A stretch of DNA of 64,000 nucleotides from Ruminococcus sp. (GTDB taxonomy: Bacteria > Bacillota > Clostridia > Oscillospirales > Ruminococcaceae), in the NCBI GenBank assembly GCA_016288815.1, contig JAEELF010000030.1:1-64000 (forward strand). Direction: 5' to 3'. Position 1 is the first letter of the stretch, and the number at the start of each line of letters is the position of its first letter. Positions 1 through 64,000 of the stretch are shown one piece after another. The notes beneath the pieces are model-generated. The model was not told the origin of the DNA. It searched no databases and saw nothing but the letters and a program-made list of their open reading frames with translations. Position numbers and translations under genes: made by a program.

Positions 1-93
1 CATGAGATAGCTAAGAAATGGACTATGCCGCTACGAAACTGGGGCAAAGTCCTGGGCGAACTGGAGATCATGTATCCCGACAGGCTCGTCTGA
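1..93 (+). pseudogene. C-terminal tail of an IS256-family (mutator) transposase, cut by the window edge
   Basis: Frame 1 reads without interruption from the first base to a TGA at 91-93. The last residues, including WTMPLRNWGKVLGELEIMYP, match the conserved end of IS256/mutator transposases (W-T-M-P-x-R/K-N-W then a short helix). Only about 30 residues are inside the window, so it cannot be told whether the full element is intact upstream. The DDE catalytic triad would lie outside. It sits beside the low-GC recombinase/sigma cassette, consistent with a mobile-DNA patch. Family call is from the C-terminal motif only. Confidence 0.7.
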
Positions 94-98
94 GCCAC

Positions 99-192
99 GG
101 ATATCAGCCTGATTCCATTCCGCTGCGCTCCATTCCAGCATGCTGATATCCAAAGGACCTTGACAAATTACAGTATCCATTGTATACTGTAA
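99..192. repeat. Two short inverted repeats after the transposase stop
   Basis: GGATATCAGC at 99-108 is perfectly inverted at 142-151, and TTACAGTAT at 168-176 is inverted at 184-192. They lie directly downstream of the transposase stop, where the right end of an IS256-type element would be expected. They could be part of its terminal inverted repeat or simple hairpins; the other end of the element is not in the window to compare. Confidence 0.4.
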
Positions 193-224
193 AAAAATCG
201 GAGCGGCTATTTTCAAGCCGCTCC
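191..224 (-). terminator. Rho-independent terminator
   Basis: GGAGCGGCT (200-208) pairs with AGCCGCTCC (216-224). On the minus strand the stem is followed by GATTTTTTT. It is correctly oriented to end leftward transcription from the sigma/recombinase pair. Confidence 0.7.
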
Positions 225-451
225 CATATATCGTTTTTATCACAGTTTTTGAATTTACAGAGTTTTTTTCGCAGAGCCTAGTTTTTTACTAAAACTTCTA
301 TATGAGCGCAATCCTTTTGAGTGGAGCTTGTTTATTTTCCTATTCGATCGGTAGGTTTCTATACTTTTATAGCTCGCATTTTTTCACGGTTAGAAAAAAG
401 TTTCAAGCAACCGATTATACCCTGCAAATCAGCATTGTCAATAGAAAATGC

Positions 452-1318
452 TTACTTTTTCCCTTTTTTGATCTGGACTTGTTCAAACACCTCCCTGCTG
501 ATAATAGGCTCATGGTCGTTTTCTATGAAGTACATATCAAGTTCGCCATTGTTCTTCTTTCTCTTGCCTGTCAAAAAGTTTTCAGTAAAGCTTTTCTGCA
601 TAAGAACATCTCCAACATACTTTTCATTTGAAAGGATTCTGTCGATAGTCGAAGTACTCCACTCATTTTTACCAGTGACTGTCTTTATACCGTTTTCTTC
701 GAGGTGTTTCTTGATTTTGCGGACTCCGAAGCCATTTAGGTACAGCTCAAAGATTTTGCGAACTACTTTAGCCTCGTCCTCAACTATTACTAATCTGCCA
801 TCAGGATCCTTTGTGTAACCTAAAAATCTCGTACAATTCAGGCATATACCTCCCTGCCGCATTTTTCGGCGTATTCCCATTTTGATATTCTCGCTCATGC
901 TCTGGCTTTCCTGCTGAGCAAATGCTGCATAGATCTCCATAGCTGTTCTGACCTCCTTATTATAATTGTTTATTTTTTCTTTTTCAAACTCAACCTTTAC
1001 TCCAAGCTCATAGAGTTCTCGTGCTGATTTTAACGTTTCCAATGTATTTCGCCCGAACCTGCTTATTGACTTTGTAAGTATAAGGTCGATCTTTCCTTTT
1101 CGGCAGTCCCTTATCATTCTGTTGAATTCGGGACGATTTCTCATACTTAGCGCGGAAGCCTTTTCTGCGTAAACAACAACAAGTTTCATTTGCGGATCCG
1201 AGTTAATTCTCTCAGTAAAATACGCGATCTGTATTTCGAGACTTGATTCTTGTTCTTCATATTGCGTGCTGACGCGACAATATGCCGCTGTTCTGACCTT
1301 CTTCATATCGCGCCTCAA
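452..1318 (-). CDS. Large-type serine recombinase, C-terminally short
   Basis: Site-specific DNA recombinase of 288 residues. The N-terminal resolvase catalytic domain (about 1-145) has the serine motif YCRVSTQ near residue 14 and the downstream segment DLILTKSISRFGRN. A Recombinase domain (about 155-265) follows, with FLGY and the NEKYVGDVLMQKSFT segment typical of Firmicutes transposon recombinases. Relatives are usually around 500 residues with a zinc ribbon and coiled coil. Here the reading frame stops just after the Recombinase domain, and no zinc-binding cysteines are present. The protein is therefore truncated or a short variant, and activity is uncertain. It overlaps the upstream sigma-like gene by 4 bp (ATGA), so the two are translationally coupled. 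Base composition is clearly AT-richer than the rest of the window. Confidence 0.85.
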   Translation of the reverse strand: MRRDMKKVRTAAYCRVSTQYEEQESSLEIQIAYFTERINSDPQMKLVVVYAEKASALSMRNRPEFNRMIRDCRKGKIDLILTKSISRFGRNTLETLKSARELYELGVKVEFEKEKINNYNKEVRTAMEIYAAFAQQESQSMSENIKMGIRRKMRQGGICLNCTRFLGYTKDPDGRLVIVEDEAKVVRKIFELYLNGFGVRKIKKHLEENGIKTVTGKNEWSTSTIDRILSNEKYVGDVLMQKSFTENFLTGKRKKNNGELDMYFIENDHEPIISREVFEQVQIKKGKK

Positions 1319-1908
1319 TTCTCCGAATTGTACAGGGAAATGAAACGTTTTCTAAGTACATCGACCGCTATTTCAAGTTCAGCTTTTCGCTGAAAACGAT
1401 TCAGTCCTGTAAGCTCTCCTGCCTCCTGAATGGTTATCTCATCGAGGACATAGCAATCAAGCAGTCTTTGATGAGAATAGTTGAGCGAATCATAAGCCAT
1501 CCAGATAAAACGGTCACGCTCACCTCGTTCAAGATGCCAGAGCGGGGAATCATAGCAGTCAGCGATATCCTCTGTACGATACTTGTCGATATGCTTCTGG
1601 TATCGTGTGGATTTGCTCATCATGTTCAGCATTACATATCTGGCGTATGCGCACACCCACGTTGTGAATCTGCAACCGCCATTGAAAAATTCACGGTCAA
1701 AATAACAACGCTCGTATGTTTCAGCAAGCGCGTCGTCAACTGTATTGCTTCCCATGAATTCTGACCTGAACCTCTTTGAAACATAATTGCGGACGTATTT
1801 GCAGGAATTGTAGTAAAGCCCCTCCCACGCCCTTTCGTCAGTAAGCGATCTCTGTACTGCAACGTAGTCTGCGTACCATGCGTCGTTTGTGAATGTTTCA
1901 TTTTTCAT
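1315..1908 (-). CDS. Sigma-70-family-like protein paired with a recombinase
   Basis: 197 residues. A sigma region 2-like stretch lies at about 50-105 (DDALAETYERCYFD, then FTTWVCAYARYVMLNMM) and a region 4-like helix-turn-helix at about 140-185 (LLDCYVLDEITIQEAGELTG). This resembles a divergent ECF-type sigma factor. Such proteins often accompany serine recombinases in Ruminococcaceae mobile elements, where they are thought to drive element genes; that role is inference. No anti-sigma gene is nearby. It precedes the recombinase by a 4-bp overlap and is AT-rich like it. The region 4 match is weak, so DNA-binding regulator without core-polymerase binding is an alternative. Confidence 0.65.
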   Translation of the reverse strand: MKNETFTNDAWYADYVAVQRSLTDERAWEGLYYNSCKYVRNYVSKRFRSEFMGSNTVDDALAETYERCYFDREFFNGGCRFTTWVCAYARYVMLNMMSKSTRYQKHIDKYRTEDIADCYDSPLWHLERGERDRFIWMAYDSLNYSHQRLLDCYVLDEITIQEAGELTGLNRFQRKAELEIAVDVLRKRFISLYNSEN

Positions 1909-1985
1909 AGTGAATGCTCCTTTAATAAAATATTCTGATTTTACTCAGGAGCTGATAATATCACAAATGTCGAAAAATGTAAATA

Positions 1986-2021
1986 TATAAAAAATAGCGT
2001 ATGTATAAAAACATACGCTAT
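1986..2021 (-). terminator. Second terminator between tRNA-Arg and the sigma-like gene
   Basis: ATAGCGTATGT (1994-2004) and ACATACGCTAT (2011-2021) form an 11-bp stem followed on the minus strand by TTTTTTATAT. It lies upstream of the sigma-like gene, so it either backs up the tRNA terminator or attenuates transcription into the cassette. Confidence 0.65.
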
Positions 2022-2036
2022 CGTTGTTATTAACAA

Positions 2037-2082
2037 AAGAAAAAGCTACATTTTATGCATTTTGCATTAAAAATGTAGCTTT
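2037..2082 (-). terminator. Terminator of tRNA-Arg
   Basis: AAAGCTACATTT (2042-2053) pairs with AAATGTAGCTTT (2071-2082), followed on the minus strand by TTTTTCTTTTGTT. It begins 5 nt after the CCA end of the tRNA. Confidence 0.75.
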
Positions 2083-2087
2083 CAACT

Positions 2088-2162
2088 TGGTACGCCTGAC
2101 TGGAGTCGAACCAGCGCACACGGCGTCGGAGGCCGCTGCTCTATCCACTGAGCTACAGGCGC
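2088..2162 (-). tRNA. tRNA-Arg (anticodon CCG)
   Basis: A full cloverleaf reads on the minus strand. The acceptor stem GCGCCTG pairs with CAGGCGT (with a G-U first pair), and the D-arm is GTAGCTCAGTGG. The anticodon stem is GCGGC/GCCGT around the loop CTCCGAC (anticodon CCG, decoding CGG). The T-arm contains GGTTCGACTCC, and CCA is encoded at 2090-2088. The 75-nt length is normal. The AT-rich recombinase cassette starts just past its 3' side, a common integration neighbourhood. Confidence 0.95.
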
Positions 2163-2218
2163 GTTTTTCTGTCAGAGTTATGCCGCGCTAACTGCCCCGG
2201 CACCACTCTAACGTTATT

Positions 2219-2247
2219 ATTATACCAAAAACTCTTGAAATTTGCAA
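2219..2247 (-). promoter_or_regulatory. Promoter of tRNA-Arg
   Basis: On the minus strand TTGCAA (2247-2242), a 17-nt spacer and TATAAT (2224-2219). The -10 is preceded by TGG, giving an extended -10 form. It overlaps the divergent promoter at 2235-2263. Confidence 0.75.
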
Positions 2248-2263
2248 GTGTTTGTGCTATAAT
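2235..2263 (+). promoter_or_regulatory. Promoter of the YiiX-like gene
   Basis: TTGAAA (2235-2240), 17-nt spacer, TATAAT (2258-2263). The predicted transcript starts near 2270, downstream of the ATG at 2235, which rules that ATG out as a translation start. Confidence 0.75.
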
Positions 2264-2294
2264 TATTTCAGATTTTTTGAAGGAGGGATCGTTT

Positions 2295-2867
2295 TTGGAG
2301 GATTACATCTACATAGTCATCGCACAGACCGGCACAAGACCTGCCAGATTCTTCCGTTTCTTCACTAAAAAGCCCTACAATCATGTATCCCTGTCCGGCG
2401 ATGTCACCCTCTCCGAGATGTACAGCTTCTGCCGCACCTACCGTCCGTTCCCGCTCCCTGCGACCTTCAACAAGGAGATCGTCGGCAAGGGTACCCTCGG
2501 TCAGTACGGGTTCATCCCCTGTGAGATATACCGCATCCCCGTCACCCGCACCCAGAAAAACCTCTACAACCGCATAATCAGACATTTCAACGACAACAGA
2601 AATGTCTATTCATATAATGTTCTCGGTCTGCTCGCCGTTTATTTCAACATCGAGTGGGACCGCAAGACCAGCTTCGTCTGCTCCCAGTTCGTCGCCTATA
2701 CTATGGATAAGATCGGCATTCCGCTCGAAAAGCCCTTCTGTCTCTATACCCCCGACGACTTCCGCAAGTTCCCTGGGGCGACCCTCATCTATTCCGGTGA
2801 GCTCAACGACTTCTACCACACTGTCCACTCAGACCCCGTTCTCAGCGGCAATCAGGTAGCACGCTAA
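2295..2867 (+). CDS. YiiX/YebB-type permuted NlpC/P60 cysteine hydrolase-like protein
   Basis: 190 residues with TTG as the likely start: AGGAGG at 2281-2286 is 8 nt upstream, and the in-frame ATG at 2235 lies inside the promoter. The order of motifs is that of circularly permuted papain-like enzymes: a histidine in YNHVSLS (about residue 28-33) comes before the cysteine in FVCSQFVAY (about residue 130-138). Members of this fold cleave peptide or acyl bonds in cell-wall or lipid substrates; the substrate here is unknown. There is no signal peptide, so it is probably cytoplasmic or membrane-associated. Its 3' end overlaps the convergent gene at 2829 by 39 bp. Confidence 0.6.
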   Translation: MEDYIYIVIAQTGTRPARFFRFFTKKPYNHVSLSGDVTLSEMYSFCRTYRPFPLPATFNKEIVGKGTLGQYGFIPCEIYRIPVTRTQKNLYNRIIRHFNDNRNVYSYNVLGLLAVYFNIEWDRKTSFVCSQFVAYTMDKIGIPLEKPFCLYTPDDFRKFPGATLIYSGELNDFYHTVHSDPVLSGNQVAR

Positions 2868-3134
2868 CCGGAGCTCGTCCGGGGCTAAAATGTACGCGGC
2901 ACAGTAGAGCTTGCTGTCAGGCGTGAGCCCGCCAAGGTCTATCTCTGCGTCAGAGCCCGCTATCCCGACGTGAACGGTACTGCCGGTGACGTCTGCGCTG
3001 ACAGGTGCGGCGCCCTCCCCGGTCAGACGATTGTAGCTCTTCGCGTATGAATCCGCAAACATCCATGAACCGCCAGCCAGCAGCAGATATACTATCGCCG
3101 CCCTGACTGCGGTTCTGTTCTTTTTTCCGGTCAT
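2829..3134 (-). CDS. Small single-pass membrane protein downstream of spoIIP
   Basis: 101 residues. The start at 3134 is chosen because GGGAGG lies 5 nt upstream and the ATG overlaps the spoIIP stop (ATGA), implying coupled translation. A basic N-terminus (TGKKNRTAVR) leads into a hydrophobic segment (about 11-25). A roughly 70-residue extracytoplasmic tail with no recognisable domain follows. Coupling to spoIIP suggests a sporulation-time role, but nothing in the sequence proves it. Confidence 0.6.
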   Translation of the reverse strand: MTGKKNRTAVRAAIVYLLLAGGSWMFADSYAKSYNRLTGEGAAPVSADVTGSTVHVGIAGSDAEIDLGGLTPDSKLYCAAYILAPDELRLACYLIAAENGV

Positions 3135-4276
3135 TTTTCCTCCCTCATGGTGCACAGGAAGTCAGCGAGCGAACACCCGAAAAGCTGCCCTGAGTACTGT
3201 ACCTGACTGAGCGTGTTTCCGTGCGAGCCGACCTCTATCAGCAGGCTGCCTGTCGTAAGATCCTGATTGTAGTGGCGGTAGTCGAACAGTATCGGGCGGG
3301 TGAGCCCGGGGGTGTCCGTCTCTATCTTCTGCTGGAGCGCACAGGCAAAGTGGAAATTCTTCATGTAATCCGGCATTCCGAGCGTGCCGTCGTCGCAGCC
3401 GGATATTATCATTATCTGGGCGGCTTCTTTGCCGCCTACCTCGATGTAGGGCTGGTATGCGACACCCTCGCCCGATATCGCGTCGCGGTGGATATCCAGC
3501 ACGACCTTTATGCTCGGGTACTGCTCGAGTATGGGCTCTATCGTTTCGCGGCTGCGTGCGTATGAGCCGTTGTATGAGGGGTAGTCGTGTATGTCGCGGG
3601 CGTGGATAACGCCTATCCCGCGCGATTCGAGCTCCGCCTGTATCGCGTCGCCGACCATGACGACGTTCTTCGTGTCGTCGGTGGTGCGGTAGTTGAACTC
3701 CGCGTCGTAGGTGTCGCGGACGAAGGGCTCGAAGCTCTCAGTCGTGTGGGTGTGGTAGATCAGCACGAGCGGCTCGTCGGTGTCGGTGACGGTAAAATCG
3801 GGTCCTGTGCCGATGTCCGCCATGAGGTCTGCGTTGGGGATAGTGGTCTTGTTGTTGACCTGTCCGCCGCCGGGGAGGTCAAAATAGGTCTCACCGCTGT
3901 AGGTGCCGTAGGTGGTGCGGACTATCTGTCCGCCGGCGCTCCACTCGGTCGGGTAGGGCTTGGCTCCTGCATTCTGCGGGACCATTTGCAGCGGGTCGGT
4001 GAGCTCGGGAGAGGTGTCCGGGGTCTCCTCGAAGCAGCCGTAGCCCTCCGATAGTATCGCCGGCACGCCGAGTATGTCCTCGATGTCGGGCTCGCCGTTT
4101 TTCGCGTAGTGAGGCTGGCTCACAAGGCTCTCCGTATACCCTGCGGGGACGTTTCCTGCGGAAACAGCCGCGCGTATCGCCGGGGCTCCCTTCACTGAGA
4201 GAGCTGCGGCTGCCGGCAGCGCTGCCATGAGACAAAATCTCGCTGCACGCGCTCCCCTTTTCCTCCTGTGACGCAT
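3131..4276 (-). CDS. spoIIP: Stage II sporulation protein P (SpoIIP)
   Basis: 381 residues. The start at 4276 is set by AGGAGG 7 nt upstream; an in-frame ATG at 4351 lacks such a site. A basic N-terminus and hydrophobic helix (about residues 10-30) anchor it in the membrane. The C-terminal amidase domain carries the family motifs VLIYHTHTTESF, VVLDIHRDA and LLIEVGSHGNT, which supply the zinc ligands and catalytic glutamate. In the SpoIID-SpoIIM-SpoIIP machine this amidase/endopeptidase cuts peptidoglycan during engulfment of the forespore. The usual neighbour gpr is not adjacent here. Confidence 0.93.
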   Translation of the reverse strand: MRHRRKRGARAARFCLMAALPAAAALSVKGAPAIRAAVSAGNVPAGYTESLVSQPHYAKNGEPDIEDILGVPAILSEGYGCFEETPDTSPELTDPLQMVPQNAGAKPYPTEWSAGGQIVRTTYGTYSGETYFDLPGGGQVNNKTTIPNADLMADIGTGPDFTVTDTDEPLVLIYHTHTTESFEPFVRDTYDAEFNYRTTDDTKNVVMVGDAIQAELESRGIGVIHARDIHDYPSYNGSYARSRETIEPILEQYPSIKVVLDIHRDAISGEGVAYQPYIEVGGKEAAQIMIISGCDDGTLGMPDYMKNFHFACALQQKIETDTPGLTRPILFDYRHYNQDLTTGSLLIEVGSHGNTLSQVQYSGQLFGCSLADFLCTMREEK

Positions 4277-4394
4277 GGTCTCACCTCCTGCTTTATTATA
4301 TGCAGGCGCGGTCGGGTTTATTTCTTCTTGAAGATGATTTGTTTCCGACATTTTTCCGGCTCCTCCGGCATATCATTCTTCGGGAGCTGATAGA

Positions 4395-5294
4395 ATGTAC
4401 GAATGCTGCAATTTGCGACGGTTCGTCCGTCTTCTCATACTCGATGCCGTGATATTTTCGCTCTGCGCCGTCTTTTTCCTCATCGGACGCAGTATGATCG
4501 GCTCGGCAGAGGAAAACGCCGGCAAGCCCGTCCCGCTTCCGGTCATAATGTATCACTCGGTGCGCGAGGGTCAGCCCGGGGAGTACTCCGTCACGCCGGA
4601 GCAGCTTGAGGACGACCTGAAATGGCTCGCGGAGAACGGGTTCACGTCCGTCACGGCGCAGCAGCTCATCGGGTATACCCTCGGGGAAAATGAGCTGCCG
4701 GAGCGTCCGGTGCTCATCACCTTCGATGACGGGTTCTACAATAACCTCTCGGCGGCGCTCCCGCTGCTCGAGAAGTACGATATGTATGCGGTGGTGTCGG
4801 TCGTCGGGAGCTACACCGAAAAGCTCGCTGCCGCTGACCCGCACTCCCCTGCCTACTCCTACCTGACGTGGGAGGATATCGCGGAGCTCGCGGATTCCGG
4901 GCGGGTCGAGATCGGCGACCACACCTACGATATGCACAGCCTTTACAACGGTCGGCGCGGCTGCGGGCGCGTCCCGGGGGAGGACGCTGAGGACTACGCT
5001 CTCGCGCTGCGGGCGGATATCGGGCTCATGCAGACGGAGCTGCACTCGCACCTCGGCTATGCTCCGGTCGTTTTCGCGTACCCGTTCGGGGAGGTCAGTC
5101 CGGAGAGCGTGCCCGTCCTGCGGGAGCTGGGGTTCCGTATGACGCTGACCTGCCGCGAGAGGGTAAACCTCATCACGCGCGACCCCGGCTGTCTGTTCGG
5201 GCTGTCCCGCTTCAACCGGAGCGGGCTCTATTCCACCGGGGAGTTCATGGAGCTCCTCACAAAGGATATGAAAAATGAAAAACAAACGCAATGA
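4395..5294 (+). CDS. Membrane-anchored polysaccharide deacetylase (CE4)
   Basis: 299 residues. A hydrophobic N-terminal helix (about 10-32) is followed by a NodB/CE4 domain. Visible motifs are IMYHSV (about 51), the metal-binding TFDDG (about 104-108), EIGDHTYDMHSL (motif 2 region with the H-x3-5-H ligands) and FAYPFGE (motif 3). It probably removes N-acetyl groups from peptidoglycan or another surface glycan. The ribosome-binding site (GGGAG) is modest. It overlaps the following DUF2752 gene by 20 bp, so the two are cotranscribed. It diverges from spoIIP, sharing the 4277-4394 region. Confidence 0.88.
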   Translation: MYECCNLRRFVRLLILDAVIFSLCAVFFLIGRSMIGSAEENAGKPVPLPVIMYHSVREGQPGEYSVTPEQLEDDLKWLAENGFTSVTAQQLIGYTLGENELPERPVLITFDDGFYNNLSAALPLLEKYDMYAVVSVVGSYTEKLAAADPHSPAYSYLTWEDIAELADSGRVEIGDHTYDMHSLYNGRRGCGRVPGEDAEDYALALRADIGLMQTELHSHLGYAPVVFAYPFGEVSPESVPVLRELGFRMTLTCRERVNLITRDPGCLFGLSRFNRSGLYSTGEFMELLTKDMKNEKQTQ

Positions 5295-5673
5295 CCTCAT
5301 TATCGCCCTGCTGCCGCTCGTGCTCGTGCCGGTCGGTATCGCGGGGCTGCACTTCTATGATGCTCACTTCCGCGGGGCGCCGCTGCCGTGTCCGTTCCGG
5401 GCGCTGCTCGGGATATACTGCCCCGGGTGCGGCGGGACTCACTGTATCTACGCCCTCGCCGGGGGACATATCGTTCAGGCGGTGAGGTACAACCTGTTCG
5501 CCGTGCTGATCGTCGTGTTCCTCCTGCTGCTCTGGCTGGAGAGGGTGCTCGCTCTGTTCGGGTGCAGAAAAAAGCTGATCCCCGCGAGCCGCGCCTTCTG
5601 GCTTGCGGTCACAGGGATCATTATAGCTTATCTTGTGCTCCGGAACTTCATTCCGGCTATGGCGCCGTTTTAA
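5275..5673 (+). CDS. DUF2752 integral membrane protein
   Basis: 132 residues with three hydrophobic segments (about 9-25, 70-92, 108-126). The defining motif is CPFRALLGIYCPGCGGTH around residues 39-56, a cysteine-rich turn conserved in DUF2752. No enzymatic role is established for the family. It overlaps the deacetylase gene by 20 bp and its stop overlaps the stop of the convergent DUF4190 gene. Confidence 0.8.
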   Translation: MKNKRNDLIIALLPLVLVPVGIAGLHFYDAHFRGAPLPCPFRALLGIYCPGCGGTHCIYALAGGHIVQAVRYNLFAVLIVVFLLLLWLERVLALFGCRKKLIPASRAFWLAVTGIIIAYLVLRNFIPAMAPF

Positions 5674-6230
5674 GCGTCCTTGTTCTGCTCCTCAGACTCT
5701 GAGGAGCTGTTTTTTTCGTCCGATTTGGAGGAAGATGACGAGAAGCTCTTGCCGGAGTTCTTCTTGTAGTTCTCTACGAACTCGCCGAAGAATTCGTCGA
5801 AGTTCTTGCAGCCGGAAGCCTCCCACAGGCTGTCGTACTTGGAGTCGCGGTACTTGTCGTAGCGGTCCGGGATAGTGCCGTCCTCTTCGTATGCTGCGAT
5901 GATGGCGGTGTCGTTCTCAACGAAGTACTCGAGGTCGGGCATGAACTTCGAGAACTGGACTGCTGCGTATATCGAGAATATCAGCGACAGCGCTGAAAGC
6001 ACGATTCCGGTTATTGCCAGTCCCTTGCCGCCCTGCTTCTTCGCAAGCGAGATGATGCCGAAGATCAGCGCCAGCGGGGCAAGGATAAAGCCTGCGCCGA
6101 TACAGCAGCACAGTACGCTCAGGATTCCGAGCACCAGCGCGGTGATCGCAAAGCCCTTCTTGTACTGCTCGGGGTTTTCTTCCGGTATCTCCGGGATAGG
6201 TTCGGTGTTGATGTAGATTTCTTCACTCAT
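5670..6230 (-). CDS. DUF4190-type two-helix membrane protein with Ser-rich tail
   Basis: 186 residues. A cytoplasmic Pro/Glu-rich N-terminus leads to paired transmembrane helices (about 27-92). These are arranged as in DUF4190 (GFAITALVLGILS ... GGKGLAITGIVLSALSLI), a glycine-rich repeat of the same half-unit. The C-terminal part is acidic with a serine-lysine-rich, low-complexity end (about 160-186). Function unknown. It is the last gene of the leftward train and follows a related gene, suggesting a tandem duplication. Confidence 0.75.
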   Translation of the reverse strand: MSEEIYINTEPIPEIPEENPEQYKKGFAITALVLGILSVLCCCIGAGFILAPLALIFGIISLAKKQGGKGLAITGIVLSALSLIFSIYAAVQFSKFMPDLEYFVENDTAIIAAYEEDGTIPDRYDKYRDSKYDSLWEASGCKNFDEFFGEFVENYKKNSGKSFSSSSSKSDEKNSSSESEEQNKDA

Positions 6231-6253
6231 GACAGTAATTCTCCTTCATATTT

Positions 6254-6706
6254 TTATACATCTATAGTCACGTCGTCTGCTTCGTCGGGAAGACAGACGA
6301 AATAACCCATTTCTGAGCGGTCCCTGTATCTGTCCTTGCTGACAAAGAAGGGCGCGTCGGTAAAATAGCCGTAGAGGCTCATGATAAGTACGATAACTGA
6401 CAGTATCGTCCCCGAAAGGGCAAGCCCTGCGCCGGCGTTTTTCCGCACAAGCGCGATGATGCCCAAGACCGCTCCCACGCCGGCGCCGATCATCGACACG
6501 ATCAGGAAGCCGCCGAACATATAGAACGACGCCGCGATACCGAATATGAACGATATCACCGACAGCGTCTTTCCGCCGGACTTCTCCGACTTGCTGAAAT
6601 CGGTGAACTTGTTCTCGTCGTAATAGACGGGCTCGTCCGGGGGCTGCCTGTAGTCGGGCTCGTCGTAGACGTCGTGCTTGTCTTTGCTGTTCATTACGTC
6701 ATTCAT
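6254..6706 (-). CDS. DUF4190-like membrane protein (second copy)
   Basis: 150 residues from the ATG at 6706, which has GAGGTG 6 nt upstream; a GTG further up would overlap that site. The acidic N-terminus (DKHDVYDEPDYRQPPDEP) is followed by the same two-helix, glycine-rich DUF4190 arrangement (KTLSVISFIFGIAAS ... AGAGLALSGTILS). It sits 23 bp from its paralogue and between it and metA. Function unknown. Confidence 0.7.
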   Translation of the reverse strand: MNDVMNSKDKHDVYDEPDYRQPPDEPVYYDENKFTDFSKSEKSGGKTLSVISFIFGIAASFYMFGGFLIVSMIGAGVGAVLGIIALVRKNAGAGLALSGTILSVIVLIMSLYGYFTDAPFFVSKDRYRDRSEMGYFVCLPDEADDVTIDV

Positions 6707-6719
6707 TTCTATCACCTCG

Positions 6720-7667
6720 TCAGAGACTTGTCTCCCAGTTCCAGTTGCGCACCTCGAGCTCGTCGAGGTTGTAGGGCGTGCGCTGGTAGACGCTGTAGTT
6801 CAGCCAGTTCGAGAACATAAGGTTGGCTGTGCACCTCCACGAGAAGAGCGGGGTCTTCGTGGGGTCATCGTCCGGGAAATAGTTATAGGGGAGCTGTATG
6901 TCCAGACCTTTGTTGACGTCACGGAAATACTCTCCCGCGAGGGTGTCGCGGTCGTACTCGGAGTGGCCTGTGATGAAGTACTGTCTGCCGTTCTTGTTGG
7001 CGACGATGTGCACTCCCGAGAGCTCCGAGGAGGTCAGTATCTTCAGCTGGGGGACCTTCTCAATATCCTCGCGGCGGACCTCGGTGTTGCGCGAATGCGG
7101 CACGAGGAATACGTCGTCGAAGCCGCGCAGGAGCTGGCAGTTCTCGACCTCCGCTTTGTGCGGGAAGATGCCGAACATCTTGCGGTCAAGGGTGTACTTC
7201 GGTACGCCGAAGTGGTAGTACAGTCCCGCCTGCGCTGCCCAGCAGATATACAGCGACGAGTAAACGTGGGTCTTCGACCACTCCATTATCTCGGTGATCT
7301 CCTCCCAGTAGTCCACCTGCTCGTAGTCGAGGAGCTCGACCGGGGCGCCGGTGATTATCATGCCGTCGTAGCGCTTGTCCCTCACCTCGTCGAAGGTCTT
7401 GTAGAAGGCTTCGAGGTGGCTGAGGGAGGTGTTCTTCGAGGTGTGCGACGCCATTTGCAGGAGGTCGATGTCCACTTGCAGGGGCGTGTTGCTGAGGAGG
7501 CGCATGAGCTGGCTCTCAGTCTCTATCTTCTTGGGCATTATGTTGATGATAATGACCTTTATCGGGCGGATATTCTGGTGCTCCGCCCGCTCTGTTGACA
7601 TTACGAATATGTTCTCTTCACCCAGCGTCTTGAACGCCGGGAGCTCCGATGGTATCCTTATCGGCAA
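6720..7667 (-). CDS. metAA: Homoserine O-acetyltransferase (MetA/HTS family)
   Basis: 315 residues. It acylates L-homoserine in methionine biosynthesis. The nucleophile Cys142 lies in ICWAAQAG, and His235 and Glu237 in GHSEYD complete the triad. Residue 111 is Glu (GAPVELL) where succinyl-CoA enzymes have Gly; in this family Glu111 marks acetyl-CoA specificity. The start is a TTG: the conserved N-terminus [11 protein letters not shown] begins exactly there and no ATG is near. The upstream gene ends 3 bp before it, so translation is probably coupled. No SAM riboswitch or T-box is visible because it lies inside a gene train. Confidence 0.93.
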
Positions 7668-7670
7668 GCC

Positions 7671-8060
7671 TTATCTTTCCTTTCTTTCCTTGTTCTTGCA
7701 GCTCTCGCAGCCATTCATGAAGCTGTCGAGATCCTCGCAGACATTGCTGTCCTGCGGTATGAATCTCAGGCGGCGCAGGGCTGCATAGCCGCTCTCGTCC
7801 CTGAGATCGAACACTGCCCGGCTTATGCCCTTCATGCAGCTTTTCAGCATGACCGACCGCACAAGTCCGTCGCACAGCAAAAGGTCTCCGCCGTCGTCGC
7901 AGCCCAGCACGACGGTCTGCTCCGGCTCGTAGACATACGCTATCCAGCCGATCACCTCGCCGCGGTCGAGCGCCTCCGTTATGTGTACCTCGCGTCCTGC
8001 CGCTGCGGTGACTATGTCCTCATAGCCCTCAGACCCGGATCTTTCCTGTATCTCAAGCAT
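7671..8060 (-). CDS. Small acetyltransferase-like protein
   Basis: 129 residues. The start at 8060 is chosen because it follows the rluB stop by 1 bp (TGAAATG) with AAGGAG upstream. The layout (an N-terminal strand region, VIGWIAYVYEPEQTVVLGCDDGGD, then VRSVMLKSCMKGISRAVFDL and YAALRRLRF) resembles a minimal GNAT fold, but the acetyl-CoA loop is not clear. A cysteine pair in the tail (NGCESCKNK) is unusual. Function unknown. Confidence 0.5.
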   Translation of the reverse strand: MLEIQERSGSEGYEDIVTAAAGREVHITEALDRGEVIGWIAYVYEPEQTVVLGCDDGGDLLLCDGLVRSVMLKSCMKGISRAVFDLRDESGYAALRRLRFIPQDSNVCEDLDSFMNGCESCKNKERKER

Positions 8061-8061
8061 T

Positions 8062-8793
8062 TCAGTTCTCCTTGCCGATAGCGTTGCGTATCGCACGCAG
8101 CTCCTCGGCGGTAAGCTCACGGAACGTGCCCGGCTTGAGCATTCCCAGACGCAGGGGCCCGATGCTTATGCGGCGGAGCCTTGCGACTTCAAGTCCCACT
8201 GCCTCGCACATTCGGCGTATCTGGCGGTTGCGTCCCTCTTTTATAGTTATCAGCATGACTACCCTGCCCGGCTCCTTCTCCTTCACGACGACCGTCGCAG
8301 GGAGCGTCTTCTTGCCGTCGATGATGACGCCGTCCGAGAGCTGCACGAGCTGGTCGTCGGTGACGTCCGGGCGGACGGTCACGCGGTAGGTCTTGGTGAT
8401 GTGGCGGCTCGGGTGCATTATACTGTTCGCGAACTCGCCGTCGTTGGTGAACAGGAGCAGTCCCTCGGAGTTGCGGTCGAGGCGTCCTACTGGGTAGACG
8501 CGCTCCTCGACGCCGTCAAGAAGATCCATGACACAGCGTCTGTCGAGCTCGTCGGAGACCGTCGTGACGTAGCCGCGGGGCTTGTTCATCATTATGTATA
8601 TGAAATTCTTCTTTCTCGGCAGCACAAGGCGCTCGCCGTCTACGGTGAGGAGGTCCTTGAAGCCGCATTTGTCGCCGAGCTTGACGGGGTGACCGTTCAG
8701 CTTTACCCTGCCCTTCGTTATGAGCTCCTCTGCCTTGCGGCGGGAGCAGTAGCCGCAGTCGGCTATCATTTTCTGTATCCTAATCTTTTCCAC
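8062..8793 (-). CDS. rluB: 23S rRNA pseudouridine synthase, RluB/RsuA type
   Basis: 243 residues from a GTG at 8793, after which the sequence EKIRIQKMIADCGYCSRRKAE begins the S4 RNA-binding domain (about 1-60). The catalytic domain contains GRLDRNSEGLLLFTNDGEF (the catalytic Asp in the GRLD motif) and KEGRNRQIRRM, both diagnostic of the RsuA/RluB family. It modifies a uridine of large-subunit rRNA. RluB lies directly downstream of the scpA-scpB-type operon in many Firmicutes, as it does here. Confidence 0.9.
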   Translation of the reverse strand: MEKIRIQKMIADCGYCSRRKAEELITKGRVKLNGHPVKLGDKCGFKDLLTVDGERLVLPRKKNFIYIMMNKPRGYVTTVSDELDRRCVMDLLDGVEERVYPVGRLDRNSEGLLLFTNDGEFANSIMHPSRHITKTYRVTVRPDVTDDQLVQLSDGVIIDGKKTLPATVVVKEKEPGRVVMLITIKEGRNRQIRRMCEAVGLEVARLRRISIGPLRLGMLKPGTFRELTAEELRAIRNAIGKEN

Positions 8794-8809
8794 TTTTTCT
8801 CCGTTCCGC

Positions 8810-9961
8810 TCAGGAGAACAGCCTCCCGAGGCGTGATAGTAATGTATCAAGTATGCTCCGGCGCGCTTTCGCGGGAGCTTTTTTTGCTGTGATGTCCTCC
8901 GCCGCAAAGAGCGGTATCCGGCGTACCTCCCTGCCGTTCAGCGATATGCTGAGCTGCGCGAGCTCCTCCCCCGCAGCTACGGGTGCGTATGCGAACGGGG
9001 AGGATATGACTGTGTATGTGAAGTCTCCGGGAAGGGCATCTGTTGTCGTCACGGTGACGGGCTCGCCGTCCGTGACAAGGCGCACGGAGCCGGTGTCCGC
9101 GCCGACGAGCGGCATGGTGAGCTCCTCCGGGAGCTGCGGCTCTGTGATATTTGCCTGCGCGAAGCCGTAGCTGTACAGCGCGATGTGGTCGTTCCAGTCG
9201 TCGGGCGCATTGAGCGTCACGCAGATGAGGTCCTTGCCGTCACGTTCGCACGCCGACACGAGGCAGCGTCCGGCTTCGTCCGTAAAGCCCGTTTTTACGC
9301 CGTATACGCCGTCGTACAGCGACAGCAGGCGGTTGGTGTTCCTCAGGCGGCGGACGTAGGGCGGGCAGCCGTAGCTGACCGTCATGCTCGTCTGGGAGCA
9401 GATCTCCCGGAATTCCGGCTGCTTCAGCGCCTCGCGGGCAAGCAGCGCCATGTCGTATGCGCTGGAGCCGTGTCCCTTGCCTTCAAGCCCTGAGGGCGTG
9501 ACGAAAAATGTCCGCGACAGTCCGAGGACGCGGGCTTTTTCGTTCATCATGTCCACAAACGCTTCGATGCTGCCTGCTACCCGCACGGCTGCTGCGTTAG
9601 CGGCGTCGTTGCCGGACGGCAGGAGCATCCCGCAGCACAGGGCGTACTTCGTGACGGTGTCGCCCTCCTGCAAGCCCATTGATGAGCCTTCCACGCGGAT
9701 AGCCTGACTGTCCGCTGTGAATTCGCTGTACAGGTCGCCGCTCTCAAGGGTGAGGAGCACTGTCATTATCTTCGTGGTGCTCGCCATGGGGAGCTTGGTG
9801 TCGCTGTTCTTAGAGAAGATTACCTCGCCGGTGTCGGCTGAGATCAGCACCGCCGCTCTCGCGGATACCTCCGGGGCTTCCTCCGCGTAGACCTCGACCG
9901 GCTCGGCTCCTGCGAAAAACAGGAACAGCGCCGCTATGACTGCTGTGATAGTTCTTTTCAT
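8810..9961 (-). CDS. D-alanyl-D-alanine carboxypeptidase (PBP5/DacF type, S11)
   Basis: 383 residues; ATG at 9961 with GGAGG 8 nt upstream. A signal peptide (about 1-26, ending VYA) directs export. The three penicillin-binding motifs are present: S61-T-T-K64, SGN (in LLPSGNDAANA) and KTG (in GVKTGFTDEAG). It trims the terminal D-Ala of peptidoglycan stem peptides. A C-terminal beta domain and a final amphipathic stretch (RRSILDTLLSRLGRLF) fit the membrane-anchoring helix of this class. In clostridia genes next to scpAB and gerW are often DacF/DacB types linked to spore cortex, but vegetative use is equally possible. Confidence 0.92.
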   Translation of the reverse strand: MKRTITAVIAALFLFFAGAEPVEVYAEEAPEVSARAAVLISADTGEVIFSKNSDTKLPMASTTKIMTVLLTLESGDLYSEFTADSQAIRVEGSSMGLQEGDTVTKYALCCGMLLPSGNDAANAAAVRVAGSIEAFVDMMNEKARVLGLSRTFFVTPSGLEGKGHGSSAYDMALLAREALKQPEFREICSQTSMTVSYGCPPYVRRLRNTNRLLSLYDGVYGVKTGFTDEAGRCLVSACERDGKDLICVTLNAPDDWNDHIALYSYGFAQANITEPQLPEELTMPLVGADTGSVRLVTDGEPVTVTTTDALPGDFTYTVISSPFAYAPVAAGEELAQLSISLNGREVRRIPLFAAEDITAKKAPAKARRSILDTLLSRLGRLFS

Positions 9962-10023
9962 TCCGCGCACCTCCGCACTTTACTATATTTTAGTGTATGC
10001 GTGCGCGCGGACAGGTATGTCTG

Positions 10024-10443
10024 TCAGTCGTTAAGGACTACGCCTGCGTCCTCTGCGGGGACGTCCTTGCCCTTCTTCTTGCTTACAAAGCCGCTGACCT
10101 TGTCGATGATGCCCGGCACCTTCTCGATAGCCGTGCTGATCGGGTCGGTGGAGACCTCCATGGAGACCATTTTTGCGGTGCCGTCCGGTGAGATCACGAG
10201 GAAGCCCTCGGGCTTGATCGTCACGCCCGCGCCTGCGCCGCCGCCGAAAAGATCCTTGTCGTACTTCGAGGGAAGGTCGGAGCCGCCCGATGCAAAACCG
10301 TAGCTTACCTTGGATACGGGGATTATGGTGGTGCCGTCGTCGAGCTTTATCGGGTCGCCGATTATTGCGTTGACGTCCGCCATTTCCTTTATCTTTTCCA
10401 TCGAGATACCTAAAAGGTCGCTTACAGGTGTCTTGTTGTTCAT
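10024..10443 (-). CDS. gerW: Spore germination/coat protein GerW (YtfJ)
   Basis: 139 residues matching GerW: an N-terminal helix followed by the glycine-rich core VSYGFASGGSD and FGGGAGAGVTIKPEGFLVI, then a Lys-rich tail. In Bacillus this protein is needed for lysozyme-resistant spores and for germination. It lies 5 bp after the DUF2953 gene, the same pairing (YtfI-YtfJ) seen in B. subtilis, which strengthens both calls. Confidence 0.9.
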   Translation of the reverse strand: MNNKTPVSDLLGISMEKIKEMADVNAIIGDPIKLDDGTTIIPVSKVSYGFASGGSDLPSKYDKDLFGGGAGAGVTIKPEGFLVISPDGTAKMVSMEVSTDPISTAIEKVPGIIDKVSGFVSKKKGKDVPAEDAGVVLND

Positions 10444-10448
10444 ATTGA

Positions 10449-11381
10449 TTACCTCACTTCTGCCTCTCGGCTTGTTTTATTCGATTTTTCTGCGGCTTTA
10501 CGCGCTTTTCTGCGGCGCAGCCGGTCGGGTATGAATACCTTGAAGATGTATGTTATCAGGAACCAGAGTCCCGCTATAACCACTGTGCAGGGTCGGAATC
10601 TCAGCTTTGCGCCGGCGTCCCAGCGGGAGTCGTCCAGCGCGAAGCCCGCGTTCACATCGACCGTTTTCAGCCGGACTGTGAAGAGCTCGCTCAGCTGCGC
10701 CAGTCCGTTGTAGACCGCGGCGCACATCTTTCCGTAGGACAGCGCGCACTTATGGGCGTCGTCGTCTGCGATGATGAAGTCGATGAAGACGTCGTCGAAG
10801 TGGAAGCCCTTGAATATCTTCAGCAGCGGGCGCTGCGCCTGCTCCCATATCCCGACGATGAATTCGATCTTCTCGCTCAGGGGCTTCTTTTCTTCCTCAT
10901 CATCGTCGGAGGAGGAGTGCTTGTCCTTCTTCTTTTTCTTCTTTTTGCCGGTGTCTTCGTCCTCGCCGTCGTCGGGGAAGAGGTCATCGGTGTCCGTGAC
11001 GGGCTCGTCCGCGGGAATGGCGTCTGCGGCTCCTGAGACTTCCGGAAGGTCTGCCGCGTCGTCCTGCACTGCGGGGAGGGCTTCCTCCGGGGGAAGCTCT
11101 GCCGGCAGGAGCTCTGCGGGCTCGTCCTTTTTCTTTCGCTTCTTCTCTGCCTTCGGCGGCCTTGGCTTCTTCGGCTTTTTCGGCTTGGCTCTTCGCTTTT
11201 TCAGCCAACCCATCACGCCTCCGCCGCCGGAGTCCATGACGTTGATGAACCAGTATTTGACCTTGTAGCTCAGCTTCCCGCCGATGTAGCTCGCTTCCGC
11301 GCTCACCGGCAAGATCAGCACGAGCACTATCAGCCCTAAAACGGCAAGAAGTATCCACAGCAGAATTTTCAGTACGATCAT
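10449..11381 (-). CDS. DUF2953 (YtfI-like) membrane protein with a long charged insert
   Basis: 310 residues; AAGGAG 8 nt before the ATG. An N-terminal transmembrane helix (about 3-25) is followed by a strongly basic Lys/Pro segment and an acidic segment ending in a Lys/Asp/Glu run (about 60-165). The DUF2953 core (about 170-275) has FHFDDVFIDFIIADDDAHKC and FRPCTVVI. A second hydrophobic stretch lies near 275-290. The low-complexity insert is much longer than in B. subtilis YtfI. Paired with gerW; probably sporulation-linked. Confidence 0.8.
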   Translation of the reverse strand: MIVLKILLWILLAVLGLIVLVLILPVSAEASYIGGKLSYKVKYWFINVMDSGGGGVMGWLKKRRAKPKKPKKPRPPKAEKKRKKKDEPAELLPAELPPEEALPAVQDDAADLPEVSGAADAIPADEPVTDTDDLFPDDGEDEDTGKKKKKKKDKHSSSDDDEEEKKPLSEKIEFIVGIWEQAQRPLLKIFKGFHFDDVFIDFIIADDDAHKCALSYGKMCAAVYNGLAQLSELFTVRLKTVDVNAGFALDDSRWDAGAKLRFRPCTVVIAGLWFLITYIFKVFIPDRLRRRKARKAAEKSNKTSREAEVR

Positions 11382-11398
11382 TCCTGCCGCTCCTTTCG

Positions 11399-11980
11399 TC
11401 AGGTTTGGGGTATGTCCGCGTCCTCTACAAACGGTATCTCCTGCTCCGGGTCGAGCTCCGTTATCTCGCCCTTGCCCGGAAGCGGCGGGAGCTCTGTCAC
11501 CGAGCTGAGCCCGAAGCTCCTCAGAAATACCGCGGTGGTGCGGTAGACTATCGGTTTGCCGGGGACGTCAAGACGCCCCGCCTCCTCGACGAGCCCCTTT
11601 TCTACGAGGTTGTTGATGACAGATGAGCTGTCTATCCCTCGCACGTTCTCTACAAAGCCCTTTGAAACGGGCTGATTATAGGCGATTATCGTCAGCGCCT
11701 CCATTGCGGCGTTCGAGAGAGGCGTGCTCCGCTTGGTCTCGAGGGCTGCGCGTATCTGCGGGGCGTATTCCTCCCGCGTACACATCTGGTAGCTGCTGTC
11801 CAGCTTCTTTATGCAGATGCCGCTGCCGCAGTCGTCGTAGCGGTCGTTCAGCAGCTTTATCATCGACGGGAGCGTGCCCACGTCTATGCCGCTCGCCTGC
11901 GACAGGCGGTATATCTCTATCGGCTCGCCGCTCGCGAAGAGGATGGCCTCTACTGCGCCGAGCTTTTCTTTGATCTCCAT
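11399..11980 (-). CDS. scpB: Segregation and condensation protein B
   Basis: 193 residues with two winged-helix domains. Recognisable segments are AVEAILFASGEPIEI at the N-terminus and AMEALTIIAYNQPVSK followed by VRGIDSSSVINNLVEKGLV. ScpB dimers bind ScpA in the SMC condensin complex that organises the chromosome. The start overlaps the end of scpA by 31 bp. The acidic C-terminal tail is typical. Confidence 0.95.
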   Translation of the reverse strand: MEIKEKLGAVEAILFASGEPIEIYRLSQASGIDVGTLPSMIKLLNDRYDDCGSGICIKKLDSSYQMCTREEYAPQIRAALETKRSTPLSNAAMEALTIIAYNQPVSKGFVENVRGIDSSSVINNLVEKGLVEEAGRLDVPGKPIVYRTTAVFLRSFGLSSVTELPPLPGKGEITELDPEQEIPFVEDADIPQT

Positions 11981-12705
11981 GCTTTCCTTGAACCGTCCTT
12001 TCTTCCCTTGAAGAAGACTATCAGATTATCCTCGCTTATCCCTATCCTGCCCGAGCGCGTAAGCTCGAGCACTGCAAGAAAGGTCGCGACCCGCGCCGAG
12101 CGGTCGGTCACGCCGTCGTAGAGCTTGTCCATGTAGACCTCGCCGGTCTCGTACAGCTCGCGGAGGATATGCACTACCTTCGTGAGCACCGATACTATCC
12201 TGCGCTTCACGACGGAGTTTATCTTGCCCTCGATGCGGAGCTTCTGCTCGCCCTGCCGGAGCGTTTTTCCCGCTATTGCGCTGTATGCAAGCGCAAGGCG
12301 TTCGGGCTCGTGGACGAGGGAGTAGGTCATGTCTGCCTTTATCTTCATCGGCTGGCGGACATAGATGTCCCCGCCGGAATAGCGCTCCGCGAGGCTCGCG
12401 GCGGCTATCTTGCACAGTGAATACTCGATGAGGGCGCCCTCGAGCTCCTTCTTCATCTGCTCCGCCTCCTCGGGCTGCGGGAGCAGTGAGGCGGTCTTTA
12501 TATAAATGAGGCGCGCTGCCATTTCGAGAAATTCGCCTGCCAGCTCGAGATCCTGCTCGTGTGCCTGCTCGATGTACAGGAGGTACTGCTCGAGCAGCTT
12601 CGAGATCTCGATGTCGCAGATGTTTAGCTTGTGCTTCGCGATAAGGCTCAGAAGGAGGTCGAGGGGTCCCTCGAAGACCTCGAGCCGGAAGTTTATCTGC
12701 TCCAT
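11950..12705 (-). CDS. scpA: Segregation and condensation protein A
   Basis: 251 residues, kleisin subunit of SMC-ScpAB. The N-terminal motif FRLEVFEGPLDLLLSLIAKH is diagnostic and binds the SMC neck. The C-terminal winged helix binds the SMC head. The ATG at 12705 overlaps the stop of the M50 protease gene (TGATG), so start choice rests on coupling and the conserved N-terminus rather than a strong Shine-Dalgarno site. Confidence 0.95.
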   Translation of the reverse strand: MEQINFRLEVFEGPLDLLLSLIAKHKLNICDIEISKLLEQYLLYIEQAHEQDLELAGEFLEMAARLIYIKTASLLPQPEEAEQMKKELEGALIEYSLCKIAAASLAERYSGGDIYVRQPMKIKADMTYSLVHEPERLALAYSAIAGKTLRQGEQKLRIEGKINSVVKRRIVSVLTKVVHILRELYETGEVYMDKLYDGVTDRSARVATFLAVLELTRSGRIGISEDNLIVFFKGRKDGSRKAWRSKKSSAQ

Positions 12706-13391
12706 CAATAGCCCCACTTTGCCTTAGGTATCCACGACACGGTCTTCCACAGGAGGTCGCTGACCGCGCTGCGGGCGTAGTACAGCGGATTGAAGCGTGA
12801 GGGGATATAGGTCAGCACTAAGATGAACACGAAGAAGCCTATCGAGACCTCGCGCTGGTGCTGGTAGAACCAGCGGTCGAACTTGTCGGAGGTGAAGTAT
12901 CTCAGTACGTTGAAGCCGTCGAGCGGCGGGACGGGTATGAGGTTGAACAGCGCCAGTCCGATGTTGACCTGGAAGAGGTACTGGAGGAGTATTATCACGC
13001 ACAGGAGCGGGGTCACCTTCGCGCTGTAGAGCGCTTCCATGCCCGAGCGGGTGCAGAGTATTATCGCGTAGGCAAGTCCTGCAAGGTAGGCTGCGATGAG
13101 ATTGGAGACAGGTCCGGCGAGCGCTGTGAGCGCAAAGCCTGCACGGTATTTCTTCATGCGGACAGGGTTGACCGGGACAGGCTTCGCCCAGCCGAAGCCT
13201 GTGAATATCATCAGCAGCGAGCCGAGCGGGTCAAGGTGCGCCATCGGGTTCAGGCTTATGCGTCCCTGACGCTCTGCGGTGTCGTCGCCGAGCCATTTCG
13301 CCATGAGCGCGTGGGCGCTCTCGTGTATCGGTATCACGAGGAGAAGCGTTGCTATCCTCGCAAAATAGGACAAGACGTCGTATATATCCAT
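12705..13391 (-). CDS. Site-2-protease-family zinc metalloprotease (M50)
   Basis: 228 residues, several membrane spans. The zinc site is HESAH (about residue 23-27) with the third ligand in PPLDGFNVL. The segment DPLGSLLMIFTGFGWAKPVPVN is typical of the compact M50 branch that often precedes scpAB. These proteases cut transmembrane helices of regulatory proteins; the substrate is unknown. First gene of the leftward train, 43 bp from its promoter. Confidence 0.9.
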   Translation of the reverse strand: MDIYDVLSYFARIATLLLVIPIHESAHALMAKWLGDDTAERQGRISLNPMAHLDPLGSLLMIFTGFGWAKPVPVNPVRMKKYRAGFALTALAGPVSNLIAAYLAGLAYAIILCTRSGMEALYSAKVTPLLCVIILLQYLFQVNIGLALFNLIPVPPLDGFNVLRYFTSDKFDRWFYQHQREVSIGFFVFILVLTYIPSRFNPLYYARSAVSDLLWKTVSWIPKAKWGY

Positions 13392-13433
13392 AATGTTCCT
13401 TTCTCGTCGGGTACTTATACTTATACAAATTAT

Positions 13434-13462
13434 ATTATACTACATCGTGCTAAATATTTCAA
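13434..13462 (-). promoter_or_regulatory. Promoter of the M50-scpA-scpB gene train
   Basis: On the minus strand TTGAAA (13462-13457), 17-nt spacer, TATAAT (13439-13434). It is the only clear promoter seen upstream of the train; internal gaps are mostly under 30 bp. Confidence 0.75.
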
Positions 13463-13520
13463 GTAAAATATCAAATTTCAGGGCGGGCAAAAATTTTTTT
13501 CACTTTTTTTCAAAAAAGGC

Positions 13521-13549
13521 TTGCTTTTTTTCTCAAGATGTGTTAGAAT
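13521..13549 (+). promoter_or_regulatory. Promoter of rpmB
   Basis: TTGCTT (13521-13526), 17-nt spacer, TAGAAT (13544-13549), 60 bp before the rpmB start. Confidence 0.65.
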
Positions 13550-13608
13550 AATCATGTTGTCTTAATTTTTAAGAATTATTATGATCACAGATAAGGAGGT
13601 GCAGCCTA

Positions 13609-13794
13609 ATGGCAAAATGTGATATCTGCGGTAAGGGTGTAACATTCGGTATCAAGGTGTCCCACTCACACAGACGCACTAACAGAACATGGAAGCCTAA
13701 CGTAAAGCGTATCAAGGCTATCGTCAAGGGTACTCCTTGTCATATCCACGTTTGCTCCAGATGCCTGCGTTCCGGCAAGGTCGAGAGAGCTTAA
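13609..13794 (+). CDS. rpmB: 50S ribosomal protein L28
   Basis: 61 residues, full length for the zinc-binding form. CDIC near the N-terminus and CSRC near the C-terminus supply four cysteines. GVTFGIKVSHSHRRTNRTWKPN is the conserved core. RBS AAGGAGG precedes the ATG by 8 nt. Single-gene unit with its own promoter and terminator. In B. subtilis rpmB lies beside spoVM; here it is about 45 kb away. Confidence 0.97.
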   Translation: MAKCDICGKGVTFGIKVSHSHRRTNRTWKPNVKRIKAIVKGTPCHIHVCSRCLRSGKVERA

Positions 13795-13808
13795 TCGTGC
13801 AGTTTATG

Positions 13809-13839
13809 AAGACGTCTCCGTTCGGAGGCGTCTTTTTTT
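13809..13839 (+). terminator. Terminator of rpmB
   Basis: GACGTCTCC (13811-13819) pairs with GGAGGCGTC (13824-13832, one G-U pair), followed by a T run to 13839. Confidence 0.85.
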
Positions 13840-14522
13840 GTGCGAAATTATTTGTAGGGGCTGCCTTTGGCAGCCCGCAGGTCATCCCGTTTCCCGCGGA
13901 CGCCCAAAGGACGCCCCTGCAAAAGTGTTCCGTATGCGATGTGCGAGTATGGGCGTTGTTAAGGGTGAGCGAGCGGAGCAAGCGGCAACGTGTCCGCCAG
14001 CGCGGGCTCCGCGCACCAAAGGGACAACCTCCCGGCGGAGGGGCTCTGATATTATGCCGGCTGCCCCTCCTCCGTGCGGTTTTCCCTTTGGTAATCCTTT
14101 TCCCCTCACCTCCTCCCCGCCGTGAGTCTCCTTCCTTCGCGAACACCTACGGTGTCGCTGGCAAGGTCGTGGCGTGATTTGCGGGACGGTTGTCCGCAAA
14201 AAATGCGGGCGCACGGAATGCGCCCCTACAGGACGTTGCGGGTGGTTTGTGCGTGTGGCGCGGGACGCCGGATGTAAATGGGGGCGTCGAGGACGCCGTC
14301 CCCTACAGATGAGTTGGAAGATGTGCGTTAGGGGTGGGTGAAGGTGGCTTTTGGGGCGGCATTGGCATATTCGCACAAAAATCGCGCGGGAGGTGCCTTT
14401 CTGCCTTGTTTAAAAGGTCGTTTTGTCCCGCTAAATTGTAAATTTTCCGTGATTCCCTTTACTTTCAGCTCGAAAAGTTTTAAACTATACTTTGGAAAAT
14501 TACAAAAGTGAGGTAATCATGC
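13840..14522. repeat. Repeat-rich non-coding region upstream of the GH9 cellulase
   Basis: Nearly 700 bp with no credible gene; the ORFs here lack ribosome sites and have biased composition. It holds several decayed copies of a GC-rich hairpin unit built around TGTAGGGG...CGCCCCTACA: at 13852-13876, 13909-13920, 14200-14230 and 14280-14310. The last 80 bp before the cellulase is AT-rich and contains TATACT near 14486, a possible -10. Similar hairpin units recur at about 21.85, 28.5 and 32.8 kb. Confidence 0.55.
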
Positions 14523-17258
14523 ATGGATAAAAAGAGAAAATTCCGCTCAAGATCACTCTCCGTTATCGCGGCTGCTATGGTCGCTGCCGGTACCTGCGCT
14601 CAGACCGTTCTCCCTCTCGCGGTCCTCAATGCCAACGCCGGTCAGCAGCTCGGTCAGACTGACTTCGACGACGGTGTGGGTCTGCCGTGGCATATAGTCG
14701 AGTCCTCCCCTGCTGAGATGAGCTTCGAGCTCACCGACGGCGTCTACAAGGTCGAGATCATCAGCCCCGGCGGTGCGTCGCGCGGCGGTGAGGATCGCTG
14801 GGACTGTCAGTTCCGCCACAGGGGTCTCAAGATCGTTGCAGGTCATCAGTATGAGGTGTCCTACGAGATCACTGCGTCCAACGCCGGAAAATACTACACC
14901 AAGATAGGCAACCTCGACGGCGATGTAGAGATATGGCACAACAATATGTCCGATAACGGTCCGGATTTCGGCGGTTCCTGGGACTGCATAAGCATAGGTG
15001 CGAACCAGACCAATAAGGTGTCTCTCAAATTCACTGCGAACCAGTCTATGGACGTCGCGGAGTGGGCTTTCCACCTCGGCGGCGACGGTCAGTACACAAA
15101 CGGCGACTGCTTCCCCGCGGGAACGGTCATCGAGTTCGATAATATGTCGCTCATCGACCTCACCAGCGACGAGAACGACTATCAGGCGGCAGAGGAGTAT
15201 ATCCGCAGCGATATCCTCGTGAACCAGGTCGGATACCTCAAGGGCAGGGCTAAGCGCGCTACCATGCTGTGCAGCGACAAGAACGACCTCGGCTTCGATA
15301 TCAAGGACAGCTCCGGAAATGTCGTATATTCGGGCGAAACTGAGTACTACGGCTACGATGAGGACTCCGAGGATATGGTGCATACCATCGACTTCTCCGA
15401 CTTCGATGAGCCGGGTGAGTACACCATCGAGGCTGAGAACGGCGCTGTCAGCGGGACTATAACTATCGGCGGGACGTCGGTTTATTCAAGCCTTCTCTAC
15501 GACGCGCTCAACTACTTCTACCAGAACCGCAGCGGTATCGAGATCGAGAGCGAGTACATAACCTCCGGAGACACAAAGGCGCTCGCGCGTGCGGCAGGTC
15601 ACCCCAAGGATATGGCTGAGATCGAGCAGACATGGGGATATTCCGGTTCGAGCGGCACTATCGACGTCACCGGCGGCTGGTATGACGCGGGCGACCACGG
15701 AAAGTATGTCGTGAACGGCGGCTTCTCTCTCTGGATGATGCAGAATCAGTACGAGACTGCCCTCAAATACGGCTTCGAGGACGCTTACGCCGACGGGACG
15801 ATGTTCATTCCCGAGAACTCCAACAAGTACCCTGACCTCCTCGACGAGGCACGCTGGGAGATGGAGTGGATGTTCTCCATGATCGTGGACAGCGGCAAGT
15901 ATGAGGGTATGCTCTACCATAAAGCGCACGACGAAAAGTGGACGGGGCTCGGCATCGCGCCTGCGGACGACGATATGAAGCGTATCGTCAAGCCCCCGAC
16001 GACTGCTGCTACGCTCAACTTCGTTGCTTGTGCGGCTCAGGCGGCTCGTCTCTGGGAGGGTATCGACGATGACTTCGCGGACAAGTGCCTTGAGGCAGCG
16101 AAGTCCAGCTATGAGGCTGCCAAGGAGCACCCCGATATGTACGCGCCCCTCGATGAATCACAGGGCGGCGGCGCCTACGGTGACGACGACGTTGAGGACG
16201 AGTTCTACTGGGCGGCTATGGAGCTCTATATCACCACCGGCGACGACGATTACTACGACGACGCCAAGGATTCCGACTTCTTCCTCGAAATGCCGACTGA
16301 GCTCTCCGGCGGCGAGGCGGTCGGCGCTTACGGCAGCTTCGACTGGGGTCACGTTGCGGCGCTCGGTACGCTCAGTGCTGCGCTCAACTCCGATCAGTTC
16401 AGCAGCTCCGATGCAAGCGGCATCTCAAAGAGCATTGTCGCTGCGGCTGACAAGTACGTCGGCAAGGAGGAGGAGCAGGGCTACGGTCTCCCCTACGCGC
16501 AGAGCCAGATCGGCTACAACAACTCCGATACGGGCTATATCTGGGGTTCCAACAGCGTCGTTGCGGACAATGCTATAGTTATCGCTTACGCTTATCTGCT
16601 CACTGACGACGATCAGTACCTCGACGGCGCTATCGGCGGTATGGACTACCTCCTCGGCCGCAATGCCATGGATTACTCCTATGTTACGGGCTACGGTACG
16701 CACTCCGTTGAGTATCCGCACCACCGCTACTGGGCAAACCTCATCGACGATTCCTTCCCGAAGGCTCCGTGCGGGGTAATGTCCGGCGGTCCGAACTCCG
16801 GTATGGAGGATCCGTGGGTAAAGGGCTGCGGCTGGAAGCCCGGCGAGATCGCTCCCCAGAAATGCTACCTCGACCACATCGAGGCGTGGTCCGTAAATGA
16901 GTGTACTATCAACTGGAACGCTTCCCTCGCGTGGCTGACTGCCTTCACTGCGCAGGAAGCCGGCGGTATCGAGATCGGCAGCACCGGCGCTTCCGCGGGC
17001 GTTGTCAATGACGGCGGCGAGGCGGAGTCCAACACGAAGTCCACCTACGATGAGGACGATGTTGACCCTGAGGCTACCAAGGCTCCCAAAAAGTCAGACG
17101 ATACAACTACCACCGCTGCTGCGGCTAAGTCCGAGAAGGCGGAGGAGAAGTCCAATGTCGGCGTTATCGCGCTCATCGCGGGCGCTTGCGTGGTGGGTCT
17201 GGTGTCCATCGAGATATTCGTTTACAAGCTCATCAAGATGAAGAGTTCAAATAAGTAA
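14523..17258 (+). CDS. Membrane-anchored endoglucanase: CBM4-like + Ig-like + GH9 + C-terminal transmembrane anchor
   Basis: 911 residues. It cleaves beta-1,4-glucan outside the cell. Order: signal peptide (1-39); CBM4/9-type sandwich (about 42-215); CelD_N Ig-like domain (about 228-317, starting ILVNQVGYLKG); GH9 catalytic barrel (about 322-812). Catalytic residues are visible: Asp388/Asp391 in GGWYDAGDHGKY and the acid Glu793 in WSVNECTINW. The substrate histidine motif is YPHHRYW (731-737). After a Ser/Thr/Asp/Glu-rich linker (about 815-875) comes a single membrane span (about 879-902) and a short Lys-rich tail. There is no dockerin, LPXTG or SLH domain, so the enzyme is held by the span. 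The in-frame ATG at 14523 follows GAGG; the ATG 4 bp earlier is out of frame. Confidence 0.93.
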   Translation: MDKKRKFRSRSLSVIAAAMVAAGTCAQTVLPLAVLNANAGQQLGQTDFDDGVGLPWHIVESSPAEMSFELTDGVYKVEIISPGGASRGGEDRWDCQFRHRGLKIVAGHQYEVSYEITASNAGKYYTKIGNLDGDVEIWHNNMSDNGPDFGGSWDCISIGANQTNKVSLKFTANQSMDVAEWAFHLGGDGQYTNGDCFPAGTVIEFDNMSLIDLTSDENDYQAAEEYIRSDILVNQVGYLKGRAKRATMLCSDKNDLGFDIKDSSGNVVYSGETEYYGYDEDSEDMVHTIDFSDFDEPGEYTIEAENGAVSGTITIGGTSVYSSLLYDALNYFYQNRSGIEIESEYITSGDTKALARAAGHPKDMAEIEQTWGYSGSSGTIDVTGGWYDAGDHGKYVVNGGFSLWMMQNQYETALKYGFEDAYADGTMFIPENSNKYPDLLDEARWEMEWMFSMIVDSGKYEGMLYHKAHDEKWTGLGIAPADDDMKRIVKPPTTAATLNFVACAAQAARLWEGIDDDFADKCLEAAKSSYEAAKEHPDMYAPLDESQGGGAYGDDDVEDEFYWAAMELYITTGDDDYYDDAKDSDFFLEMPTELSGGEAVGAYGSFDWGHVAALGTLSAALNSDQFSSSDASGISKSIVAAADKYVGKEEEQGYGLPYAQSQIGYNNSDTGYIWGSNSVVADNAIVIAYAYLLTDDDQYLDGAIGGMDYLLGRNAMDYSYVTGYGTHSVEYPHHRYWANLIDDSFPKAPCGVMSGGPNSGMEDPWVKGCGWKPGEIAPQKCYLDHIEAWSVNECTINWNASLAWLTAFTAQEAGGIEIGSTGASAGVVNDGGEAESNTKSTYDEDDVDPEATKAPKKSDDTTTTAAAAKSEKAEEKSNVGVIALIAGACVVGLVSIEIFVYKLIKMKSSNK

Positions 17259-17264
17259 AAAATT

Positions 17265-17293
17265 GGACGTCCCGGGGTCGGGGCGTCCTTTTT
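17265..17293 (+). terminator. Terminator of the GH9 gene
   Basis: GGACGTCCC (17265-17273) pairs with GGGGCGTCC (17280-17288), followed by TTTTT. Confidence 0.85.
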
Positions 17294-17313
17294 GCGCGGG
17301 GTATGCGCTGCCG

Positions 17314-17421
17314 TCAGCAGGACGTCTTTTCGTCCTTCTTGTCACAGCAGTTCTCTGTTCCGCCGCTCGTCGGATGTGTACCGTGATCGTGTGTCTGATC
17401 CTTGTTCTTCTTGTGGCTCAT
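17314..17421 (-). CDS. Short Cys/His-rich peptide, unknown
   Basis: 35 residues from the ATG at 17421, which has AAAGGTGG 5 nt upstream. The peptide is hydrophilic, rich in Lys/Asp/His, with HDHGTH in the middle and ENCCDKKDEKTSC at the end, suggestive of metal binding. It lies between the GH9 and GH13 genes on the minus strand. No family recognised. The good ribosome site argues that it is real, its size argues for caution. Confidence 0.4.
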   Translation of the reverse strand: MSHKKNKDQTHDHGTHPTSGGTENCCDKKDEKTSC

Positions 17422-17481
17422 ATTATCCACCTTTCTCCGCACTCCGGCACAGTCTGCGTCCTGCCGTGCGGATAACAAAAC

Positions 17482-17543
17482 GCCGTCAATACCTGCACCG
17501 TCGGGGTACATTCGTCCCCTGTGCATAGTATTGACGGCTTTTC
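17482..17543 (-). terminator. Terminator of the GH13 gene
   Basis: GCCGTCAATAC (17482-17492) pairs with GTATTGACGGC (17528-17538) around a long loop with its own internal pairing. T-rich flanks on both sides make it bidirectional; it lies 18 bp past the GH13 stop. Confidence 0.7.
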
Positions 17544-17555
17544 TTCATTTATTCA

Positions 17556-19148
17556 TCAGTCCAGCTTCTCGAACCGGCGCTGGTCGCCTGCCTTGCCGAT
17601 GAACATCGACTTCGGTCTCGCCCATACCTCGCCGTCGCCGTAGAGTGCCTTGTAGATGACAAGCTCCTCCATGGTCTCGGAGTGGCGCGCTACTGCGATG
17701 ACCTCGTATTCGTTGCCCTTGAAGTGGCGGTACTTAGCCCCTACGACGATCTCCGTGTCGCTGCCTGTCTCGGCGGGGGCACTCTCCAATCCGTCCACGT
17801 TGTTAACGATGTCGTCGGATACGATTATCATCGACGAGAGCGGCGGCATGGTGAAGTGTGCTCTGCCGTCCTCGACCGGTATCAGCTTCGCGCCGATGAC
17901 GTCCACAAGTCCCGGGAGGTGGGTCTGGAAGTTCATCTCGTACTCGTAGTCCGCAAGGTTGAGGGCTACATATACTGTCTGGTCGCCGAGCACCTTCCTG
18001 AACAGCAGCTGCTGGTTGGTTATGCTGATACGCTCATACTCGCCCGTGCGGAGAGCCGGATATGCGCGGTAGATACGTCCCAGCTTGACGATGTGCTTGT
18101 AAAGCCCTGTGTTCTGCTGCTCCATGTCGAGGAGATGCAGGCAGGGGCGGAGGTTGTCGTCGGAGTTGTTCTCCTTGCGTCCCTGTACGCCGTACTCGCT
18201 TCCGTAGTAGATCGATGGTATGCCCGGCATGGAGTACAGAAGTGTGTAGACCAGCGGCAGGTGCGCCTGATTGTGAAGCGTGCTCGCGAGGCGGTTCACG
18301 TCGTGGTTGTCTACGAAGTTGTAGAGGTTGATGCCGCGGTAGATTCCGCCGTTTGCGCCTGACTGGCGGTTTATCGAGTAGTCTATCTCAAAGTAGTTCT
18401 TGTCGTTGTGAGAGGAGTAGAGTCCCTTGTAGCACTCATAGTTCGTTACGCTGTCGAGCATCTCGGGGTTCGCCCAGCGGTTGTAGTCGCCGTGGATTAT
18501 CTCGCCCATGAGCCAGAAGTCCGGACGCTTGCCCTTGCAGAAGCTGCGTATGCGCTTGAAGAAGTCGAAGTCTATGCAGTCGGCGGCGTCAAAGCGTATG
18601 CCGTCGATGTGGAAGTTCTCGATCCAGTAGTTGATAGCGTCGATGAGGTGGTCGCAGACGCCGACATTGCGCAGATTGAGCTTGACGAGGTTGTAGTGGC
18701 CGTTCCAGCCCTCGTACCAGAAGGGATCTCCGCAGGGGGACTGTCCGCCGAAGTTGAGGTTCGCGAACCAGTCACAGTAGCCGGAGCCCTGTCCCTTTTC
18801 CTGGATGTCCATGAACTGCGGGAACCTGCGTCCTACATGGTTGAAAACGCCGTCGAGGATAACGCGGATACCGTTCTCGTGGAGCTGGTCGCAGATGAAG
18901 CGGAATGAGTTGTTGTCGCCGAGTCTGCGGTCGATCGTCTTGTAGTCGATAGTATCGTAGCCGTGCTCTACGGACTCGAATACGGGTCCGAAGTAGACTG
19001 CATCGACGTTCATCTCCTTGAAGTGGGGGATCCAGTCGAGCACCTTGTCCAGACGGTATACCACGTCGCCGAAGTCGTTGAACTTCGGGGCGCCGCAGAA
19101 GCCGAGCGGGTAAATGTGATAAACTATCGCGTTATCGTACCAATTCAT
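17556..19148 (-). CDS. Intracellular alpha-amylase-family enzyme (GH13) fused to DUF1653
   Basis: 530 residues, no signal peptide. The GH13 barrel (about 1-390) shows DGVFNHVG (region I, about 99-106), GIRFDAAD with nucleophile Asp187, the acid Glu216 in LMGEIIHG and transition-state Asp283 in FVDNHDVN. It most resembles cyclomaltodextrinase/neopullulanase-like enzymes acting on cytoplasmic maltodextrins, although it lacks their N-terminal domain. A C-terminal beta domain (about 395-450) is followed by a separate module, residues about 470-530. This carries the DUF1653 signature GAKYRHFKGNEYEVIAVARH and WARPKSMF, normally a stand-alone protein of about 70 residues. The module has no known biochemical role. 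RBS GAAGGAG precedes the ATG. Confidence 0.88.
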   Translation of the reverse strand: MNWYDNAIVYHIYPLGFCGAPKFNDFGDVVYRLDKVLDWIPHFKEMNVDAVYFGPVFESVEHGYDTIDYKTIDRRLGDNNSFRFICDQLHENGIRVILDGVFNHVGRRFPQFMDIQEKGQGSGYCDWFANLNFGGQSPCGDPFWYEGWNGHYNLVKLNLRNVGVCDHLIDAINYWIENFHIDGIRFDAADCIDFDFFKRIRSFCKGKRPDFWLMGEIIHGDYNRWANPEMLDSVTNYECYKGLYSSHNDKNYFEIDYSINRQSGANGGIYRGINLYNFVDNHDVNRLASTLHNQAHLPLVYTLLYSMPGIPSIYYGSEYGVQGRKENNSDDNLRPCLHLLDMEQQNTGLYKHIVKLGRIYRAYPALRTGEYERISITNQQLLFRKVLGDQTVYVALNLADYEYEMNFQTHLPGLVDVIGAKLIPVEDGRAHFTMPPLSSMIIVSDDIVNNVDGLESAPAETGSDTEIVVGAKYRHFKGNEYEVIAVARHSETMEELVIYKALYGDGEVWARPKSMFIGKAGDQRRFEKLD

Positions 19149-19198
19149 GTCAATATCTCCTTCTTATCCAATCTATTCACCGCGCGGGGCGGTCAGGT

Positions 19199-19795
19199 TC
19201 ATTTTTCGCTTCCCTCAAGGTAGTAGGAAGCCTCCATATCCGCAACGTTCAGCGCGAGCGCGAGCGGATACATCTCGAGCGCCTTTCCGATGACGTTCTT
19301 GTCCTCGATGCCGGAAAAGCCCATGTGGTAGCGTATCGCAAAGGCTTCCTCGCGGGTCAGCCTTGCGTCGCCGTAAAAGAAGCCGGACAGGATATACACC
19401 GATTTTTCGCCGTGTCCGTAGGGCAGGGTGTCGTTTATGGTGTAGTACGGGACCTTTTCCCATACACCGGTCTCGTCGTTTTTCTTGTTGCGGTAGTCCA
19501 CGGTGTAGAAGTTGACCTTGCAGACGTCGTGCAGCAGCGCGACGAGGGCGATGGTCTCCTCGGAGTAGTCCATGCCGTAGAGTTCCTTCGTGCGCGGGCG
19601 CGAGAGGTAGTCCTTCAGGCAGTGGTAGACGTTCACGCTGTGCTGGACGAGCCCTCCCTCGTGGGAGCCGTGGAAGCGGGTACTGCTCGGGGCGGTGAAA
19701 AAATCGCTCCGTTTGAGGTAATCAAGCAGCTTATCCGCACCCTCACGCCTGATGTTTGCTTCGTATATCGCTATAAACTCTTCTTTTGCAGTCAT
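19199..19795 (-). CDS. HD-domain hydrolase
   Basis: 198 residues. The HD signature is visible: H in FHGSHEGGLVQHS, HD in ALLHDVCKVNFY, and a later D in LNVADMEASYYL. Such proteins are metal-dependent phosphohydrolases acting on nucleotides or nucleic acids. The substrate here is unknown. It has its own promoter (19816-19844), ending 50 bp before the GH13 gene, so the two may be cotranscribed. Confidence 0.8.
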   Translation of the reverse strand: MTAKEEFIAIYEANIRREGADKLLDYLKRSDFFTAPSSTRFHGSHEGGLVQHSVNVYHCLKDYLSRPRTKELYGMDYSEETIALVALLHDVCKVNFYTVDYRNKKNDETGVWEKVPYYTINDTLPYGHGEKSVYILSGFFYGDARLTREEAFAIRYHMGFSGIEDKNVIGKALEMYPLALALNVADMEASYYLEGSEK

Positions 19796-19815
19796 GTCAC
19801 ACCTCCAACAGTATG

Positions 19816-19844
19816 ATTATACCATATTTTTATTGAGAATGCAA
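19816..19844 (-). promoter_or_regulatory. Promoter of the HD-domain gene
   Basis: Minus strand TTGCAT (19844-19839), 17-nt spacer, TATAAT (19821-19816) preceded by TGG (extended -10). Confidence 0.75.
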
Positions 19845-19931
19845 CACTCAGCGAGAATTTTTTTCGCAGGATTTGTCTAAAACGTGAAAAATACTGCCAA
19901 AGGGGAGCCCCTCCGGCAGTATTACGTTGGG

Positions 19932-21581
19932 TCAGAGGTCTTTTTTCATCAGTTCTTCAAGCGTTACCGGCATTGAGTAGTAGTAGCCCTGGAATGCGCT
20001 GACGCTGAATTTGCGCAGGCAGTCGCACATCCCGATAGTCTCGACGCCCTCTACGCAGACCTCCGCGGAGAAGTCCGCTGCCAGCGAGGAGATGAACCGG
20101 ACGGTGTGCTGGTCGGGCAGGCTGGTCTCGATGTTCTTGACGAACTCGCGGTCTATCTTTACGATGTCGATAGGCAGCTCGCGGAGTACGCCGATGGACG
20201 CAAAGCCTGTGCCGAAGTCGTCCAGCGCGATCTTCACGCCCGCTGCCTGCAATACGCAGAACATATTCTTCAGCATATCCATGTTGAGCAGTCGGCAGCG
20301 CTCGGTTATCTCGATGCAGAGATTCTCCGCGCGGTAGCCGGTCTCGGCAAGTATCCTGAAGACGTCCGCTACGAAGTCGCTGCGCTTCAGCTGGGCGTAG
20401 GAGACGTTGACGTGCATGAGGAAGTCCGGATTCTTGGCGACGAACAGCTTGCCGTCCTCCATTGCCCGGCGGAGTATCCAGCGGCCGAGCTCGGGGAAGA
20501 TAGCGTCCTGCTCAAGCACGGGAACGTACTGTATCGGCGGGACCGTGCCGTATTCGTCGTCCTTCCAGCGGAGGAGCGCCTCCACGCCGCGCAGCTCCTC
20601 GGTCTGGGAGTCAACTATCGGCTGGTAGCAGAGGTAAAAGCCCCGGCAGTCCTCAAAGATGCAGTTGCGGATCTTGTTTATCTTCTCGATGAGCTTCTTG
20701 TTGTCGCCGCTTATCGTATTCTCGAATACAACTGCCTCGCCGAGCCTGCGGTTGCGGGACTCGTAATAGGCGTTTTTAAGGCAGGAGTAGATAGTCTCGC
20801 TGTTTATCTCGAAGTCGTCCACGACTGCGACGCCTGCATTGAGCGACAGGCTCATGCGCTCGTCGTCAACAAAGAAGCCGTGGGAGACTCTCTCGCGGAT
20901 ATTGTTGTACATCGTGACGAGGTCGTCGGTGGTAAGGCTGCGGCTGATGACGGCGAATTTCGTTCCGTCCATGCGGTAGACCCAGCCGAACTCCGAGAAC
21001 GTGCCGTGTATGAGGTTCGCGAATTTCTGGAGGATCATATTTCCGAAGCTGTAGCCGTAGATGTCGTTAAGTATCGAAAATCCGCTGATGCCTACTACCA
21101 TTGCGGTACACTCGGTCTTCTTGAAGTAGAGCGACTTGAGGTCGTCGAAGAAGCCGTAGAGGCTGCGGAGCCCTGTTACGTTGTCGATGTAGCTCATAGA
21201 GCCGTGGTTCTTTATCGAGCCGGCAAAGTACTCAGGCTTGCCGTCCGCGTCCTTTATCACGACGCCCTTGCAGGTGCAGACAACGTAGCTGCCGTCGGCG
21301 GCGAGGGCGCGGTACTGCATATCGTGTCCGGAGTCCTCTCCGTTGAAGATGTTGACGATACTGGTGCGGTAGTGCTCACGGTCGTCCGGGTGGATATGCT
21401 GTTCCCATATCTCCCCTGCGCCGGTCATGTAGATGTCGGGCAGTCCGAAGTAGTCCACCGCGCTGCGTGACCAGCGTGAGTAGTCGTGCTTCATGTCACA
21501 AAGATAGACATAATTGCCCTCGGCAACTATCTCAAATGCTTCAAACAGCTTGTTGAGGATCCTCATTCTTTTTTCGTCCAT
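19932..21581 (-). CDS. PAS-GGDEF(degenerate)-EAL cyclic-di-GMP phosphodiesterase
   Basis: 549 residues. An N-terminal PAS sensor region (about 10-125, with HPDDREHYRTSI) is followed by a GGDEF domain (about 130-290) whose active-site loop reads MDGTKF instead of GGDEF, so cyclase activity is unlikely. The EAL domain (about 300-548) keeps VEALLRW, ITER, DDFGTGFAS, KIDREF and VEGVET, consistent with an active phosphodiesterase that hydrolyses c-di-GMP. No transmembrane segment is seen, so it senses a cytoplasmic signal. It has its own promoter. Confidence 0.88.
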   Translation of the reverse strand: MDEKRMRILNKLFEAFEIVAEGNYVYLCDMKHDYSRWSRSAVDYFGLPDIYMTGAGEIWEQHIHPDDREHYRTSIVNIFNGEDSGHDMQYRALAADGSYVVCTCKGVVIKDADGKPEYFAGSIKNHGSMSYIDNVTGLRSLYGFFDDLKSLYFKKTECTAMVVGISGFSILNDIYGYSFGNMILQKFANLIHGTFSEFGWVYRMDGTKFAVISRSLTTDDLVTMYNNIRERVSHGFFVDDERMSLSLNAGVAVVDDFEINSETIYSCLKNAYYESRNRRLGEAVVFENTISGDNKKLIEKINKIRNCIFEDCRGFYLCYQPIVDSQTEELRGVEALLRWKDDEYGTVPPIQYVPVLEQDAIFPELGRWILRRAMEDGKLFVAKNPDFLMHVNVSYAQLKRSDFVADVFRILAETGYRAENLCIEITERCRLLNMDMLKNMFCVLQAAGVKIALDDFGTGFASIGVLRELPIDIVKIDREFVKNIETSLPDQHTVRFISSLAADFSAEVCVEGVETIGMCDCLRKFSVSAFQGYYYSMPVTLEELMKKDL

Positions 21582-21617
21582 GTCTACTCACCTCCGGAAC
21601 AATGTACATCTACGCAA

Positions 21618-21646
21618 ATTATATCACAGCGCACACAACATTTCAA
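21618..21646 (-). promoter_or_regulatory. Promoter of the PAS-GGDEF-EAL gene
   Basis: Minus strand TTGAAA (21646-21641), 17-nt spacer, TATAAT (21623-21618). Confidence 0.7.
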
Positions 21647-21709
21647 CCAGTTTTTGCGCGATTTATGTATTTTGTACAGTTGTGGAGAGGGAATATGTTC
21701 ATTGTGACT

Positions 21710-21965
21710 AACAGGGCTGGTGCCAGGGGTCAGGGGTCAGGTGTCAGACGGCGGGGATCAGGTGGCAGGGTGTAGACAGATGCTGCGCAAATCGTGGGAC
21801 GCTGCGTGCAGCCGTCACCGGTCGCAGGAATGATTTTGAGACGCGGCAGCAAGGGGACGCCTTCTCTTGCGAGGCGTCCCCTATGAATGGGTGCGGTCAG
21901 GGAGAATGTGTGGAATCGGTGTTTGTGCGTGGTAACAAATTTACGAAAAATTAACATTATATCGC
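21710..21965. repeat. Intergenic repeat patch between the EAL gene and the AI-2E transporter
   Basis: No gene. At 21725-21770 there are runs of the CAGGGGTCAGG / CAGGTGTCAG / CAGGTGGCAG unit. At 21851-21882 there is a long inverted repeat GGGGACGCC...GGCGTCCCC around TTCTCTTGCGA, nearly identical to one at 28580-28612. Both units recur elsewhere in the window. A TATAAT near 21989 may be the -10 for the downstream gene. Confidence 0.5.
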
Positions 21966-22072
21966 GTGACTTCCTTTCACTTATGTTATATAATTATATT
22001 GTGGCGGACACCGCTCTTTTCCCGTCCGCTGTCTGACAGATCATTTTGCTACCGGAGGGTGCTCACTCAGTC

Positions 22073-23287
22073 ATGGATAAAAAGGAACTCAAAAGCGCTG
22101 TGACCGTCGCGCTGCTCGCCGTCGCGGTCTGCTTCATCGTTCAGAATTTCCCGGCGATAACACATTTCCTCTCCGCGGTCGGCTCTGCTGCCGCTCCGCT
22201 CATCATCGGCTGTATCATCGCCTATATCTTCAATATCATTATGGTGCGCTTCGAGAAGCTCTACTTCCCTAAAGCCACCTCCGGCTTCCTCTCCTACTCG
22301 CGGCGTCCGGTGTGCCTCGTGCTCGCGTTCGGCATCACCGCTGCCGTCATCACGCTCGTCCTCAAGATCGTTGTCCCTGAGATAATCACTGCCGGCAAGC
22401 TCATCTACGAGGGCATTCCCGCTGCCTACCAGAGCATCCGCGGATTCGCCTCCGAAAAGCTCGTCGAGTACCCGCAGGTCGAGCAGTACCTCAGCAACAT
22501 GGAGATCGAATGGAAGTCCATCGACTGGAACTCCGTTATCCAGAACGTCTTCAACGGCGCTTACGGTCTGCTCAGCTCCGCTATCTCGGTCATCGGGGCT
22601 GTTACTTCGACCGTTACGAGCTTCGTGCTCGCGCTTATCTTCGCCGTTTATGTCCTGCTCCGCAAGGATAAGCTCTCCGCGGACGCAAAGCGCATACAGA
22701 AGGTGATCTTCAGCGAGAGGGTCAATAATAAGGTCAACCACTTCCTCAGCTGCGCTCACGAGACCTTCACCAGCTTCTTCGTGGGACAGTTCATCGAGGC
22801 TATCATACTCGGCTCGCTCTGCTTCGTGGGCTCATGGGCGCTGAGACTGCCCTATGCGGCTATGTCCGGCACTATCGTCGGCGTGACCGCGCTGATACCT
22901 GTTGTCGGCGGACTGGTCGGGGCTGCGGTCAGTGCGTTCATAATCTTCACGGTCGACCCCGCAAAGGCGCTGGTCTTCCTGATCTTCCTCATAATCTTGC
23001 AGCAGTTCGAAACTAATATCATCTACCCCAAGGTGGTCGGCTCGTCGGTCGGGCTGCCCGGGATATGGGTCATCGCGGCTGTTACGGTCGGCGGCGGACT
23101 GTTCGGGGTGCTCGGTATGCTGGTGGGCGTGCCGCTCGCGGCGACTGTCTACAAGCTCTGCTTCGAGGAGCTCGAGAGCCGCGAGAAAAAGCTCGGCATC
23201 CCCTCCCCTGAGCCTGCGGCTGAGAAGAGTCCGGCGGTGCCGAAAACAGTCAGAAAACCTCCCGCCAGAAAAGGCAGGAAAAAATAA
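22073..23287 (+). CDS. AI-2E/PerM-family transporter
   Basis: 404 residues with seven to eight hydrophobic segments and the family core. This includes FVGQFIEAIILGSLCFVGSW and VTALIPVVGGLVGA and, near the end, GSSVGLPGIWVIAAVTVGGG with GVPLAATVYKL. Members move small molecules (AI-2, sodium/proton exchange and others have been shown in relatives); the substrate is not predictable. A Pro/Lys-rich cytoplasmic tail closes the protein. The ATG at 22073 is preferred, although GGAGGG is 13 nt away; a TTG at 22046 is the alternative. It is 34 bp upstream of pflB with no visible terminator. Confidence 0.87.
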   Translation: MDKKELKSAVTVALLAVAVCFIVQNFPAITHFLSAVGSAAAPLIIGCIIAYIFNIIMVRFEKLYFPKATSGFLSYSRRPVCLVLAFGITAAVITLVLKIVVPEIITAGKLIYEGIPAAYQSIRGFASEKLVEYPQVEQYLSNMEIEWKSIDWNSVIQNVFNGAYGLLSSAISVIGAVTSTVTSFVLALIFAVYVLLRKDKLSADAKRIQKVIFSERVNNKVNHFLSCAHETFTSFFVGQFIEAIILGSLCFVGSWALRLPYAAMSGTIVGVTALIPVVGGLVGAAVSAFIIFTVDPAKALVFLIFLIILQQFETNIIYPKVVGSSVGLPGIWVIAAVTVGGGLFGVLGMLVGVPLAATVYKLCFEELESREKKLGIPSPEPAAEKSPAVPKTVRKPPARKGRKK

Positions 23288-23321
23288 GACATGAATTCTA
23301 TTTGTAAAGGAGTCCTTGTTT

Positions 23322-25436
23322 ATGTCAGCAGATCTTCGTAAGGAATGGGAAGGCTTCACTCCCGGCAGGTGGAGCGGCACGTCAGTCAACGTCCGCGACT
23401 TTATCCAGAAGAACTACACGCCCTATAAGGGCGATGAGAGCTTCCTCGCGCCGCCGACTGAGGCTACCGTCAAGCTCTGGGAGCAGGTCATGGACCTTAC
23501 ACGTCAGGAGCGTGAGAAGGGCGGCGTCCTCGACATGGACACAAAGATAATCTCCACTATCACCTCCCACGGGGCGGGATACCTCAACAAGGACCTCGAA
23601 CAGATAGTCGGTCTCCAGACGGACAAGCCCTTCAAGCGTGCCCTCCAGCCCTTCGGAGGTATCCGTATGGCTCAGCAGGCGTGCCGCGAATACGGATATG
23701 AGGTCGATCAGGAGGTAGTGGATATTTTCACGAAGTACCGCAAGACCCACAATCAGGGCGTCTTCGATGCTTATACCCCTGAGATGAGGCTCGCGCGGCA
23801 TTCCGCGATACTCACAGGTCTCCCCGACGCCTACGGCAGAGGTCGTATCATCGGCGACTACAGGCGCGTCGCGCTCTACGGCACCGACCACCTCATCGCG
23901 GACAAGCAGCAGCAGATCGCCAATTCCCTCGTGAGAATGACCTCCAAGAATATCCGTCTGCGCGAGGAGCTCTCCGAGCAGGTAAGGGCTTTGCAGGATC
24001 TCAAGAAGCTCGGCGACATCTACGGGCTCGATATCTCCAAGCCCGCCGCCAACGCCAAGGAAGCCGTTCAGTGGCTGTACTTCGGCTACCTCGCGGCTGT
24101 CAAGGAGCAGAACGGCGCAGCGATGTCCCTCGGACGCACATCGACCTTCCTCGATATCTATATACAACGCGACCTCGACCGCGGTGTTCTCACCGAGCAG
24201 CAGGCTCAGGAGCTCATCGACCACTTCATCATGAAGCTGCGTATCGTCAAGTTCGCGCGTACTCCCGAGTACAACGAGCTCTTCTCCGGCGACCCGACGT
24301 GGATAACCGAGTCTATCGGCGGCGTGGGAGTTGACGGACATCACCTCGTTACCAAGAACAGCTTCCGCTATCTGCATACCCTCGAGAACCTCGGTACTGC
24401 GCCCGAGCCCAACATGACCGTGCTCTGGTCCACGAAGCTGCCGAGAAAGTTCAAGGAGTACTGCGCGAAGATGTCCATAAAGACCTCCTCGATACAGTAC
24501 GAGAACGACGACATGATGAGGGTAGTTCACGGCGATGACTACGCTATCGCGTGCTGCGTTTCCTCCATGAGAGTCGGCAAGGAGATGCAGTTCTTCGGCG
24601 CGAGGGCGAACCTCGCGAAGTGCCTGCTCTACGCCATAAACGGCGGTGTGGACGAGCGCCTCGGATTGCAGGTTGGTCCTAAGTACAGACCAGTTGAGGG
24701 CGAGTATCTCGACTTCGACGATGTGTGGGAGAAGTACATGGATATGATGGAATGGCTCGCGGGGCTGTATGTCAATACCCTCAACGTCATCCACTATATG
24801 CACGATAAATACAGCTACGAGAGGCTTCAGATGGCACTCCACGACAGGGACGTAAAGCGCTATTTCGCGACAGGTATCGCGGGGCTCTCGGTCGTTGCGG
24901 ATTCGCTCTCGGCTATCAAGTACGCGAAGGTAAAGCCTGTGCGCCGCGATATCGAGATCAAGGACAAGGCGGGGAACGTCACAGGCGTGGCGAAGGACGT
25001 CGTTGTCGATTACGAGATCGAGGGGGATTTCCCGAAGTACGGCAACAACGACGACCGCGTGGATCAGCTCGCGGTAACGGTCGTAAGACAGTTCATGAAC
25101 TGCGTCAGGAAGCACCACACCTACCGCGACGGCGTGCCTACGATGTCAATACTCACTATCACGTCGAACGTAGTTTACGGCAAGAAGACCGGAAATACAC
25201 CAGACGGCAGAAAACAGGGCGTCCCGCTCGCTCCGGGCGCTAACCCCATGCACGGAAGGGATACCCACGGCGCTGTTGCTTCGCTTTCGTCGGTGGCTAA
25301 GCTGCCCTTCAGGTACGCACAGGACGGTATCTCCAACACGTTCTCGATAATCCCTGACGCCCTCGGCAAGAACATGGACGTCTTCGTGGGCGACCTCGAC
25401 CTCGACAAGATAGCTGCGGAGGAGAACGATGTCTGA
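23322..25436 (+). CDS. pflB: Pyruvate formate-lyase core subunit lacking the glycyl-radical domain
   Basis: 704 residues; ATG at 23322 with AAGGAG 9 nt upstream. The enzyme splits pyruvate with CoA into acetyl-CoA and formate. The thiyl-radical pair Cys411-Cys412 (AIACCVSSM) and the substrate-binding core are intact, as is the late segment [24 protein letters not shown]. Canonical PflB continues about 50-60 residues further into the glycyl-radical domain. Here the protein ends right after DALGK with [14 protein letters not shown], so the radical glycine is absent. That domain is a separate gene at 25749. A 69-residue ORF starts inside its last codons (ATG at 25429). No activase gene (pflA) is in the window. 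Confidence 0.95.
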
Positions 25437-25638
25437 TATAAAACCTCAGGCGCAGTCCCCGGAGGAGCTCGCTGACCTCATAGATCAGCTCATGTCCGGC
25501 GGGACGGGTCACATAAATATCACCTCGGGTGAGGGCGGAGGGGGCTCCGTGGAGACCGTGAAGAGCACCGACTGCTCCGGCATTAAGGGTGCGTGCTGCC
25601 AGCCGACTGAGCTTGAACCCGAGGACGACGATCATTAA
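25429..25638 (+). CDS. 69-residue Cys-containing ORF inside the pfl locus, unknown
   Basis: Starts within the last codons of pflB (8-bp overlap), suggesting coupled translation. Residues 1-25 are acidic and helical ([16 protein letters not shown]). A glycine-rich stretch (SGEGGGG) and a cysteine cluster, [10 protein letters not shown] (about 48-57), follow, and the tail is EPEDDDH. It does not resemble the glycyl-radical domain or any family I recognise. Its place between the two parts of the lyase suggests an assembly, linker or redox role, which is inference. Confidence 0.55.
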
Positions 25639-25658
25639 TGCGTAATGCGTAATTAATG
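25636..25658. repeat. TAATGCG repeat/palindrome, copy 1
   Basis: TAATGCGTAATGCGTAATTA directly after the 69-residue ORF. A near-identical palindromic unit lies at 43352-43375 after iorA. Confidence 0.5.
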
Positions 25659-25701
25659 TGTTCGCTTGCGCTCACGATTTAAAAAAAACATAAACCTAAA
25701 C

Positions 25702-25723
25702 GGGCTGATGTGGGCATCAGCCC
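25702..25723 (+). other. Intercistronic hairpin upstream of the radical-domain gene
   Basis: GGGCTGATG (25702-25710) pairs with CATCAGCCC (25715-25723). There is no T run after it, so it looks like an RNA stability or processing element rather than a terminator; it would sit at the 5' end of a processed grcA-like transcript. Confidence 0.45.
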
Positions 25724-25748
25724 TTACACAAAACAGGGAGGAATCATC

Positions 25749-25988
25749 ATGGATAATCAGAAACAGGTAGATAATCTCATCGAGCTGCTCGACGGGTATG
25801 TCGAAAAGGGCGGTCATCACCTCAACGTGAACGTTTTCACCCGTGAGACCCTCCTCGACGCTCAGGCTCACCCTGAGAAGTACCCTCAGCTCACCGTGCG
25901 TGTGTCCGGCTATGCGGTGAACTTCGTAAAGCTCACCAAGGAACAGCAGGACGACGTCATCTCGCGTACCTTCCACTCGGAGCTCTGA
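25749..25988 (+). CDS. grcA: Stand-alone glycyl-radical domain of pyruvate formate-lyase (GrcA/YfiD-like)
   Basis: 79 residues; the ATG at 25749 follows GGGAGG by 7 nt. The sequence aligns directly with the missing C-terminus of Pfl[18 protein letters not shown], then [19 protein letters not shown] with radical glycine Gly54 in RVSGYAV, and ending ISRTFHSEL. In E. coli the YfiD protein (127 residues) is a spare part for oxygen-cleaved PflB, which still keeps its own domain. Here the core has none, so this polypeptide is presumably the obligatory radical-bearing subunit. It would be activated by a radical-SAM enzyme encoded elsewhere. Confidence 0.92.
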
Positions 25989-25991
25989 GCC

Positions 25992-26369
25992 GTGGGCGGC
26001 ATGACGCTCGCGCAGTTCACGGAGCTGATACGCTCTGAGTACGGCGCTGACCCGGAATACCTCTGGGAGAGCGACCCCTATGCGGGCGCCTTCCGGCACA
26101 GGAGCAACCGCAAGTGGTTCGCGGTGTTCATGCGCGTCAGGAGGAGCCGTCTCGGGCTGGAGGGCGATGAGCTCATCGACATCGCTGACCTCAAGTGCGA
26201 CCCGCTCATGCTGGGGTCTGTGCTCTTGCAGGAGGGCGTGCTACCAGGGTATCACATGAACAAGAACTACTGGATAACCGTGCTGCTCGACGGGTCGGTC
26301 CCTGCGGAGACTGTCGTACCGCTGCTCGGGATGAGCTATGAGCTCACCAAGACAAAAAAACACCGCTGA
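25992..26369 (+). CDS. MmcQ/YjbR-family protein
   Basis: 125 residues. Features of the YjbR/CyaY-like fold include ADPEYLWESDPYAGAFRHRSNRKWFAVFM, then LKCDPLMLGSVLLQEGVLPGYHMNKNYWITVLLDG. Members are small DNA-binding-like proteins without a firm function. The GTG at 25992 is 3 bp after the grcA stop, an ATG at 26001 is an alternative. Its position makes it the last gene of the pfl operon. Confidence 0.8.
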   Translation: MGGMTLAQFTELIRSEYGADPEYLWESDPYAGAFRHRSNRKWFAVFMRVRRSRLGLEGDELIDIADLKCDPLMLGSVLLQEGVLPGYHMNKNYWITVLLDGSVPAETVVPLLGMSYELTKTKKHR

Positions 26370-26390
26370 AAAACATCTGCGCAAAAGCTA

Positions 26391-26419
26391 TTGACAAATC
26401 GCTGCGGGCGGTGTATAAT
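26391..26419 (+). promoter_or_regulatory. Promoter of folT-folC
   Basis: TTGACA (26391-26396), 17-nt spacer, TATAAT (26414-26419): perfect consensus, just ahead of the riboswitch. Confidence 0.9.
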
Positions 26420-26426
26420 TGATTCT

Positions 26427-26531
26427 GCTGAAGAGTAAAAATGCGTTCGTGAAGTGCTGACCGAACGGGGAGTTGTCGGTCAGACGAAGGGGCTTTTGTC
26501 CCGCGGTTCGCATTTTGCATCCCGCTTCATA
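26427..26531 (+). promoter_or_regulatory. Tetrahydrofolate (THF) riboswitch
   Basis: The leader folds into the THF aptamer. Outer stem TGAAG/CTTCA; 5' segment GAGTAAAAATGCGTTCGTGAAGTGC; an inner hairpin GACCGAACGGGGAGTTGTCGGTC; then ACGAAGGG...CCCGCGGTTCGCA; and the 3' closing TTGCATCCCGCTTC. The order, conserved loops and position before folT match this riboswitch class. Ligand binding would reduce folate uptake gene expression. Confidence 0.9.
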
Positions 26532-26545
26532 GGACAAAAAAGAAG

Positions 26546-26582
26546 ACCTCCTTTTCTTGTCGTATGATGTGGAAAAGGAGGT
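26546..26582 (+). promoter_or_regulatory. Shine-Dalgarno-sequestering hairpin (riboswitch expression platform)
   Basis: ACCTCCTTTTC (26546-26556) is the perfect complement of GAAAAGGAGGT (26572-26582), which contains the folT ribosome site. An upstream GACAA...AAG tract can pair instead with CTTTTCTTGTC, giving an antisequester. Control therefore looks translational. Confidence 0.75.
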
Positions 26583-26589
26583 TATTTTT

Positions 26590-27153
26590 ATGTCACAGAC
26601 AAACAAAAATACTGCACGCAGGGGCTCTGTCGGGTTGTTCGGCACCACTTCGGTGCTCGTCATCTCGGCGCTGCTCATCGCGATGAGCATTGTGCTCGGC
26701 AAGCTGCTCGCATTCAACATCGGGGACAGTATCCGCGTAAGCCTCGAGAATCTCCCGCTGCTCATGGCAGGGATATTCTTCGGGCCGTTAGTAGGAGCGG
26801 CTGTCGGCGCGGGCGCGGACATCATCGGCTGTCTGATAGTCGGGTACTCGATAAACCCCATTATCACTATCGGCGCGGCGCTCATCGGATTCGTTGCGGG
26901 TATGGTCTCGCACGGGTTCGTTAAGAGCAGGAGCGTTTTCGGGGTGGCTGCGTGCGTTCTGCCGGCGCATATCATCGGCTCGATGATAGTGAAGTCCATA
27001 GGACTGAAGCTATACTTCCACACGCCGTATCAGGTGCTGCTGCTGCGTGTTCCGCTCTATATCTGCGTGGGTATCGTCGAGTCCTATATCATTTATCTGC
27101 TGCTGAAGAACAAGGGATTCTCGGCTCAGCTGGAGAAGGTGACGAGAAAATGA
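26590..27153 (+). CDS. folT: Folate-specific ECF transporter S component
   Basis: 187 residues, five to six membrane spans. The S-component fold shows LENLPLLMAGIFFGPLVGAAVGAGADIIG and a late LRVPLYICVGIVESYIIYLLL. It binds folate and works with a shared energising module (EcfAA'T) not in this window. Specificity is supported by the THF riboswitch and by folC immediately downstream (4-bp ATGA overlap). Confidence 0.92.
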   Translation: MSQTNKNTARRGSVGLFGTTSVLVISALLIAMSIVLGKLLAFNIGDSIRVSLENLPLLMAGIFFGPLVGAAVGAGADIIGCLIVGYSINPIITIGAALIGFVAGMVSHGFVKSRSVFGVAACVLPAHIIGSMIVKSIGLKLYFHTPYQVLLLRVPLYICVGIVESYIIYLLLKNKGFSAQLEKVTRK

Positions 27154-28430
27154 ATTACGAAGAGGCTCTCGGCTGTCTGAATGAGGCTGCCGCGCGGGGA
27201 AGCATCCTCGGGCTCGGGCGAATCACTGAGCTCGCGCGCCTGCTCGGTGACCCGCAGGACAGCCTGAAGGTGATACATATCGCAGGCACTAACGGCAAGG
27301 GGTCCTTCGGGGCTATGCTCGGGGCTGTGCTCGGTGAGGCAGGCTATAAGGTGGGGTGGTTCTCCTCCCCTGCTATCACGGACGTCACGGATGGGTTCCG
27401 TATCGGCGGGGAGTGTATCCCGAAGGAGAGGTTCGCGGAGATCATTTCCTATGTGAATACTTTTATTGAGGGAATGGACGAAAAGCCCACGGAGTTCGAG
27501 GTGCTGACTGCTGCGGCTTATGAACTGTTCAGGCAGGAGGGCTGCGACCTCGCTATGATCGAATGCGGTATGGGCGGGGACAGCGATTCCACCAATATCG
27601 TCAGCGCACCGCTCCTCTCGGTAATAACGAACGTGCAGAGCGATCATCAGGCGTTCCTCGGCGATACTATCGCGGAGATCGCCGCTCACAAGGCAGGGAT
27701 AATCAAGGAGGGGCGTCCGGTATTCTTCGGCGGAGAGAGCGAAACTGCCCTCGAGGTCGTTTCGGTCGTGGCGCGCGAACGCTCCGCAAAGCTCTATACT
27801 CCGGACTATTCGCAGATGTCGTGGGACGTCGGGGAGTCCTCGCTCGACGGTATCAGCTTCGTTTACCGCGGGCAGGAACTCAGGGTCCCCATGCTCGGAA
27901 CATATCAGTACATCAATGCGCTCAACGTGCTTGCGTGCATTGATATCCTGCGCGGGGAGGGTCTCGATATCCCCGATGCGGCGGTCAGGGACGGTCTCGC
28001 AGGGGCGAGGTGGCACGGGCGTTTCGAGGTGCTCCGCACTGAGCCGTGCGTGGTCTATGACGGGGCGCACAATCCCGACGGTATACGTCACGCGGCACAG
28101 ACGATACAGCGGTATTTCGGCGAGACTAACGCCGCGCTGCTCATCGGCGTCATGGCGGACAAGGAGTACGGGCTGTATGCCGGTCTGCTCGGCGGGCTCA
28201 CAGAGCGCGTTTTCGCCGTCAAGCCCGATAATCCGCGCTCGCTCGACCCGAAGATACTTGCGGGGACGTTCGTGGAGGCGGGTATCCCTGCTGAGGCGTT
28301 CACAGACCTGCGTGAGGGTGTGCGTGAGGCATTTGAGTTCGCGAAGGGGCACGGTATCCCGCTCATCACGCTCGGTTCGCTGTATATGTACCGTGAGTTC
28401 ACTGATGCGCTCGCGGAGTGTGAAGTTTAG
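27150..28430 (+). CDS. folC: Folylpolyglutamate synthase / dihydrofolate synthase
   Basis: 426 residues. ATP-binding loop IAGTNGKGSFGAML (about 44-57), the Mur-ligase-like ECGMGGDSDSTNI and SDHQAFLGDTIAEIAAHKAGI, and the C-terminal domain with VYDGAHNPDGI. It adds glutamates to folates, trapping them in the cell, and so complements FolT. The ATG overlaps the folT stop, so both are under the riboswitch. Confidence 0.95.
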   Translation: MNYEEALGCLNEAAARGSILGLGRITELARLLGDPQDSLKVIHIAGTNGKGSFGAMLGAVLGEAGYKVGWFSSPAITDVTDGFRIGGECIPKERFAEIISYVNTFIEGMDEKPTEFEVLTAAAYELFRQEGCDLAMIECGMGGDSDSTNIVSAPLLSVITNVQSDHQAFLGDTIAEIAAHKAGIIKEGRPVFFGGESETALEVVSVVARERSAKLYTPDYSQMSWDVGESSLDGISFVYRGQELRVPMLGTYQYINALNVLACIDILRGEGLDIPDAAVRDGLAGARWHGRFEVLRTEPCVVYDGAHNPDGIRHAAQTIQRYFGETNAALLIGVMADKEYGLYAGLLGGLTERVFAVKPDNPRSLDPKILAGTFVEAGIPAEAFTDLREGVREAFEFAKGHGIPLITLGSLYMYREFTDALAECEV

Positions 28431-28815
28431 GTTTCAGGTGTCAGACCTTAGGTGGCAGGTGTGTGTATCGCGGCGTCGGCATTCGGTTTTGTAGGGGCGC
28501 CGTCCCGGCGCCCGGGGAAATTGACGTGCCCCTGCCGTGCGACCATAAGGTCGCAGGGAAAATATTGCGATGCGGTAGAAGGAGACGCCCTCTCTTGCAG
28601 GGCGTCTCCTCTTTTCAAACAGTCCACCGGACTGTTTGAAAATTCACCTCTTGCGGAGCGCCTTTCAGATAGTTTCGCTTCGCCTTAAAACTAAAGCGAA
28701 GCGACCAGAGGCGCTGCCTCTGGACTCCGCCATAGGGTACAGGTACCCTTTGGGATCCCTTTGCTGAAATGGTCTGTACGCGATGTAAAAAAGTCCCCGA
28801 GGCGGGGACTTTTTC
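28431..28815. repeat. Repeat-rich intergenic region between folC and coaX
   Basis: No gene. In order: a CAGGTGTCAG/GGTGGCAGGTGT patch (28435-28462); a TGTAGGGGCGCC...GGCGCCC hairpin (28491-28513); a 32-bp inverted repeat GGAGACGCC...GGCGTCTCC (28580-28612); AGTCCACCGGACT; a CGAAGC-rich hairpin; CCAGAGGCGCTGCCTCTGG (28700-28718); and ACCCTTTGGGATCCC (28747-28762). The last unit recurs at 35503. A final GTCCCCGAGGCGGGGAC hairpin (28792-28808) with flanking T and A runs is the likely terminator of coaX. Confidence 0.6.
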
Positions 28816-29586
28816 TCATTTCTTGTTCTTTTTGTAGATTATCCACAAGCCCTTTATCAGCAGATCGCTGTCAAGGTTGATGTCCTTGCGGCACAGCGGT
28901 ACTACGAGCTCCGCCAGTCCGCCTGTCGCAACTACTGTACACTGCTCCCCTATCTGCTCCTCGATACGGTCTATTATCCCGTCGAGCGCACAGGCGTTGG
29001 AATACAGCATTCCGCTCTTCATGCAGTCGATCGTGTTCGTGCCGATGATGTTCTCCGGCGCTTCAAAGTTTATCTTCGGGAGCTGCGCGGTGCGCGTGAT
29101 AAGGGCGTCCGTTGCCACTCCCATGCCGGTCATGATGAGTCCGCCGATGTAGTTCTTATTGCGGTCTACCACCGATACAGTCGTCGCTGTGCCCATGTCT
29201 ATGATTATCAGCGGCACAGGGTACTGGTTTATCGCGGCGACTGCGTCCACCGCCTGATCGCTGCCGAGCTGCTTGGGGTTGTCGATGAGGATATTCAGCC
29301 CCGTCTTCACGCCGGGCCCCGCTATCATCGGGTCTACGCCGAACAGCTTGCGTATCGACTCGCGGACGGTGTTCACCACCGAGGGTACTACCGATGAGAT
29401 TATCGCGTCGCCGATGTCGGTGAGTGAGAAGTCGTTCATAATGAGGATATTGCGTATCAGCACGGCGTACTCCGCGGCTGTGGCGTTGTGGTTCGTGGAA
29501 ATACGCTCGAAAAGGGCGATATTTCCGGCGTCGTCCACGCAGCCGAATACTATGTTGGTGTTGCCGATGTCTACTGCTAAAAGCAT
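28816..29586 (-). CDS. coaX: Type III pantothenate kinase
   Basis: 256 residues. It phosphorylates pantothenate, the first step of CoA synthesis. MLLAVDIGNTNIVFG carries the ASKHA phosphate-1 motif; IIDMGTATTVSVVD is phosphate-2; GLIMTGMGVATDALITRTAQLP is typical of CoaX. The ATG at 29586 has GGAGG 9 nt upstream, while an ATG 6 bp earlier is too close to it. Confidence 0.94.
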   Translation of the reverse strand: MLLAVDIGNTNIVFGCVDDAGNIALFERISTNHNATAAEYAVLIRNILIMNDFSLTDIGDAIISSVVPSVVNTVRESIRKLFGVDPMIAGPGVKTGLNILIDNPKQLGSDQAVDAVAAINQYPVPLIIIDMGTATTVSVVDRNKNYIGGLIMTGMGVATDALITRTAQLPKINFEAPENIIGTNTIDCMKSGMLYSNACALDGIIDRIEEQIGEQCTVVATGGLAELVVPLCRKDINLDSDLLIKGLWIIYKKNKK

Positions 29587-29628
29587 TTTCATGCGCCTCC
29601 GTTCGGGATAGTTTTCCTTGTCCAGACT

Positions 29629-29657
29629 ATTATACCACAATCATCATAAAAATGCAA
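29629..29657 (-). promoter_or_regulatory. Promoter of coaX
   Basis: Minus strand TTGCAT (29657-29652), 17-nt spacer, TATAAT (29634-29629) preceded by TGG. Divergent from the greA promoter. Confidence 0.75.
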
Positions 29658-29669
29658 CTGTCCTACGTC

Positions 29670-29698
29670 TTGACATTTCAACAAGAATATATTATAAT
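29670..29698 (+). promoter_or_regulatory. Promoter of greA-lysS
   Basis: TTGACA (29670-29675), 17-nt spacer, TATAAT (29693-29698). Confidence 0.88.
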
Positions 29699-29746
29699 AG
29701 TAATAATGCTTTAAACTCAATAATCACTTTTAAGGAGAATATTACT

Positions 29747-30217
29747 ATGGCTGCTAAAAAAATGTCCCGCGAAAGCTATGATAAGCTCGTCGCTGAGCTC
29801 AATGACCTTATCATCAATCAGCGTAAGGAAGTCGCTGAGAGACTCAAGGTCGCTCGTTCCTACGGAGACCTCTCCGAGAACGCTGAGTACGATGAGGCTA
29901 AGAACGAACAGGCTATCCTCGAGGCTCATATCGCTGAGCTCCAGCAGACTATCGACAATGCTGAGATAGTCGAGGACGACGATATTTCGGTCGATGAGAT
30001 CGGTATGAGCTCCGTTATCAAGATAAAGCGCGTAGATACCGGCAAGGTTGAGACCTTCACCATCGTTTCCACTAACCACGCGAACGTAAGAGAGGGCAAG
30101 ATCTCCGATGAGTCCCCTATCGGCAAGGCTGCTATGAAAAAGAAGGTCGGCGATATCTTCATCGTTGAGGCTCCCGCCGGCGAGCTCCGTTTCGAGGTCC
30201 TCGAGATCTCCAAGTAA
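29747..30217 (+). CDS. greA: Transcription elongation factor GreA
   Basis: 156 residues, standard length. The N-terminal coiled coil with YGDLSENAEYDEAKNEQA carries the acidic tip residues that enter the polymerase channel. A C-terminal FKBP-like domain follows with SPIGKAAMKKKVGD. It rescues backtracked RNA polymerase by stimulating transcript cleavage. RBS AAGGAG, own consensus promoter, and lysS 21 bp downstream. Confidence 0.97.
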   Translation: MAAKKMSRESYDKLVAELNDLIINQRKEVAERLKVARSYGDLSENAEYDEAKNEQAILEAHIAELQQTIDNAEIVEDDDISVDEIGMSSVIKIKRVDTGKVETFTIVSTNHANVREGKISDESPIGKAAMKKKVGDIFIVEAPAGELRFEVLEISK

Positions 30218-30238
30218 TCCCCGAAAGGACGTTGTAAA

Positions 30239-31858
30239 ATGAGCGAAAATCAGGTAAATCCCGCTGCTCCCGAGGAGGAGCAGGTACAGGATATCAACAT
30301 TCTCAAGAAGGACAGGCTCGATAAGCTCGCGGCTCTCCGTGAGGGAGGCTTCGACCCGTATCAGGTCACGAAGTTCGACGTGACAGGTCATGCGGCTGAC
30401 TACAAGGCTCTCTATGAGAAGCAGGAGGCTGAGGTCATCGCGGCTGCCGGCGGCGACGAGGAAAAGATCGCGGCTGGGCTCGAGGCTCTCAACGGCAATA
30501 TCATCCGCATTGCCGGCCGTATCATGAGCTGGCGCGACATGGGCAAGGCGAACTTCATCGACGTTCGCGACGCGAGCGACCGCATTCAGGTCTATGTACG
30601 CTCCAATGATGTCGGCGCTGACCTTTTCAAGGAATTCAAGAAAAAGTGGGACATCGGCGATATCGTCGGCGTCGAGGGATTCGTTTTCAGGACACGCAAG
30701 GGCGAGATCTCCATTCATGCGCAGAAGATCTCCCTGCTGTCGAAGTCTCTCCTCCCGCTGCCCGAGAAGTGGCACGGCCTCAAGGATCAGGATACGAGAT
30801 ACCGTCAGCGCTACGTTGACCTCATCGTAAATCCTGACGTAAAGGACACGTTCGTGAAGCGCAGCCAGATAATCCGTGAGGTAAGGGCTTACCTCGACGC
30901 TCTCGGATACACTGAGGTGGATACTCCTGTGCTCCATACTCTCGAAATAGGCGCGTCTGCACGTCCGTTCATCACGCACCACAACACCCTCGACATGGAT
31001 ATGTACCTCCGTATCGAGACCGAGCTCTACCTCAAGCGCCTCATCGTGGGCGGCTTCGAGAAGGTCTACGAGGTGGGACGTATCTTCCGCAACGAGGGCA
31101 TGGATACCTCGCATAACCCCGAATTTACGTCAGTTGAGATGTATCAGGCTTACACTGACTACATCGGCATGATGGACCTCATCGAGAATATGTACCGCAC
31201 TATCGCTGAGAAGGTATGCGGTACTGCCAAGATAAACTACCAGGGCGTTGAGATCGACCTTGGCAAGCCGTGGGAGCGTCTCACCATGATCGAGGCTGTA
31301 AAGAAGTACGCCGGAGTCGACTACAACGACTGGGCGGACGACGCTCAGGCACGCGCTGTCGCTAAGGCTAAGGGCGTTGAGGTCGATGAGGGGGACGCTG
31401 CTACCAAGGGACACGTTCTCATCGCGTTCTTCGATGCTTTCGTCGAGGACAAGCTCATTCAGCCTACTATCATCTATGATTACCCCGTCGAGAACTCGCC
31501 TCTCGCCAAGAGGAAGCCCTCCGACCCGGCGTTCACAGAGCGCTTCGAGTACTTCATCTACTGCCGCGAGATGGGTAATGCGTTCTCCGAGCTCAATGAC
31601 CCGATCGACCAGAAGGAGCGCTTCGTCAAGCAGGTCGAGGCAAAGCGCGCTCAGGGCGCTAATGCTGAGGTGGACGAGGACTTCGTTACTGCCCTCGAGT
31701 ACGGTCTGCCCCCGACGGGCGGTCTCGGGTTCGGTCTCGACAGACTCGTTATGCTCCTCACCGACAGCGCCTCTATCCGTGATGTGCTCCTCTTCCCGAC
31801 AATGAAGCCGATCCCTGCTAACAGCGGACGCTCCGCCAAGGAAGAAAACGAGGAATAA
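30239..31858 (+). CDS. lysS: Lysyl-tRNA synthetase, class II
   Basis: 539 residues. An N-terminal OB-fold anticodon domain (IIRIAGRIMSWRDMGKANFIDVRD) is followed by the class II core: motif 2 VGRIFRNEGMDTSHNPEFT and motif 3 GLGFGLDRLVML. It charges tRNA-Lys in the cytoplasm. About 40 residues longer than E. coli LysS, partly through an Ala/Glu-rich insert near residues 65-85. Cotranscribed with greA, a common pairing in Firmicutes. Confidence 0.97.
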   Translation: MSENQVNPAAPEEEQVQDINILKKDRLDKLAALREGGFDPYQVTKFDVTGHAADYKALYEKQEAEVIAAAGGDEEKIAAGLEALNGNIIRIAGRIMSWRDMGKANFIDVRDASDRIQVYVRSNDVGADLFKEFKKKWDIGDIVGVEGFVFRTRKGEISIHAQKISLLSKSLLPLPEKWHGLKDQDTRYRQRYVDLIVNPDVKDTFVKRSQIIREVRAYLDALGYTEVDTPVLHTLEIGASARPFITHHNTLDMDMYLRIETELYLKRLIVGGFEKVYEVGRIFRNEGMDTSHNPEFTSVEMYQAYTDYIGMMDLIENMYRTIAEKVCGTAKINYQGVEIDLGKPWERLTMIEAVKKYAGVDYNDWADDAQARAVAKAKGVEVDEGDAATKGHVLIAFFDAFVEDKLIQPTIIYDYPVENSPLAKRKPSDPAFTERFEYFIYCREMGNAFSELNDPIDQKERFVKQVEAKRAQGANAEVDEDFVTALEYGLPPTGGLGFGLDRLVMLLTDSASIRDVLLFPTMKPIPANSGRSAKEENEE

Positions 31859-31869
31859 GAAATCTCATC

Positions 31870-31902
31870 AGGACGGACAGGTTTGTTCGTCCTGTATTTT
31901 TC
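31870..31902 (+). terminator. Possible terminator/attenuator after lysS
   Basis: CAGGACG near 31870 pairs with CGTCCTG near 31888-31895, followed by TATTTTT. The next gene's ribosome site (CGGAGG) begins just after, so read-through is likely partial. Confidence 0.5.
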
Positions 31903-31911
31903 GGAGGACTT

Positions 31912-32826
31912 ATGAAGGATAAGAATAAGAAGGCTCAGCCGGCTGTCCCGCAGGACGATGAAAAAATAGACGTCAGCAAAAGCGTCTTTCAGAATATCCG
32001 CGAGATGAACGAGCAGCGGCTCGCTGAGGAACAGGAGCGTCAGGCTGAGATCGAGCGTGAGTACGCCGAGCGCGAGCGGAAACGTCAGGAGGAGTACGAC
32101 CGCCGCATAATCGAGGAGAAAAAGGAGCTCATGCGCCTGAAACAGGGTCTCATCGAGGAGAGCGAGACCATCCACGAGGAACACGAGGAGGCTGTCAGGC
32201 TCTCTCCGTGGCAGAAGGTGAAGAACTTCGTCTACCACAACAAGTGGTGGCTGGTCATCGCGCTGTTCTTCGCGCTGGTCGTGGCGGTGCTGGTGAACAG
32301 TATCGTCACCAAGCCGCGCCCGGATATGGTGGTGCTGGTGGTCTGCAACAACGACAAGATCGGTGAGGCGGAGGGGCTGCGTACCTACTTCGAGGGCTTT
32401 GCGGAGGACTTCAACGGCAACGGCGAGGTACTGGTCTCGGTCTACTATATGCCCCTCTCCGACAATACCTACAAGAACTACAGCTACGGTACGGACACCA
32501 AGCTCACCGTGGAGATGCAGTCCGCGGACGCTGTTATCGTAATCGCCGGGGACGACTACACGCAGAAGGCCGATGTGAAGAGTATTTTCACCGATCTGTC
32601 CGATGAGTTCCCCGACAACGAGAATGTCCGCAAGTTCGCTTTCTACCTCAGGGGTACAGACTTCGCGGAGAAGATCGGCGTCAGCAAGTCTGCTGTGACG
32701 GACGACCTCTATATGGCCGTCCGCACGCCAAAAAAGCTGGCTTACTGCGACCTCGAGGATATGCAGAAGACCTATGACAAGGATCTTCCTGTGTTCAAAA
32801 AGGTCGTGGAGGATCTGTCGGAGTAA
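31912..32826 (+). CDS. Coiled-coil single-pass membrane protein, unknown
   Basis: 304 residues. A highly charged Glu/Arg/Lys coiled coil (about 25-85) precedes a membrane span (about 112-130, WWLVIALFFALVVAVLVNSIV). An extracytoplasmic domain of about 170 residues with no recognised family follows. Its alternating strand and helix pattern is compatible with a small alpha/beta fold (MVVLVVCNND, DAVIVIAGDDY). RBS CGGAGG. No function assigned. Confidence 0.65.
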   Translation: MKDKNKKAQPAVPQDDEKIDVSKSVFQNIREMNEQRLAEEQERQAEIEREYAERERKRQEEYDRRIIEEKKELMRLKQGLIEESETIHEEHEEAVRLSPWQKVKNFVYHNKWWLVIALFFALVVAVLVNSIVTKPRPDMVVLVVCNNDKIGEAEGLRTYFEGFAEDFNGNGEVLVSVYYMPLSDNTYKNYSYGTDTKLTVEMQSADAVIVIAGDDYTQKADVKSIFTDLSDEFPDNENVRKFAFYLRGTDFAEKIGVSKSAVTDDLYMAVRTPKKLAYCDLEDMQKTYDKDLPVFKKVVEDLSE

Positions 32827-32846
32827 TGTGGAATGCGCGGGACGCC

Positions 32847-32892
32847 GGAGGCGGCGTCCCAAAATGGCTGCCATTGGCAGTCATTTTTATTT
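32847..32892 (+). terminator. Hairpins after the coiled-coil gene
   Basis: GGGACGCC...GGCGTCCC (32849-32868) is one of the dispersed hairpin units. It is followed by TGGCTGCCATTGGCAGTCATTTTTATTTAT, which itself contains TGCCAnTGGCA and a T run. Confidence 0.5.
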
Positions 32893-32916
32893 ATCCGGCA
32901 ACATTTTTCAACGCTA

Positions 32917-32945
32917 TTGACAGCTTAAACAGAATGTGCTAATAT
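32917..32945 (+). promoter_or_regulatory. Promoter of the VanY-like gene
   Basis: TTGACA (32917-32922), 17-nt spacer, TAATAT (32940-32945). It would give a leader of about 135 nt containing a CCGGAC/GTCCGG hairpin at 33001-33018. Confidence 0.7.
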
Positions 32946-33086
32946 AGAAATGTAACGTGAGATCTGTCAAAGTATAAATATCTATGCCGAAATGCAACAC
33001 CCGGACGTTAATGTCCGGCCGCTATTTTTGAAAGCATCAAATGCGAAGATATGCTCATCTCCGCTTCTGTGCAAAGGAGGATTAAA

Positions 33087-34016
33087 ATGAAAAGGATATC
33101 AAAGATAACTCTCATGCTGATCGCAGCCGCTTCCCTGTCTGCCTGCGGAACGGTGGGCGAGCTTTCAAGCTTTCCGGTATCTGATCAGCCTGCGGCTTCT
33201 GTTTCCGGCTCTGACACGGGTACAGCTGCCGATGTATCAGACGCTGATGTTACCACAGCTGCCGATGATACCACAGCTCCCTCAGCTGCTGACAGCTCCG
33301 AGACAGTGACCTCTGCGGACACAGACACCGAAGAGACTTCGTCCCCTGCTGAGGAAAATACTTCTGCAGGCAGTGCTGATAATACCACGGGTGAACCCGC
33401 TCAGCAGCAGAGCACTCAGCAGCAGGACACTCAGTCACAGACCTCGGATACATCTTCTGATTCGAACTACGGACCTGCACCTGTGCAGTATGATATCCCG
33501 GGACTTACCTACATAAACGGCACTCTTATCGCAAACAAGAGCTACAGCCTTCCTGCTGACTTCAATCCGGGACTCGATCCCACCTGTCAGGCTCAGTTCA
33601 ACAAGCTCGCAAACGCCGCCGCTGCGGAGGGACTGAATATCTATTTATCTTCGGGCTTCCGCTCATATGACTATCAGGCTCAGATATACGATAACTACTG
33701 CGCACGCGACGGACAAGCTGCAGCTGATACATATTCTGCCCGTCCGGGTCATTCCGAGCACCAGACAGGTCTTGCTATCGACGTAAACCAGATAGACGAC
33801 ACCTTTATCGGAACTCCCGAGGCTATATGGCTCGAAAATCACTGCCATGAGTACGGGTTCATACTCCGCTATCCGCAGGGCAAGCAGGATATAACTGGCT
33901 ATAAGTACGAATCCTGGCATATCCGCTATGTAGGAACAGACCTCTCCTACGCTATCCACGACAGCGGACTCACACTGGAAGAATATTTCGGTATAGATTC
34001 ATACTATCACGAATAA
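33087..34016 (+). CDS. VanY-type D,D-carboxypeptidase lipoprotein (M15B)
   Basis: 309 residues; AAAGGAGG 6 nt before the ATG. A lipoprotein signal ends in the lipobox LSAC (about residue 17-20). A Ser/Thr/Ala/Asp-rich linker (about 30-140) spaces the catalytic domain (about 150-309) away from the membrane. M15B residues are visible: SGFRSYDYQAQIYDNY, SARPGHSEHQTGLAIDVN (His and Asp ligands) and YESWHIRYVG (Glu base and His ligand). It removes the terminal D-Ala from peptidoglycan peptides. Codon use is slightly less GC-rich than neighbours. Nothing nearby suggests glycopeptide resistance. Confidence 0.9.
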   Translation: MKRISKITLMLIAAASLSACGTVGELSSFPVSDQPAASVSGSDTGTAADVSDADVTTAADDTTAPSAADSSETVTSADTDTEETSSPAEENTSAGSADNTTGEPAQQQSTQQQDTQSQTSDTSSDSNYGPAPVQYDIPGLTYINGTLIANKSYSLPADFNPGLDPTCQAQFNKLANAAAAEGLNIYLSSGFRSYDYQAQIYDNYCARDGQAAADTYSARPGHSEHQTGLAIDVNQIDDTFIGTPEAIWLENHCHEYGFILRYPQGKQDITGYKYESWHIRYVGTDLSYAIHDSGLTLEEYFGIDSYYHE

Positions 34017-34024
34017 AAGTATAT

Positions 34025-34055
34025 AAAGCCCCCGGTCAGAGCCGGGGGCTTTGTG
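34025..34055 (+). terminator. Terminator of the VanY-like gene
   Basis: AAAGCCCCCGG (34025-34035) pairs with CCGGGGGCTTT (34042-34052). Confidence 0.85.
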
Positions 34056-34061
34056 GATACA

Positions 34062-34089
34062 ATAAAAAGGGCTGCTGATGCAGCCCTTT
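34062..34089 (-). terminator. Terminator of ilvE
   Basis: AAAGGGCTGC and GCAGCCCTTT (to 34089) form a 10-bp stem around TGAT, followed on the minus strand by TTTATTG. Confidence 0.85.
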
Positions 34090-34107
34090 AATCATGCATT
34101 GCGCTTT

Positions 34108-35175
34108 TTATTCAACAGGTACGATCCAGCCGAATGTGTCCTCGATCTTGCCCCACTGGATACCGGTCATAGTATCATAGAGCATCTGCGAGATCTTGCC
34201 GATCTTGTTGCCGTTTATCTCCATTACCTTGTCGTTCCACTTGAGGTGGCCTACAGGGGAGATAACTGCTGCTGTACCGGTACCGAATACCTCGTCCAGC
34301 TTGCCTGCGTCATATGCGTCGGCGATCTCCTGGATGTCGATGCGTCTCTCCTCGACCTCGATACCCTTGGACTTGCATACCTCGATAGCGGACTTTCTGG
34401 TGATGCCCGGGAGGATAGAGCCCTGGAGCATAGGTGTTACTACCTTGCCGTCGATAACGAAGAAGATGTTCATTGCGCCTACTTCCTCGATGTACTTCTG
34501 CTCAACGCCGTCGAGCCAGAGTACCTGGGAGTAGTTCTGCTTGTGTGCCTCGTCCTGTCCGATAAGGGAAGCTGCGTAGTTTCCGCCGGTCTTGGCAAAG
34601 CCCATACCGCCTCTTACTGCGCGGACATACTTGCTCTCAACGTAAATGCTTACGGGGTTGAGTCCGGTCTCATAATATGCGCCGGAGGGCGAAAGGATTA
34701 TCATGAAGTAGTACTGTGCACCGGGCTTAACGCCGAGGAACGGGTCTACTGCAAAGATGAAGGGTCTGATGTAAAGGGACTCGCCGTCCTTGGATGGAAC
34801 CCAGTCCTTCTCTATCTTGAGAAGCTCCATAAGGCACTGCATTCCGAGCTCTTCCGGAAGCTCCGGGATAACGAGACGCTCATTGGACTTGTTCAGTCTC
34901 CTGAAGTTCTCGAGCGGGCGGAACAGCTGTACCTTGCCGTCTGCGGTGCGGTATGCCTTCATGCCCTCGAATACGGTCTGACCGTAGTGCAGGCACATTG
35001 CTGCCGGGGAGAGCTCGATGTTGCCGTAGGGCAGTATCTCGGGATCGTGCCAGCCCTGTCCCTCGTCATAAGGCATGAGGAGCATATAGTCCGTGAAGAT
35101 GTGGCCGAATCCGAGCTTGTCGCCGGGCTGCGGCTTTGCTTTCAGGGTCGCTGCTTTTGTGAATTTGATTTCCAT
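34108..35175 (-). CDS. ilvE: Branched-chain amino acid aminotransferase (class IV)
   Basis: 355 residues. PLP-dependent transamination of Leu, Ile and Val. The N-terminal half has [25 protein letters not shown]; the PLP region is [22 protein letters not shown] (Lys in FAKTGGNYA). [17 protein letters not shown] is the type II ilvE signature. The ATG at 35175 has AGAAGG 9 nt upstream. No T-box or leader peptide lies between it and the small gene upstream, with which it appears cotranscribed. Confidence 0.95.
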
Positions 35176-35208
35176 TATATTCAACCTTCTTTTATAAAAA
35201 TTAGCTTA

Positions 35209-35340
35209 TCATTCGCTGACCGTGATGTATGTTCTCTCGTACATTTTCTTGAGTATCACGACAGTCGCGGCGGCAGCACCTGCTGCGAATACTGATGAGG
35301 TTATCGCCGTTACGAGTATGATCTTTGCCTTCTTGCTCAT
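35209..35340 (-). CDS. Small membrane peptide upstream of ilvE
   Basis: 43 residues from the ATG at 35340, which follows AAGGAGG by 5 nt. A basic N-terminus (MSKKAK) leads into one Ala-rich membrane span (about 7-30) and a short polar tail. A consensus promoter lies 47 bp upstream and ilvE follows 33 bp downstream. No family recognised; it is not a leader peptide rich in branched-chain codons in the classical attenuation sense. Confidence 0.6.
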   Translation of the reverse strand: MSKKAKIILVTAITSSVFAAGAAAATVVILKKMYERTYITVSE

Positions 35341-35386
35341 AGCTGCCTCCTTCTCAGGGGTATGTGGTTTTTGCTCTGACACATAC

Positions 35387-35415
35387 ATTATACCACATTG
35401 TTCCTGAGAATGCAA
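35387..35415 (-). promoter_or_regulatory. Promoter of the small membrane gene and ilvE
   Basis: Minus strand TTGCAT (35415-35410), 17-nt spacer, TATAAT (35392-35387) preceded by TGG. Confidence 0.75.
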
Positions 35416-35439
35416 TAGTTTTTTGTGTGGGAAGTGGTT

Positions 35440-35560
35440 TTAACGAGACGGCGCCCAATGAGGTTTTCCCTTTGCATTAGACCGCCTTCGGTGGCTTAGC
35501 GACCCTTTGGGATCCCATTGTTGAAAAAGTGTCGAGGCGTCAGTGTGGGAGCTGGGGTGA
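35440..35560. repeat. Intergenic repeat unit
   Basis: ACCCTTTGGGATCCCATTG at 35501-35519, preceded by ACCGCCTTCGGTGG, resembles the unit at 28747-28762 after folC. No gene is supported between 35416 and 35667. Confidence 0.45.
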
Positions 35561-35577
35561 AAATTCATAAAATAATG

Positions 35578-35606
35578 TAGACTTTTACGCTGAAATATGT
35601 TATAAT
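35578..35606 (+). promoter_or_regulatory. Promoter of the beta-CASP nuclease gene
   Basis: TAGACT (35578-35583), 17-nt spacer, TATAAT (35601-35606). Confidence 0.6.
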
Positions 35607-35667
35607 ATTCGTATACGAACTGTATAACACTATTTTCAGTACTTTTCGTACCACTGGAGGCTACACT

Positions 35668-37263
35668 ATGAAAATGACTTTTATCGGTGCGACCCACGAG
35701 GTCACCGGAAGCTGTACCTATATCGAAGCCTGCGGCAAGCGCTTCCTCGTCGATTTCGGCATGGAACAGGGCGAGGATACCTACGAGAATGTCCGCGTTC
35801 CCGTCGCGCCCGCTGATATCGACTTCGTTCTCCTTACCCACGCTCACATCGACCACTCCGGTATGCTCCCGCTCCTCTTTGCGGGCGGTTTCTCCGGAGA
35901 GATACACTCCACTGAGGCTACTGCCAACCTTTGCAGCGTTATGCTCCGCGACAGCGCCCACATCCAGGAGTTCGAGGCGGAATGGCGCAGCCGTAAGGCG
36001 CAGCGCCGCGGTGAGGCAGACTACGAGCCCCTGTACACCATGGACGACGCTCTCGGTGCTATCGAGCTGTTCGTCCCGCACCAGTATGAGACCCCGTACA
36101 CGGTCTGTGAGGGTATCGAGATACTCTTCCGCGATGCGGGACATCTGCTCGGGTCGTCCAGCATAATCATCACGCTCACTGAGGACGGTGAGACCCGCAA
36201 GATCGTTTTTTCCGGCGATATCGGCAACGTTCATCAGCCGCTCATCCGCGATCCGCAGTTCATCGATGAGGCGGATTATGTGGTCATCGAGTCCACCTAC
36301 GGAACACGCATCCACGACCGTCCGACTGACTATGTCACCGCACTCAGCGGGGTATTGCAGTCCACATTCGACCGCGGGGGAAGTGTCATCATCCCGTCGT
36401 TCGCTGTCGGCAGGACGCAGGAGATGCTCTACTTCCTGCGTCAGATAAAGGAGCAGAAGCTCATTCACGGGCACGAGGATTTCCCGGTGTATGTGGACAG
36501 TCCGCTCGCGAACGAGGCGACCGACATCTTCATCAACAACCGCGAGAGCTGCTACGATGAGGAGGCGCTGTCGTTCGTGCGGCGCGGGATAAATCCTATC
36601 TCGTTCGAGGGGCTTATCCGCACGGTGAGCAGCGATGATTCGCGTGCGATAAACTCGGATTTCCGTCCGAAGGTCATTATATCCGCGAGCGGTATGTGTG
36701 AGGCGGGACGTATCAAGCACCATCTCAAGCACAACCTCTGGCGTCCCGAAAATACGATACTTTTTGTCGGCTATCAGGCCGTGAACACGCTGGGTCGTGC
36801 GCTCATCGACGGTGCGAAGCGCGTCAAGCTGTTCGGTGAGACTGTCCGTGTGGCGGCGCAGATACGTCAGCTGCCCGGCGTCAGCGGTCATGCCGATGTG
36901 AACGGTCTGCTCGAGTGGGCGGGCGCGGTCTCCGGTGTGAAGCGCTTCTTCGTCAACCACGGCGAGACTGCCTCCGCGGAGGCGTTCGCGCAGAAGCTCA
37001 GGGATACATTCGGGGCGGAGGTCTACGCACCTTACAGCGGGGCGGAGTTCGACCTCATCGCCAACGAGGTCACTATCGACGCGGAGCCCGTCGTGATCCA
37101 GAAGAAGTCCATTCCTGCGAACCTCAACATCAATTATGCAGAGCTCACGGCGGCGTCTGACCGTCTCGCACTGCTCATACAGAATTCGACCGGTCGTACA
37201 AACGCCGATATGAAGCGCCTTACCGAGGCTATCAATAAGCTGTGTGAGGATTGGAAATTATGA
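35668..37263 (+). CDS. Beta-CASP metallo-beta-lactamase ribonuclease
   Basis: 531 residues. The zinc-binding motif THAHIDHSGMLP (about 57-68) and later ligands (DAGHLLGSSS, FSGDIGN) belong to the metallo-beta-lactamase fold. The beta-CASP insert has PSFAVGRTQEML, VIISASGMCEAGRIKHHL and PGVSGHADVNGLLEW. This is the YSH1/CPSF73-like bacterial group that processes RNA. The final 60 residues are an extra helical tail. Own promoter and terminator. Confidence 0.92.
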   Translation: MKMTFIGATHEVTGSCTYIEACGKRFLVDFGMEQGEDTYENVRVPVAPADIDFVLLTHAHIDHSGMLPLLFAGGFSGEIHSTEATANLCSVMLRDSAHIQEFEAEWRSRKAQRRGEADYEPLYTMDDALGAIELFVPHQYETPYTVCEGIEILFRDAGHLLGSSSIIITLTEDGETRKIVFSGDIGNVHQPLIRDPQFIDEADYVVIESTYGTRIHDRPTDYVTALSGVLQSTFDRGGSVIIPSFAVGRTQEMLYFLRQIKEQKLIHGHEDFPVYVDSPLANEATDIFINNRESCYDEEALSFVRRGINPISFEGLIRTVSSDDSRAINSDFRPKVIISASGMCEAGRIKHHLKHNLWRPENTILFVGYQAVNTLGRALIDGAKRVKLFGETVRVAAQIRQLPGVSGHADVNGLLEWAGAVSGVKRFFVNHGETASAEAFAQKLRDTFGAEVYAPYSGAEFDLIANEVTIDAEPVVIQKKSIPANLNINYAELTAASDRLALLIQNSTGRTNADMKRLTEAINKLCEDWKL

Positions 37264-37264
37264 A

Positions 37265-37290
37265 AAAAGCCACCCTGCGGGGTGGCTTTT
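37265..37290 (+). terminator. Terminator of the beta-CASP gene
   Basis: AGCCACCC and GGGTGGCT flank TGC, followed by TTT; starts right after the stop codon. Confidence 0.85.
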
Positions 37291-37345
37291 CTGCGCGCTC
37301 AGACGCTGAAAATGTCATCAAACGAGACCTTAAGTATAAAATGTC

Positions 37346-37378
37346 AAAAGCTGTACCTTGCGGTACAGCTTTTCTTTT
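37346..37378. terminator. Bidirectional hairpin between the beta-CASP gene and spoIVA
   Basis: AAAAGCTGTACC (37346-37357) and GGTACAGCTTTT (37362-37373) form a 12-bp stem with T runs on both strands. It lies 130 bp beyond the spoIVA stop. Between it and spoIVA is a run of CCTGACACCTGACACCT-type repeats (37478-37508). Confidence 0.65.
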
Positions 37379-37509
37379 ACCGCGAACGAGGGGCGCCGGG
37401 TGATCCTCTACAATGTGGGAAAATGTCACGAAGTGACAAAGGGGGCGGGCTGCGGTTGGCTGCGCCGTCCCCTTTGTCCTGACACCTGACACCTAATGCC
37501 TGATACCTC

Positions 37510-38985
37510 TCACAGGATAAAGCATATCAGCCCCGAACAGCCGTCGTTTATCACCCGTTCCAACGTCTCCTGAAGCTTCATTCGCGCGTCTACAGGCATT
37601 TTGTACAGCTTGTTGTGCAGTCCCTCGTTCACAAGCTCGTGCAGCGATTTCCCGAATATGTTGCTCTCCCAGATACGCTTCGGGTCGTCGTCAAAGCCGT
37701 CAAGCAGATACATCACAAGCTCCTCCGACTGCCGCTCTGTCCCCACTATCGGGCTCACGGTCGTGTTGATGTTCGCTTTCATCAGGTGTATCGACGGGGC
37801 TGACGCTTTCAGCTTCACGCCGTACTTTCCGCCCTGCCGGATTATCTTCGGCTCCTCCAGCGACAGCTCCTCAAGCTCCGGCATGACGATACCGTAGCCC
37901 GTCGCTTCGACCTCCGCCAGCGCAGGCTCCAGCCGCTGATACTTCCGGCGGATATCGCTCAGCTCCATAAGCAGCGGCATGAGGTCGCTCTCGCCCGTCA
38001 GCTCTATCCCCGTCGCTTCGCCGAGTATGCGGTAGAACAGGCTCGGGTCGAGCTCTGCGGTGATCGTCACAGAGCCCTTGCCGAGGTCTATCGCCGTTAT
38101 CTCCGCGCGGACTATGTTCTCACAGTCCGACATCGCTTCCGTTGCTGTCTTCGCCTCGCGGACAAGGGTGATGTCCTTCGCTGCCTCCCGGATACAGCCC
38201 AGTATCGACGCCTTCAGCCAGTGTCCCTTTCCGAGCGTGTTTATCCAGCCCGGCATCCGGATATTTATCTCCTTTATCGGGAAGGAATACAGTATCTCGC
38301 GCAGTATCCCGCGGATATCCTCCTCGTTCATGTCGATGACGCTCACCGGTATCACCTTTGCGTCGTAGCGCTCTGTGAGGGTGTCCGCGAGGGCACGGGT
38401 CTCGGGTGAATCGGGGGTCGTTGTGTTCAGTATCACAACGAACGGCTTGCCGAGCTCGCGAAGCTCGCGGATAACACGCTCCTCGCATTCCTCGTACTCA
38501 GCACGGGGAATGTCGGTCACGGTGCCGTCGGTCGTCACGACAAGACCTATCGTGCTGTGGTCCGTGATGACCTTCTGCGTGCCTATCTCCGCTGCCATGT
38601 TGAACGGTATCTCCTCGTCGAACCATGAGGTCATCACCATGCGCGGCTGCTCGTTTTCGATGTAGCCAAGAGAGCTCGGGACGATGTAGCCTACGCAGTC
38701 GATCAGGCGGACGCTCAGCTCTGCGCCATCGCCGAGGCTGATACCTACTGCCTCCTCGGGTATGAACTTCGGCTCCGTCGTCATTATGGTCTTGCCTGCC
38801 GCGGACTGCGGGAGCTCGTCGAGGGCGCGGTCGCGCATGGAGCCGCTGCTGATATTCGGTATAACGAGCGATTCCATGAAACGCTTGATGAACGTCGATT
38901 TGCCGGTGCGCACGGGTCCTACCACGCCTATGTATATGTCGCCGCCGGTGCGCTCGGCGATGTCGCTGTAAATATCTCTCACCAT
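37510..38985 (-). CDS. spoIVA: Stage IV sporulation protein A (spore coat ATPase)
   Basis: 491 residues, normal length. A Walker A motif GPVRTGKST near residue 22-30 begins a TRAFAC-like ATPase domain (VTDHSTIGLVVTTDGT, VVILNTTTPDS). A middle domain and the C-terminal GLICFIL follow. SpoIVA polymerises on the forespore surface with ATP and is the base layer of the coat, anchored by SpoVM. The ATG at 38985 has AAGGAG 6 nt upstream. The SipL-like gene ends 31 bp before it. Confidence 0.97.
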   Translation of the reverse strand: MVRDIYSDIAERTGGDIYIGVVGPVRTGKSTFIKRFMESLVIPNISSGSMRDRALDELPQSAAGKTIMTTEPKFIPEEAVGISLGDGAELSVRLIDCVGYIVPSSLGYIENEQPRMVMTSWFDEEIPFNMAAEIGTQKVITDHSTIGLVVTTDGTVTDIPRAEYEECEERVIRELRELGKPFVVILNTTTPDSPETRALADTLTERYDAKVIPVSVIDMNEEDIRGILREILYSFPIKEINIRMPGWINTLGKGHWLKASILGCIREAAKDITLVREAKTATEAMSDCENIVRAEITAIDLGKGSVTITAELDPSLFYRILGEATGIELTGESDLMPLLMELSDIRRKYQRLEPALAEVEATGYGIVMPELEELSLEEPKIIRQGGKYGVKLKASAPSIHLMKANINTTVSPIVGTERQSEELVMYLLDGFDDDPKRIWESNIFGKSLHELVNEGLHNKLYKMPVDARMKLQETLERVINDGCSGLICFIL

Positions 38986-39015
38986 ATCCAACTCCTTATA
39001 TGTTCTGTTCTGACG

Positions 39016-40566
39016 TCATGTGACGATGGGTATGAGCAGCATACCGCCCGTGCCAAGCCTTTCGCCGGGGAGCTCGTTCTCCTCGATGACCGCCGAGACA
39101 CTGGTGCTGTAGCGCTTGGCGATGTCCCAGACCTCCTCGTTCTCAACGCCGAAATACAGCTTCACTGCGTAGTCGCCGTCGCGCTGCTTCTTCACGGAGT
39201 CGTCCACGGTGATGTCCGTCACGGCGCGGACAGATGTACAGCTCAGTGCCGATATCTTCACCGATATATCGACCTTTGCTGCCAGAACGCCCTCCCCTGT
39301 TATGTTGTATGAGACCTCCGACGAGATCACCTCTGCGGTGACTGTGCAGCCGGTGATGTCGTCGCCGAGGGGGATATTCTCCTCGAAGGCTTCGTCCTTA
39401 TCCGGCATGGTCAGCATTCCCGAGGCGTCACGCGCTGCCATTGAACAGCTCAGCATACCGCTGACCGTCACGGAGCGCCCGTCGTCGCCGATACGGGTGT
39501 TGATGTTCTTCGGCGTCACCCACATGGCGTAGACCGTCTGCGGGACGGAGTCGCCCTCAGCGAGCTTCATCGTCCGGCGGAAGCTCTCTGTGTAGACCAC
39601 CGGGAGCTGCTCCGCGCAGATCTCGGAGAAGTTCACCTCGCAGGGGTATACCGTGGAATAGGCGTCCGTGCCTATCATCGCGGAGACCGTCCGCACGGCC
39701 CGGCATACCAGACGCAGCTCGAGCTCCGTGCGCATGACGCGGTTCTCGCCGCTCTTGTCCTCGGCGGGGACGACCTCGCAGCCGATGACCTCCGGGGTCA
39801 CGGTGCAGTCGAAGCTGTCATCTATGCCGTCGATGTCGATTATCTGGCTGTAGGGCACTGAAAAGCTCATCGGCTCGACCGCTCCGCCGCCGTCTGCGGT
39901 GGTGTAGAGCAGCTCGACCTCCGCCTCGCCCTTCGCGAGCAGCTTGCCGGAGATGAGCTTCCGCTCGCATTCGGGCGTGCTGCACCGCACGCTGACTACT
40001 GCAGAAGCGGTCGGCTGTGCGGCGGAGAGCTCGGTCTCCTCGGTCAGGCGGAGCGTCTTTTCGGCGTTCACGCTCTTCGACGCAAAGCGGACTGGCGTCC
40101 TGCGGAGCTGGATATTCATGCCTGAGGCGTCGGAGATGACCTCCTGCCCGTGCTCGCCGGTGACGGAGATCTTCACCGATACCGCGCCGCGGAGATCTAT
40201 CCGGCGGCTGTTAACCGCGCGGACGTTGATGTGGTCGCACTTGGGCGTGAGGCGTACCGTCGCGCCGCTGCTCTGCCTCCCCAGCTCAACCGTCTTGCGG
40301 AAGCTCTGGCGCTGGGTGACACACTGGAGCTCTGTACCCTCGCCGCCGCTGTAGAGTATCCGTATGTCACAGCGGAGCTCGTAGACCAGCTTGTCGCCCG
40401 ATACCGACCATTCGGTCACCGACGGCACCGCTTCGCTTCGCACCAGCCTGAATATCTCCGGGTAGTAGTCCGGGAGTATGTAGTCGAGCTCCAGACCCTG
40501 CTCCTGTATGCCCTCATAGATGCATTCCGCGGCGGGGACGGTCTCCCTGATGAGTTTTATGTCCAT
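39016..40566 (-). CDS. sipL: SipL-like spore coat protein: DUF3794 repeats + LysM
   Basis: 516 residues. Repeated DUF3794 beta domains (VSVKISVTGEHGQEVISDAS..., then RCSTPECERKLISGKLLAKGEAEVELLY and SAMIGTDAYSTVYPCEVNF) lead to a C-terminal LysM domain (about 470-515, YFGVENEEVWDIAKRYSTS...). The length and order match C. difficile SipL (519 residues), which binds SpoIVA through LysM and is needed for coat assembly. The gene lies immediately upstream of spoIVA on the same strand, which supports the call. Confidence 0.85.
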   Translation of the reverse strand: MDIKLIRETVPAAECIYEGIQEQGLELDYILPDYYPEIFRLVRSEAVPSVTEWSVSGDKLVYELRCDIRILYSGGEGTELQCVTQRQSFRKTVELGRQSSGATVRLTPKCDHINVRAVNSRRIDLRGAVSVKISVTGEHGQEVISDASGMNIQLRRTPVRFASKSVNAEKTLRLTEETELSAAQPTASAVVSVRCSTPECERKLISGKLLAKGEAEVELLYTTADGGGAVEPMSFSVPYSQIIDIDGIDDSFDCTVTPEVIGCEVVPAEDKSGENRVMRTELELRLVCRAVRTVSAMIGTDAYSTVYPCEVNFSEICAEQLPVVYTESFRRTMKLAEGDSVPQTVYAMWVTPKNINTRIGDDGRSVTVSGMLSCSMAARDASGMLTMPDKDEAFEENIPLGDDITGCTVTAEVISSEVSYNITGEGVLAAKVDISVKISALSCTSVRAVTDITVDDSVKKQRDGDYAVKLYFGVENEEVWDIAKRYSTSVSAVIEENELPGERLGTGGMLLIPIVT

Positions 40567-40715
40567 ATTTGCAGCCTCCTTGAAAAATGCTTTGTGACAG
40601 TATATTCAGCTCCGGGTACAAGTATTCCAGAGGCGGGAGCATGGTGATAATAAACATTTATTAGCGGTGATTTTCGTGAGACTGCACAAATCTGCGCGGC
40701 GAAACAAATTATTTC

Positions 40716-40744
40716 TTCACTTTTTTTAACAGATATGTTATAAT
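40716..40744 (+). promoter_or_regulatory. Promoter of the HAD gene
   Basis: TTCACT (40716-40721), 17-nt spacer, TATAAT (40739-40744). The predicted transcription start is about 40751. Confidence 0.6.
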
Positions 40745-40750
40745 AGTAAC

Positions 40751-41611
40751 GTGAATAACTGTGCGCAGAAATCAGGAGGTGGCATCATCGCTAAAAGGCT
40801 CTATATCTCCGACCTCGACGGCACCCTGCTCAGTCCCGAGCCTGCTGTCACAGAGCGTACCGCGGACATCATCAATTCCCTCATCGGGAAGGGGATGTTC
40901 TTCACGTTCGCTACTGCAAGGAGCGTGTATTCGGCTGTGCCGATAACTGCCGCGCTGAGGGTGAATGTGCCGTGTATGCTCATGAACGGCGTGAGTATCT
41001 ACGATATCCGGCAGAAAGCCTACATAAAGAACGAGTTCATCCTGCCGGAGGCTTCGGCAGAGGTGCTGGGCGCCTTCGAGAGGCACGGGATAAGGTGCTT
41101 CATGTACAGGATAGACTCGGGCGTGCTCACCTGCTATTACTCGCAGATAACCACCAAGGTCATGCGGAGCTTCGCGGAAGTAAGGAAGAACAGGTACGAA
41201 AAGCCGTTCGTGCAGGTGGAGCGTCTCGCTGACCACGCGGACAGCAGCACCGTCTACTTCACTACCACGGGTCCGCACAGCGAGCTCTTTCCGCTGAAAT
41301 GCGAGCTCGAAAGGATAAGAGGCGTGGATATCGCCTTCTACCTTGATGTGTACAACGGGGAATGGTATCTCGAGGTGTTCTCGGACAGAGCGTCCAAGGC
41401 CAACGGGGTGGACTGCCTGAGGGAGATGTTCGGCTTCGATGAGGTGGTGTGCTTCGGGGATAATCTCAACGACCTGCCGATGTTCGCACAGTCAGATGTC
41501 AGGATAGCGGTCGGCAACGCCAAGCCCGAGGTGAGGGCTGCCGCCGACTTTATCGCGCCGCCTAATACTGAGGACGGCGTTGCGCGGTGGCTGGCAGATA
41601 ACTTTATTTGA
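40751..41611 (+). CDS. Cof-type HAD phosphatase
   Basis: 286 residues if started at the GTG at 40751, but the true start may be an ATC at 40787 (274 residues). The GTG lies at the predicted transcription start with no ribosome site, while AGGAGG at 40774-40779 sits 7 nt before ATC-GCT-AAA-AGG. The family N-terminus (A)KRLYISDLDGTLL begins there. HAD motifs: DLDGTLL (motif I), FATARS (motif II), Lys in RASKANGV and CFGDNLNDLPMF (motif IV). The cap is of the IIB type. It dephosphorylates small sugar- or nucleotide-phosphates; substrate unknown. Confidence 0.88.
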   Translation: MNNCAQKSGGGIIAKRLYISDLDGTLLSPEPAVTERTADIINSLIGKGMFFTFATARSVYSAVPITAALRVNVPCMLMNGVSIYDIRQKAYIKNEFILPEASAEVLGAFERHGIRCFMYRIDSGVLTCYYSQITTKVMRSFAEVRKNRYEKPFVQVERLADHADSSTVYFTTTGPHSELFPLKCELERIRGVDIAFYLDVYNGEWYLEVFSDRASKANGVDCLREMFGFDEVVCFGDNLNDLPMFAQSDVRIAVGNAKPEVRAAADFIAPPNTEDGVARWLADNFI

Positions 41612-41625
41612 AAGGAAAATCCAGA

Positions 41626-43356
41626 ATGAAAAAACTCATGTTAGGTAATGCGGCATTCGCAAGAGGTCTCTATGAGGCGGGATGTAAGTTCGTTTCGAGC
41701 TACCCCGGTACTCCCTCCACCGAGATCACCGAGGAAGCCGCTAAATACGACGAGATATATGCGGAATGGGCTCCCAATGAGAAGGTAGCTATGGAGGCCG
41801 CTCTCGGCGCTTCTATCGCGGGGGCGAGGTCCTTCTGCGGAATGAAGCACGTCGGGCTCAACGTTGCGGCGGATCCGCTCTACACGGCTTCCTATACGGG
41901 TGTGAATGCGGGTATGGTCATCGCTGTTGCCGACGATCAGGGTATGCATTCCTCCCAGAATGAGCAGGACAGCCGTCACCACGCTATAGCTTCTAAGGTG
42001 CCTATGCTCGAGCCGTCTGATTCCGGCGAGTGCAAGGACTTCGTCAAGCTAGCTTTCGAGATCTCCGAGGAGTTCGATACTCCCGTCATCGTGAGAATGT
42101 CCACCCGCGTGGCTCACTCGCAGAGCAGCGTTGAGGCTCTCGACAGGAACGAGCCCGCGCTCAGAGAATACACCAAGAACCCCCAGAAGTACGTTATGAT
42201 GCCCGCCTTCGCTAAGACCAGACACGTCTTCGTTGAGGAGCGCACTCAGAAGCTCATCGCTTACGCTGAGACAAGCCCGCTCAACAGGGTCGAGATCTCA
42301 GATAAGGCGGAGTTCGGCGTGATCACCAACGGTGCGGCTTATCAGTACGTCAAGGAGGCGCTCGGTGAGAAGGCTTCTGTGCTCAAGCTCGGTATGGTAA
42401 ATCCTATGCCGGTCAAGCTCATCCAGGACTTCGCGGCAAAGTATGAGAAGGTATACGTCATCGAGGAGCTCGAGGGCATAATCGAGGAGCACTGCCGCAA
42501 TATCGGCGTGAATAACGTTCAGGGCAAGGAGATCTTCGGATACATAGGCGAGATCAATCAGGCTGTCATCGCGGAGAAGCTGCTCGGCGTGAAGAGGGAG
42601 TTCATTTCGCTCAGCGAGAATATCCCCAACAGACCGCCTGTTATGTGTGCAGGCTGCCCGCACAGGGGTCTGTTCTACTGTCTCAGCAAGCTGAAGGTAA
42701 CTGTTTCCGGCGATATCGGCTGCTATACCCTCGGCGCGGCGGCTCCGCTGACTGCCGTTGATACCACTATCTGCATGGGCGCTTCAATTTCCGCTCTGCA
42801 CGGCTTCAACAAGGCAAGAGGCAGCGAGAGCGAGCATAAGACCGTTGCTGTCATCGGAGATTCGACCTTCATGCACAGCGGTATGACGGGTCTCGTGAAC
42901 ATCGCTTACAATAACTCGAATTCCACTGTTATCATTCTCGATAACTCCATCACCGGCATGACCGGTCATCAGCAGAACCCCACCACCGGCAAGAACCTCA
43001 AGGGCGACCCCGCTGCGGCTGTCAACCTCGAGGAGCTGTGCAGGGCTATCGGTATCAAGCGCGTGCGCGTCGTTGACCCGTACCACCTCGCCGAGTGTGA
43101 GGCTGCTATCAAGGAGGAGCTCGCGGCGGACGAGGCTTCGGTCATCATCTCACGCAGACCGTGTGCGCTCCTTAAGTACGTCAAGCACAACCCGCCCTTC
43201 AAGGTAGATGCGGACAAGTGCGTGGGCTGCAAGATGTGCATGAAGCTCGGATGTCCCGCTATCTCTATCAAGGACGGCAAGGCTGTCATCGACCACACTC
43301 AGTGCGTCGGCTGCGGCATCTGCAAGGAACAGTGCAAGATAGGCGCCATTGAATAA
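41626..43356 (+). CDS. iorA: Indolepyruvate:ferredoxin oxidoreductase, alpha subunit
   Basis: 576 residues; GAAAGGA upstream of the ATG. It oxidatively decarboxylates aryl-2-oxo acids to aryl-CoA, reducing ferredoxin. The N-terminal pyrimidine domain has SYPGTPSTEITEEAA; the TPP site lies in SGDIGCYTLGAAAPL and IGDSTFMHSG. The C-terminus carries two [4Fe-4S] motifs, CVGCKMCMKLGCP and CVGCGICKEQCK. Its partner iorB is separated by a 132-residue unknown gene. The downstream paaK suggests reversible use with aryl-CoA. Confidence 0.95.
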   Translation: MKKLMLGNAAFARGLYEAGCKFVSSYPGTPSTEITEEAAKYDEIYAEWAPNEKVAMEAALGASIAGARSFCGMKHVGLNVAADPLYTASYTGVNAGMVIAVADDQGMHSSQNEQDSRHHAIASKVPMLEPSDSGECKDFVKLAFEISEEFDTPVIVRMSTRVAHSQSSVEALDRNEPALREYTKNPQKYVMMPAFAKTRHVFVEERTQKLIAYAETSPLNRVEISDKAEFGVITNGAAYQYVKEALGEKASVLKLGMVNPMPVKLIQDFAAKYEKVYVIEELEGIIEEHCRNIGVNNVQGKEIFGYIGEINQAVIAEKLLGVKREFISLSENIPNRPPVMCAGCPHRGLFYCLSKLKVTVSGDIGCYTLGAAAPLTAVDTTICMGASISALHGFNKARGSESEHKTVAVIGDSTFMHSGMTGLVNIAYNNSNSTVIILDNSITGMTGHQQNPTTGKNLKGDPAAAVNLEELCRAIGIKRVRVVDPYHLAECEAAIKEELAADEASVIISRRPCALLKYVKHNPPFKVDADKCVGCKMCMKLGCPAISIKDGKAVIDHTQCVGCGICKEQCKIGAIE

Positions 43357-43375
43357 TTCGTAATGCGTAATTATT
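43352..43375. repeat. TAATGCG palindrome, copy 2
   Basis: AATAATT and AATTATT arms surround CGTAATGCGT, directly at the iorA stop codon; compare 25636-25658. Confidence 0.5.
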
Positions 43376-43414
43376 TGACAGGAATGCTCATGTGATTCGT
43401 AAAAGGAGATTTTT

Positions 43415-43813
43415 ATGCAGGCTGATATCTATGAGAGCTTTTCTCAATGGCTCGATGATCTACTCGAAAATGCCGATATTCCCGGCAGCGCTGCTGCCTT
43501 CTGCTTCAACCTCTATGAGGAGAGCAGCGAGGACTCCGTATGGAGCGTTCAGCTCGTCGCGGCGGATAAGTTCAGCGAGGACGACGGCGGCGACTGGGCG
43601 TGCGACGAGATATGGAGCTCCGAGGAGGACGTCTTCCTCGTAAGCACTGCCGATGAGGAGGACTCCGGGAGAGACTTCGCATTAACGCTCATCAGGGAGC
43701 TCGCGTGCGGGTATATCGAGGAGGGCGCTCACGGCGGAGTTTTCCAGAGCTGCGAGGGCGTCGGCATGGGCTTCGTGGACGGTGAGCTCGAGATAATTTA
43801 CAAGCCGGAATGA
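43415..43813 (+). CDS. Acidic protein between iorA and iorB, unknown
   Basis: 132 residues; AAAAGGAG 6 nt before the ATG. Strongly acidic (DLLENADIPG, SEDDGGDWACDE, STADEEDSGRD) with a conserved-looking C-terminal VGMGFVDGELEIIYKPE. No membrane span or known domain. Insertion between two subunits of one enzyme suggests a linked function. Confidence 0.65.
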   Translation: MQADIYESFSQWLDDLLENADIPGSAAAFCFNLYEESSEDSVWSVQLVAADKFSEDDGGDWACDEIWSSEEDVFLVSTADEEDSGRDFALTLIRELACGYIEEGAHGGVFQSCEGVGMGFVDGELEIIYKPE

Positions 43814-43846
43814 TCCTTTGGCTTGATCTGATATGGAGGAATATTA

Positions 43847-44422
43847 ATGGAAACCAAGTCTATTATGATAGTCGGAGTCGGCGGACAGGGCTCTCTGCTC
43901 GCTTCAAGGCTCCTCGGAAATGTGCTCCTCGCACAGGGCTACGATGTTAAGGTAAGCGAGGTTCACGGTATGAGCCAGCGAGGCGGCTCGGTCGTTACTT
44001 ATGTTAAATACGGCGATAAGGTCTATTCGCCGGTCATTGAGAAGGGTGAGGCTGACGCGGTCATCTCGTTCGAGCTGCTCGAGGCTGCGCGCTGCCTGCC
44101 GTTTCTCAAGAAGGGCGGACACCTTATCACGTCCGTTCAGCAGATAGACCCCATGCCTGTTGTCACCGGTGCGGCGGAGTATCCCGCTGACCTCGAGGGC
44201 AAGCTCCGCGATGCGGGCGTTGACCTCGTGGCTGTGGACGCGCTCTCGCTCGCTGAACAGGCTGGTACCGCAAAGGCTTCAAACGTTGTGCTCATGGGCG
44301 TTTTCGCGGCGCTCACAGACTTCCCGGACGAGCTCTGGCAGAATGCGCTCGAGCAGTGCGTGCCGCCGAAGTTCCTCGAACTCAACAAGAAGGCTTTCGA
44401 GCTCGGCAAGGCGGCTAAGTGA
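43847..44422 (+). CDS. iorB: Indolepyruvate:ferredoxin oxidoreductase, beta subunit
   Basis: 191 residues. The gamma-domain fold of 2-oxoacid oxidoreductases: IMIVGVGGQGSLLASRLLG at the N-terminus and VSEVHGMSQRGGSVVTYVKYG. It forms the alpha2-beta2 enzyme with IorA. RBS TGGAGG precedes the ATG. Confidence 0.95.
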   Translation: METKSIMIVGVGGQGSLLASRLLGNVLLAQGYDVKVSEVHGMSQRGGSVVTYVKYGDKVYSPVIEKGEADAVISFELLEAARCLPFLKKGGHLITSVQQIDPMPVVTGAAEYPADLEGKLRDAGVDLVAVDALSLAEQAGTAKASNVVLMGVFAALTDFPDELWQNALEQCVPPKFLELNKKAFELGKAAK

Positions 44423-44468
44423 GCTGCGCCCGGGTCATGACCACTCTGCTTCAAAGGAGGCTGGACTT

Positions 44469-44972
44469 ATGGACGTAAAGGTCGCTGACGCGCTCTATAT
44501 CCTTGAACATCAGATGCTGCCGAGGTTCTTCTACGACGACGAGATAGATCTCGCTGCTTCAGTGTACAACGATACGTCGATGATATGCAAGATGTTCGAC
44601 GATATCTGCGGGAATGAGGGCCTGGAGAATCCCTTCACTGAGGAGGACTTCAGCTTTAAGGTATATCAGTGCGACCCCGACGATGACAAGTGGCTGGGAG
44701 CTGTTATACGCTTCCCGAAGCCGGATAAATCCCCGCTGTGCTACGAGATGTACCTGTTCTTCGACAGGGACGGCGGGAACAAGGGGCTGTTCACGCTCGA
44801 ATATGACCTCGCGCCGATACGGCGGGACGGTAAGCTCACCGAGACTGAATGCGCTTTTCTCTGCGCCTGGGATAAGCAGCAGAACCACACTAATTTCGGT
44901 TCCGCCCCCGCAGACGAGCCTGTGGATTTCTTCACCCACGCATTCAGGGTGCACAAGAAAAGCCTTGAATGA
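44469..44972 (+). CDS. Acidic protein downstream of iorB, unknown
   Basis: 167 residues starting at the ATG at 44469 (AAAGGAGG 8 nt upstream). It has an acidic pI and a DUF-like alpha/beta pattern with paired strands (GAVIRFPKPDKSPLCYEMYLFFDRDG). No catalytic motif seen. It may share ancestry with other DUF3878-like Firmicutes proteins, but I cannot confirm a family. Confidence 0.6.
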   Translation: MDVKVADALYILEHQMLPRFFYDDEIDLAASVYNDTSMICKMFDDICGNEGLENPFTEEDFSFKVYQCDPDDDKWLGAVIRFPKPDKSPLCYEMYLFFDRDGGNKGLFTLEYDLAPIRRDGKLTETECAFLCAWDKQQNHTNFGSAPADEPVDFFTHAFRVHKKSLE

Positions 44973-45042
44973 GCCTTTTGACTCAATTGAGTACATAATT
45001 GTTTCAGCACAATAATACATCTGTAAAGGAGTTTGAAGTCCA

Positions 45043-46362
45043 ATGGAAAGATATTGGAACAAGGACATCGAATGTATGCCCCGCGAGGAGATGAAAAAGC
45101 TCCAGGACGAGCGCCTCGCTGCACAGGTAAAGCGCGTTTACGAGAACGTGAAGTACTACCGCGACAAGATGGACGAGAAGGGAGTCAAGCCCGAGGACAT
45201 CAAGTCCACTGAGGACCTTCACAAGCTGCCCTTCCTCAGCAAGGCTGACCTCCGCGAGACCTACCCCTACGGTATGCTCGCAAAGCCGCTCTCCGACTGC
45301 GTCCGCATACACTCCACAAGCGGCACGACCGGCAAGAGAGTCGTTGCCTTCTACACGCAGAATGACGTCGATATGTGGGCTGAGTGCTGCGCGAGAGCTA
45401 TCACTGCTGCCGGCGGCACCAACGAGGACGTCGTTCATGTCGCATACGGCTACGGTCTGTTCACCGGCGGTATGGGTCTGCATGACGGCTCGCATAAGGT
45501 GGGCTGCCTGACGCTCCCCATGAGCAGCGGCAACACCGACCGTCAGATACAGTTCATGCGCGATCTGCACTCCACTATCCTCTGCTGCACGCCCTCCTAT
45601 GCGGCGTACATCGGCGAGACCGTCCGCGAGATGGGTCTCACGCCCGACGACCTCGACCTCAAGGCGGGTATCTTCGGTGCGGAGCCGTGGACCGAGGAGA
45701 TGAGACGCTCTATCGAGCAGTCCCTCGGCATTAAGGCGTTCGACATCTACGGTCTCACTGAGTCGAGCGGCCCCGGCGTGGCATTTGAGTGCTGCGAGCA
45801 GAGCGGTATGCACATCAACGAGGATAACTTCATCCCTGAGATCATCGACCCCGATACCGGAGAGGTGCTCCCCGAGGGTGAGGTGGGCGAGCTCGTGTTC
45901 ACCAGCATCACCAAGGAGGCTTTCCCGCTGCTCCGCTACAGGACACGCGATCTCTGCGTGCTCAGCAGGAAGAAGTGCTCGTGCGGCAGAACCCTCATCA
46001 AAATGGCTAAGCCCATGGGAAGAAGCGATGATATGCTCATCATCCGCGGCGTAAATGTGTTCCCGTCGCAGATCGAGACCGTGCTCATCGAGCAGGGCTA
46101 TTCGCCGAACTACCTCATCGAGGTGGACCGCGTGAACAACACCGATACCCTCGATATAAACGTCGAGATGAACCCCGATCAGCTCTCCGACAAGATAAAG
46201 GATATGCAGGATCAGGAGCACAGGCTCGCTGAGGCTATGAAGCTCATGCTCGGTATCAACCCGAAGGTACACCTTGTATCGCCCAAGTCCATCACAAGAA
46301 GCGAGGGCAAGGCTGTCCGCGTCATCGACAAGCGCAAGCTCATCGACTTCCCCAAGAAATAA
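45043..46362 (+). CDS. paaK: Phenylacetate-CoA ligase (PaaK type)
   Basis: 439 residues. An adenylate-forming enzyme with the P-loop HSTSGTTGKRVVAFYT (about 87-102), DIYGLTESSGPGVAFEC and a C-terminal lid with GRSDDMLIIRGVNVFPSQIE. With IorAB it would interconvert aryl acids and aryl-CoA/2-oxo acids, allowing either amino-acid synthesis from aryl acids or energy gain from aromatic amino acids. RBS AAAGGAG. Confidence 0.93.
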   Translation: MERYWNKDIECMPREEMKKLQDERLAAQVKRVYENVKYYRDKMDEKGVKPEDIKSTEDLHKLPFLSKADLRETYPYGMLAKPLSDCVRIHSTSGTTGKRVVAFYTQNDVDMWAECCARAITAAGGTNEDVVHVAYGYGLFTGGMGLHDGSHKVGCLTLPMSSGNTDRQIQFMRDLHSTILCCTPSYAAYIGETVREMGLTPDDLDLKAGIFGAEPWTEEMRRSIEQSLGIKAFDIYGLTESSGPGVAFECCEQSGMHINEDNFIPEIIDPDTGEVLPEGEVGELVFTSITKEAFPLLRYRTRDLCVLSRKKCSCGRTLIKMAKPMGRSDDMLIIRGVNVFPSQIETVLIEQGYSPNYLIEVDRVNNTDTLDINVEMNPDQLSDKIKDMQDQEHRLAEAMKLMLGINPKVHLVSPKSITRSEGKAVRVIDKRKLIDFPKK

Positions 46363-46416
46363 GTCTTTAAGGCGCGTGAAGTGCCTTGATAATAAAACAC
46401 AGAAAGAGGTATCACC

Positions 46417-46635
46417 ATGAAAGTAAAATTATTCTCTACACAGTTCCTGCCCGCTCAGGAAAAATATGACAAGTACGCTACATTCGAGACTGAGCTGAAT
46501 GAGTTCATCTCTTCTGTTAAGGTCATTGATATCAAGTACAGCACCGCTGCTGGTATGTGCCACGACGCTCAGACTCACGTTAATGAGTATATCGAAGATT
46601 ACTCCGCTCTCGTTATGTACGAGGACAAGGACTGA
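46417..46635 (+). CDS. 72-residue protein downstream of paaK, unknown
   Basis: AAAGAGG lies 7 nt before the ATG. Soluble, no membrane span; begins MKVKLFSTQFLPAQEKYDKY and ends with an acidic tail. No family recognised. It lies within the ior/paaK run of genes. Confidence 0.6.
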   Translation: MKVKLFSTQFLPAQEKYDKYATFETELNEFISSVKVIDIKYSTAAGMCHDAQTHVNEYIEDYSALVMYEDKD

Positions 46636-46740
46636 TCCCTGACAAACTATTATCCCCTGCCGCCGGAGCTTTCCGCCCGGCGGCGAGGTGCAGTATATCC
46701 TGCGCTATGCTGACGGGCTGCGCGCAAAAGGAGGAATACC

Positions 46741-47175
46741 ATGTCAAACGTTAAACAGATATCTGTTTTTCTCGAGAATAAACCCAATCAGCTCACCGGC
46801 GTCATGAAGCTCATAAAAAAGAGCGGGATAAACGTCCGGGCGCTATCTATCGCGGATACCAAGGACTTCGGCATACTCCGCATGATAACCAATGACACCG
46901 ATAAGACCTGCGATGTGCTGCGTGAGGCGGCTTATCCCGTGAAGGTCACTGAGATAATCGCTATCTCTATCCCAGACGCTCCCGGTCAGCTCAGCCGCGT
47001 GCTCGATACTCTCGGCGAGCAGGACGTCAACCTCGAGTACCTCTATGCTTTCACTGGTACCTCGGACAAAGCTGTTTCGTTCGTGCTGAGAGTCGATGAC
47101 GCGGATAAGGCGTCTGCTGTCCTCACCGACGCTGGTATCATCCAACTTACCGAAAATGATATCGCGGATTTATAA
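46741..47175 (+). CDS. Double ACT-domain protein
   Basis: 144 residues made of two ACT domains: QISVFLENKPNQLTGVMKLI with SGINVRALSIAD, then IAISIPDAPGQLSRVLDTL with VNLEYLYAF. ACT domains bind amino acids. Proteins of this two-domain type are the usual last gene of iorAB-paaK clusters, where they probably sense the amino acid product. RBS AAGGAGG. Confidence 0.9.
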   Translation: MSNVKQISVFLENKPNQLTGVMKLIKKSGINVRALSIADTKDFGILRMITNDTDKTCDVLREAAYPVKVTEIIAISIPDAPGQLSRVLDTLGEQDVNLEYLYAFTGTSDKAVSFVLRVDDADKASAVLTDAGIIQLTENDIADL

Positions 47176-47222
47176 GTTTTGCACAAACAGACGGCTTATC
47201 TTTAAAATGTTTTTGAAAACGC

Positions 47223-47252
47223 TTGACAGAAATGTCTTGTATGCTGTATAAT
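47223..47252 (+). promoter_or_regulatory. Promoter of the zinc-ribbon gene
   Basis: TTGACA (47223-47228), 18-nt spacer, TATAAT (47247-47252). Confidence 0.8.
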
Positions 47253-47301
47253 ATCTATATGGTATTTTAACGAGAAAATTGTCCAACAGGAGTGATGAAA
47301 A

Positions 47302-47736
47302 ATGGGTATTCTCGATACACTCGGCGGCGTGACCAAAGGCGCTTCCGATAAGGCAAAAAGTGTTTCAGAGGCTAATAACCTCAAAAGAAAGATCCTCTAC
47401 GAGGAGGAGCGTATAGTTGAGATCTTCACCGATATCGGCAAGAAGTACTACAAGAACCCCAACGAAGATCCAGCTGCTCTCAAGGTGCTCTGCGATGACA
47501 TCGACACACGCCGCAGAAGGATCAAGAAGATGAGATATGAGCTCAACGGTATCAGAGGCTACAAGATCTGCCCCAAGTGCGACGCAGAGGTCAACGAGCG
47601 CTTCCAGTTCTGCGGTCGCTGCGGTGCGAGACTCCCCGATATCGAGGACGAGGACTTTATGTCCCTCGAACCCAACGATTATTACACCGAAAGCAGCAAT
47701 AATTTCTTTAACGCAGATTCAAACAAGAACTACTAA
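47302..47736 (+). CDS. Zinc-ribbon protein with coiled-coil N-terminus
   Basis: 144 residues. A helical N-terminal half (about 20-85, many Lys/Glu/Arg) is followed by a zinc ribbon with CPKCDAEV and CGRCGARLP (about 93-114). The tail is acidic and Asn-rich. Function unknown. Own promoter and terminator mark it as a single-gene unit. Confidence 0.7.
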   Translation: MGILDTLGGVTKGASDKAKSVSEANNLKRKILYEEERIVEIFTDIGKKYYKNPNEDPAALKVLCDDIDTRRRRIKKMRYELNGIRGYKICPKCDAEVNERFQFCGRCGARLPDIEDEDFMSLEPNDYYTESSNNFFNADSNKNY

Positions 47737-47747
47737 AAGCTATGGGG

Positions 47748-47782
47748 CTGTTGCATGATGTTCAACAGCCCTTATTCTTTTT
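47748..47782 (+). terminator. Terminator of the zinc-ribbon gene
   Basis: GGGCTGTTG (47748-47756) pairs with CAACAGCCC (47766-47774), followed by TTATTCTTTTTT. Confidence 0.85.
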
Positions 47783-48165
47783 TACTGCGGGCTCAGCCTC
47801 CGCCTTATCATGCGGCACAGGAAGTACGCCGGGATACACAGAAGGAACCAGTAGCACGAGAACAGCGGGCAGATCTGGCCGAGGAAATTCATCGGCATTC
47901 CGGAATAATCCCACACGTTCCAGTGCATTATGAGATTGTCGAATATCCCTACGGTCAGCTCCACGGACGTGATGAGCAGCGCTCCGGTGAAGCAGCTCTT
48001 CATAAGGGTCATGCGGCTGTGCGAATTGACGGTGTACAGCAGCATGAGGACGACGCCCCCTGTCAGGGACATCGTCCAGTGCGTGTAGCCGCGGTTGATT
48101 ATTTCAATGAGACTGTATATGAAATATCCCATGAGAAAGGCGAAAAGCCGCTCGTATTGCTTCAT
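47782..48165 (-). CDS. CmpB-type putative ABC transporter membrane protein
   Basis: 127 residues with four hydrophobic segments. The conserved block GIFDNLIMHWNVWDYSGMPMNFLGQICPLFSCYWFLL matches the ABC_trans_CmpB family, whose transport role is unproven. A single gene convergent with the zinc-ribbon gene; its stop lies next to that gene's terminator. Confidence 0.7.
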   Translation of the reverse strand: MKQYERLFAFLMGYFIYSLIEIINRGYTHWTMSLTGGVVLMLLYTVNSHSRMTLMKSCFTGALLITSVELTVGIFDNLIMHWNVWDYSGMPMNFLGQICPLFSCYWFLLCIPAYFLCRMIRRRLSPQ

Positions 48166-48245
48166 TTCTATCAGTACCTCGATCCGTTTTTTATTGTATT
48201 ATCTCCCGCTATGGGGCAAATATTCACAGCAAAGGAGCAGATAAA

Positions 48246-49718
48246 ATGCGAAAAAGCTGCATTCTTATGCATATCTCCAGCCTGCCGTCTGAGTACGGTA
48301 TAGGCAAAATGGGCAGGCACGCCTTCGCCTTTGTGGACTTCCTCAAAAGCACCGGGACAAAGTGCTGGCAGATACTGCCGCTCTCCCCTACCAGCTACGG
48401 CGATTCGCCGTATCAGTCGTTCTCCGTGAACGCCGGGAACCCCTACTTCATCGACTTCGAGATACTCGAGGGGGACGGTCTCCTCGAGAGGCATGAGTTC
48501 GCGTCCTTCGACTGGCAGACCTCGCCCGAAAAGGTGGACTACGCCCTCATCTACGAGAACTGCTTCAAGGTGCTGAAGATCGCGTATTCGCGCTTCAAGC
48601 CCGCAAGAGTCCCCGAGTATAAGGCCTTCTGCGATAATAATAAGGACTGGCTCGACGGGTATGCGCTCTTCATGGCGCTCAAGTCCAAGAACGGCGGCAA
48701 GGCGTGGTATGAGTGGGAGAACGACCTCGCTATGCACAAGCCAAAGGCTGTGAATGAGGCGAAAAAAGAACTCAAGAATGAGATCGGGTTCTATAAGTTC
48801 ATCCAGTTCGAATTCACGAGGCAGTGGAGCGAACTCAAAAAATACGCCAACGACAACGGTATACAGATCATCGGCGATATCCCCATTTACTGCGCGCTCG
48901 ACAGCGTTGAGGCGTGGGCGCAGCCGAAGCTCTTCTGGTTCGACCGCAAGCGCAGACCGGTCTGCGTGGCGGGATGTCCGCCGGACGATTTCTCGCCGAC
49001 GGGGCAGCTCTGGGGGAATCCGCTCTACGACTGGGAGTACCACAAAAAGACCGGATATGAATGGTGGATAAACCGCATAAAGGCGGCTTCCGAGCTCTAT
49101 GACATCGTGCGTATCGACCACTTCCGCGGCTTCGAGAGCTACTACACTATCCCCTTCGGGAACGAGGACGCCACTGTGGGCGAGTGGAAGAAGGGTCCGA
49201 ACTATGAGCTGTTCAGGCTCGCGGAGGAAAAGCTCGGCAGGCTGGATATCATCGCCGAGGACCTCGGATTCATCACGCCTGAGGTGCGCAAGATGCTCGA
49301 TAAGTGCGGCTACCCCGGCATGAAGGTATTGCAGTTCGGGTTCTCCGACGGCGAGAACGAGCACCTGCCGCATAACTTCACGACGTCCAACTGCTTCGCG
49401 TATACCGGTACCCACGACAACGAGACGCTCGTGGGGTGGGTGGGTACGCTCGGGAAGAAGTCACTGAAATTCACGAGGCAGTACCTCAATGTGCAGAAAA
49501 AGCGCGATATCCCGGAGGCTGTGATAAGGGCTGCCTGGGGAAGCGTCGCGGAGGTGGCGTGTGCGCAGATACAGGACTTCCTCGACAGTCCCAAGGACGG
49601 ACGCATGAATACGCCCTCTACCCTCGGCGACAACTGGCAGTTCCGCACGCATGAGAGCGATTTCACGCCTGAGCTCGCCAAGAAGATACGCAGGCTCAAT
49701 AAACTTTTCAACAGATAG
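48246..49718 (+). CDS. malQ: 4-alpha-glucanotransferase (amylomaltase, GH77)
   Basis: 490 residues. It disproportionates maltodextrins. HISSLPSEYGIGKMG and SPTSYGDSPYQSFSVNAGNPYFID are typical N-terminal blocks. Catalytic nucleophile in IVRIDHFRGFE, acid in DIIAEDLGFITPEV, and third Asp in YTGTHDNETLVGW. Cytoplasmic. It lies 10 bp upstream of glycogen phosphorylase, the classical partner. Confidence 0.96.
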   Translation: MRKSCILMHISSLPSEYGIGKMGRHAFAFVDFLKSTGTKCWQILPLSPTSYGDSPYQSFSVNAGNPYFIDFEILEGDGLLERHEFASFDWQTSPEKVDYALIYENCFKVLKIAYSRFKPARVPEYKAFCDNNKDWLDGYALFMALKSKNGGKAWYEWENDLAMHKPKAVNEAKKELKNEIGFYKFIQFEFTRQWSELKKYANDNGIQIIGDIPIYCALDSVEAWAQPKLFWFDRKRRPVCVAGCPPDDFSPTGQLWGNPLYDWEYHKKTGYEWWINRIKAASELYDIVRIDHFRGFESYYTIPFGNEDATVGEWKKGPNYELFRLAEEKLGRLDIIAEDLGFITPEVRKMLDKCGYPGMKVLQFGFSDGENEHLPHNFTTSNCFAYTGTHDNETLVGWVGTLGKKSLKFTRQYLNVQKKRDIPEAVIRAAWGSVAEVACAQIQDFLDSPKDGRMNTPSTLGDNWQFRTHESDFTPELAKKIRRLNKLFNR

Positions 49719-49728
49719 GAGACAACTT

Positions 49729-52074
49729 ATGGACAAGAAGGTTTTCATCGAGAAATTTACGGCAAGGCTGCCTAAGGATATCAGGTCCGCGACCCCGCAG
49801 CAGCTCCACAATGCGCTCGGGGAGACGGTCATGGAGCTTTATTCCGACCGGTGGGCTGAGTCCCGGCAGGAGCACCTCGGCAAGCGCCGCGCGGCGTATC
49901 TGTCTATGGAGTTCCTCGTGGGGCGGGCGGTCTACAATAACCTGCTGTGCCTCGGTATCTACGATGAGGTCAATGCGGCGTTCAATGAGCTCGGGCTCGA
50001 CCTCGCTGACCTTGAGGTCATCGAGGACGCCGCTCTCGGAAACGGCGGTCTTGGACGTCTCGCGGCGTGCTTCCTCGACTCGGCGGCGACACTCTCGCTG
50101 CCCCTCGACGGCTACGGTATACGCTATAAATACGGTCTGTTCAAGCAGTCCATCGTGGACGGCTTCCAGCGGGAGGACATCGACGACTGGACAAGGTACG
50201 GCGACCCGTGGTCGGTGCGCTGCGACGAGGACACGGTGCTAATCGAGTACGCGGGGCAGACTGTGAAGGCGGTCCCCTACGATATGCCCGTTTTCGGGTG
50301 CAAGACTGAGAATGTGGGCACTCTGCGTCTCTGGCAGGCGGAGCCGGTCAGGGAGTTCGACTTCGATACCTTCAACAGGCAGGACTACCTCGAGGCGTCC
50401 AAGGAGAAGATCTTCGCGGAGGATATCTCGCGCGTGCTCTACCCCAACGACGACACCAACGAGGGCAAGAAACTCCGTCTGAAGCAGCAGTATTTCTTCA
50501 GCTGTGCGTCATTGACGGACATTATCAAAAAACACAAGGCTCGCTTCGGGACTCTCGATAACCTCGCGGACTACATCTCCGTTCAGCTCAACGACACTCA
50601 CCCCGTTATCTCCATTCCCGAGCTCATTCGTCAGCTCGTGGACAATGAGGGGTATACGTTCGATAAGGCGCTTGAAATAGCTAAGAAGGTCTTCAACTAC
50701 ACCAACCACACGGTAATGCAGGAGGCTCTCGAAAAGTGGTACACGGGGCTCGTGGAGGAGCTACTGCCGAGGATCTACGAGATAATCATTCAGATCAATG
50801 AGGCGCTCATCGCGGAGCTGTATGCGAGTGACGTACAGAAAGACAAGATCGGACGCGTGAAGATAATCAAGGGCGACCTTATCCACATGGCGGACATGGC
50901 GTGCTTCGCGTCCAGCCACATCAACGGCGTCGCGGAGATCCACACGCAGATACTCAAGGACACCGTCCTCGCGGACTGGTTCAGCCTCTATCCGGAGCGC
51001 TTCCGCAACGAGACCAACGGTATCACGCAGCGCCGGTGGCTCGGACTGTGCAATATGGAGCTGTCGGCGCTCATCACGGAGCTGCTCGGCTCAGATGAGT
51101 GGTTAGTTGACCTCGGTCAGCTCAAAAAGCTCGAGGTCTATGCGGACGATGAGGCTGTTCTTCGCCGCTTCATCGACATCAAGCAGGCCAAGAAGGTGCA
51201 GCTCGCTCAGTTCGTAAATGAGCACGACGGTGCCGATATCTCGCCGGATTCGGTGTTCGATATCCAGATAAAGCGTCTGCATGAGTACAAGCGTCAGCTG
51301 CTCAATGCTTTCTCTATCCTCTGGCTCTACTACGGTATCAAGGACGGTTCGATCACCGATGTTACGCCGACCACCTTCATCTTCGGGGCGAAGTCTGCGC
51401 CGGGATACAGGCGTGCGAAGGCGATAATCAAGTTCATCAACGAGGTGGGAAGGATAGTCTCCTCCGACCCCGATACAAAGGACCTCCTCAGGGTCGTTTT
51501 CGTGCAGAATTACAACGTTTCCTACGCGGAGAAGCTCGTTGCGGCGGCTGATGTCTCCGAGCAGATATCCACTGCCGGCACGGAGGCGTCCGGTACCGGC
51601 AATATGAAGCTCATGCTCAACGGCGCGGTGACCCTCGGGACCTTCGACGGCGCGAACATCGAGATAGTTCAGGAAGCCGGCGAGGAGAACAATTACATCT
51701 TCGGGGCGAGAGTCGAGGACCTCGCAGAGATCGTTCCGGAGTACGACAGCAGGAAGGTCTTCTCCTCCGACCCGATGATACGCAGGGTGGTGTCCGCGCT
51801 CATCGACGGCAGCACCTCCGACGGCGGCTCCGGCGACTTCCGCGAGCTCTACCTCTCCCTCCTCGACGGGGCGAGCTGGCACGCTCCCGATCACTACTAC
51901 CTCCTCGGCGACCTCCGCAGCTACGTCGAGACCAAGCTCCGCTGCATGGCGGACTATAAGTCTGACCGTCTTGCGTTCGCGAGGAAGCAGTGGCTCAATA
52001 TGTGCAATGCCGGGAAGTTCAGCTCCGACCGGACTATCGCCGACTATGCGGAAAACATCTGGGGTATCAAGTAA
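49729..52074 (+). CDS. glgP: Glycogen/maltodextrin phosphorylase (GT35)
   Basis: 781 residues; GGAG 7 nt before the ATG at 49729. It releases glucose-1-phosphate from alpha-1,4-glucan. Early blocks KRRAAYLSMEFLVGRAVYNNL and DAALGNGGLGRLAACFLDS; mid QLNDTHPVISIPELIR; the PLP lysine in EASGTGNMKLMLNGAVTLGT. No N-terminal regulatory phosphorylation segment, as usual in bacteria. Confidence 0.96.
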   Translation: MDKKVFIEKFTARLPKDIRSATPQQLHNALGETVMELYSDRWAESRQEHLGKRRAAYLSMEFLVGRAVYNNLLCLGIYDEVNAAFNELGLDLADLEVIEDAALGNGGLGRLAACFLDSAATLSLPLDGYGIRYKYGLFKQSIVDGFQREDIDDWTRYGDPWSVRCDEDTVLIEYAGQTVKAVPYDMPVFGCKTENVGTLRLWQAEPVREFDFDTFNRQDYLEASKEKIFAEDISRVLYPNDDTNEGKKLRLKQQYFFSCASLTDIIKKHKARFGTLDNLADYISVQLNDTHPVISIPELIRQLVDNEGYTFDKALEIAKKVFNYTNHTVMQEALEKWYTGLVEELLPRIYEIIIQINEALIAELYASDVQKDKIGRVKIIKGDLIHMADMACFASSHINGVAEIHTQILKDTVLADWFSLYPERFRNETNGITQRRWLGLCNMELSALITELLGSDEWLVDLGQLKKLEVYADDEAVLRRFIDIKQAKKVQLAQFVNEHDGADISPDSVFDIQIKRLHEYKRQLLNAFSILWLYYGIKDGSITDVTPTTFIFGAKSAPGYRRAKAIIKFINEVGRIVSSDPDTKDLLRVVFVQNYNVSYAEKLVAAADVSEQISTAGTEASGTGNMKLMLNGAVTLGTFDGANIEIVQEAGEENNYIFGARVEDLAEIVPEYDSRKVFSSDPMIRRVVSALIDGSTSDGGSGDFRELYLSLLDGASWHAPDHYYLLGDLRSYVETKLRCMADYKSDRLAFARKQWLNMCNAGKFSSDRTIADYAENIWGIK

Positions 52075-52100
52075 TAATAAAGAATAACGAGTCAAGAAGG

Positions 52101-52140
52101 AAAAGGCACTTCTGTCATACGGTGACAGAAGTGCCTTTTT
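52101..52140 (+). terminator. Terminator of malQ-glgP
   Basis: AAAAGGCACTTCTGTCA (52101-52117) pairs with TGACAGAAGTGCCTTTT (52123-52139). Confidence 0.9.
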
Positions 52141-52147
52141 CCGGTCA

Positions 52148-52175
52148 TAAAAAAGGCGGGCATTTTCTGCCCGCC
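52148..52175 (-). terminator. Terminator of serC-serA
   Basis: GGCGGGCA (52155-52162) pairs with TGCCCGCC (52168-52175), followed on the minus strand by TTTTTTATG. Confidence 0.88.
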
Positions 52176-52187
52176 GTGTGATATCAA

Positions 52188-53348
52188 TTACTTGATGACT
52201 CTTACTCTTACTACGCCGTCGATGCCCTTGATCTCGTTGACAATAGCGTCTGTTACGTTGCCGATAACGTCCATCATCGTGTAAGCGAAGTCCTTCTTGC
52301 TTGCGTTCACCATGTTCTCGATGTTGAGTCCGGCATTGCCGACTGCACTTGTCATAGCTGCGATGAGCGTGGGAACGTTCTTGTGGATAACGCATACCTT
52401 AGTTCCGACTGCGTCCATAGCTGCGTTCGGGAGGTTCACGCTGTTCTTGATGTTGCCGTTCTCGAGGTAGTCGATGAGCTCGTTTGCTGCCATAACTGCA
52501 CAGTTGTCTTCGCTCTCGGGGGTAGATGCTCCGAGGTGCGGGAGAACGATGATGTTCTCAACGCCGAGCACGATGTCGTCTGCGAAGTCTGTAACGTACT
52601 TTGCTACCTTGCCGTCTGCGATAGCCTTGACTACTGCCTCGGAGTTGATGAGCTCTCCGCGGGCGAGATTGATAAGGCGGACGCCGTCCTTCATCATTGC
52701 GATCTGCTCTGCGTCGATAGTGTTCTTGGTCTCGGCAGTGTAGGGCATATGAATGGTGATGTAGTCGCTGTTCTTATAGATGTCGTTGATGTCTGTTACG
52801 ATCTTTACGGAGGGAGCGAGGTGGAGAGCTGCGTTTACGGAGAGGTAAGGATCGTAGCCGATAACGTTCATGCCGAGCGCGATAGCTGTGTTTGCGATCT
52901 TGCCGCCGATAGCGCCGAGTCCGATGATACCGAGGGTCTTGCCGAGGATCTCAGGACCTGCGAACTTGGACTTGCCAGCCTCTACGGTCTTGGGAGCGTC
53001 AGGTGTGCCCTTCAGGGAAGCGGCCCATGCTGCTGCCTCTGTTATCTTTCTCGAAGCGAGAAGAAGTGCGCAGATAGCGAGCTCCTTTACTGCGTTGGAG
53101 TTAGCTCCGGGGGTATTGAACACGCAGATACCCTCCTGTGCGCAGCGGTCAACGGGGATATTGTTGACGCCGGCGCCTGCACGCGCGATAGCGAGCAGGT
53201 TGCTGCCGAACTCCATGTCATGCATCTTAGCGGAGCGTACCATTATTGCGTCCGGATTCTCGGGAGCGTCTGCAACTGCGTACTTGCTCTTGTCGAAGAT
53301 ATCCGTGCCGATAGAGGAGATCTTGTTTAATGTCTGTATATTATACAT
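52188..53348 (-). CDS. serA: D-3-phosphoglycerate dehydrogenase
   Basis: 386 residues. First step of serine synthesis. NAD-binding motif LGIIGLGAIGGKIANTAIALGM, catalytic LARGELINSEAVV (Arg), a Glu in the following strand and the His in VLPHLGAST. A C-terminal ACT domain (about 310-386, CVIHKNVPTLIAAMTSAVGNAGLN) allows serine feedback. The ATG at 53348 has AAAGG 8 nt upstream. serC ends 18 bp before it. Confidence 0.95.
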   Translation of the reverse strand: MYNIQTLNKISSIGTDIFDKSKYAVADAPENPDAIMVRSAKMHDMEFGSNLLAIARAGAGVNNIPVDRCAQEGICVFNTPGANSNAVKELAICALLLASRKITEAAAWAASLKGTPDAPKTVEAGKSKFAGPEILGKTLGIIGLGAIGGKIANTAIALGMNVIGYDPYLSVNAALHLAPSVKIVTDINDIYKNSDYITIHMPYTAETKNTIDAEQIAMMKDGVRLINLARGELINSEAVVKAIADGKVAKYVTDFADDIVLGVENIIVLPHLGASTPESEDNCAVMAANELIDYLENGNIKNSVNLPNAAMDAVGTKVCVIHKNVPTLIAAMTSAVGNAGLNIENMVNASKKDFAYTMMDVIGNVTDAIVNEIKGIDGVVRVRVIK

Positions 53349-53366
53349 TTTTATCACCTTTCAAAA

Positions 53367-54452
53367 TCAGGAATTCTCTGCTTCAAACTTCTTCATGAAC
53401 TCTACGAGCTTCTCTACGCCCTCGATAGGCATTGCGTTGTAGATGGAAGCACGCATACCGCCGACGGTTCTGTGACCCTTGAGGTTCTCGAAGCCTGCTG
53501 CCTTGGACTCTGCGACGAACTTCTTGTCGAGCTCCTCGTTGCCTGTGATGAAGGGAACGTTCATAAGGCTTCTGTCCTTCGGCTCTACTGTGCCCTTGAA
53601 CATCTTGCTCTGGTCGAGGAAGTCGTAAAGGATCTTTGCCTTCTTCTCGTTGTGAGCCTTCATTGCCTCGAGGCCGCCCATCTTCTTGATCCACTTGAAC
53701 ACCTTGCCGCAAACGTAGATGCCGTAGCAGGGAGGAGTGTTGTAAAGGGACTCGTTGTCAGCCTGTATCTTCCAGTCCATCATTGTGGGAGTGATCTTGA
53801 GTGCGGGGCCGTCAGCGATGAGATCCTCGCGGACGATGATGATCTGCACGCCGGAGGGTCCTACGTTCTTCTGGACGCCGCCGTAGATAACGCCGTACTT
53901 TGTTACGTCTACGGGCTCAGAGAGGAAGCAGGAGCTTACGTCTGCTACGAGCTCGTGGCCCTTTGTGTTCGGGAGCTCCCAGAACTTTGTGCCGTAGATA
54001 GTGTTGTTCTCGCAGATGTAAACGTAGTCAACGTCCTCGGGGATATCGAGGTCGGAGCAGTCCGGGATATAGGAGAAGGTCTTGTCAGCGGAGGAAGCTA
54101 CTCTTACGACCTCGCCGTACTTCTCAGCCTCCTGAGCAGCCTTCTTTGCCCACTGGCCGGTGATTATGTATGCAGCCTTGCCGTTCTTCATGAGGTTCAT
54201 GGGAACGCCTGCGAATACGAGGGAAGCACCGCCCTGTGCGAAGATGACCTTGTAGTTGTCGGGGATATTCATGAGGTCGCGGAGATCCTGCTCTGCTTCC
54301 TTGATGATGTTGTCGTAAACCTTGGAGCGGTGGGACATCTCCATTACGGACATTCCGCAGCCCTTGTAATCCATCATTTCCTCTGCGCATTCCTTGAGGA
54401 CTTCCTCGGGAAGGACAGCAGGTCCTGCGCTGAAGTTATAAACTCTGCTCAT
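53367..54452 (-). CDS. serC: Phosphoserine aminotransferase
   Basis: 361 residues, standard length. PLP enzyme, second step of serine synthesis. MSRVYNFSAGPAVLPEEVL at the start and VIYGGVQKNVGPSGVQIIIV with the PLP lysine in QKN. The GMRASIYNAMPIEGVEKLVEFM end is diagnostic. The ATG at 54452 follows GGAGG by 8 nt. First gene of the serC-serA pair. Confidence 0.96.
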   Translation of the reverse strand: MSRVYNFSAGPAVLPEEVLKECAEEMMDYKGCGMSVMEMSHRSKVYDNIIKEAEQDLRDLMNIPDNYKVIFAQGGASLVFAGVPMNLMKNGKAAYIITGQWAKKAAQEAEKYGEVVRVASSADKTFSYIPDCSDLDIPEDVDYVYICENNTIYGTKFWELPNTKGHELVADVSSCFLSEPVDVTKYGVIYGGVQKNVGPSGVQIIIVREDLIADGPALKITPTMMDWKIQADNESLYNTPPCYGIYVCGKVFKWIKKMGGLEAMKAHNEKKAKILYDFLDQSKMFKGTVEPKDRSLMNVPFITGNEELDKKFVAESKAAGFENLKGHRTVGGMRASIYNAMPIEGVEKLVEFMKKFEAENS

Positions 54453-54693
54453 TGAAAAAACCTCCATGATTTATTATAAAGTATATAGGTTGTGCCATAC
54501 ATTACAATTATACTCTTTTCCCGCGGATAAGTCAAGACGTATTTGAAAAAAATTGTTTTTTCTTTGTCAAAGTTTTCGGATGCATCTGATTTAACTTATT
54601 TCAAGATTGTTCGCAAGTGCGGTTTCGCGGTTTTTCTTGCAATATTTCGGGAAATGTGGTACAATATTATTTATATAGAAAGGAATGGATAAA

Positions 54694-56751
54694 ATGTACA
54701 AAAAAATGATCGCATTTGCGTCTGCGCTCGCGCTCGCGCTGTCAGGCTCGGCGTGCAGCAGCAGGAACGGAAGCTCACAGGACTCAGGCTCTGAAAGTTC
54801 TGCCGATACTGCCGTTCCCTCCGACGTGGAGAACGCTCCCGCGGAGGATAATACTTCTGAAGAAGCTACGGAGGTGACGACCACGGATCACGTTAGTCCC
54901 ACAGAGACGGTAACTGCACAGATAGGCACTCAGGTCACTGTCGATAAGATAATCCAGCGCGAAGAGGGCAGCAATACTATCAAGCTCCCGCTCGCTGACT
55001 TCATCGAGGAGGGCGACGTCATCTCTTCGTTCTCGTTCGAGGTCTACTCCACCGACGGCTCGAATATAGGCACTTACAAGGGCGGCTGCGGTATCTCCGT
55101 CAACGGAGACTGCCCTGCCGTTACTGACCCCGGCTGGTATCAGTCCGAGAACTTCGCTCAGGATACTGAGGGAGCTTACGGTCGTATCACCTGGGACGTC
55201 CCCGCTGACATAATGGACTACATAACTCCTGCCGGCGAGCTGCTTTTCGGCTACTGGTGGGGAGAGGTCCCGCAGATACGCCTCGACTGCGTGACCTGCA
55301 CTCTCACACGCACACGTCAGATACCCGTTGACGGCACGCTCACTCAAGAGGTGGGTCAGACCAAGGTCATCGAAGAGGATATGATGCAGATACCTGCGGA
55401 CTTCCTCCCCGACGACGCTATGCCCGAGGCGGTGACCTTCAATATCAGCTCCGGCGGCAGCTTCGGAAAGTTCGTGGGCGGATTCGGGTTCGATTCCTCC
55501 GCGGGCGCGTATATCTCGAATATCGTTTCGATGTACACCGAGGGCTCGGCGCTGACGCTCACCTGGTTCCCCGAAAAGGAGGCTAAGAGCTATTACGAGA
55601 ACACCGGTAACTTCCTGCTGGGGTACTGGTGGAGCGAGCAGCCCTCGATCACGGTGGATTCAATCACCGTTAAGTACAGCCAGACCGGCTCCCCTGTTAC
55701 GGCGTCGCCGAAGACTCCGTCAGTTCCCGCGCAGCCGTCCGGCACTACGGACTTCCGCTCGGCGGCGGAGATAGCTTCCGATATCAAGGTCGGCTGGAAC
55801 CTCGGAAACACGCTCGAGTGCTATGGCTATCAGGACTGGACGTCCAACGCTGAGACTGCATGGGGCAATCCCAAGACCACTCAGGCGATGATAGACAGCG
55901 TGCGCGATGCAGGCTTCAATGCGATACGCATACCCGTAACATGGGGCGAGCATATGAACGGCGACACTATCGACTCCGACTGGCTCGACCGCGTTCAGGA
56001 GGTAGTTGACTACGCTTACAACGACGGGCTGTATGTCATCCTCAATATGCACCACGACGACTATACCTGGTTCAAGCCGCAGGAGTCTGAGTACGCGGCG
56101 AACAGCGACAAGCTCAAGAAGATCTGGGGACAGGTCGCAGGAAGATTCGCGGATTACGGGGACACGCTCCTCTTTGAGGGCATGAATGAGCCGAGGACTG
56201 TCGGCAGCTCGAATGAGTGGATGGGCGGCACTGCCGCCGAGCGAGCGGTCGTCAACAAGTACGCGCAGGATTTTGTGGACACTGTCCGCGCGACCGGCGG
56301 CAATAACCTCGACAGGACGCTCATCGTGACCTCCTACGGCGCCTCCGCGGAGACGGTCGCTATCAACGACCTCGAAGTGCCGTATGACGCGAACATCATC
56401 GTTTCTGTACACTACTACGCGCCGTGGCTGTTCAGCGAGGGCGTGGACACGACCTTCGGGGACAGCCAGAAGAGCGAGCTCGACAATAAGTTCGCGGAGC
56501 TCAAGCAGAAGTTCGTGGATAAGGGAGTGCCGCTCATCATCGGGGAGTTCGGCTGTGTGAACGCGGCTGACGCAAGCACCCGCGCAGAGTACTACGCTTA
56601 CTACATCTCCTCCGCGAAGCAGAACGGCATAAGCTGCTTCATCTGGGACAACAACATCGCAAGCGGTGAGTCCAGCTACGGGCTGTTCAGCCGCTCAAAG
56701 CTCACATGGGACCAGACCGTCATAGACGCGGTCATGGCTGCGCTCAGCTGA
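54694..56751 (+). CDS. GH5 endoglucanase lipoprotein with two tandem N-terminal modules
   Basis: 685 residues. The ATG at 54694 is preferred (AAAGGA 9 nt upstream; the ATG at 54685 touches it). A lipoprotein-like signal leads to Cys21 (GSAC), followed by a Ser/Asp/Glu/Thr linker. Two related beta-rich modules (about 75-208 and 215-330) each end in GYWW(G/S)E, resembling carbohydrate-binding modules of ruminococcal cellulases; their family is not certain. A Pro/Thr linker precedes the GH5 subfamily-4-like catalytic domain (about 354-685). It has GWNLGNTLE, the acid/base Glu499 in GMNEPR, VSVHYYAPW and the nucleophile Glu618 in IIGEFG. It hydrolyses beta-glucan at the cell surface. Confidence 0.92.
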   Translation: MYKKMIAFASALALALSGSACSSRNGSSQDSGSESSADTAVPSDVENAPAEDNTSEEATEVTTTDHVSPTETVTAQIGTQVTVDKIIQREEGSNTIKLPLADFIEEGDVISSFSFEVYSTDGSNIGTYKGGCGISVNGDCPAVTDPGWYQSENFAQDTEGAYGRITWDVPADIMDYITPAGELLFGYWWGEVPQIRLDCVTCTLTRTRQIPVDGTLTQEVGQTKVIEEDMMQIPADFLPDDAMPEAVTFNISSGGSFGKFVGGFGFDSSAGAYISNIVSMYTEGSALTLTWFPEKEAKSYYENTGNFLLGYWWSEQPSITVDSITVKYSQTGSPVTASPKTPSVPAQPSGTTDFRSAAEIASDIKVGWNLGNTLECYGYQDWTSNAETAWGNPKTTQAMIDSVRDAGFNAIRIPVTWGEHMNGDTIDSDWLDRVQEVVDYAYNDGLYVILNMHHDDYTWFKPQESEYAANSDKLKKIWGQVAGRFADYGDTLLFEGMNEPRTVGSSNEWMGGTAAERAVVNKYAQDFVDTVRATGGNNLDRTLIVTSYGASAETVAINDLEVPYDANIIVSVHYYAPWLFSEGVDTTFGDSQKSELDNKFAELKQKFVDKGVPLIIGEFGCVNAADASTRAEYYAYYISSAKQNGISCFIWDNNIASGESSYGLFSRSKLTWDQTVIDAVMAALS

Positions 56752-56768
56752 GATAATATGATGATATG

Positions 56769-56800
56769 ACGGACGTCCGGGCGGGCGTCCGTTTCTTTTT
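56769..56800 (+). terminator. Terminator of the GH5 gene
   Basis: ACGGACG (56769-56775) pairs with CGTCCGT (56786-56792), followed by TTCTTTTT. Confidence 0.8.
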
Positions 56801-56913
56801 CGATAATAATTTATCGACTAACATTAAAGTTTTATCGTGTAGTTTGCACATTTGAGCTGAGAAATTCTGGCAGGGAATTGTGCAAACGTATAATAATTAT
56901 CGAAAAACGATAA
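56801..56913. promoter_or_regulatory. Cluster of TTATCG/CGATAA motifs (candidate operator)
   Basis: CGATAA-4-TTATCG at 56801-56816, a lone TTATCG at 56832-56837 and TTATCG-5-CGATAA at 56897-56913, the last ending 7 bp before the -35. Repeated half-sites in inverted pairs beside a promoter that drives an HTH gene suggest an autoregulatory operator. Confidence 0.5.
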
Positions 56914-56920
56914 AAAGCTA

Positions 56921-56949
56921 TTGACAAACGTAAACTCTCGTGGTATACT
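56921..56949 (+). promoter_or_regulatory. Promoter of the DUF2975-HTH operon
   Basis: TTGACA (56921-56926), 17-nt spacer, TATACT (56944-56949), with TGG before the -10. Confidence 0.85.
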
Positions 56950-57010
56950 GGGTACATCAGCTGAGGAACACACACAAACACAAACCAATTTCCAAAAAGG
57001 AGAGTTTACT

Positions 57011-57682
57011 ATGAATAACACAAATGTAAAGAAGATCAATACTTTAGGCAAGGTAGCAAACGTTTTCGTCATCATTCTTAAAGTCTGCCTCATCGTCGGT
57101 ATCGTCGGATGCATGATCGGCGGCATTGCAATGATGGCGCTCCCGAACGATTTCATGAGCGTCAAGGCTGACGGCAATGCGCAGATCGTTATGAAAAACG
57201 ACGAGCTGACCGAACACCTCATTTATTTCGGCGATATCGAGGAACTCAGGGAAAGCACCCTCAATTACAAGGGCTTCGGCTACACACTCAAGTGGATCGT
57301 TGACAAGGCCGACAACAGCGACGGCTCCACTACCTACAACATCGACGCGGCTGTCGACGGCGTTTCCGGCAAGGAGATCAAGATCAGCGGCGCTCTGGCT
57401 TGCTTCGGCGGTGCTCTCGTTCTCGCTCTTGCACTCGTTTCCGCCGTATTCGCGGGCAAGCTCACCAAGGCTCTCGCTGCTTGTGAGTCGCCCTTCGAGG
57501 AGAAGGTCATCAAGGCTATGAAGGCTTTCGGTATCTCGCTTATCCCGTGGGCTGTAGTGAAGTTCTTCATGGGCAACCTCAACGCTATCGTTACGGTACT
57601 CCTCGTATGCGTTGTTCTGCTCTTCGTAAGGATCTTCAGCTACGGTGCTGAGCTTCAGAAGCAGTCCGACGAGACACTTTAA
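57011..57682 (+). CDS. DUF2975-like membrane protein
   Basis: 223 residues; AAAGGAG 7 nt before the ATG. Four membrane spans (about 18-46, 116-140, 165-185, 190-210) with an extracytoplasmic loop of about 65 residues between the first two. Span pattern and operon partner match DUF2975 proteins, which are regularly followed by a YozG-type HTH gene. Function unknown. Confidence 0.75.
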   Translation: MNNTNVKKINTLGKVANVFVIILKVCLIVGIVGCMIGGIAMMALPNDFMSVKADGNAQIVMKNDELTEHLIYFGDIEELRESTLNYKGFGYTLKWIVDKADNSDGSTTYNIDAAVDGVSGKEIKISGALACFGGALVLALALVSAVFAGKLTKALAACESPFEEKVIKAMKAFGISLIPWAVVKFFMGNLNAIVTVLLVCVVLLFVRIFSYGAELQKQSDETL

Positions 57683-57695
57683 GGAGGGGACGTTT

Positions 57696-57926
57696 ATGGC
57701 TATAATCCTGCGTCTGGACAGAGTCATGGCTGACCGGAAAATGAGCCTCAATGAGCTGAGCGACCAGGTGGGCGTGAGCAACGTCAACCTCTCGAAGCTC
57801 AAAACGGGCAAGGTCAGCGCGATACGATTCTCTACGCTCAACGCGATCTGCAAGGTGCTGAACTGTCAGCCCGGCGATATCCTCGAGTTCGACCCGAGTG
57901 AGCCGGAGCAGACTGAGACACAGTAA
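57696..57926 (+). CDS. YozG/Cro-type HTH transcriptional regulator
   Basis: 76 residues, almost entirely one HTH_3/Xre domain: MSLNELSDQVGVSNVNLSKLKTG is the helix-turn-helix and FSTLNAICKVLNCQPGDILEF the conserved end. AAGGAGGGG precedes the ATG, 13 bp after the DUF2975 gene. It probably binds its own promoter, where TTATCG motifs cluster. Confidence 0.9.
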   Translation: MAIILRLDRVMADRKMSLNELSDQVGVSNVNLSKLKTGKVSAIRFSTLNAICKVLNCQPGDILEFDPSEPEQTETQ

Positions 57927-57934
57927 ATAAGAAT

Positions 57935-57993
57935 TAAGGTATCGACCTGCGGTCGGTGATTTAAATGTCATCGATGCGGTCGATACCTTTTTT
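57935..57993 (+). terminator. Terminator of the DUF2975-HTH operon
   Basis: AAGGTATCGACC (from 57936) pairs with GGTCGATACCTT (57978-57989), followed by TTTT. A second weaker hairpin (CCTCCG/CGGAGG, about 58013-58034) follows. Confidence 0.75.
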
Positions 57994-58127
57994 CAGTGTT
58001 CTTCTGGCAAGCCTCCGCTGAGAAGCCGGAGGTTTACCGGCGAGGTGCGGGAGGTCTGATAATTCGTCATTTTGCTGTAATCGTTCTGTCAATACAATGA
58101 AAGTTTGATGAAATCGCAGAAAGAATC

Positions 58128-58156
58128 TTGACTTTTACACCGGTTTAGTCTATAAT
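58128..58156 (+). promoter_or_regulatory. Promoter of pspA
   Basis: TTGACT (58128-58133), 17-nt spacer, TATAAT (58151-58156). Confidence 0.82.
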
Positions 58157-58235
58157 AGTTACAGTGGCAGCAATGGGGTTCAATGCTGCCGCGCACGAAT
58201 ATCGACATTCTTACATGAAACAGGAGGATTAAAAA

Positions 58236-58937
58236 ATGGGTGTATTCCGCAGATTAAGCGACCTGCTCAAATCCAATGTCAACGACCTCATCGACAGAGC
58301 TGAGGATCCGGAGAAGATGGTAAAGCAGATCATCATCGATATGCAGCAGGAGCTCAATAAGGCTACTCAGAACTACGGCAAGGCTAAGGCAAGCGAACGC
58401 CTCGCTGAGAAGAAATATCTCGATTCCCAGAAGAACGCTGAGAGCTGGGAGAACAAGGCTAAGGCTGCTCTCGCTAAGGGCGATCAGGAGCTCGCTAAGA
58501 AGGCTCTCGCCAAGAAGGTCAAGGCTGACGAGGATACTGCAAGCTTCAAGGAGATGTATGAGTCTATCTCTGACCAGACCGAGGCTATCGGCAATCAGGT
58601 AGAGGTGCTCAAGTCCAAGCTCGAAGAGGCTAAGAGCCGTCAGGCTATGCTCATCGCTCGTTCGCAGATGGCCGATACCAAGAAAAGCCTTGCAAAGTCT
58701 GCTGGCGGCTTTGACGGAGCTTCCTCCGTAGAGAAGTTCGCAAGAATGGAAGAGAAGATCCAGCGCAAGGAGGCTGAGGCTGACGCTTTCTCTGAGATCG
58801 CAGGGGTAGATGATGACCTCTCGGACTCATTTGAGAAGCTCGAGTCCGATGCTAAGGTGGACGCTGAGCTCGCAAGACTTATCGCTGAGATGAACGGCGG
58901 TGCAGCTCCCGAGGCTCCCGCTGAAGACGCTGAATAA
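58236..58937 (+). CDS. pspA: PspA/IM30-family membrane-stress protein
   Basis: 233 residues, nearly all coiled coil. The N-terminal MGVFRRLSDLLKSNVNDLIDRAEDPEKMVKQ amphipathic start and long helices with few loops are typical of ESCRT-III-like PspA. It binds stressed membranes and maintains their integrity. The Ala/Pro/Glu tail is short. RBS AGGAGG. A 56-residue membrane peptide follows 30 bp later. Confidence 0.93.
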   Translation: MGVFRRLSDLLKSNVNDLIDRAEDPEKMVKQIIIDMQQELNKATQNYGKAKASERLAEKKYLDSQKNAESWENKAKAALAKGDQELAKKALAKKVKADEDTASFKEMYESISDQTEAIGNQVEVLKSKLEEAKSRQAMLIARSQMADTKKSLAKSAGGFDGASSVEKFARMEEKIQRKEAEADAFSEIAGVDDDLSDSFEKLESDAKVDAELARLIAEMNGGAAPEAPAEDAE

Positions 58938-58967
58938 TATTTTCTGAATGTACAGGAGGTAATCCCA

Positions 58968-59138
58968 ATGGCTAATAAAAACAATACGCTCTACCCGCGC
59001 AAGGCGTTCAGGTTCAGTCTGAATATCCTCGCTGCGACCTTTCTCGCTGTAGTCTCTATCCTGTACATAATCTACACGAGCTGGAGCAATAAGCTCTACT
59101 TCGAGAAGTGGAAGGACTACGACGACTGCGGTATCTGA
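58968..59138 (+). CDS. 56-residue single-span membrane peptide downstream of pspA
   Basis: The ATG at 58968 follows AGGAGG by 8 nt. A basic N-terminus (NKNNTLYPRKAFRFS) leads to one span (about 17-38, LNILAATFLAVVSILYIIY) and a charged tail (KWKDYDDCGI). Shared transcription with pspA suggests a membrane partner or anchor, as small Psp proteins do elsewhere; the sequence does not match PspB or PspC. Confidence 0.65.
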   Translation: MANKNNTLYPRKAFRFSLNILAATFLAVVSILYIIYTSWSNKLYFEKWKDYDDCGI

Positions 59139-59145
59139 TAAAAAA

Positions 59146-59181
59146 TGCGGCTGCTGTACTGATGTACGGCAGCCGTTTTTT
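59146..59181 (+). terminator. Terminator of pspA operon
   Basis: CGGCTGCTGTAC (59148-59159) pairs with GTACGGCAGCCG (59164-59175, one G-U pair), followed by TTTTTT. The T run overlaps the stop codon of spoVM on the other strand. Confidence 0.88.
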
Positions 59182-59264
59182 CATTCCGCGTCCTTCTTGA
59201 TACGGAACAGCACGCGGAAGATTCCCGAAAGGACCTTCGGGCTCTTTATCACTACTATTTTCAT
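59181..59264 (-). CDS. spoVM: Stage V sporulation protein M (SpoVM)
   Basis: 27 residues: an amphipathic helix starting MKIVVIKSPKVLSGIFRVLF and ending RIKKDAE. It aligns with the 26-residue B. subtilis SpoVM (MKFYTIKLPKFLGGIVRAM...), including the key proline (P9) and glycine. SpoVM recognises the convex forespore membrane and anchors SpoIVA. Position downstream of thiN in the prpC-prkC-rsgA-thiN block matches Bacillus. AGGAGGG lies 6-7 nt upstream of the ATG but inside a perfect hairpin. Confidence 0.9.
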   Translation of the reverse strand: MKIVVIKSPKVLSGIFRVLFRIKKDAE

Positions 59265-59268
59265 ATGT

Positions 59269-59309
59269 ATCCCTCCTTCGTATGGTATATTATACTCAGA
59301 AGGAGGGAT
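59269..59309 (-). promoter_or_regulatory. spoVM leader hairpin sequestering the ribosome site, with a -10 in the loop
   Basis: On the minus strand ATCCCTCCTTC (59309-59299) is perfectly complementary to GAAGGAGGGAT (59279-59269), the spoVM Shine-Dalgarno region. The 19-nt loop contains TATAAT (59294-59289). No clear sigma-A -35 sits 17 nt upstream of it. Confidence 0.65.
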
Positions 59310-59319
59310 CATTGTTACT

Positions 59320-59955
59320 TCAGGACTGTATCACCAGCGCGAGGCCGCTTTCTATTTCAAGGAAAGCCTGCCCCTCTGTTATCTCGTTGCTCACGCCAAT
59401 GGGATACGAAGCCTTCATCTCATAGTTTTCAAGGGGGTACTTCACTCCCCGGAGGCTTTTTATCTTCACAGTCTCGGTCAGTGCGAACACGGACAGGTAT
59501 TTGTAACCCCAGCGCTCGCTCTCGTCAGTGTACATCGCCTCGCCTTCCTCAGCGCCCTGCACAATTACAGTCTCGTTTCCGATAAGAATGAGGCTGGCTC
59601 CGTGCTCCCGGGCATAAAGCATGGTCTGGATGTTGGCAAAGGCGTGGTCGAACCGCGGACCGCCCAGTGCTCCGTAGAGGTAGATCAGGCTGTATCCGCG
59701 TTCTATGGCTATCTTTACCGCCATGAGCGTGTCAGTATCGTCCTTCTCCGGGACAGTCCTTATTATCTCGCAGTCCTCGGGGAGCTTTCCGCTGTAGGAA
59801 TCAAAGTCCCCCACTATCACGTCCGGCTTCAGCTTCAGCTTCTTGACGTGCTTGTAGCCGCTGTCGGCGCAGATAACATAGCCGTGGTGGTTGGGGAACC
59901 AGTACTTTGCGATGTTGCCCAGATCTCCGCCGGCAAAAACATGACATCTTTTCAT
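59320..59955 (-). CDS. thiN: Thiamine pyrophosphokinase
   Basis: 211 residues from the ATG at 59955, which overlaps the rsgA stop (ATGA). The catalytic fold shows VFAGGDLGNIAKYW, KPDVIVGDFDS (metal-binding Asp residues), KDDTDTLMAVKIAIERGY and LYGALGGPRFDHAFANIQTM. It makes thiamine diphosphate directly from thiamine, supporting salvage. The C-terminal beta domain binds thiamine. Confidence 0.94.
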   Translation of the reverse strand: MKRCHVFAGGDLGNIAKYWFPNHHGYVICADSGYKHVKKLKLKPDVIVGDFDSYSGKLPEDCEIIRTVPEKDDTDTLMAVKIAIERGYSLIYLYGALGGPRFDHAFANIQTMLYAREHGASLILIGNETVIVQGAEEGEAMYTDESERWGYKYLSVFALTETVKIKSLRGVKYPLENYEMKASYPIGVSNEITEGQAFLEIESGLALVIQS

Positions 59956-60812
59956 TTCAGCTCCCACTCCTTCAGCTGCTTCGCTTCCTCGTACATCGCG
60001 CAGTAGCCCGCGTGACGGCTCGGGTGTATCTCTCCCCTGCTGACTGCCTCGATGACCGCACAGCCCTTCTCGCATGTGTGGGAGCAGTCGCTGAAACGGC
60101 AGGCGTCTGTATACTGCTCAAACTCGCGGAAGCAGCCCGCCAGCTCCTCCTTGCGGATAACGTCGTAGCGGTTGGTGTCAAAGGTCGAAAAGCCCGGTGT
60201 ATCTGCTATGTAGCCGCCCTCCGCCAGCTTGTACAGCACGGCGGTGCGGGTGGTGTGGCGGCCGCGCCCGAGCTTGCGGCTTATCTCTGCGGTCGGGATA
60301 TCGAGGGTGGGGTCAACGGCGTTCAGCAGCGTGGACTTTCCTGCCCCGGAGTTCCCGGTGAAGGCGCTTATCTTCCCCCGCAGGAGCTCACGCACGGCTT
60401 CGACTGTGCGGGCGTCGGAGTAGTCAACGTCGAGGACGTCTATGCCGATGCTGCCGTATATCTCGCGTATCTGGGCGCTGCCGCCGAGGTCGGTCTTGGT
60501 TATCACCATGATCGGGCGTATGCCTTTGTACTCAGCTATCGCGATGAATTTGTCGAGTATCAGGTAATTCGGCGCGGGCGAGCACGTCGATACCACGAAG
60601 ATGAGCTGGTCGAGATTCGCGAGCGGCGGGCGGATTATGCTGTTCCTGCGCTCGTGTACCTCTGTTATCACGCCGTCGGCGACTGTTACCTCGTCGCCGA
60701 CGAAGGGCGTTATGCCGCGGCTCCTGAATACTCCGCGGGCTTTGCACTCATATATGCCGTCAGGGGACTCTACTGTATAGAGTCCCCCAACGCATTTCGT
60801 TATTATTCCCAT
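59952..60812 (-). CDS. rsgA: Ribosome small-subunit GTPase RsgA
   Basis: 286 residues. An OB domain (about 1-60) is followed by a circularly permuted GTPase: G4 ITKTDLGG, G1 FTGNSGAGKSTLLN, then G2/G3 GRHTTRTAVLYKL and IADTPGFSTFD. The C-terminal zinc knuckle has C-x-FSDCSHTCEKGCAV with Cys/His ligands. It matures the 30S subunit. The start overlaps the end of prkC by 10 bp. Confidence 0.96.
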   Translation of the reverse strand: MGIITKCVGGLYTVESPDGIYECKARGVFRSRGITPFVGDEVTVADGVITEVHERRNSIIRPPLANLDQLIFVVSTCSPAPNYLILDKFIAIAEYKGIRPIMVITKTDLGGSAQIREIYGSIGIDVLDVDYSDARTVEAVRELLRGKISAFTGNSGAGKSTLLNAVDPTLDIPTAEISRKLGRGRHTTRTAVLYKLAEGGYIADTPGFSTFDTNRYDVIRKEELAGCFREFEQYTDACRFSDCSHTCEKGCAVIEAVSRGEIHPSRHAGYCAMYEEAKQLKEWELK

Positions 60813-63253
60813 GTGTTTTCGCCCGGCTCATCACCGCCACCATTCTCGGTCTCCGGCTCAGTGGGCTCAACATACGGCTCCTGAGTGGTAGTCTGCTGCG
60901 GCTCGGGTCCGAGACTGAGCACGACTGTTATCGTTGCGCCGCTGCTGGTCTCAGTTCCAGCCTCGGGATACTGGCGTATGATCGAGTTGTACGGAACTGT
61001 GCTCGAGTACTCCCAGTTCGGGTCAACTGCGAAGCTGAAGTCGCCGTACATGGAAGTTGCGCTGTCGTAATTCATGCCAACTACGTTCGGTATCTTCAGT
61101 GCCGGGAATGCTCCGATAGCCTGGAATGCACTGTTGAAGTCCTCGGAATCGGTCGTGTAGCTGCCCGACGCGAAGTCGAAGGTGTAGGTTCCGATTATCG
61201 CGTTAGCGAATGTGTTAAGGTTCGTGACGGATACCGTTACGCTTACCTTCTCGCCTGCGCCCTCGACGCTCTGGGTGTATTCGCTCAGAGGCGGTGCAGG
61301 GAGGTTAGGTGTCTCGACTGTGGTGGTCTTGCCCTCCTCGTCGCGCATGATGAACGATACTACGAAACGTCCGCTGACGCCGTCGGGGAAGCGTATCGTG
61401 TAGGGGATCTCGCCGTCAGGTGCTACGCCGTTGGAGACGTAGAGGACGATCTCGGTTCCCTCGTCTACCTCGGAGCCGACCTCAAGGCTCTGCTCGACTA
61501 CGATGCCCTCCTTCTCGTAGGAGTTCTTCTGCTCTGTCCTTACCTTGAGCATATCGTACTCGGCAACTGCCTTTGCGTCGTTGATGTCCTTCTTCGTGTA
61601 GTCCTTGACTGTTATCTTGTTCGCGTTGGAGCCCATGCTGACGTAGAGGACTACCTTGAAGTCCTTGTTCTTGTGGATCATGGTGCCCGCCTCGGGCTCG
61701 GTCTTGATGACGTAGCCCTCCGCGATGCTCGGATCGGATATCTTGGTTATGGTGAACTCGATGTTCCTTGCGCGGAGCTGGTCAACGGCGAGGTCGCTGT
61801 TGATGTTCACGACGTCGGGCACCTCGACGGTCTCCTGTCCGAGGCTTACCTTGACGCGGAGCGTGTCGCCCTTGTTGAACTCGGAGTCCGCGGGGATGCT
61901 CTGCTCAATGATGACGTTCTCGTCGGCGTCGGAGTACTCTCTGCTCTCGATCTCGAATACGAGGACGTTGCTGTAGAGGCTGTTTGCGTAGTTGTAGTCC
62001 ATGCCTACGACGTTAGGCATTGTGAAGTCGTTCTTCTGCTTGTCGCCCTTGAGCATGGTACTGAGGAGCTGCGCTACGAAGATGACCGCTACTACGATGA
62101 CTACGACTACGACAGCCGTGAGCACCGGTACTACGAGCGATGAGCGCTCTTCCTCTTCCTCCTCGTCGTCCTCTCCGCCCTCGTAGTAGCCGTTGTCGTA
62201 GCCGGGCTGCTGGGCGAAGCGCTGGGGAGCTCCCTGCGGGGGATATGCGTTCCCTGCGGCAGCCTGTGCGGCGTAGACCGGTGCTGCCTGCTGGGCGAAT
62301 GCTGCTGCGGAGGCTGTCTGGGCGTCGTCTGCGGAGACGTCCTGTCCGCCGGCTGCGCCGTAGAACTTGGTGTCGTCGGTCTCCTCAGTCTCGTCCTCCT
62401 CCTGATAGTAGCCGAAGGTGATTGTGGGGTCAGCCTTGAAGCGCTCGATGTCGGCGATCATCTCGGCTGTGGTCTGGTATCTGTCCTCGGGCGCCTTTTC
62501 CATAGCGCGGAGGACGATCTCCTCGAGTCCGTCCGGGATATCGGGATTTATCGCTCTCGGACGCTCGGGGGTGTCGTGCATATGCATTACGGCGATAGCT
62601 ACGGGGTTATCGCTGTCGAAGGGCTTTTTGCCCGTGAGCATCTCGTACATCATAGCTCCGACGGAGTAGATGTCGCTCTTGGCGTCGGTGACGTTGCCGC
62701 TCGCCTGCTCGGGGGAGATGTAATGTACGCTGCCGATAGCCTGATCGGTAGCGGTCTTGCCCTCCTCACGGGCGAACTTCGCGATGCCGAAGTCCATGAC
62801 CTTTATCGTGCCGTCGGTGAACATCATGATGTTCTGCGGCTTGATGTCGCGGTGGACGATGCCCTTGTCGTGTGCGTGCTGAAGCGCACGGAGTATCTGG
62901 ATAACGAAGTGGACGGTGTCCTTCCACGTCAGCACCTTCTCCTCCTCGATGTACTCCTTGAGGGTGATGCCGTCGATGTACTCCATTACGATGTACTGGA
63001 TCTTATCCGAAAAGCCGACGTCGTAGATCTTTACGATGTTCGGGTGGGAGAGAACTGCTATCGCCTTGGACTCGTTGCGGAAGCGGCGCAGGAACTCCTC
63101 GTTCTCTGCGTACTCCTTCTTGAGTATCTTGATCGCGACGGTCTTGTTGTCGATGACATCGACTCCCTTGTAGACCTCAGCCATGCCTCCGACGCCTATC
63201 AGTTCTGTTATCTCATAGCGTCCGTCGAGCTTCTTGCCAATGTTCTTATCCAT
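60803..63253 (-). CDS. prkC: Eukaryotic-type Ser/Thr kinase with PASTA repeats (PrkC/StkP)
   Basis: 816 residues. Kinase domain about 11-270: GVGGMAEVYKG loop, Lys42 in VAIKIL, HRDIKPQNIM with Asp136, DFGIAKF. A Pro/Ala/Gln-rich cytoplasmic linker and an acidic run lead to one membrane span (about 375-400). Outside are three tandem PASTA repeats (starting MPNVVGMDY, VEVPDVVN, ITVKDYTKK), an Ig-like stretch of about 100 residues, and a fourth PASTA (KIPNVVGMNY). The tail is Thr/Pro/Glu-rich. It senses peptidoglycan fragments and controls growth and, in Bacillus, germination. Confidence 0.95.
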   Translation of the reverse strand: MDKNIGKKLDGRYEITELIGVGGMAEVYKGVDVIDNKTVAIKILKKEYAENEEFLRRFRNESKAIAVLSHPNIVKIYDVGFSDKIQYIVMEYIDGITLKEYIEEEKVLTWKDTVHFVIQILRALQHAHDKGIVHRDIKPQNIMMFTDGTIKVMDFGIAKFAREEGKTATDQAIGSVHYISPEQASGNVTDAKSDIYSVGAMMYEMLTGKKPFDSDNPVAIAVMHMHDTPERPRAINPDIPDGLEEIVLRAMEKAPEDRYQTTAEMIADIERFKADPTITFGYYQEEDETEETDDTKFYGAAGGQDVSADDAQTASAAAFAQQAAPVYAAQAAAGNAYPPQGAPQRFAQQPGYDNGYYEGGEDDEEEEEERSSLVVPVLTAVVVVVIVVAVIFVAQLLSTMLKGDKQKNDFTMPNVVGMDYNYANSLYSNVLVFEIESREYSDADENVIIEQSIPADSEFNKGDTLRVKVSLGQETVEVPDVVNINSDLAVDQLRARNIEFTITKISDPSIAEGYVIKTEPEAGTMIHKNKDFKVVLYVSMGSNANKITVKDYTKKDINDAKAVAEYDMLKVRTEQKNSYEKEGIVVEQSLEVGSEVDEGTEIVLYVSNGVAPDGEIPYTIRFPDGVSGRFVVSFIMRDEEGKTTTVETPNLPAPPLSEYTQSVEGAGEKVSVTVSVTNLNTFANAIIGTYTFDFASGSYTTDSEDFNSAFQAIGAFPALKIPNVVGMNYDSATSMYGDFSFAVDPNWEYSSTVPYNSIIRQYPEAGTETSSGATITVVLSLGPEPQQTTTQEPYVEPTEPETENGGGDEPGENTWE

Positions 63254-63275
63254 CGTTTCTTTCCTTTCTTTCCTT

Positions 63276-64000
63276 TCAGTCAGAAATTACCGCGACTGTT
63301 ATGTTGTCGCGTCCGCCCTTGCTCAGCGCAAGGTCGATAAGAGCTTGTGCGACGTCGTCGAGCGGTCTTTCCGCGATGACATCGTATATTTCATCGTCTG
63401 CGCAGTAGCCGGACAGTCCGTCCGAGCACAGCAGCAGGCTGATCTTATCCTCGTAGTTGAGTGTGAAGGTATCGGGCTGCACGGTCTTTTCGACTCCCAC
63501 GGCGCGGACCAGCATATGCTTCTGCGGGTGGGTCTCGATCTCCTCTTCGGATATCTTGCCCTGTTCATAGAGGAGCGCGGGGACGTTGTGGTCGGTGGTT
63601 ATCCTGTGCAGGCCGCTGTCGGTGATGAGGTAGGCTCTGCTGTCGCCGACATTGGCGATGTACGCTGCCTTAGCGGTCACGAACGCTGCGACGCAGGTCG
63701 TGCCCATGCCGAAGCTGCTGAAATCGAGCCGCGCTCGGGTGTATATCACCGAATTTGCGGCTGATATGGACGATACGAGAAGTCTGCGGATACCTTCGGG
63801 GTCGAGGCTCTCGGAGTAGCCCGCCGAGAATCGCTGGAAGAACTCCTCTATCGCGAGGGCGCTCGCTTCCTTGCCGGAGCGCTCACCGCCCATTCCGTCG
63901 CATACCACGGCGAGTATGTTGTGTCCGAAGTATTCACATCTGACAGCGTCCTGGTTCTCATCGCGCTTCAGACCGATATCCGTTCCGGATCTGAATCTCA
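63276..64000 (-). CDS. prpC: PP2C-type Ser/Thr phosphatase (PrpC), 5' end outside the window
   Basis: About 241 residues inside the window; the reading frame continues past base 64000. Motifs: DIGLKRDENQDA (near the N-terminus), VVCDGMGGERSG (metal-binding Asp), GMGTTCVAAFV, ANVGDSRAYLI and LLLCSDGLSG with GGRDNITV near the end. It reverses PrkC phosphorylation. An internal ATG/GTG near 63908 is not the start, because the conserved first motif lies upstream of it. 22 bp from prkC. Confidence 0.95.
   Translation of the reverse strand, partial: RFRSGTDIGLKRDENQDAVRCEYFGHNILAVVCDGMGGERSGKEASALAIEEFFQRFSAGYSESLDPEGIRRLLVSSISAANSVIYTRARLDFSSFGMGTTCVAAFVTAKAAYIANVGDSRAYLITDSGLHRITTDHNVPALLYEQGKISEEEIETHPQKHMLVRAVGVEKTVQPDTFTLNYEDKISLLLCSDGLSGYCADDEIYDVIAERPLDDVAQALIDLALSKGGRDNITVAVISD

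Follow-up and report, generated by a model that had tools for sequence, protein, structure and literature searches.

A naturally split pyruvate formate-lyase in Ruminococcus, encoded as a core and a separate glycyl-radical subunit together with a small radical-domain-like protein

Pyruvate formate-lyase (PFL) is a textbook single-chain glycyl radical enzyme and one of the chief means by which gut anaerobes break down pyruvate. In the 64,000-nucleotide stretch of a Ruminococcus sp. genome analysed here (hereafter, the window; GCA_016288815.1, contig JAEELF010000030.1, positions 1 to 64,000), a pfl gene stops before the glycyl-radical domain, and this domain is encoded by a small gene downstream (Table 1). 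This raises the question of whether the enzyme carries its radical on a separate subunit, in trans, as a sequence-only reading of the locus had proposed, or whether the break has a more ordinary explanation.

The core reading frame is open throughout and matches TIGR01255 (formate C-acetyltransferase) with 1116.3 bits (cut-off 994.2) over model positions 1-669 of 744. A glycyl-radical domain in the same chain is absent, as proposed, and one Pfam Gly_radical domain is instead shared out between two proteins (positions 2-50 on the core and 50-106 of 106 on the 79-aa protein). The two catalytic cysteines that had been noted in the core are retained in the alignment with PDB sequences; E. coli Cys419 is the counterpart of window Cys412, and the adjacent cysteine pair is invariant in 30 aligned cores (alignment A1, L054 numbering). 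The core had also been thought to end right after SIIPDALGK, which proved incorrect, as 21 more residues follow with a tail motif of their own. This motif, G-[DE]-[LI], was found in 69 of 70 split core tails (those of the full-length cores among the 79 related loci described below) versus none of 36 fused linkers.

The radical-domain gene begins 312 bp past the core stop, the distance given previously, and both its own ribosome site (a strong Shine-Dalgarno sequence, GGGAGG) and Gly54 in RVSGYAV are present. Its product matches TIGR01255 positions 662-744, and its alignment with E. coli PFL (PDB 1h16) begins at residue 677. The NCBIfam family GrcA3 (NF038360) is matched at 167 bits (cut-off 158) over residues 3-79, while the GrcA/YfiD family (TIGR04365) scores 96.5 bits, below its cut-off of 170 and over positions 66-125 only; the 79-aa subunit has no counterpart of YfiD's disordered N-terminus of 60 residues. 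The domain is under conservation, with pN of 0.01-0.08 versus pS of 0.56-0.97 (13 pairs, uncorrected). A YjbR-family frame (25992-26369) begins 3 bases past its stop.

Table 1. Features of the split PFL locus in the window, and lone radical-domain genes in related genomes (given with their locus)
Feature	Position	Strand	Remarks
PFL core subunit, 704 aa	23322..25436	+	no glycyl-radical domain; Cys411-Cys412; 21-residue extra tail (VFVGDLDLD...) past ALGK
Mid, 69 aa	25429..25638	+	8-nt overlap with core gene; N-terminal half like radical-domain helix and strand; acidic tail at end
Hairpin GGGCTGATG-tggg-CATCAGCCC	25702..25723	+	between mid and radical-domain gene
Glycyl-radical domain subunit, 79 aa	25749..25988	+	radical Gly54 in RVSGYAV; NCBIfam NF038360 GrcA3
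Lone radical-domain gene, L143	2070-2294
Lone radical-domain gene, L144	1978-2220	minus
Lone radical-domain gene, L145	2046-2270	minus

Comparison with relatives, which had been suggested as a check, was made over 80 related loci, namely the best 80 of 569 matches to the window radical domain. The split lies at the same domain boundary in all 79 of these nearest loci with a visible core, a figure that, given how the loci were selected, is not a prevalence; some of the 79 cores are cut by contig ends, and that of L059 has a frame change. The same break is present in genomes of few contigs (G113, locus L092, with 2; G789, locus L149, with 3). An assembly or sequencing error or a decaying pseudogene, with an otherwise ordinary pfl interrupted by a stop that is spurious or of recent date, might be suspected in a window genome assembled in 69 contigs, yet we consider it practically negligible and reject it on the conservation of the break across many independent assemblies, those of 2 and 3 contigs included, on the tail motif common to 69 of 70 cores and on purifying selection. 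The split of the Ruminococcus PFL is confirmed as real.

The stretch between both genes has the length first described, but it is not empty, as a conserved 69-aa frame (here termed mid) lies inside. Of the 79 related loci in which a core is present, 58 have a mid homologue at the same site (57 identified by script, L023 by tblastn), and mid evolves as a protein, with a pN/pS of 0.33 pooled over pairs of 8 close loci. Searches of Pfam and NCBIfam with mid matched no family, and a PDB search gave no meaningful match (best E 0.072). Profile comparison by hhalign of 36 mids with 12 radical domains gave 95.4% (E 1.9e-8) over 34 columns at the radical-domain start, such that the N-terminal half of mid is homologous to the first helix and strand of the radical domain; the mid of L149 clearly resembles the radical-domain start. 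Where the radical loop would be, mid has a cysteine motif: RVSGYAV is absent from the 36 aligned mids (alignment A2) and SGY from all 57, while Cys56 is invariant, and Ala55 and Pro59 nearly so, in the 36-mid alignment. Two cysteines are present in 23 and three in 31 of the 57 mids (two or three in 54). Judged from these comparisons, mid looks like a duplicated radical domain that lost its radical loop and gained cysteines. The order of genes differs in L163 (genome G698), where the radical-domain gene lies between core and mid.

The spacer between mid and the radical-domain gene holds a hairpin in the window (z -2.59 against a shuffled control, run for the window only). Among 22 relatives whose spacer is at least 50 nt long, 12 also showed, by eye, a strong hairpin of unrelated sequence between the mid and radical-domain genes (L008, L011, L020, L026, L029, L031, L034, L035, L038, L040, L047, and L059). 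The upstream hairpin could determine how much radical subunit is made relative to core.

The positions of the three genes also bear on whether they might be expressed as a single long chain, via frameshifting, stop readthrough, or protein splicing. Such a chain would suit L031, L035, L040, and L074, where mid lies in the core's frame behind a single stop, and L149, where core, mid, and radical domain lie in a common frame interrupted by two stop codons. Against it, mid is in the core's frame in only 6 of the 57 loci identified by script (33 and 18 in the other two frames), and a Shine-Dalgarno-like site precedes the radical-domain gene in 42 of 58 loci. The genes can also stand apart: in genome G111 mid is unlinked from pfl (L142, 3095-3298, minus strand, with its own ribosome site) and none lies beside the pfl genes at L103, and radical-domain genes exist without a neighbouring core. 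With variable frames and unlinked copies, frameshifting or readthrough to one chain was ruled out, and we hold a single chain to be very improbable.

Radical-domain genes without a core beside them were observed as second copies in G536, G543, and G552 (of 46 genomes behind the related loci), all MAGs labelled Gastranaerophilales (Table 1), and perhaps also in G538, where L146 (2359-2586, minus strand) has a contig end 0.4 kb upstream. By eye, the lone gene of L144 adjoins PEP carboxykinase-like and Crp-like frames. Might such lone genes be spare cartridges for the split enzyme?

Whether the 79-aa protein is needed at all depends on what else the genome encodes. Across the window genome (2.33 Mb, 69 contigs, 95% complete), a single match resembled PFL, and of the Gly_radical domain only the two parts described above were present; no complete Gly_radical domain or full-length PFL was found elsewhere in this 95%-complete genome. 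A second pfl with an intact C-terminus, the observation named beforehand as contradicting the proposal, was therefore not among the genes recovered by the genome search. Since the one core lacks a radical domain and no other full-length PFL was found, the radical must come in trans if the enzyme is active. The activase gene, pflA, which had likewise been sought, was detected as a PFLA match of 293.7 bits (cut-off 231.75) on contig 24 rather than the window's contig. In 44 of the 80 loci, a PflA homologue is encoded on the same strand no more than 1.8 kb downstream of the radical-domain gene; 31 loci, the window's group, lack one there, and five stretches end early.

These searches address the idea that the separate radical domain is a mere spare part, serving either an intact PFL or some other glycyl radical enzyme. 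The name of the GrcA3 family that it matches, 'autonomous glycyl radical cofactor', implies such a part, and G531 (L042), G800, and G904 each hold one fused and one split PFL. However, the core lacks the domain altogether, and an intact PFL above cut-off is absent from the window genome, from 45 of the 46 genomes behind related loci (the exception being G531; the core is broken between contigs in 2 of the 46), and from 18 split genomes of the family sample. In the window genome no intact PFL was found for it to stand beside, and the sole PFL found has no other radical domain. A spare part for another PFL was ruled out by the genome searches, and we regard the idea as highly improbable.

The family sample (119 genomes) contained 69 with PFL-1 over cut-off, comprising 18 split (the window included), 51 fused, and none with both. 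Full-length mid was found in 14 of the 18 split versus 0 of the 51 fused genomes; the mid profile drew on seven of these 14 (the window, G031, G074, G081, G092, G103, and G113), and the other seven, G111 among them, and the fused controls are independent of it. Weak mid matches in the fused G060 and G105 trace to the helix-strand of the radical domain itself, and in the remaining 4 of the 18 split genomes the cysteines sit on the tail of the core. In the phylum sample (398 genomes), 118 were above cut-off and 2 were split (the window and G340). The class sample (391 genomes), at a strict GrcA3 threshold of 1e-43, gave 25 GrcA3 matches, 23 of them in short frames, under ten family labels. MAGs labelled Gastranaerophilales (L053, L064) and Erysipelotrichaceae (L058) are also among the split loci, and a phage search with the radical domain returned matches in 1539 records.

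Mid is not the only form in which the cysteines occur. The other 21 of the 79 related loci lack mid, and there two or three cysteines are located on the tail of the core, as in L061 (LDCSNGACSSPTLFEGLD). Because the mid of L089 carries LDCMEGNTACSSPTLFEGLD, the core-tail motif of L061 and the mid motif look homologous. These cysteine tails are short (22-47 residues counted from LGK), and the helix-strand half was seen in none of the 21. We take this to mean that the helix-strand half of mid may be a docking device, since the 21 cysteine tails sit on the core without that half. Over the first two sets (98 loci: the window, 79 related loci, and 18 further), a cysteine element was present in all 98, as 73 mids, one of them via an unlinked gene, and 25 tails. 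As a universal need of split PFL the cysteine element was nonetheless ruled out: among the 21 split class-sample genomes besides the window and G340 (one of which, G849, appears to be the genome of L066, with the same coordinates and score), 17 have mid or a cysteine tail and four, G701, G738, G800, and G904, have neither. The genome of G701 is 82% complete, the tail-less core of G738 ends in GKDD, and in G800 and G904 the split PFL lacking the element accompanies a fused one.

The history of the split was examined with trees of the cores. In the first tree, of 124 cores (the window, 69, and 18 split rows, and 36 fused; L075 was left out, as were cores shorter than 600 codons or lacking a clear start), fused and split were parted by one branch with a local support of 99, and the layout switched between mid and tail 8 times, at least 6 of which are forced by well supported branches. 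The single origin without reversal implied by these two clean groups was overturned by L147 and L148, fused PFLs with a radical domain scoring almost as GrcA3, which a later tree (five fused rows dropped, split rows a subset) placed inside the split group. Holding the split rows together was rejected by an AU test (p 0.0026) on a 39-row subset with L147 trimmed at fixed length, the test having been chosen after the tree. Mid was not found in the genomes of L147 and L148 (G871, 71% complete, and G875, 99% complete), nor any cysteine in the linkers of these two fused PFLs. On this phylogenetic evidence, L147 and L148 would most simply be a re-fusion, and the data suggest an old split with one later re-fusion.

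What, then, might mid do? Small cysteine-bearing proteins are also encoded with two other glycyl radical enzymes, benzylsuccinate synthase (BSS) and 4-hydroxyphenylacetate decarboxylase (HPAD), which, unlike the enzyme of mid, keep the radical domain in the large chain. Their small subunits are not known to be radical-domain duplicates. By analogy, mid could be a metal-binding accessory subunit tuning radical transfer rather than a cap, as it is small and cysteine-bearing and its gene adjoins that of a glycyl radical enzyme. According to PMC12590467, the BSS and HPAD small subunits bind [4Fe-4S] clusters, and BSS-beta touches the radical domain and controls how the thiyl radical forms. The iron-sulphur subunits have four cysteine ligands per cluster in one chain, and the two or three cysteines of nearly all mids are too few for a one-chain [4Fe-4S] cluster; the homology of mid is to the radical domain, and Pfam and NCBIfam gave no match. 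We find this function unlikely.

Alternatively, mid might recruit the radical subunit or PflA, in the manner of residues 696-733 on oxygen-cleaved E. coli PFL. These residues are reportedly needed for YfiD binding and activation (PMC8683613), and the helix-strand segment that the N-terminal half of mid resembles reaches, via the 1h16 alignment, the start of 696-733. Recruitment leaves the conserved cysteines unexplained, yet they are the part retained on core tails; we consider it possible but rather doubtful.

Taking the lines of evidence jointly, we think it likely that this is an obligately two-piece PFL, with the 79-aa radical subunit acting in trans and a radical-less mimic, mid, probably capping the core. 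Sequence comparisons show the split, the lack of another PFL, the conservation, the homology of mid, and that, among the genomes examined, mid occurs in split systems only; that the enzyme is active in trans, that its parts dock, and what the cysteines do are what we infer. In such an enzyme, the 79-aa subunit would dock on the core where the canonical C-terminal domain sits, and PflA would install the radical on its Gly54 while it is bound there. The loop would then move into the barrel and pass the radical to the cysteine pair, and pyruvate would be cleaved as by E. coli PFL. The helix-strand half of mid would probably let it settle along the edge of the core where the radical subunit docks, holding the place or serving for recognition, and the cysteines of mid may act near the empty active site in a protecting or quenching role. 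AlphaFold predictions were poor, with a pLDDT of 68 for a core with cysteine tail (about 35 for the tail) and, for a core and mid read-through, a pLDDT of 54 and pTM of 0.46, and lend no support to docking.

The proposed complex would resemble the one formed in E. coli by oxygen-cleaved PFL (cPFL) and GrcA/YfiD, except that the enzyme would normally, and exclusively, exist in this form. As with E. coli PflB and GrcA/YfiD (and T4 Y06I), the radical domain is the same and, by homology, so would be the chemistry; in the E. coli repair, too, a separate small chain gives the glycyl radical to a domain-less core, and PflA is needed. The difference is that E. coli makes a complete core to begin with, and the small chain mends it after damage by oxygen, whereas the present core lacks the domain from the outset and carries a new tail, and the genome search recovered no complete PFL. 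Precedent for a complex of this kind comes from two studies, in which the in vitro activity of cPFL:YfiD equals that of PFL (PMC8683613) and formate is made in vivo by PflB G734A with GrcA (PMC12338860). A counterpoint is the E. coli core truncated at 695, the closest mimic of the window core, for which YfiD binding was unmeasurable and activation 32-fold below that of cPFL, though it was fully active once charged (PMC8683613). Because this truncated core binds YfiD poorly, the split core needs adaptations, and the new core tail and, where present, mid may offset the poor partnering.

It is plausible that the split serves replacement after oxygen damage. A more specific and tentative version is a cartridge-type enzyme, with a replaceable radical carrier and a cysteine-bearing dummy or core tail that occupies or guards the active site until a charged carrier arrives; it is a conceivable reading that we hold with limited confidence. 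If true, oxygen would destroy only the cheap part, and, to our knowledge, no glycyl radical enzyme with a dummy subunit dedicated to it would have been described before.

A radical carried in trans had been called unusual; the split itself stands, but the word calls for qualification, as the arrangement is found in a sizeable clade, GrcA3 is already curated, and two PDB entries look like such cores. Both entries carry the name 'Formate acetyltransferase': 38la (687 aa) is a PFL core ending in GKED, much as the tail-less G738 core ends, with no radical domain matched within, and 38lb (739 aa) is a PFL core plus a short cysteine-bearing tail (NVMFGECDMCEM...), again with no radical domain matched. 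Judged by sequence they look like natural split cores, though 38la, known from aligned stretches alone, could be an engineered truncation. Searches of PDB sequences matched no radical-domain or mid chain of either entry. They may be newer structures, as they are absent among the 50 Foldseek matches listed from a library reaching to April 2026. The split is hence not wholly unknown, its radical domain having been named and two such cores apparently deposited. A 2025 paper still describes PFL as a single-chain homodimer (PMC12590467), and no description of a natural split PFL was found among the literature matches listed, subscription papers and most preprints being outside their scope.

Overall, a natural split PFL makes the radical domain a separable, dosable part, under ten family labels in the class sample and in Gastranaerophilales MAGs. 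It offers a natural system for radical-domain docking, opening to the activase, and replacement after oxygen, for which artificial E. coli truncations have served until now, and the same arrangement extends across several families of gut bacteria.
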